The notes under the pieces were generated by a model that was given only the letters and a program-made list of their open reading frames with translations, made no database searches and was not told the origin of the DNA. Positions 1 to 13,587 of a DNA stretch of 13,587 nucleotides are shown here, one piece after another. Source of the stretch: Treponema sp. (GTDB lineage Bacteria; Spirochaetota; Spirochaetia; Treponematales; Breznakiellaceae); contig JAIWNU010000032.1 in assembly GCA_020216655.1 (NCBI GenBank), forward strand, positions 1 to 13,587, given 5' to 3'. Position 1 is the first letter of the stretch. Every line of letters starts with the position of its first letter. The position numbers were made by a program, and so were the translations under genes.

Positions 1-655
1 TGTCGTGGATTTCCCGGCTGATACGGTTTCGTTCCCGGGTAATTGCCTCTTCGTCGGCGGTCCGGGCATAGCGCTGGAGATCCTGATTAAATTCGGAAAG
101 GCGGTCAATGGTCACATCCAAATGGGTAACCGTCTCCTCTGCGGTCCTTAGTTTATCAAGCAGGGCCCGGATAAATGATAGGGACAGCATAACCGCAAGA
201 AGTACGCCGATAAAGGTAAGCTCCGAAGGCCGGTCGATCCGGGGCACCGAAGGCGCTAGCATGGTTTCACCCAGCATACGGCTCGGATGCTGAAACATAG
301 CAAACAGTACAAGGGCGACTCCCCCTGCTATACCGTTCCGCGGCCATTGCAGGGAAAGTCCGCTCATAATAAAAAACGCCGTAGCCAGACAGAGTTTTAT
401 GGTAAGGTAGGCTTCTATAGAGTATCCCAGGATGATATAGGCTGCTACCGCACCAAACCAGGCAAGCAGTTTTCCCGGCATGGTTTGAGCGGCTGCCATA
501 AAAAAACCTGCAATACCCAAAAAAATCCAGGAAACAACAACGGTTGCCCAGAGGTCAAAACTAATCGATGATGCATCGGATATAAATAAAACAATGCCAA
601 GGCCGTACAGGAGGACCGCTATCGCTAGAAGGCTACGTCCTACCGCACGGCACAT
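1..655 (-). CDS. Membrane sensor histidine kinase (NarL/DesK-type, HisKA_3), partial at left edge
   Basis: Reading the minus strand from the ATG at 655-653 gives an open frame of 218 codons with no stop before the window edge. The first 165 residues are strongly hydrophobic, with about six membrane segments (roughly residues 7-26, 33-56, 61-78, 84-100, 108-121 and 146-165). A charged, probably coiled-coil linker follows (166-205). It ends in ERNRISREIHD, the dimerisation/phospho-acceptor signature of HisKA_3 kinases, with the acceptor His at residue 217. The ATPase domain lies beyond the edge. The start codon directly follows the stop of the SufB/D gene (TAAATG), so translation is probably coupled. 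A G-rich stretch about 12 bases upstream, inside the SufB/D end, may serve as ribosome site. By family habit, a LuxR-type response regulator would be expected next. The sensed signal is unknown; no extracytoplasmic domain is visible. Confidence 0.85.
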   Translation of the reverse strand, partial: MCRAVGRSLLAIAVLLYGLGIVLFISDASSISFDLWATVVVSWIFLGIAGFFMAAAQTMPGKLLAWFGAVAAYIILGYSIEAYLTIKLCLATAFFIMSGLSLQWPRNGIAGGVALVLFAMFQHPSRMLGETMLAPSVPRIDRPSELTFIGVLLAVMLSLSFIRALLDKLRTAEETVTHLDVTIDRLSEFNQDLQRYARTADEEAITRERNRISREIHD

Positions 656-1591
656 TTATGACAGGAGCCCCTTAATAATAAGATCGGTAGCTTCGTCTTC
701 GGTGAGACCCCGGCTTAAGAGGGTTTCCAGCTGTTTGGAATCCACCGATCCGATTGCCGCTTCGTGGGTTACATGGGCCCGATGGTCTTTTACAAAGACA
801 ATAGGAATAGCCCGGGCTTGGGCTTCCCCCTGTACGATTTCCTTGCAGTCCACATGGCCTCTGGCAAAGGGCGCTTCGGCAATAATCTCGTTTTCAATAA
901 TTGCCTGGGCCTGCTCTTTTAATGCAATATGGCTGGTTAGAACTCCAACTGCGTTTTCTCCCTTAAGCTCTACTGCCTCGCGGATATGGATAGAGTCATT
1001 GAGCCTCCCGTAGAGCCGGGCTTTCATATCGAGCACTGCGTCCTTTTCGCAATAGCCTTGGTAGTCCAGCTCTACTACCCCGGCAGCCCCCTGGATAAGC
1101 TCAAATTCGGTGCTGTACCGGGCATTTTCGGCCAAATAAACTACCGTTTTTGGGACTATGGTTACCCCACCTTTGGGACCGTGAATATGCCGCTCGAAAT
1201 AAGAAAGGCTTGCGTTTTTCTGCAATTCAATCTTTGCGTCCATAAGATGTTGGACGTTGACCGCGTTCGGGAATGTGCAGTGGGCCATAAACTGGGCCTT
1301 GGCCCCCTCTTCGATCACCGTGTGGGAGATAATCTTTTGTATCCCGTTATCGGGAATAATGCCAAAGCAGAAATGAACCGGCTGCGCAATGTGGACGCCT
1401 GCACGGACCCGAATTTCGACCCGCACACCATCTGAGAAACTTTCAGAGCTGACCTCAAGTCCATCTACCAGGTGAGCCCCCAGCACTTCGTTGCCGTGTA
1501 TTTCGATATGGGCTACCCCAGGTCCATAGTGGTGTTGATTGATGGACGCCAAAAGCTCCGCCAGAAGTTCTTCTTTTTCGTTTGCTGCCAT
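656..1591 (-). CDS. SufB/SufD-family Fe-S assembly scaffold (SmsB-like, short form)
   Basis: 311 residues. This is the beta-helix scaffold on which a SufC ATPase helps build Fe-S clusters in the cytoplasm. The C-terminal half carries the family hallmarks: GHVDCKEIVQG around Cys249 (the position matching the catalytic Cys of SufB), HEAAIGSVD (276-284), and the closing LLSRGLTEDEATDLIIKG. At 311 residues it is much shorter than E. coli SufB (about 495) or SufD (about 420), and no second scaffold gene follows. That matches the two-gene minimal SUF-like system (SmsC-SmsB) described for archaea and some bacteria. The ATG at 1591 has AGGA seven bases upstream and lies two bases after the sufC-like stop, so the two are co-translated. 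I infer that one protein forms a homodimer in place of SufB-SufD. No cysteine desulfurase is visible in the window. Confidence 0.9.
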   Translation of the reverse strand: MAANEKEELLAELLASINQHHYGPGVAHIEIHGNEVLGAHLVDGLEVSSESFSDGVRVEIRVRAGVHIAQPVHFCFGIIPDNGIQKIISHTVIEEGAKAQFMAHCTFPNAVNVQHLMDAKIELQKNASLSYFERHIHGPKGGVTIVPKTVVYLAENARYSTEFELIQGAAGVVELDYQGYCEKDAVLDMKARLYGRLNDSIHIREAVELKGENAVGVLTSHIALKEQAQAIIENEIIAEAPFARGHVDCKEIVQGEAQARAIPIVFVKDHRAHVTHEAAIGSVDSKQLETLLSRGLTEDEATDLIIKGLLS

Positions 1592-1593
1592 AA

Positions 1594-2325
1594 CTATTTC
1601 CTGTCAATGTCGGGACAACCCACATGGGTGCAGGGGGCGCACTGTCCGTTAAAATAATCGAGCATTCGGTCCATGGAGCCCTTGTCGACAATCTGGCCCG
1701 CACAGAGCAAAAATGCGTGATCCGCCTGCTGCAGGACCTCGCCGCTGTGGGTAATAAGGAGGACCGTAGTTCCTTCGGCTTTTAACTCCCGGATTACGGT
1801 AAAAATGTGCTGAATGGAGTCGATATCTACGCCACTGTCTGGTTCATCCATCAAGAGGAGCCGGGGTTTCATGGCATAGACCGAGGCAAGCTCAATACGC
1901 TTTCGTTCTCCCCCGGAGAGGGTTTTATCGACCGCCCGGGAACGGTAGCGCTGGGGATCCAAGCCGACGACCCGCAGTGCTTCGTCCACCAGTCCAGGCC
2001 GTTTTTCCTTTGCCCCGGCAAGGATAAAGTCGGGAACCGAAAGCCCTTCGAAACGGGCGGGCTCCTGGAACACGAGGGTAATGCCGAGCCGGGCCCGTTC
2101 ATCAACAGAAAGACCCTGTATGGGTTTCCCTTCAAAAAGTATTTCCCCTTCAATATCCCGGTAGCCAGAAAGGCCCATAATAGTTTGGGCCAAGGTGGAT
2201 TTCCCCGCCCCGTTAGGCCCGATAACGGCGTGTACATAGCCCTGCCAAATATCGGCTGTTATATCTAGTAGCAGGGGCTTGCCATTCTTTACGAGTGATA
2301 GATTGCGAATTTCCAGTAAGTTCAA
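1594..2325 (-). CDS. sufC: SufC-type ABC ATPase of Fe-S assembly (SmsC-like) with Cys-rich C-terminal tail
   Basis: 243 residues, the normal size for SufC. It hydrolyses ATP to drive conformational change in the SufB/D scaffold. Visible motifs are Walker A GPNGAGKST (36-44), Q-loop Gln87 in VFQEPA, signature LSGGE (136-140), Walker B RLLLMDEP (155-162) and switch His193. No transmembrane segments are present, which fits the soluble Suf class rather than a transporter. The start is a TTG with AAGGA eight bases upstream, and I see no in-frame ATG that fits the domain start. The tail is odd: the last 20 residues include Cys229, Cys232 and Cys237 (CAPCTHVGC), which could bind a metal or cluster. 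It lies 67 bases after the VIT-family gene and 2 bases before the scaffold gene. Confidence 0.92.
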   Translation of the reverse strand: MNLLEIRNLSLVKNGKPLLLDITADIWQGYVHAVIGPNGAGKSTLAQTIMGLSGYRDIEGEILFEGKPIQGLSVDERARLGITLVFQEPARFEGLSVPDFILAGAKEKRPGLVDEALRVVGLDPQRYRSRAVDKTLSGGERKRIELASVYAMKPRLLLMDEPDSGVDIDSIQHIFTVIRELKAEGTTVLLITHSGEVLQQADHAFLLCAGQIVDKGSMDRMLDYFNGQCAPCTHVGCPDIDRK

Positions 2326-2392
2326 CGATGAGTTCCTTTCAGTACTACTATAATCACTTGAACCTTCTGGCGCTAGCCCCTGAATCAGCCTC

Positions 2393-3256
2393 TTACGCGT
2401 CTACTCCGAGCATGATTTTGAGTATCCAGCCTAAGGTAAAGGAAAAGGCTGCCACCCCAAGACTGATAAAGGTCATTTCCCAGAAACGCTGCCTGAAATT
2501 GAGGTCCTTGGCAACGGATATATAATAATTAAAGAGAAAGATAATAGACACCACGATGACAAGGGTAATGGCGAGGCTCACAAATTTATAGGGTATAAGA
2601 AGGTAGGGAAGAATCATCAAAATAACGGTGATAAGGTAGGCTACCCCCGTATACAGGGCTGATCGGGCTGCCCGCGCGTCCCCTTCTGCTTTGGAGGATA
2701 GATAGTCAGAAGCGGCCATAGAGAAGGCGGCTGAAATACCCGTTACAAGACCCGCCAAAGAAATGATTTTTGTATCCCCCAGGGCAAGGGTGAATCCTGC
2801 GAGGGCTCCGGTAAGTTCAACTAATGCATCATTAAGACCGAGGACGATGGAGCCCACATACTGCAGGAGTTCCTCATCCAGCATGGCCAGGAGGCTCTGT
2901 TCATGGGCCGCTTCTTCGGCGCCGATTTTCTTTACTTCCGGAAAGGCTTCCTCAATTTCCGCATATTTGCGGGATGCGGTGCCTTCGTTTTTTTCCATCC
3001 GTTTGAGCACAAAGGTAAGCCCAAGAATACGGGCCAGCATGACCGTCCGCCACACCTTGCCCCAGTTGGGTTGGACCTCTACTCCAGTCTTGGTCTTCCA
3101 GAATTCTGCGTGGCGCCGCTCTGCTTCGCCGATGTCCCGGAGGACCTGGGCATTCTGTTCAGTTTTGGCAAGGGCCGCCAGTTTTGTGTATACATGGTAT
3201 TCGGTAATCTCGTTTTTTTGAGCCGCGAGAATTCGTTTTTTTAAAGCCTCGTCCAT
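2393..3256 (-). CDS. Ferritin-like/VIT1 membrane iron transporter (MbfA-type)
   Basis: 287 residues in two parts. Residues 1-125 form a ferritin-like four-helix domain with diiron-type ligands: Glu16, the E46xxH49 pair in GEAERRH and the E115xxH118 pair in AEEAAHE. Residues 130-287 form a VIT1/CCC1 membrane domain with about five helices (roughly 131-160, 163-185, 203-222, 226-247 and 262-284), including the typical LGLNDALVELTGALAG segment. Family knowledge: MbfA-type proteins export Fe(II) or load it into storage, using the cytoplasmic diiron domain as a sensor/ferroxidase. The ATG at 3256 has a near-perfect AAGGAGG seven bases upstream. The gene stands first in the co-directional iron/Fe-S cluster, which suggests iron homeostasis as the shared theme. 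Manganese transport is possible for this superfamily, but the diiron domain favours iron. Confidence 0.88.
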   Translation of the reverse strand: MDEALKKRILAAQKNEITEYHVYTKLAALAKTEQNAQVLRDIGEAERRHAEFWKTKTGVEVQPNWGKVWRTVMLARILGLTFVLKRMEKNEGTASRKYAEIEEAFPEVKKIGAEEAAHEQSLLAMLDEELLQYVGSIVLGLNDALVELTGALAGFTLALGDTKIISLAGLVTGISAAFSMAASDYLSSKAEGDARAARSALYTGVAYLITVILMILPYLLIPYKFVSLAITLVIVVSIIFLFNYYISVAKDLNFRQRFWEMTFISLGVAAFSFTLGWILKIMLGVDA

Positions 3257-3291
3257 TTGAGTGCCTCCTTTAACGCAAACGTTCTGTGCTC

Positions 3292-3630
3292 TTATCTCTT
3301 TATTATTAAAAGCACAGTATTTATTACTTCTTCAAATTTATCATTTGTAATTTTTTCAATATATTCAATATTTCTTACTGTCCAATCAAGGCTTTTTATT
3401 TGATCACTCAGTACACATCCTTTTATTTTTTCTCCCATAATTTCGACTTCAAAAGGATAGCCTTTTACTTTACTTGTTATAGGGCAAAAGATTGCTAATC
3501 CAATCTTCTCATTATATTCTTTAAAGGAAAGAACAAGTGCAGGTCTACGGCCTCTCTGTTCATGTCCCTGCTGTGGATTAAAATCAAGCCAAACAATATC
3601 GCCTTGATCAGGGACATATTTTTTTACCAT
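3292..3630 (-). CDS. mazF: MazF/PemK-family mRNA interferase toxin
   Basis: 112 residues, typical for MazF/ChpB toxins, which cut mRNA at short sequences in the cytoplasm. The family pattern is clear: GDIVWLDFNPQQGHEQRGRRPALVLS (10-35, with Arg29-Pro30), then CPITSK (49-54, with Thr52) and LSDQIKSLDW (74-83). The start ATG at 3630 overlaps the antitoxin stop by 7 bases, the usual coupled arrangement. The gene appears intact, and the expected catalytic Arg and Thr positions are present. Its sequence is clearly more AT-rich than the flanking genes by eye, which suggests horizontal acquisition. It ends only 35 bases before the VIT-family gene, so readthrough into the iron module is possible. Confidence 0.92.
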   Translation of the reverse strand: MVKKYVPDQGDIVWLDFNPQQGHEQRGRRPALVLSFKEYNEKIGLAIFCPITSKVKGYPFEVEIMGEKIKGCVLSDQIKSLDWTVRNIEYIEKITNDKFEEVINTVLLIIKR

Positions 3631-3857
3631 TCTTCATTTCCCATGGAAGGTCCAGTTTCTATAGCTGAATGCTTATTCTCATTGGTAACTTTTGAAAGTA
3701 ATTCTGTGAGTGTTTTTTTAGGCGGGTGTATTACGATTTTGCCATCTTCTTCGGTAATTTCAACTAAATTGCCGCTTTTCAAATTAAACTCTTTTACATA
3801 AAGAGAAGGAATACGTATTCCGAGACTGTTCCCCCATTTCTGTACTACGGTCTGCAT
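3624..3857 (-). CDS. mazE: MazE-family antitoxin (AbrB-like)
   Basis: 77 residues. The N-terminal 50 residues (QKWGNSLGIRIPSLYVKEF then GNLVEITEEDGKIVI) match the swapped-hairpin AbrB-type DNA-binding fold of MazE. The C-terminal tail ends in ETGPSMGNEEW, closely resembling the acidic/aromatic toxin-blocking tail of MazE proteins. It should bind the MazF neighbour and repress the shared promoter. The ATG at 3857 has GAGGG about eight bases upstream. The AT-rich palindrome just upstream (3880-3894) is the natural candidate for its operator. Codon use is AT-rich like the toxin and unlike the genes on both sides. Confidence 0.92.
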   Translation of the reverse strand: MQTVVQKWGNSLGIRIPSLYVKEFNLKSGNLVEITEEDGKIVIHPPKKTLTELLSKVTNENKHSAIETGPSMGNEEW

Positions 3858-3869
3858 ACTTGCGCCCTC

Positions 3870-3915
3870 TTATTATAAGATATACATTGTATATTTTTTA
3901 TTCAAGTATACAAAT
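3870..3915 (-). promoter_or_regulatory. mazEF promoter/operator region with perfect palindrome
   Basis: A perfect 7+1+7 inverted repeat, ATATACA-T-TGTATAT, lies at 3880-3894. A third copy of the half-site (TATACAA) occurs at 3907-3913. On the minus strand a plausible -10 (TACAAT) sits inside the palindrome with TTGTAT 16 bases upstream, so bound antitoxin would cover the promoter. TATAAT at 3872-3877 is another -10 match but is too close to the ATG at 3857 to leave room for the ribosome site. Autoregulation is inferred from how mazEF operons normally work. Confidence 0.6.
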
Positions 3916-3921
3916 CGCAAA

Positions 3922-3946
3922 GCAGCGGTTTCATTGAAACCGCTGC
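3922..3946 (-). terminator. Probable rho-independent terminator of the pheST-kinase operon
   Basis: A perfect 11-bp stem (GCAGCGGTTTC / GAAACCGCTGC) with a 3-base loop starts nine bases after the stop codon of the adenosine-specific kinase gene. On the minus strand it is followed by TTTGCGATTT, a weak T-tract. It insulates the operon from mazEF. Confidence 0.7.
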
Positions 3947-3954
3947 ACCTATTT

Positions 3955-4446
3955 TTACGCGAACTTGTAGCCAAAGCGGCGCAAAAGGCCCTTCCGCTCA
4001 GTCTTTTCCGCATCCCCTTCCACACCCTTGGGACTGGAGCCGTCTATTACGCCCATGATGCCCCGGCCTTGATCGCTTATAGCCACCACCACCTGTACGG
4101 GATTTGCGGTGGCGCAGTAGATCTGGCAGACCTCGGGGCAGGCCTTGATACGGTCCAGCACATTGATGGGATAGGCGTTTTTCATAATGAGATAGAAGGT
4201 GTGCCCCGCGCCCACCGTAAGGGCGCAGGATTCGGCGGCCTTAACCAGTTCTGCGTCGTTTCCTTCGCTGCGTACGAGGCAGGGCCCGGAGGCTTCATTA
4301 AAGGCTAGGCCAAATTTTACAGCCGGCACCGAAGCGGTCATGATTTCCGCCAGGTCCTCCACGGTTTTGATGAAATGGGACTGGCCCACAATGATATTCA
4401 GGTCCTGGGGAACCGGAAGCTGAACCAGATCAAAGGTTATTTGCAT
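3955..4446 (-). CDS. Adenosine-specific kinase family protein (PF04008/DUF355)
   Basis: 163 residues from the chosen ATG at 4446. An in-frame ATG at 4464 exists, but AAGGAG sits exactly six bases before the 4446 ATG and inside the longer reading, so the shorter start is preferred. The protein shows the family pattern: DLNIIVGQSHFIKTVEDL near the N-terminus, KFGLAFNEASGPCLVR, VGAGHTFYLIMKNAYPINVL, CPEVCQIYCATANPVQVVVA and the closing GRGIMGVIDGSSPKG. The family is small, found mostly in archaea and scattered bacteria. It is named for adenosine phosphorylation reported for archaeal members; its role in the cell is poorly defined. No signal peptide or membrane segment is seen. It follows pheT on the same strand, separated by a hairpin. 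Confidence 0.85.
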   Translation of the reverse strand: MQITFDLVQLPVPQDLNIIVGQSHFIKTVEDLAEIMTASVPAVKFGLAFNEASGPCLVRSEGNDAELVKAAESCALTVGAGHTFYLIMKNAYPINVLDRIKACPEVCQIYCATANPVQVVVAISDQGRGIMGVIDGSSPKGVEGDAEKTERKGLLRRFGYKFA

Positions 4447-4476
4447 GGCAAGCTCCTTACTCATTTTAATTTAAAA

Positions 4477-4511
4477 GAGGACCTCTACAAGCTACCGCTT
4501 GAGAGGTTCTC
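4477..4511 (-). terminator. Hairpin between pheT and the kinase gene (terminator or attenuator)
   Basis: An imperfect stem of about 14 pairs (one mismatch, one bulge) with a GGTA loop is followed on the minus strand by CTTTTAAATT. It lies in the 68-base gap after the pheT stop. It looks like a rho-independent terminator, possibly leaky, that would lower expression of the downstream kinase gene relative to pheST. I see no convincing promoter between it and the kinase gene. Confidence 0.55.
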
Positions 4512-4532
4512 ATCAATATATTTACAGCGTCA

Positions 4533-6275
4533 TTACAGAAGGGCGTCCAGATCGACCTCACAGGCCGTACAGGGCATGGTTACGCCCCAGTTTTCGAGTA
4601 CCTGGGGGTGAAGTTCGCCGAACACGCCGATGCGGCTGCCCTTGTACAGGATTGCCGCAGCCCGGCCGGGGATAAAACGGCTGTCCTCCGCTTCTTCCAC
4701 ATCGTACTCCCGGGAAAGATAGTAGAAGATAGCCTGTATCTGGCTTGCGACAGTGTTAAAGTTGGCATCCGAGGCAGCATGAACAAAGCCCAGGTGCTGC
4801 CGGGTTTTTACCCCATAATTTTCGGTATCATCCCGGTATGCCACCTTACCCACCTCGAAAATCTTGTGGGGGAAGACCGCATGGGCAGATATGGACTCGG
4901 AAATCATGAGGGATGCTAACACTGAATCCCGAACATACTCGTAATTCTCGGTCATAGGATTGCTGATTCGAATAATCTGGGACCCGTCCCGCCGCATCTT
5001 TTCGATAAAGTCTTTGCCGGACCCCAGATAATTGTAGATCATTTCCTGGTATCCAAGGCCGATCATGCACTCTTTAACCCGGCGCGAGAATTGGGTGATG
5101 GGGGTAAGCCGGCCAATGGTAAAGTCCCGGGGTTTAAGGGGCGTAAAAGAGGGAAGGGTGCGGCCTATCATAACGTCCTCTACCACGTCTGCGGCATGGA
5201 GGAAGTCGTTTCGGTATTCCGGAGGATAAACCAGGATGCCGGGGCCCTTTTCTGTGGAGCCCGCTTCTTTATCTTCCGCAACATCAGCCTTGCAGCCCAT
5301 CCGTTCCAGGGCTGCCACACAGGCCTTGGCGTCCAGGGCTTCGCCGAGAAACCGTTCCACCCGCTTCAGCGAGCAGAAGGTTGGTTTCTGGAAATAGTAG
5401 GGGAAGGTAACGGTCCTACCAAAGGGTGTATCATAGGGATATTCTACAGTGACCGGATGCACCGTGTAGCCCATATCGGCAAAATCGCAGGCGGTCATGT
5501 TCACCGCTAAGGTCAAGGATTCCAGGTCCGTGCCGGTCATTTCGATGAACAGTTCCGAGTCGCCCACCTCTACCGCTCCGATCCGGGCGCTGTTAATGAC
5601 CGGCGGGAACGAAAGGGTTTCGCCCGCCGAATCGGTGAGATAGGGGAATTTTTTAAAGGATGAAACGATGTAGCCGTATTCCTGGCCCTTGGGGTGTTTT
5701 TCGCAGATTTCCCGGAGGGAAAGGGTTTCCTCCAAACCCAGGGGTGTGAATTTGGTGCTATCGGGATCGGCGGCCACATAGCGCACCGGCCACTTGATAA
5801 GGCTCGTTCGATAAACCCCCATGGCAATGGAGCGCCGCTTGCGGCCAAAATTCCAGCAGAGTTTTTCCTGGGTTTGGATAATGTCCTTAAGGCGGCTGTC
5901 ATCGATGGCTTTGCCGCTTACCACATAAGCAGCGATATAGGGCCTGATGTCTTTAAGAGCCGGATCTACAACGACCCGGTAGCGTTGAGATTCCTGAACT
6001 GTACCGGGTCGGGAAAAGAATGAATACTGGGGAATACTGCCGCCGCCGTGGATCCGCAGCTGCCGGGCAACGCCGGCGGTAGACCAGAGGTCCGGCCGGT
6101 TTGTGTCGTTAAGCTCAATTTTTAAGACCCGTTCTGCTTCGGGTAGTTTTTTGTCTGAATCTTCGTCCAGCTCTGCCTTCGCGCAGGTAAGGGCTTCTTC
6201 AAAGGCATCCCGGTTCGGCCAGCGCCGGCCTACGAGACTGTAAAAAAGCTGTTCATTCACTTCTATTTTAGGCAT
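4533..6275 (-). CDS. pheT: Phenylalanyl-tRNA synthetase beta subunit, archaeal/eukaryal type
   Basis: 580 residues, the length of archaeal/eukaryal/spirochaetal PheT and far shorter than the roughly 800 of usual bacterial PheT. The N-terminal tRNA-binding (EMAP-like) and C-terminal anticodon-binding extensions of the bacterial form are absent. Seen in order: a B1-like start (VLKIELNDTNRPDLWS, about 49-64), the B3/4 editing region (about 120-275), a B5 domain ending in YRNDFLHAADVVEDVMIGR (354-372), and the catalytic-like core (about 385-580, with FEVGKV at 473-478). With PheS it forms the heterotetramer that charges tRNA-Phe and edits Tyr-tRNA-Phe. The ATG at 6275 has GGAG eight bases upstream; the gene begins 38 bases after pheS. 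Confidence 0.95.
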   Translation of the reverse strand: MPKIEVNEQLFYSLVGRRWPNRDAFEEALTCAKAELDEDSDKKLPEAERVLKIELNDTNRPDLWSTAGVARQLRIHGGGSIPQYSFFSRPGTVQESQRYRVVVDPALKDIRPYIAAYVVSGKAIDDSRLKDIIQTQEKLCWNFGRKRRSIAMGVYRTSLIKWPVRYVAADPDSTKFTPLGLEETLSLREICEKHPKGQEYGYIVSSFKKFPYLTDSAGETLSFPPVINSARIGAVEVGDSELFIEMTGTDLESLTLAVNMTACDFADMGYTVHPVTVEYPYDTPFGRTVTFPYYFQKPTFCSLKRVERFLGEALDAKACVAALERMGCKADVAEDKEAGSTEKGPGILVYPPEYRNDFLHAADVVEDVMIGRTLPSFTPLKPRDFTIGRLTPITQFSRRVKECMIGLGYQEMIYNYLGSGKDFIEKMRRDGSQIIRISNPMTENYEYVRDSVLASLMISESISAHAVFPHKIFEVGKVAYRDDTENYGVKTRQHLGFVHAASDANFNTVASQIQAIFYYLSREYDVEEAEDSRFIPGRAAAILYKGSRIGVFGELHPQVLENWGVTMPCTACEVDLDALL

Positions 6276-6313
6276 CTTGTTTACTCCATCCTCTGCTACA
6301 TTTCGGCAGGGCC

Positions 6314-7918
6314 TTATTCCCGGCTGCTTTCCTTTGCCCGCCTGAGGCGGACATTTTCGATATCATAGCTAAAGAGTTCCCGCAGGTCGTTGAGTCCCAG
6401 GGCCATGAGGGCCATACGGTCAATGCCGATACCCCAGGCGGCTACCGGTACGTCTACTCCCAGGGCCTTAGTAACCTCGGGCCGGAAAATGCCGGACCCG
6501 CCCAGTTCGAACCAGCCCAGCACCGGGTGTTTTATATGCACCTCTACCGAAGGCTCGGTAAAGGGGAAGTAGCCCGGAACGTATTTAACTTCCTTGGCGC
6601 CGGCGACTTCCACGGCAAACATTTCCAGGAAGCCCAGCAGGGTCCTGAGGTTGACCTCTTCTCCGAGAACGATTCCTTCGGTCTGATAAAAGTCCGACAG
6701 GTGTGTTGCGTCGACCCGGTCGTAGCGGAAACAACGGGCAATGCCAAAATATTTCCCTGGCACCTTGGCGGTTGGGAGCTGGCGTGCCGAGAGTACGGTT
6801 CCCTGGCTCCGCAGTATGAGACGCCGGGTAAATTCCCGGTCAAAGGCATAGTTCCAGCCCCGGCTCCCCGTGTCTCCCCCATTTTCATGGGCTGCGGCTA
6901 CCCGGGAAAGCCAGGGTTCTTCTATAAATTTTGCCTTGGTCGGTTCTGCCACATAATACACGTCGTGGATATCACGGGCGGAATGGAACTGGGGCATAAA
7001 GAGGGCGTCGGAGTTCCAGAATTCGGTTTCCACCAGGGACCCATCGAATTCTTCAAAGCCCAGGGAAACGAGCTTATCCTTTACATCTTCCAAGAATTTT
7101 GCATAAGGATTGGAGCGGCCCACAAGGAGGCGGCTTGGCGGAACTTTTACGTTGTAGGAGCGGAAGGCGGCTCCCTTCCAGGCGCCGCTAGCCAGGAGTT
7201 CCGGCGTAAGGGTACCGATTTCATCTCCCGTAATGCCTGCCGCTTCCAAGGCTTTGGCAAGCTCTGAATGAGCTTCGGTAAAGGCAAAGACCACCGTTTC
7301 CCGCTCGGCGATGCGGAAGGCCGCATCGCTGGCGCCTCGTTTTTTGGCAATGCCGGCCATGACGGCCTTTTCCGGCGCTGTGAGGGCCCCTTCGGCCAGT
7401 ACGCCGCCACTGGCGGCGGCGGCCTTTTCGAGGATCCGGCGTAGGGTTGCCATTTTTTCAGCAGCCTCACCCTGTGCAGGCAGGCCGTTGTCCAGTATGT
7501 CCGCCGCCGCAGCCAGCACGACCCGTTTGGCCTCATCCATGGCAAGAAGTCCCGCCTTAGAGAGGGCTCCAAAGGCGCTGCCAACGTCTTTGTTTTCGAT
7601 ACCGAGAGCCTCGGCAATTTCGGGAAGCCGGAGGCCCTGTTTGGTTTTAAGGAGCTTGAGCATCCGTTCTTCCGGCGTCCCCTGTTCTTTCCACTGGCGG
7701 CCCAAATCTGTCAGTTCATAAAAAATACTTGTTTCACGCCTGACTTCCCGTACAAGACCCTTGCTGGAAAGCCACGAAAGGGCCTGATTTCCGTTTCCGC
7801 TTTTAAATCCGAGGTCGGATTCTACTTTTTCGATGGTGAGTTCATCCTGCATTCCATAATGCCGGATTATCCGGACTTCGAGGGGATGCAGATTTTTAAC
7901 CAATGCTTGAGTATCCAT
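6314..7918 (-). CDS. pheS: Phenylalanyl-tRNA synthetase alpha subunit, archaeal/eukaryal type
   Basis: 534 residues from the ATG at 7918, which has GGGAG six bases upstream; an in-frame TTG four codons earlier lies over that ribosome site and is rejected. The N-terminal 130 residues hold winged-helix-like DNA/RNA-binding repeats (for example [22 protein letters not shown] and [20 protein letters not shown]), typical of the archaeal/eukaryal alpha subunit. The class II core follows: motif 1 near [13 protein letters not shown] (311-323), motif 2 [19 protein letters not shown] (397-415) and motif 3 [13 protein letters not shown] (496-508). It binds Phe and ATP and makes Phe-AMP. An Ala-rich stretch (about 135-200) is more variable and may be a lineage insert. 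The gene is first in the operon, divergent from the YjbQ-family gene. Confidence 0.95.
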
Positions 7919-7933
7919 GAAAACTCCCAAAAG

Positions 7934-8002
7934 TCCCGGCCCACATGTCTGTTATTATCCGGGATGTGGGTATACGTTACCCGAGAAGGGCCTTCCTGTA
8001 AA
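7934..8002 (-). promoter_or_regulatory. pheST promoter/leader candidate with competing hairpins
   Basis: On the minus strand TTTACA (8002-7997) and TAACGT (7979-7974) are 17 bases apart, a weak sigma70 match. Downstream of it, two stems compete for neighbouring bases: 7940-7946 with 7964-7970 (CCCACAT/ATGTGGG) and 7934-7939 with 7959-7964 (TCCCGG/CCGGGA). The second stem ends six bases before the ribosome site at 7924-7928. A further stem, GGGTA/TACCC, sits at 7968-7982. No T-box consensus and no Phe-rich leader peptide are visible. Confidence 0.3.
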
Positions 8003-8020
8003 GACCGGAGCTGTTATTTG

Positions 8021-8049
8021 TGGACGATTCTAAAAGTATGCTTCATAAT
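8021..8049 (+). promoter_or_regulatory. Promoter of the YjbQ-family gene
   Basis: TGGACG at 8021-8026 and CATAAT at 8044-8049 are separated by exactly 17 bases. Transcription would begin at about 8056-8057, at the ATG itself, which has no ribosome site before it. This fits a leaderless mRNA. Confidence 0.5.
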
Positions 8050-8056
8050 AAGCTGT

Positions 8057-8473
8057 ATGAAATCCCTCACTAAGGAACTCTGGTTCGAGACCAGAAAGAA
8101 GCGAGAGTTTATCAACATAACGCCTCAGGTGGCCGACCTCGTTCGGGAATCGGGGGTGCAGGAAGGACTCTGTCTGGTAAATGCTATGCATATTACCGCC
8201 AGTGTGTTTATCAATGATGATGAAGGGGGGCTGCATCAGGATTTTGATGCCTGGCTCGAAAAGCTTGCTCCCCATGAGCCGGTCTCTTCCTACCGGCACA
8301 ATGTGGGCGAGGACAATGCGGATGCCCACATGAAACGCCAGATTATGGGCCGGGAAGTGGTGGTTGCCATTACCCGGGGAGAACTCCATTTTGGTCCCTG
8401 GGAACAGATTTTTTACGGCGAATTCGACGGCCAGCGGCGCAAGCGGGTCCTGGTAAAGATTATCGGGGAATAG
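8057..8473 (+). CDS. YjbQ/UPF0047 family protein
   Basis: 138 residues, the normal length for UPF0047 (PF01894). The family pattern is complete: [33 protein letters not shown], then [47 protein letters not shown]. The conserved His and Asp residues form the expected trimer active-site cleft. E. coli YjbQ has weak thiamine phosphate synthase activity, but the true role of the family is unsettled. The open frame extends upstream to 7859, but that extra part overlaps pheS and matches no family sequence, so the ATG at 8057 is used. It is the only complete plus-strand gene here, transcribed alone and convergent with the next operon. Confidence 0.9.
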
Positions 8474-8501
8474 CGGGCGCGGCGATACATGTTAAGGGTA
8501 A

Positions 8502-8557
8502 GAGGGCTGCAGGGATGCTGCGGAAACTATTCCGGCAGCTAGCTGTTTCTGATGCCC
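8502..8557. terminator. Structured convergent intergenic region, possible two-way terminator
   Basis: Between the two convergent stop codons, GCTGCGGAA (8517-8525) pairs with TTCCGGCAGC (8530-8539) with one bulge and an ACTA loop. Flanking GAGGGC/GCCCTC sequences can extend the structure outward. T-tracts on either side are weak, so rho-independent action is uncertain, but the position fits termination of both genes. Confidence 0.4.
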
Positions 8558-9253
8558 TCAGTAGGCGGGAAAGGGTGAGATGTCGATTACTTCTATATAA
8601 AAGGTGGCGCCGCACTGCCAGCGGCCCGCATCCATCCAGTAGCGGGGAAAAGCCGCCAGGGCGACAAAACCGGTACTGTGCTTGGGCCGGTTCCGCTCGG
8701 TGCCCCGTAAAAGGGACCGGACTGCTGCGCGGGCCGCATCCTCCAGGGCCTGCTTTTTGCCATCGAGCCAGCCTGCGGCGCCCGGGCCAGCCAGGGGGCC
8801 GTTCCCGATGGCCTGCACTTTATTAATGGTCCCGCTCTTCCATTGTTTAATCCTCCGTTCCTGACTTGGGTCGGGCCGGTAATCCATCCATACAAAAAGA
8901 TAGCTCCCTTCGAGCAGGGCATCGGTAGCAAAGAGTTTTTCGTCGCCGAAGGGGATGGTTCCCTGGTTTTTAAGTTCAAACTGTTCGGGAATGGCCCGGG
9001 CCTTTTCGCCTATTTCATAGTCATAGGCCCATCCGTATATCATGGCTCCGAAATAAAGGGCCGCTTCTTCCAAGGCCCGTTTTTGGGCGGTTTTTGTATC
9101 CAGCGGATAGGGTTCCTCAATATACTGAATATAAACTGGCTCTAGATCTACCCTGACTTCTCCCCGGAGAACCGTCTGCGGCCAGGCGGGAAGGCTGCTG
9201 AGTACTAAAAGGGTGAGCAATGCGGTATGTGCCTTTATGGTTTGCTTGAGCAC
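8558..9253 (-). CDS. Secreted/periplasmic protein of unknown function
   Basis: 231 residues from a GTG at 9253, which has GAGGAG six bases upstream; the open frame continues to 9313, but only the GTG start puts the signal peptide at the very N-terminus. Residues 1-26 form a signal peptide: Lys/His-containing n-region, LLTLLVLSSL core, and a likely cleavage after about residue 23-26 (PAWPQ). There is no lipobox Cys. The mature part has two alanine-rich helices (KRALEEAALYFGAMIYG, 58-74; KKQALEDAARAAVRSLLRG, 166-184) separated by a beta-rich middle and a C-terminal sheet-like end (WQCGATFYIEVIDI). This helix-then-sheet pattern faintly recalls LPP20-like lipoproteins, but I do not recognise the family. 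It is the last gene of the operon, after the rhomboid protease. Confidence 0.75.
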   Translation of the reverse strand: MLKQTIKAHTALLTLLVLSSLPAWPQTVLRGEVRVDLEPVYIQYIEEPYPLDTKTAQKRALEEAALYFGAMIYGWAYDYEIGEKARAIPEQFELKNQGTIPFGDEKLFATDALLEGSYLFVWMDYRPDPSQERRIKQWKSGTINKVQAIGNGPLAGPGAAGWLDGKKQALEDAARAAVRSLLRGTERNRPKHSTGFVALAAFPRYWMDAGRWQCGATFYIEVIDISPFPAY

Positions 9254-9280
9254 CGGCTGCTCCTCAAGGGGATTTATTGA

Positions 9281-9313
9281 TTGCAGAGCGCCGCTTAAAG
9301 GAGCGGCGTGCAA
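9281..9313. other. Intergenic hairpin between rhomboid and secreted-protein genes
   Basis: Nested inverted repeat: outer TTGCA/TGCAA and inner GCCGCT/AGCGGC stems around a 5-6 base loop, 16 bases after the rhomboid stop. On the minus strand no T-tract follows, so it is more likely an mRNA processing or stability element within the operon than a terminator. Confidence 0.45.
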
Positions 9314-9329
9314 GGTTTCCTTGTTTTAT

Positions 9330-9962
9330 TTATCGGCGAATCTTAAGATAATGCCAGGGATTCTCTCCATATCGGATGATAAAATAAAGCCATGCAAAGG
9401 CAAAACCCGCCAGGTGGGTAAAGTGGGCGACGCCGGAAGCAATGCCGGTAACCGAAAAAAAGAGTTCCAGGGCGGTAAAACCCAAAACCATAACAGGGGC
9501 CCGCAGGGGCAGTATGCCCCATAGGTAGACTATGGAATCGGGGAAAAAGGTTGCATAGGCAAGCTGGACTGCAAAGAGGGCCCCCGATGCCCCAAGGAGA
9601 AATACCGAGGCAGAACCGGTAAGCAGGAAGAGTCCAAAGGAAAAAAGGCCGGCAAAAAAACCGGTTACCATATAAAATAGGAGAAACTCTTTGGATCCCA
9701 TTTGCCGTTCAACAGGGGTGCCGAAAAAGAAGAGCCCCAGCATATTAAGCAGCAGATGGGATATGCCTCCGTGGGCGAACATGTAGGTTAAAAACTGCCA
9801 CACCATGCCGTAGCGGAGCACAAGCTGGGTATTAAGCGATAAATAGACTGTTGCTTCGGGGAAAAGGTTCTGGGCAAGAAACACCAGGAGATTGATCCCA
9901 ATGAGGACGAGGACCAGATTGTCATAACGGTACCGAAAAGGTTTACGGATAATGGTATTCAT
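9330..9962 (-). CDS. Rhomboid-family intramembrane serine protease
   Basis: 210 residues from the ATG at 9962, with about six membrane helices, the size of the basic bacterial rhomboid. The catalytic dyad is present: Ser126 in LGASGALFA (the GxSG motif) and His183 in FTHLAGFAF. The second helix carries the HxxxN motif (His69-Asn73 in SHLLLNMLG). Rhomboids cut membrane proteins within or near their transmembrane segments. The frame extends upstream to 10172, but that part overlaps the ferredoxin gene and has no rhomboid features, so the later ATG is chosen, although no strong ribosome site precedes it. The substrate is unknown; the co-transcribed secreted protein is not an obvious single-span membrane substrate. 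Confidence 0.93.
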   Translation of the reverse strand: MNTIIRKPFRYRYDNLVLVLIGINLLVFLAQNLFPEATVYLSLNTQLVLRYGMVWQFLTYMFAHGGISHLLLNMLGLFFFGTPVERQMGSKEFLLFYMVTGFFAGLFSFGLFLLTGSASVFLLGASGALFAVQLAYATFFPDSIVYLWGILPLRAPVMVLGFTALELFFSVTGIASGVAHFTHLAGFAFAWLYFIIRYGENPWHYLKIRR

Positions 9963-9994
9963 GGTACTAACATACTTGAGCGGGGATGACCTGG

Positions 9995-10303
9995 TCAATC
10001 GAAAAGATATACATCGGTGTCGGCAAAAACATAGGTCTGGCAGGCAAGCCGGTCTCCTGCCGCAGGATCCGCTCCAATGGCTGTAAGCCGTTCTGCCTCT
10101 TTGGCTGATATACTGTTTGTAACTGTGCTGTCTTTGCTTGTGGCGCTTATTCTGATGCGGCAGGTGCCGCATTGGGCCTTGCCGCCGCAGCGGTGGTGCA
10201 TGGCAATGCCTGCAGAAAGTAACGAATTAAGCAGCGAAACCGCAGGAGATACGGATATGCGGGAGATCCGGCCATCAATATGATGTACCTTGATTTGTAC
10301 CAT
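9995..10303 (-). CDS. 2Fe-2S ferredoxin (adrenodoxin-type Cys spacing)
   Basis: 102 residues, a small soluble electron carrier. The four cluster ligands are Cys39, Cys45, Cys48 and Cys88, spaced C-x5-C-x2-C-x39-C, in HRCGGKAQCGTC and RLACQ. The x5 gap is the adrenodoxin-like rather than the plant-type (x4) arrangement. It begins 5 bases after the diguanylate cyclase stop and ends 32 bases before the rhomboid gene, so it is firmly within the operon. The partner reductase or oxidoreductase is not visible. DusB-type enzymes use flavin and NADPH, so a role as their donor would be only a guess. A weak ribosome site (GAAG) precedes the ATG. Confidence 0.9.
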   Translation of the reverse strand: MVQIKVHHIDGRISRISVSPAVSLLNSLLSAGIAMHHRCGGKAQCGTCRIRISATSKDSTVTNSISAKEAERLTAIGADPAAGDRLACQTYVFADTDVYLFD

Positions 10304-10308
10304 ATGCT

Positions 10309-11391
10309 TCAGTTTTCTAGAAAGGTAACCCGGTTTCTGCCCTGCTGTTTAGATTGATAGAGCGCCCGGTCCGCCCGATCTACTACGGACTTGGGATTGT
10401 TATCGATATGCTTGTTGTAACTGGCCACACCGCAGGAAACGGTAATTTTGAGTGTTTGGCCTTCGTACTGGGTTTCCATATCTTCGATGGCTTGCCGGAT
10501 GCGTTCTGCGATTTTTATAGCCGTTTCGGGGCCATCTTCCGCGATAAGCACCACAAACTCTTCTCCGCCATAGCGGGCCGCAATATCAGTACTGCGAACG
10601 TGGTCGGCGATGGTTCTTGCTACCGCAATGAGCACCATATCGCCGCAGGCGTGTCCGTAGGTATCGTTAAATCGCTTAAAGAAATCGATATCCAGCATGA
10701 TGATGTTAAAGCCCTTGGGCGGCATGTCATTGTTTCCGTAGCGGTCCTGCAGCACGGTGAAGAAGTAGTGCTTCATTTTTAGTTTAGTCATCATGTCGGT
10801 GGTGGTCATTTCAAAGAGAAATGCGTTGTTTATGGAAATAGCCGCCAGGGTCGCAATGTTAAGGAGATACTCCCGTTCGTAGGGATCAAATTCGGTCTCG
10901 TCGATCCGTTCTCCTAAAATCAGGATGCCGTTTATCTGTCCCTTGGTTTTGAGAGGCACGAGGAGGGACGGTTCCATGGCTTCGATATGCTCAAGTCCTT
11001 CCAGGGGGCCGATGCATTTGTGGATGTCCTCCAAGGTGTAGCATCCATAGCGTTCTGCAAAGAGGCGAATGAGCGGGTGGTTTTCTGGAATAGCATACTC
11101 TCGGGATAGGTCGATATCAAAACCTTTAAAATTTCTCTGGAGCACAAACTCGGTGGAGTCGAGACCCTTTTTTGCAAAGAGGCCCGCTTTAATAACCTTC
11201 ATTTGAGCCATACAGATAAAAAGAATTGAGTCTATCAGAATGCTGTAATCCAGGGTTGAGTTGAGGCTTTTTGATATTTCCAGAAGCTGCCGCAGATCGA
11301 ATATCTGTTTTTCGTAATCCAAGACGTAAGGGGTGAAAGGTTCGGGAGATACTAGATTGCTTTCTACATTATTATGTTCAGATTCTGACAT
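10309..11391 (-). CDS. GAF-GGDEF diguanylate cyclase
   Basis: 360 residues from the ATG at 11391, which has AGGAT about eight bases upstream; an in-frame GTG six codons earlier overlaps that site and is rejected. Residues 30-195 look like a GAF sensor domain, joined by a short helix to a GGDEF domain (196-360). The active site is GGEEF (275-279), with LDIDFFKRFNDTYGH (233-247) upstream, so it should make c-di-GMP from two GTP. An RxxD inhibitory site (Arg266-Asp269) lies five residues before GGEEF, indicating product feedback. No membrane segment or signal peptide is seen, so it acts in the cytoplasm and responds to an unknown ligand. It follows the dusB-like gene by 56 bases. Confidence 0.94.
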   Translation of the reverse strand: MSESEHNNVESNLVSPEPFTPYVLDYEKQIFDLRQLLEISKSLNSTLDYSILIDSILFICMAQMKVIKAGLFAKKGLDSTEFVLQRNFKGFDIDLSREYAIPENHPLIRLFAERYGCYTLEDIHKCIGPLEGLEHIEAMEPSLLVPLKTKGQINGILILGERIDETEFDPYEREYLLNIATLAAISINNAFLFEMTTTDMMTKLKMKHYFFTVLQDRYGNNDMPPKGFNIIMLDIDFFKRFNDTYGHACGDMVLIAVARTIADHVRSTDIAARYGGEEFVVLIAEDGPETAIKIAERIRQAIEDMETQYEGQTLKITVSCGVASYNKHIDNNPKSVVDRADRALYQSKQQGRNRVTFLEN

Positions 11392-11447
11392 ACTACAATA
11401 TCCTAGCACCCTCTGGTTAGTTTCACAAGGGAGTAAATAAAATCCCT

Positions 11448-12458
11448 TTATAAATAATCGGCTAATATGTTCTGATACTGCAGTATTGTTTCCGCATGTA
11501 CCAGTTCATTGCGCAGTGCAGCTCCTCCGGATATCCCTTTAGTGTAGGCGCAGAACTGTTTACGCATTTCCCTGCAGGCAAGATGCTCTCCAATATCTGC
11601 GGCTAAACGTTTAAGCTGAGTAAAGCCTGTTTGTATACGTTGTGGGGCTGGCACTGGCTCATAAGTGCCGGTTTCCAGGAGCGATCGGGTTTCGGCAAAA
11701 ATAAAGGGGTTCCCCATGGCGCCCCGGGCAAACATGACTGCGGCGCAGCCGGTTTCCTTGAGCATCCGCTGGGCATCCTCGGGACTAAACAAGTCACCGG
11801 AACCTACCACTGGTACCTTGAGCCGGCTGGCGAGATCGGCGATATGGTCCCAGTTTGCTGAGCCTGAGTACCCCTGGGCGCGGGTGCGGGCATGGAGGGC
11901 GACAAGATCAGCTCCGTTTTCCACCGCAACAGCGGCGGCCTCCCGGTAGTTGATGCTGTGTTCGTCCCAGCCTGATCTTATTTTCACGGTAACGGGAACA
12001 TTCCCAAGGGCTTCCCGGGAAGCCCTTGTTACGGCCGCAACAATCCTGCCAAAGCGGGGAAGGTCTTTCATAAGGGCCGAACCAGCACCGGTTTTAACTA
12101 CCTTAGGAACCGGACAGCCGCAGTTTATATCCACCGCTTCGGGATGGTACGGGGCTAACCTGAGGGCCGCCTGATACATTACTTCTGGATCGGATCCAAA
12201 GAGTTGAATTGCATAGGCCCGCTCGTTTTCAGCCCGGAGGAGCAGGTACTCTGATTTTTTTGAGTCCCTTATCAGGGCTTCCGAAGAAATAAGTTCGGTG
12301 CAGGTAAAATTGGCGCCAAATTCGATGCAGACCGAGCGAAATGCCCGGTCTGAGTAACCCGCTACCGGTGCCAGGAATAGATTGCCTTCGAGTTCAAGGC
12401 TGCCTATGCTTACCGACCGGTAGAGCGGTTTTTCTGCATCTGTCATGGTTTTTTCCAT
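11448..12458 (-). CDS. dusB: tRNA-dihydrouridine synthase (DusB-type)
   Basis: 336 residues, an FMN enzyme that reduces uridines in the D-loop of tRNA with NADPH. The flavin barrel is seen in FLAPVAGYSDRAFR (28-41), AIQLFGSDPE (83-92), the catalytic loop DINCGCPVPKVVKTGAGSALM (110-130, catalytic Cys115), VTVKIRSGWDE (156-166), LHARTRAQGYSG (188-199) and MFARGAMGNPFIF (242-254). The C-terminal helical tRNA-binding part follows (about 270-336). Possible starts are TTG 12464, ATG 12458 and ATG 12446; I use 12458, the first ATG, with TTGGA nearby, but 12446 is also reasonable. It begins 11 bases after the TatD-family stop. Confidence 0.94.
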   Translation of the reverse strand: MEKTMTDAEKPLYRSVSIGSLELEGNLFLAPVAGYSDRAFRSVCIEFGANFTCTELISSEALIRDSKKSEYLLLRAENERAYAIQLFGSDPEVMYQAALRLAPYHPEAVDINCGCPVPKVVKTGAGSALMKDLPRFGRIVAAVTRASREALGNVPVTVKIRSGWDEHSINYREAAAVAVENGADLVALHARTRAQGYSGSANWDHIADLASRLKVPVVGSGDLFSPEDAQRMLKETGCAAVMFARGAMGNPFIFAETRSLLETGTYEPVPAPQRIQTGFTQLKRLAADIGEHLACREMRKQFCAYTKGISGGAALRNELVHAETILQYQNILADYL

Positions 12459-12469
12459 GTCCAACGATG

Positions 12470-13246
12470 TTATGCCTGCGGCAGCCCAAAGAACCGGTTA
12501 GAGTTTTCCCAAAGGATTGATGCAAGCTCTTCTTCGTCCATTTCAAGCATATCCGCCAGGAAATGGGCCGTGGACGGAAGGTATTTAGGCATGTTTCGTT
12601 TGCCCCGGTATTCCGCCGGAACCATAAAGGGGCTTTCCGATTCGATAAGGATCCTATCCAGGGGCAGCATGCGCACCGTTTCGTGGAGATTACGGGCGTT
12701 CCGGTATGTTAGGTTCCCTGCAAAAGAGAAATACAGGTTCAGATCCAGAGCTTTCTCGGCATAGGCTGCATCTTCCGAATAGCAGTGGAGCACACCACCC
12801 TTGGGCGGCAGCCGGTCCCGGAGTATTTCTAAAACATCCTGTCCTGCTTCCCGGTTGTGAATAATGACAGGCAGATCGAGCTTGGCTGCCAGTTCAAGCT
12901 GGGTAATGAATAGTTCTATCTGGGACTTCTTGTCCCCAAATTTACGGAAATAGTCCAATCCGATTTCGCCAATAGCGACAACCCGAGGCAGCCGTACGCT
13001 CTGTTCAATGGTCTGAACCCAGTTTTTACCGGGATTCTGTACTTCCGAGGGAGAAACACCGACTGCATGGTATACGTGAGTAGCTGATTTTAAGTTTTCG
13101 TATACTTTGACAAAGTCGTGCAGACTGTTACATATCGAAACAATCCGACTTACCGATGCTTGCCGGGCTTCCTGAGTAACAATGAGCTGCTCGATAGGGT
13201 CATCATAGATGAGCCCTATGTGGGCGTGAGTATCAAAATACTGCAT
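12470..13246 (-). CDS. TatD-family metal-dependent hydrolase with altered metal-site residues
   Basis: 258 residues, the usual TatD length, with an amidohydrolase-type barrel. Metal ligands present are His7 and His9 (DTHAHIG), Glu94 (AIGEIGLDYF), His130 (VIIHNREA) and His154 (VLHCYSED). Two positions depart from the family. The Asp normally found in ETDSP is Glu204 here (ILIESESPFMVP). The usual GxHPH loop reads GVSPSEV (63-69). TatD proteins are 3'-5' deoxyribonucleases or related hydrolases involved in DNA repair or RNA turnover. With these changes the activity cannot be assumed. It is the first gene of a six-gene operon starting from a strong promoter. Confidence 0.92.
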   Translation of the reverse strand: MQYFDTHAHIGLIYDDPIEQLIVTQEARQASVSRIVSICNSLHDFVKVYENLKSATHVYHAVGVSPSEVQNPGKNWVQTIEQSVRLPRVVAIGEIGLDYFRKFGDKKSQIELFITQLELAAKLDLPVIIHNREAGQDVLEILRDRLPPKGGVLHCYSEDAAYAEKALDLNLYFSFAGNLTYRNARNLHETVRMLPLDRILIESESPFMVPAEYRGKRNMPKYLPSTAHFLADMLEMDEEELASILWENSNRFFGLPQA

Positions 13247-13297
13247 GGCTTAGTCCAAAAGAATAATGATAGGGGGATTCCAAACTGGATTACTCAT

Positions 13298-13326
13298 AAT
13301 ATAACACAGCATCGATGTATCGTCAA
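13298..13326 (-). promoter_or_regulatory. Sigma70-type promoter of the TatD-DusB-cyclase operon
   Basis: On the minus strand TTGACG (13326-13321) and TATATT (13303-13298) are exactly 17 bases apart. Start of transcription near 13291 would give a leader of about 45 bases before the ATG at 13246. Confidence 0.75.
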
Positions 13327-13359
13327 CGAAATGCTTGAAACGTGTTGGGAAGCAGCTTT

Positions 13360-13383
13360 AGATAAGGAAATCAGATAAGGAAA
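13360..13383 (+). repeat. Tandem 11-bp direct repeat between divergent promoters
   Basis: AGATAAGGAAA occurs at 13360-13370 and again at 13373-13383, a period of 13 bases. It lies between the two divergent promoters, ending 16 bases upstream of the -35 of the plus-strand promoter, where an activator or repressor might bind. Confidence 0.6.
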
Positions 13384-13399
13384 AAAGCTAGTTTTGTAA

Positions 13400-13428
13400 T
13401 GGACAAGCAGGGGCTGACAAGTTATACT
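13400..13428 (+). promoter_or_regulatory. Sigma70-type promoter of the right-edge gene
   Basis: TGGACA (13400-13405) and TATACT (13423-13428) with a 17-base spacer. Transcription would start near 13435, leaving a short leader carrying the AAGGAG ribosome site at 13451-13456. Confidence 0.75.
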
Positions 13429-13462
13429 ATTTTTACCGTATTGCTTCGCTAAGGAGTTTATG

Positions 13463-13587
13463 ATGGATAACAGAACCAGTATGCTGCTTTTTCTAGGTCT
13501 CGTTGTACTTTTTGCATTTACTTTTGTATTCGGCCTTGATTCTCTGGCCATTCCCAATGTTACTTACGGTATTTTTGCCCTCATCGG
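13463..13587 (+). CDS. Membrane protein of unknown function, N-terminal part only
   Basis: The frame opens at ATG 13463 and runs off the right edge after 41 codons. AAGGAG lies six bases before this ATG; another ATG directly before it (13460) is only three bases from the ribosome site and less likely. After a short polar start (MDNRTS), residues 7-25 form a hydrophobic segment, a membrane anchor or uncleaved signal, followed by a polar stretch (DSLAIPNVTY) and the start of what may be a second hydrophobic segment (GIFALI). Too little is visible to name the family. It is transcribed divergently from the TatD operon by its own promoter. Confidence 0.7.
   Translation, partial: MDNRTSMLLFLGLVVLFAFTFVFGLDSLAIPNVTYGIFALI

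What the first reader, a model, noticed from the sequence alone, without database searches (positions are those of the whole stretch)
1..3256. Iron transporter, minimal Fe-S assembly pair and a sensor kinase in one co-directional cluster
A ferritin-like/VIT1 iron transporter, a SufC-type ATPase, a single short SufB/D scaffold and a NarL-type histidine kinase lie on one strand with gaps of 67, 2 and 0 bases. The kinase ATG touches the scaffold stop (TAAATG). A kinase coupled in translation to an Fe-S scaffold is not an arrangement I know. It may report iron or Fe-S status to a response regulator just outside the window, giving a self-contained iron-sensing circuit.
Basis: partly seen in the sequence, partly recalled or inferred. 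Interest (0 to 1): 0.7.

Follow-up and report, generated by a model that had tools for sequence, protein, structure and literature searches.

The report
Iron-sulfur genes beside sugar-uptake regulators
In a small group of spirochaete bacteria, a minimal two-gene iron-sulfur assembly machine has become joined head-to-tail to a signalling pair that, from the DNA evidence, most likely controls a sugar transporter, so this looks like two neighbouring modules fused together rather than a new iron sensor.

Summary
In detail: VIT1-type transporter, SufC-like ATPase, short SufB/D scaffold and HisKA_3 kinase lie on the minus strand with gaps 67, 2 and 0 and a TAAATG junction. The contig end cuts the kinase; its other half and the predicted LuxR-type response regulator (RR) are on own-genome contig C3. 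The SufC/SufB pair is a bacterial SMS: closest solved relatives are MJ0035/MJ0034, and the three [4Fe-4S]-ligand cysteines of M. jannaschii SmsC are conserved. Iron sensing is not supported. The kinase follows SmsB in 5 genomes of two genera (one clade); a survey of 65 SmsB loci finds only three of those five. Of 13 compared relatives outside the clade, 8 have sugar ABC genes beside them. A palindrome, GGKAC-N4-GTMCC, lies upstream of the sugar-binding gene in 9 of 9 genomes with both that gene and the RR orthologue (unlinked in two), in 0 of 2 without the RR, and not in the VIT1-SMS region. The kinases share no cysteine set for a cluster. Best reading: an operon fusion of SMS with a sugar-transport two-component system. 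Open: read-through may tie regulator dosage to Fe-S assembly.

The parts
2393..3256 (-). VIT1/CCC1-family iron transporter with an N-terminal ferritin-like (rubrerythrin) stretch, MbfA-like layout, 287 aa
   Evidence: ORF; VIT1 above cut-off; Rubrerythrin 20.3 bits, below its cut-off of 22.8; weak match to solved VIT1 6iu3. Just upstream of SmsC in 6 of the 6 same-family genomes that have a close SmsB: G000-G003, G017, G024.
1594..2325 (-). SmsC (SufC-like ABC ATPase of the minimal SMS), 243 aa, TTG start; cysteines C208, C229, C232 match the [4Fe-4S] ligands C218, C239, C242 of M. jannaschii SmsC
   Evidence: MJ0035 E=3e-64; bacterial SufC 2d2e 1.1e-32; the three Cys invariant in 6 of 6; ligands, PMC12192291 section 8
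656..1591 (-). SmsB (short SufB/D scaffold), 311 aa
   Evidence: MJ0034 E=2.7e-64; E. coli SufB 0.002; SUFBD_core; eight spirochaete orthologues 68-96% identical to it
653..658 (-). SmsB stop / kinase start, TAAATG, zero gap
   Evidence: same in G001, G002, G003; TGATG overlap in G024
1..655 (-). N-terminal part (membrane sensor, up to the HisKA_3 histidine) of a 409-aa NarL-family sensor kinase; rest on G000:C3:9426-9998, followed there by the response regulator (8738-9439) and a sugar ABC transporter (SBP match 7041-8285, permeases 6083-6967 and 5222-6067), with the candidate operator at C3:8395-8408
2326..2392 (-). 67-base VIT1-SmsC gap; ribosome-binding-like AAAGGAAC before the SmsC TTG; no operator palindrome (best 4 mismatches), no promoter-like match listed here
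3922..3946 (.). perfect 12-nt-arm inverted repeat (terminator-like in the + strand scan) between the PheS-PheT-adenosine-kinase-like genes and the insert/VIT1-SMS genes

Best explanation
The locus is two modules fused end to end. Module 1 is a bacterial SMS Fe-S assembly machine (SmsC2B2, using SmsC's own cysteines to hold a [4Fe-4S] cluster) with an MbfA-like iron transporter in front, which would limit or supply free iron. Module 2 is a NarL-family two-component system, a membrane kinase and a LuxR-type response regulator, that in many relatives sits beside a carbohydrate ABC transporter and that probably regulates it by binding GGKAC-N4-GTMCC upstream of its sugar-binding-protein gene. In the common ancestor of Gracilinema and genus g22 (G024) the kinase became joined to the SmsB stop codon, so kinase and regulator are now probably transcribed and translated with SmsCB, while their output remains the sugar transporter. 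Shown: gene order, homology, ligand conservation, operator distribution. Inferred: co-transcription, translational coupling, regulator-operator binding, the sugar signal, iron transport direction.
For: SMS identity. Kinase, regulator, sugar-binding protein (SBP), permeases: (closest solved SBP is AcbH, E=2.5e-65). Of the 18 kinases compared, 13 are outside the SmsB-linked clade and 8 of these 13 have sugar ABC genes beside them, including four instances of two other cassette types inside the genus; so do the four Gracilinema ones themselves. G051 carries both SMS and the kinase-regulator-ABC cassette, on different contigs. Tree: the SmsB-linked kinases form one clade (99/98) inside a wider group that includes ABC-linked kinases, so probably one joining event. 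Operator: 11 exact GGKACN4GTMCC in 300,595 bases of 24 chosen neighbourhood loci, 10 of them just before the SBP orthologue and 1 before a lipoprotein-like frame that heads another ABC cassette; exact match in 9 of 9 genomes with both SBP and RR orthologues, also where these are unlinked (G024, G298); none in G037 or G062, which lack the RR at E<=1e-30; four paralogous cassettes 2-4 mismatches; 0 in the window at up to 1 mismatch. SmsB loci: kinase directly after SmsB in 3 of 65.
Against: No transcript or binding data. In G024 the two-component pair stays with SmsB although the ABC transporter is elsewhere, which could mean a functional tie to SMS. Of the 13 kinases outside the clade, 5 show no clear adjoining ABC: G015 and G019 none in 9 and 13 kb, G026a and G049 at contig ends, G035 only a permease-like gene about 4 kb away. 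Of 7 SBP orthologues at 60% identity or more with visible upstream sequence (G298, G037, G062) have no regulator next to them. The palindrome was first read off eight of these same upstream regions; only G298, G346 (exact) and G512 (one mismatch) are out of sample. G001's three exact GTACC-form copies lie elsewhere; its SBP has the GGGAC-N4-GTCCC form. Another regulator could bind it. Kinase relatives P0013, P0014, P0016-P0026 (61-70% identity) have unseen neighbourhoods.
Confidence: 0.75

Rival explanations
1. One reading: a self-contained iron or Fe-S sensing circuit. The kinase reports iron or cluster status and the response regulator controls VIT1 and SmsCB.
For: Near-zero-gap junction conserved in two genera; iron transporter and Fe-S scaffold co-directional; in G024 the pair stays with SmsB without the ABC transporter.
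Against: No shared multi-cysteine sensor; operator at the sugar gene and not at VIT1/SmsC; G017 keeps VIT1-SmsC-SmsB with no kinase there; most other SMS loci seen lack the kinase; G051 has both modules unlinked.
Confidence: 0.07
2. Dosage link: the sugar two-component system keeps its target, but because it rides on the SMS transcript its level rises and falls with demand for Fe-S assembly, tying sugar uptake to Fe-S supply.
For: Conserved zero-gap or one-base-overlap junction despite only 38% identity in the sensor region between G003 and G024; G024 keeps the SmsB linkage although its ABC genes are elsewhere.
Against: Only five genomes and probably one event; no transcript data; neutral fixation explains it as well; an internal promoter inside smsB was not excluded.
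Confidence: 0.15
3. The palindrome is the site of some other sugar regulator, and the two-component system's true target lies elsewhere.
For: A palindrome alone names no protein; G001 has three exact GTACC-form copies away from the SBP.
Against: It follows the presence of the response regulator orthologue even when unlinked (9 of 9 with, 0 of 2 without) and is absent from four paralogous cassettes with other regulators.
Confidence: 0.15

Closest known systems
SMS (SmsC2B2) of Methanocaldococcus jannaschii (MJ0035/MJ0034; solved chains 9h78, 9h7y, 9hbl; described in PMC12192291)
   Same: Two-gene SmsC-SmsB order, short SmsB of about 311-316 aa, three cluster-ligand cysteines conserved, best sequence match to a solved structure for both proteins.
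   Different: Bacterial (spirochaete), in a genome that also has a SUF locus with two further SufB/D genes (G000:C60); preceded by a VIT1-type transporter and followed by a kinase.
NarL-family transporter regulators such as UhpB-UhpA and MctS-MctR (names from NCBIfam; function recalled)
   Same: HisKA_3 membrane kinase plus LuxR-type regulator next to a transporter; MctS and UhpB models are the best NCBIfam hits of the kinase (90 and 79 bits).
   Different: Far below those models' cut-offs (700 and 408 bits); the transporter here is a binding-protein-dependent sugar ABC system; kinase joined to smsB.
MbfA (ferritin-like plus VIT1 iron exporter of rhizobia; PMC4902296, search listing and start of abstract only; domain layout recalled)
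   Same: VIT1 domain with an N-terminal rubrerythrin-like stretch.
   Different: Ferritin-like hit is below the Pfam cut-off; export not shown; neighbour is SMS.
DesK (solved kinase domains)
   Same: Top Foldseek matches of the kinase model are DesK catalytic cores; DesK is also a multi-helix membrane sensor (recalled).
   Different: Match covers the catalytic core only (whole-model TM 0.27); the membrane sensors were not compared; target genes differ.

Membership tests
SMS (SmsC-SmsB minimal SUF) | adjacent smsC and smsB without sufD or cysteine desulfurase in the same unit | tested here: met
   SmsC next to SmsB in 68 of 69 related loci with room. A separate SUF locus exists on C60.
SMS (SmsC-SmsB minimal SUF) | SmsC C-terminal cysteines that hold the [4Fe-4S] cluster (C218, C239, C242 in M. 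jannaschii) | tested here: met
   C208, C229, C232 align, invariant in 6 of 6 spirochaete SmsC; ligands from PMC12192291 section 8
SMS (SmsC-SmsB minimal SUF) | closer to characterised SmsB/SmsC than to SufB/SufC | tested here: met
   MJ0034 2.7e-64 against E. coli SufB 0.002; MJ0035 3e-64 against SufC 2d2e 1.1e-32
NCBIfam NF052511 (SmsB model, type 'exception') | score above the curated cut-off of 650 bits | tested here: not met
   70.8 bits, best of its four NCBIfam hits. The model has 445 positions, longer than the 311-316 aa M. jannaschii-type proteins; whether MJ0034 passes it was not tested. So not filed under this model.
NCBIfam TIGR01978 (SufC equivalog) | score above the curated cut-off of 212.8 bits | tested here: not met
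   171.2 bits, the best of its NCBIfam hits but below cut-off: SufC-like, not filed as SufC
SMS (SmsC-SmsB minimal SUF) | cluster assembly from sulfide, ATP and cluster binding mutually exclusive | not testable with these tools
   needs purified protein
NarL-family two-component system | HisKA_3 + HATPase_c kinase and Response_reg + GerE regulator, adjacent | tested here: met
   (G003 and G024); own-genome halves
Fe-S or PAS/GAF redox sensor kinase (NreB/AirS type, recalled) | cytoplasmic sensor domain with a cluster-ligating cysteine set | tested here: not met
   Cys 2 and 89 only in the window's 409-aa kinase, Cys 89 alone in G024; G002 has four (2, 66, 89, 101), of which 66 and 101 are its own; no PAS/GAF hit; modelled sensor is a helix bundle
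MbfA-type iron exporter | VIT1 domain | tested here: met
   57.5 bits against a cut-off of 28.1
MbfA-type iron exporter | N-terminal ferritin-like domain | tested here: inconclusive
   Rubrerythrin 20.3 bits, below the cut-off of 22.8
Iron-sensing circuit run by the linked response regulator | its operator upstream of VIT1 or SmsC | tested here: not met
   palindrome: best 3-4 mismatches there in the regions scored, no better than shuffles; G024's VIT1 upstream gap was too short to score
Iron-responsive operon under Fur | Fur site upstream of VIT1 or SmsC | not tested
   no Fur-site search was run

The most novel reading that the evidence does not exclude
The joining of smsB to the kinase is selected: translation of the Fe-S scaffold sets the amount of a sugar-sensing two-component system, so that sugar uptake is throttled to the cell's capacity to build Fe-S enzymes. 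G024, where the transporter genes lie elsewhere but the regulator stays with smsB, would be its footprint.
Probability: 0.13. Interest if true: 0.55.

Novelty: new member of a known kind. Interest (0 to 1): 0.3.

Why it matters
It removes a claimed iron-sensing circuit and replaces it with a testable target: a named palindrome at a sugar transporter. It also shows an archaeal-type SMS with its cluster ligands intact in spirochaetes, some carrying SUF as well and some in which it is the only SufB/D-type gene found (several of these assemblies are incomplete). Such bacteria could serve for asking why a cell keeps SMS when it also has SUF.

Tried and rejected
Iron or Fe-S sensing by the kinase: tested through cysteine content, predicted fold, neighbourhoods and operator location; not supported. 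Reading the SufB/D gene as a degraded SufB or SufD: rejected, since its frame is intact and closest to MJ0034. Kinase next to SmsB in one strain only: rejected (5 genomes). Kinase next to SmsB as a general SMS feature: rejected (3 of 65 loci; 2 of 23 phylum-sample loci, both Gracilinema; one of the 23, L179, shows only about 105 bases downstream). One further locus (L126) has a kinase and regulator within 2 kb of SmsB, but on the opposite strand. A promoter in the VIT1-SmsC gap could not be argued: the scan listed none there. The operator upstream of the kinase gene itself (autoregulation) was looked for in G051, G056 and G179: best 2-4 mismatches. The survey patterns reach only relatives of this SmsB type, so archaeal SMS loci were not surveyed. 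Searches for a published SMS/two-component link listed none that I recognised from title and abstract; that covers only this open-access library.

Rows left out of counts: kinases of G023 and G054 were fetched but not put in the 18-row comparison (cut-off contigs or overlong frames); those of G298, G346, G379 and G512 came later and are not in the tree. G126's SBP starts at a contig end and could not be scored for the operator. In one search, seven of 72 SmsB loci had under 600 bases downstream and were not counted. The 24 loci were chosen from the larger set of fetched loci. The five more distant SBP matches (34-41% identity) were not scored for the operator. At one mismatch L245 and L247 hold four further matches away from the sites named. 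The checkpoint note says the toxin-antitoxin insert is absent from G001-G003; one search corrects this: G003 has it.
Full report
Observation. On the minus strand: VIT1-type transporter 2393-3256, SufC-like 1594-2325, SufB/D 656-1591, kinase from 655 to the left edge. Gaps are 67, 2 and 0 bases, with TAAATG at 653-658. Pfam confirms VIT1, ABC_tran and SUFBD_core. The kinase stub has no Pfam hit by itself, but its full-length orthologue in G003 has HisKA_3 and HATPase_c. The window is G000:C4 of a 251-contig assembly. The kinase's other half is on C3:9429-9998. C3 is exactly 10,000 bases and, end to end with C4, gives an uninterrupted 409-aa frame, so the left edge looks like an assembly chunk boundary. 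The predicted LuxR-type response regulator (RR) follows on C3:8738-9439 (domains from the G003 orthologue), then a sugar-binding protein (SBP) and two permeases.

What the Fe-S pair is. The 311-aa scaffold's best solved relative is MJ0034 (E=2.7e-64), the SmsB of M. jannaschii; a 429-aa chain (4dn7) follows at 9.5e-21, and E. coli SufB scores 0.002. The ATPase's best is MJ0035 (3e-64; bacterial SufC 1.1e-32). The paper on that complex (PMC12192291; abstract and sections 4, 8, 12, 13 read) shows that C218, C239 and C242 of SmsC hold the [4Fe-4S] cluster. These align with C208, C229 and C232 here and are invariant in 6 of 6 spirochaete SmsC. Against: NCBIfam's SmsB model (445 positions) scores 70.8 bits, far below its cut-off of 650, and its SufC model 171.2 against 212.8. 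I therefore call it an SMS of the M. jannaschii type and file it under neither model. The same genome has a SUF locus with two further SufB/D genes on C60. Of 11 genomes checked, five (G000-G003, G017) have such a pair as well, and six have a single SufB/D-type gene.

How far the linkage goes. Among 58 genomes, own included, 10 have a close SmsB (68-100% identity). The kinase follows directly in 4 of 4 same-genus genomes and in G024. It does not in G017, G051, G042, G057 or G048; G042's contig ends 674 bases past SmsB, so that is a short view. The junction is TAAATG in the four and TGATG in G024. Of 72 SmsB loci from the species-level genome collection, SmsC adjoins SmsB in 68 of 69 with room. 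VIT1 is present in 3 of 62 with room, the same three. In a 296-genome phylum sample, 23 have SmsB and 2 of those 23 have the kinase, both Gracilinema. In a 390-genome order sample, 9 have a close kinase (E<=1e-85), and 5 of them are the SmsB-linked ones.

What the kinase belongs to. One search compared 18 kinases. Five are SmsB-linked; four of these five (Gracilinema) also have the regulator and carbohydrate ABC genes next in line, in G002 with a contig break inside the SBP. Of the other 13, eight have sugar ABC genes beside the kinase-regulator pair: G051, G179, G056, one of G026, and four instances of two paralogous cassette types within Gracilinema. Of the remaining five, G015 and G019 show none in 9 and 13 kb, G026a and G049 lie at contig ends, and G035 has only a permease-like gene about 4 kb away. 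G051 is the cleanest case: SmsC-SmsB on one contig, and kinase-regulator-SBP-permease-permease on another, with the SBP 84-85% identical to Gracilinema's. From the SBP side, 8 matches of 60% identity or more were found in 296 genomes: a regulator adjoins in 4 (G000, G001, G056, G179), not in 3 (G298, G037, G062), and 1 (G126) is at a contig end. The SBP's best solved match is AcbH (2.5e-65). SmsB-linked kinases form one clade (99/98) within a group that includes ABC-linked ones, so the junction probably arose once. In G024 the SBP orthologue is on another contig, with no kinase or regulator match among the frames scored around it, while the regulator stays with SmsB; this is the main fact in favour of some tie between regulator and SMS.

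The operator. Reading the regulator-SBP intervals side by side showed a palindrome, GGTAC-N4-GTACC or GGGAC-N4-GTCCC. As GGKACN4GTMCC it is exact upstream of the SBP in 9 of 9 genomes with both SBP and RR orthologues: G000, G001, G002, G003, G024, G051, G056, G179, G298. In G024 and G298 the SBP and the regulator are unlinked. G298's site was seen before its regulator was sought. G037 and G062 have the SBP but no regulator match at E<=1e-30, and no site (2 and 5 mismatches). Four paralogous cassettes have none (2-4 mismatches). Two kinase loci fetched later have it at ABC genes: G346 exact, between the regulator and a 460-aa lipoprotein-like frame followed by permeases; G512 with one mismatch, about 120 bases before a frame that looks like an SBP (neither frame was family-searched). 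Across 24 chosen neighbourhood loci (300,595 bases) there are 11 exact copies; 10 lie upstream of the SBP orthologue and the eleventh is the G346 one. The window has none at up to 1 mismatch, 1.22 expected. VIT1-SmsC gaps and VIT1 upstream regions do no better than shuffles (G024's VIT1 upstream gap is too short to score). Genome-wide the GTACC form is not unique: 3 places in G000; and in G001 its 3 places are all away from the SBP, which has the GGGAC-N4-GTCCC form instead.

What the kinase could sense. The model of the G003 orthologue (40-row alignment, mean pLDDT 77.6, pTM 0.50) has six helices in about the first 170 residues, mostly at pLDDT 80-94, and a loop of about 20 residues at about 61; a hydropathy scan of the window's kinase flagged five membrane-like segments. 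The window's kinase has only Cys 2 and 89, as do G001 and G003; G002 has four (2, 66, 89, 101); G024 only Cys 89. No shared cluster site follows from that. Foldseek finds DesK catalytic cores on top. The sensor part diverges fast (38% G003 to G024, 20% to G051) while the catalytic part holds (76% and 68%), so the signal may differ between lineages and is not known here.

Conclusion. The arrangement is real and conserved in a narrow lineage, but the evidence points to an operon fusion of an SMS module with a sugar-transport two-component system. Shown: gene order, homology, cysteine conservation, operator distribution. Inferred: co-transcription, translational coupling, binding of the operator by this regulator, the sugar signal and the direction of iron transport. 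Of the other papers, PMC12442378 and PMC12236494 were seen as passages and the rest as search listings.

Noticed in passing
window 3292-3857 (-): A MazE-MazF-like toxin-antitoxin pair sits between the adenosine-kinase-like gene and VIT1. The ~700-base insert is shared with G003 (95% over 706 bases) but absent from G001, G002, G017 and G024, where that gap is 3-74 bases.
   Followed up: partly
G042, G048, G051, G056, G057, G024: These spirochaete genomes show a single SufB/D-type gene (the SMS one, or in G056 a distant relative) and no SufB+SufD pair, so SMS may be their only SUF-type scaffold. Other systems (ISC, NIF, MIS) were not searched, and some assemblies are incomplete.
   Followed up: no
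L100, L102, L105, L106, L158: SmsB 68-70% identical to the query (the window's) in MAGs labelled Goldbacteria, Endomicrobia and Methylomirabilis, about as close as within the spirochaete order: either transfer between anaerobes or binning error.
   Followed up: no
G000:C3/C4/C60: Contigs C3 and C60 are exactly 10,000 bases and C3 runs seamlessly into C4: the assembly seems to have been cut into 10-kb chunks that were not rejoined.
   Followed up: partly
window 9998-10303 (-): A small Fer2-type [2Fe-2S] ferredoxin gene lies between a GGDEF gene and a rhomboid-family frame, whose long-ORF start it overlaps.
   Followed up: no
window 3955-8473: PheS, PheT and an adenosine-specific-kinase family gene (PF04008) precede the VIT1-SMS genes also in G001, G002, G003 and G017, and a UPF0047 gene follows the pattern in G001, G002 and G017.
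   Followed up: no
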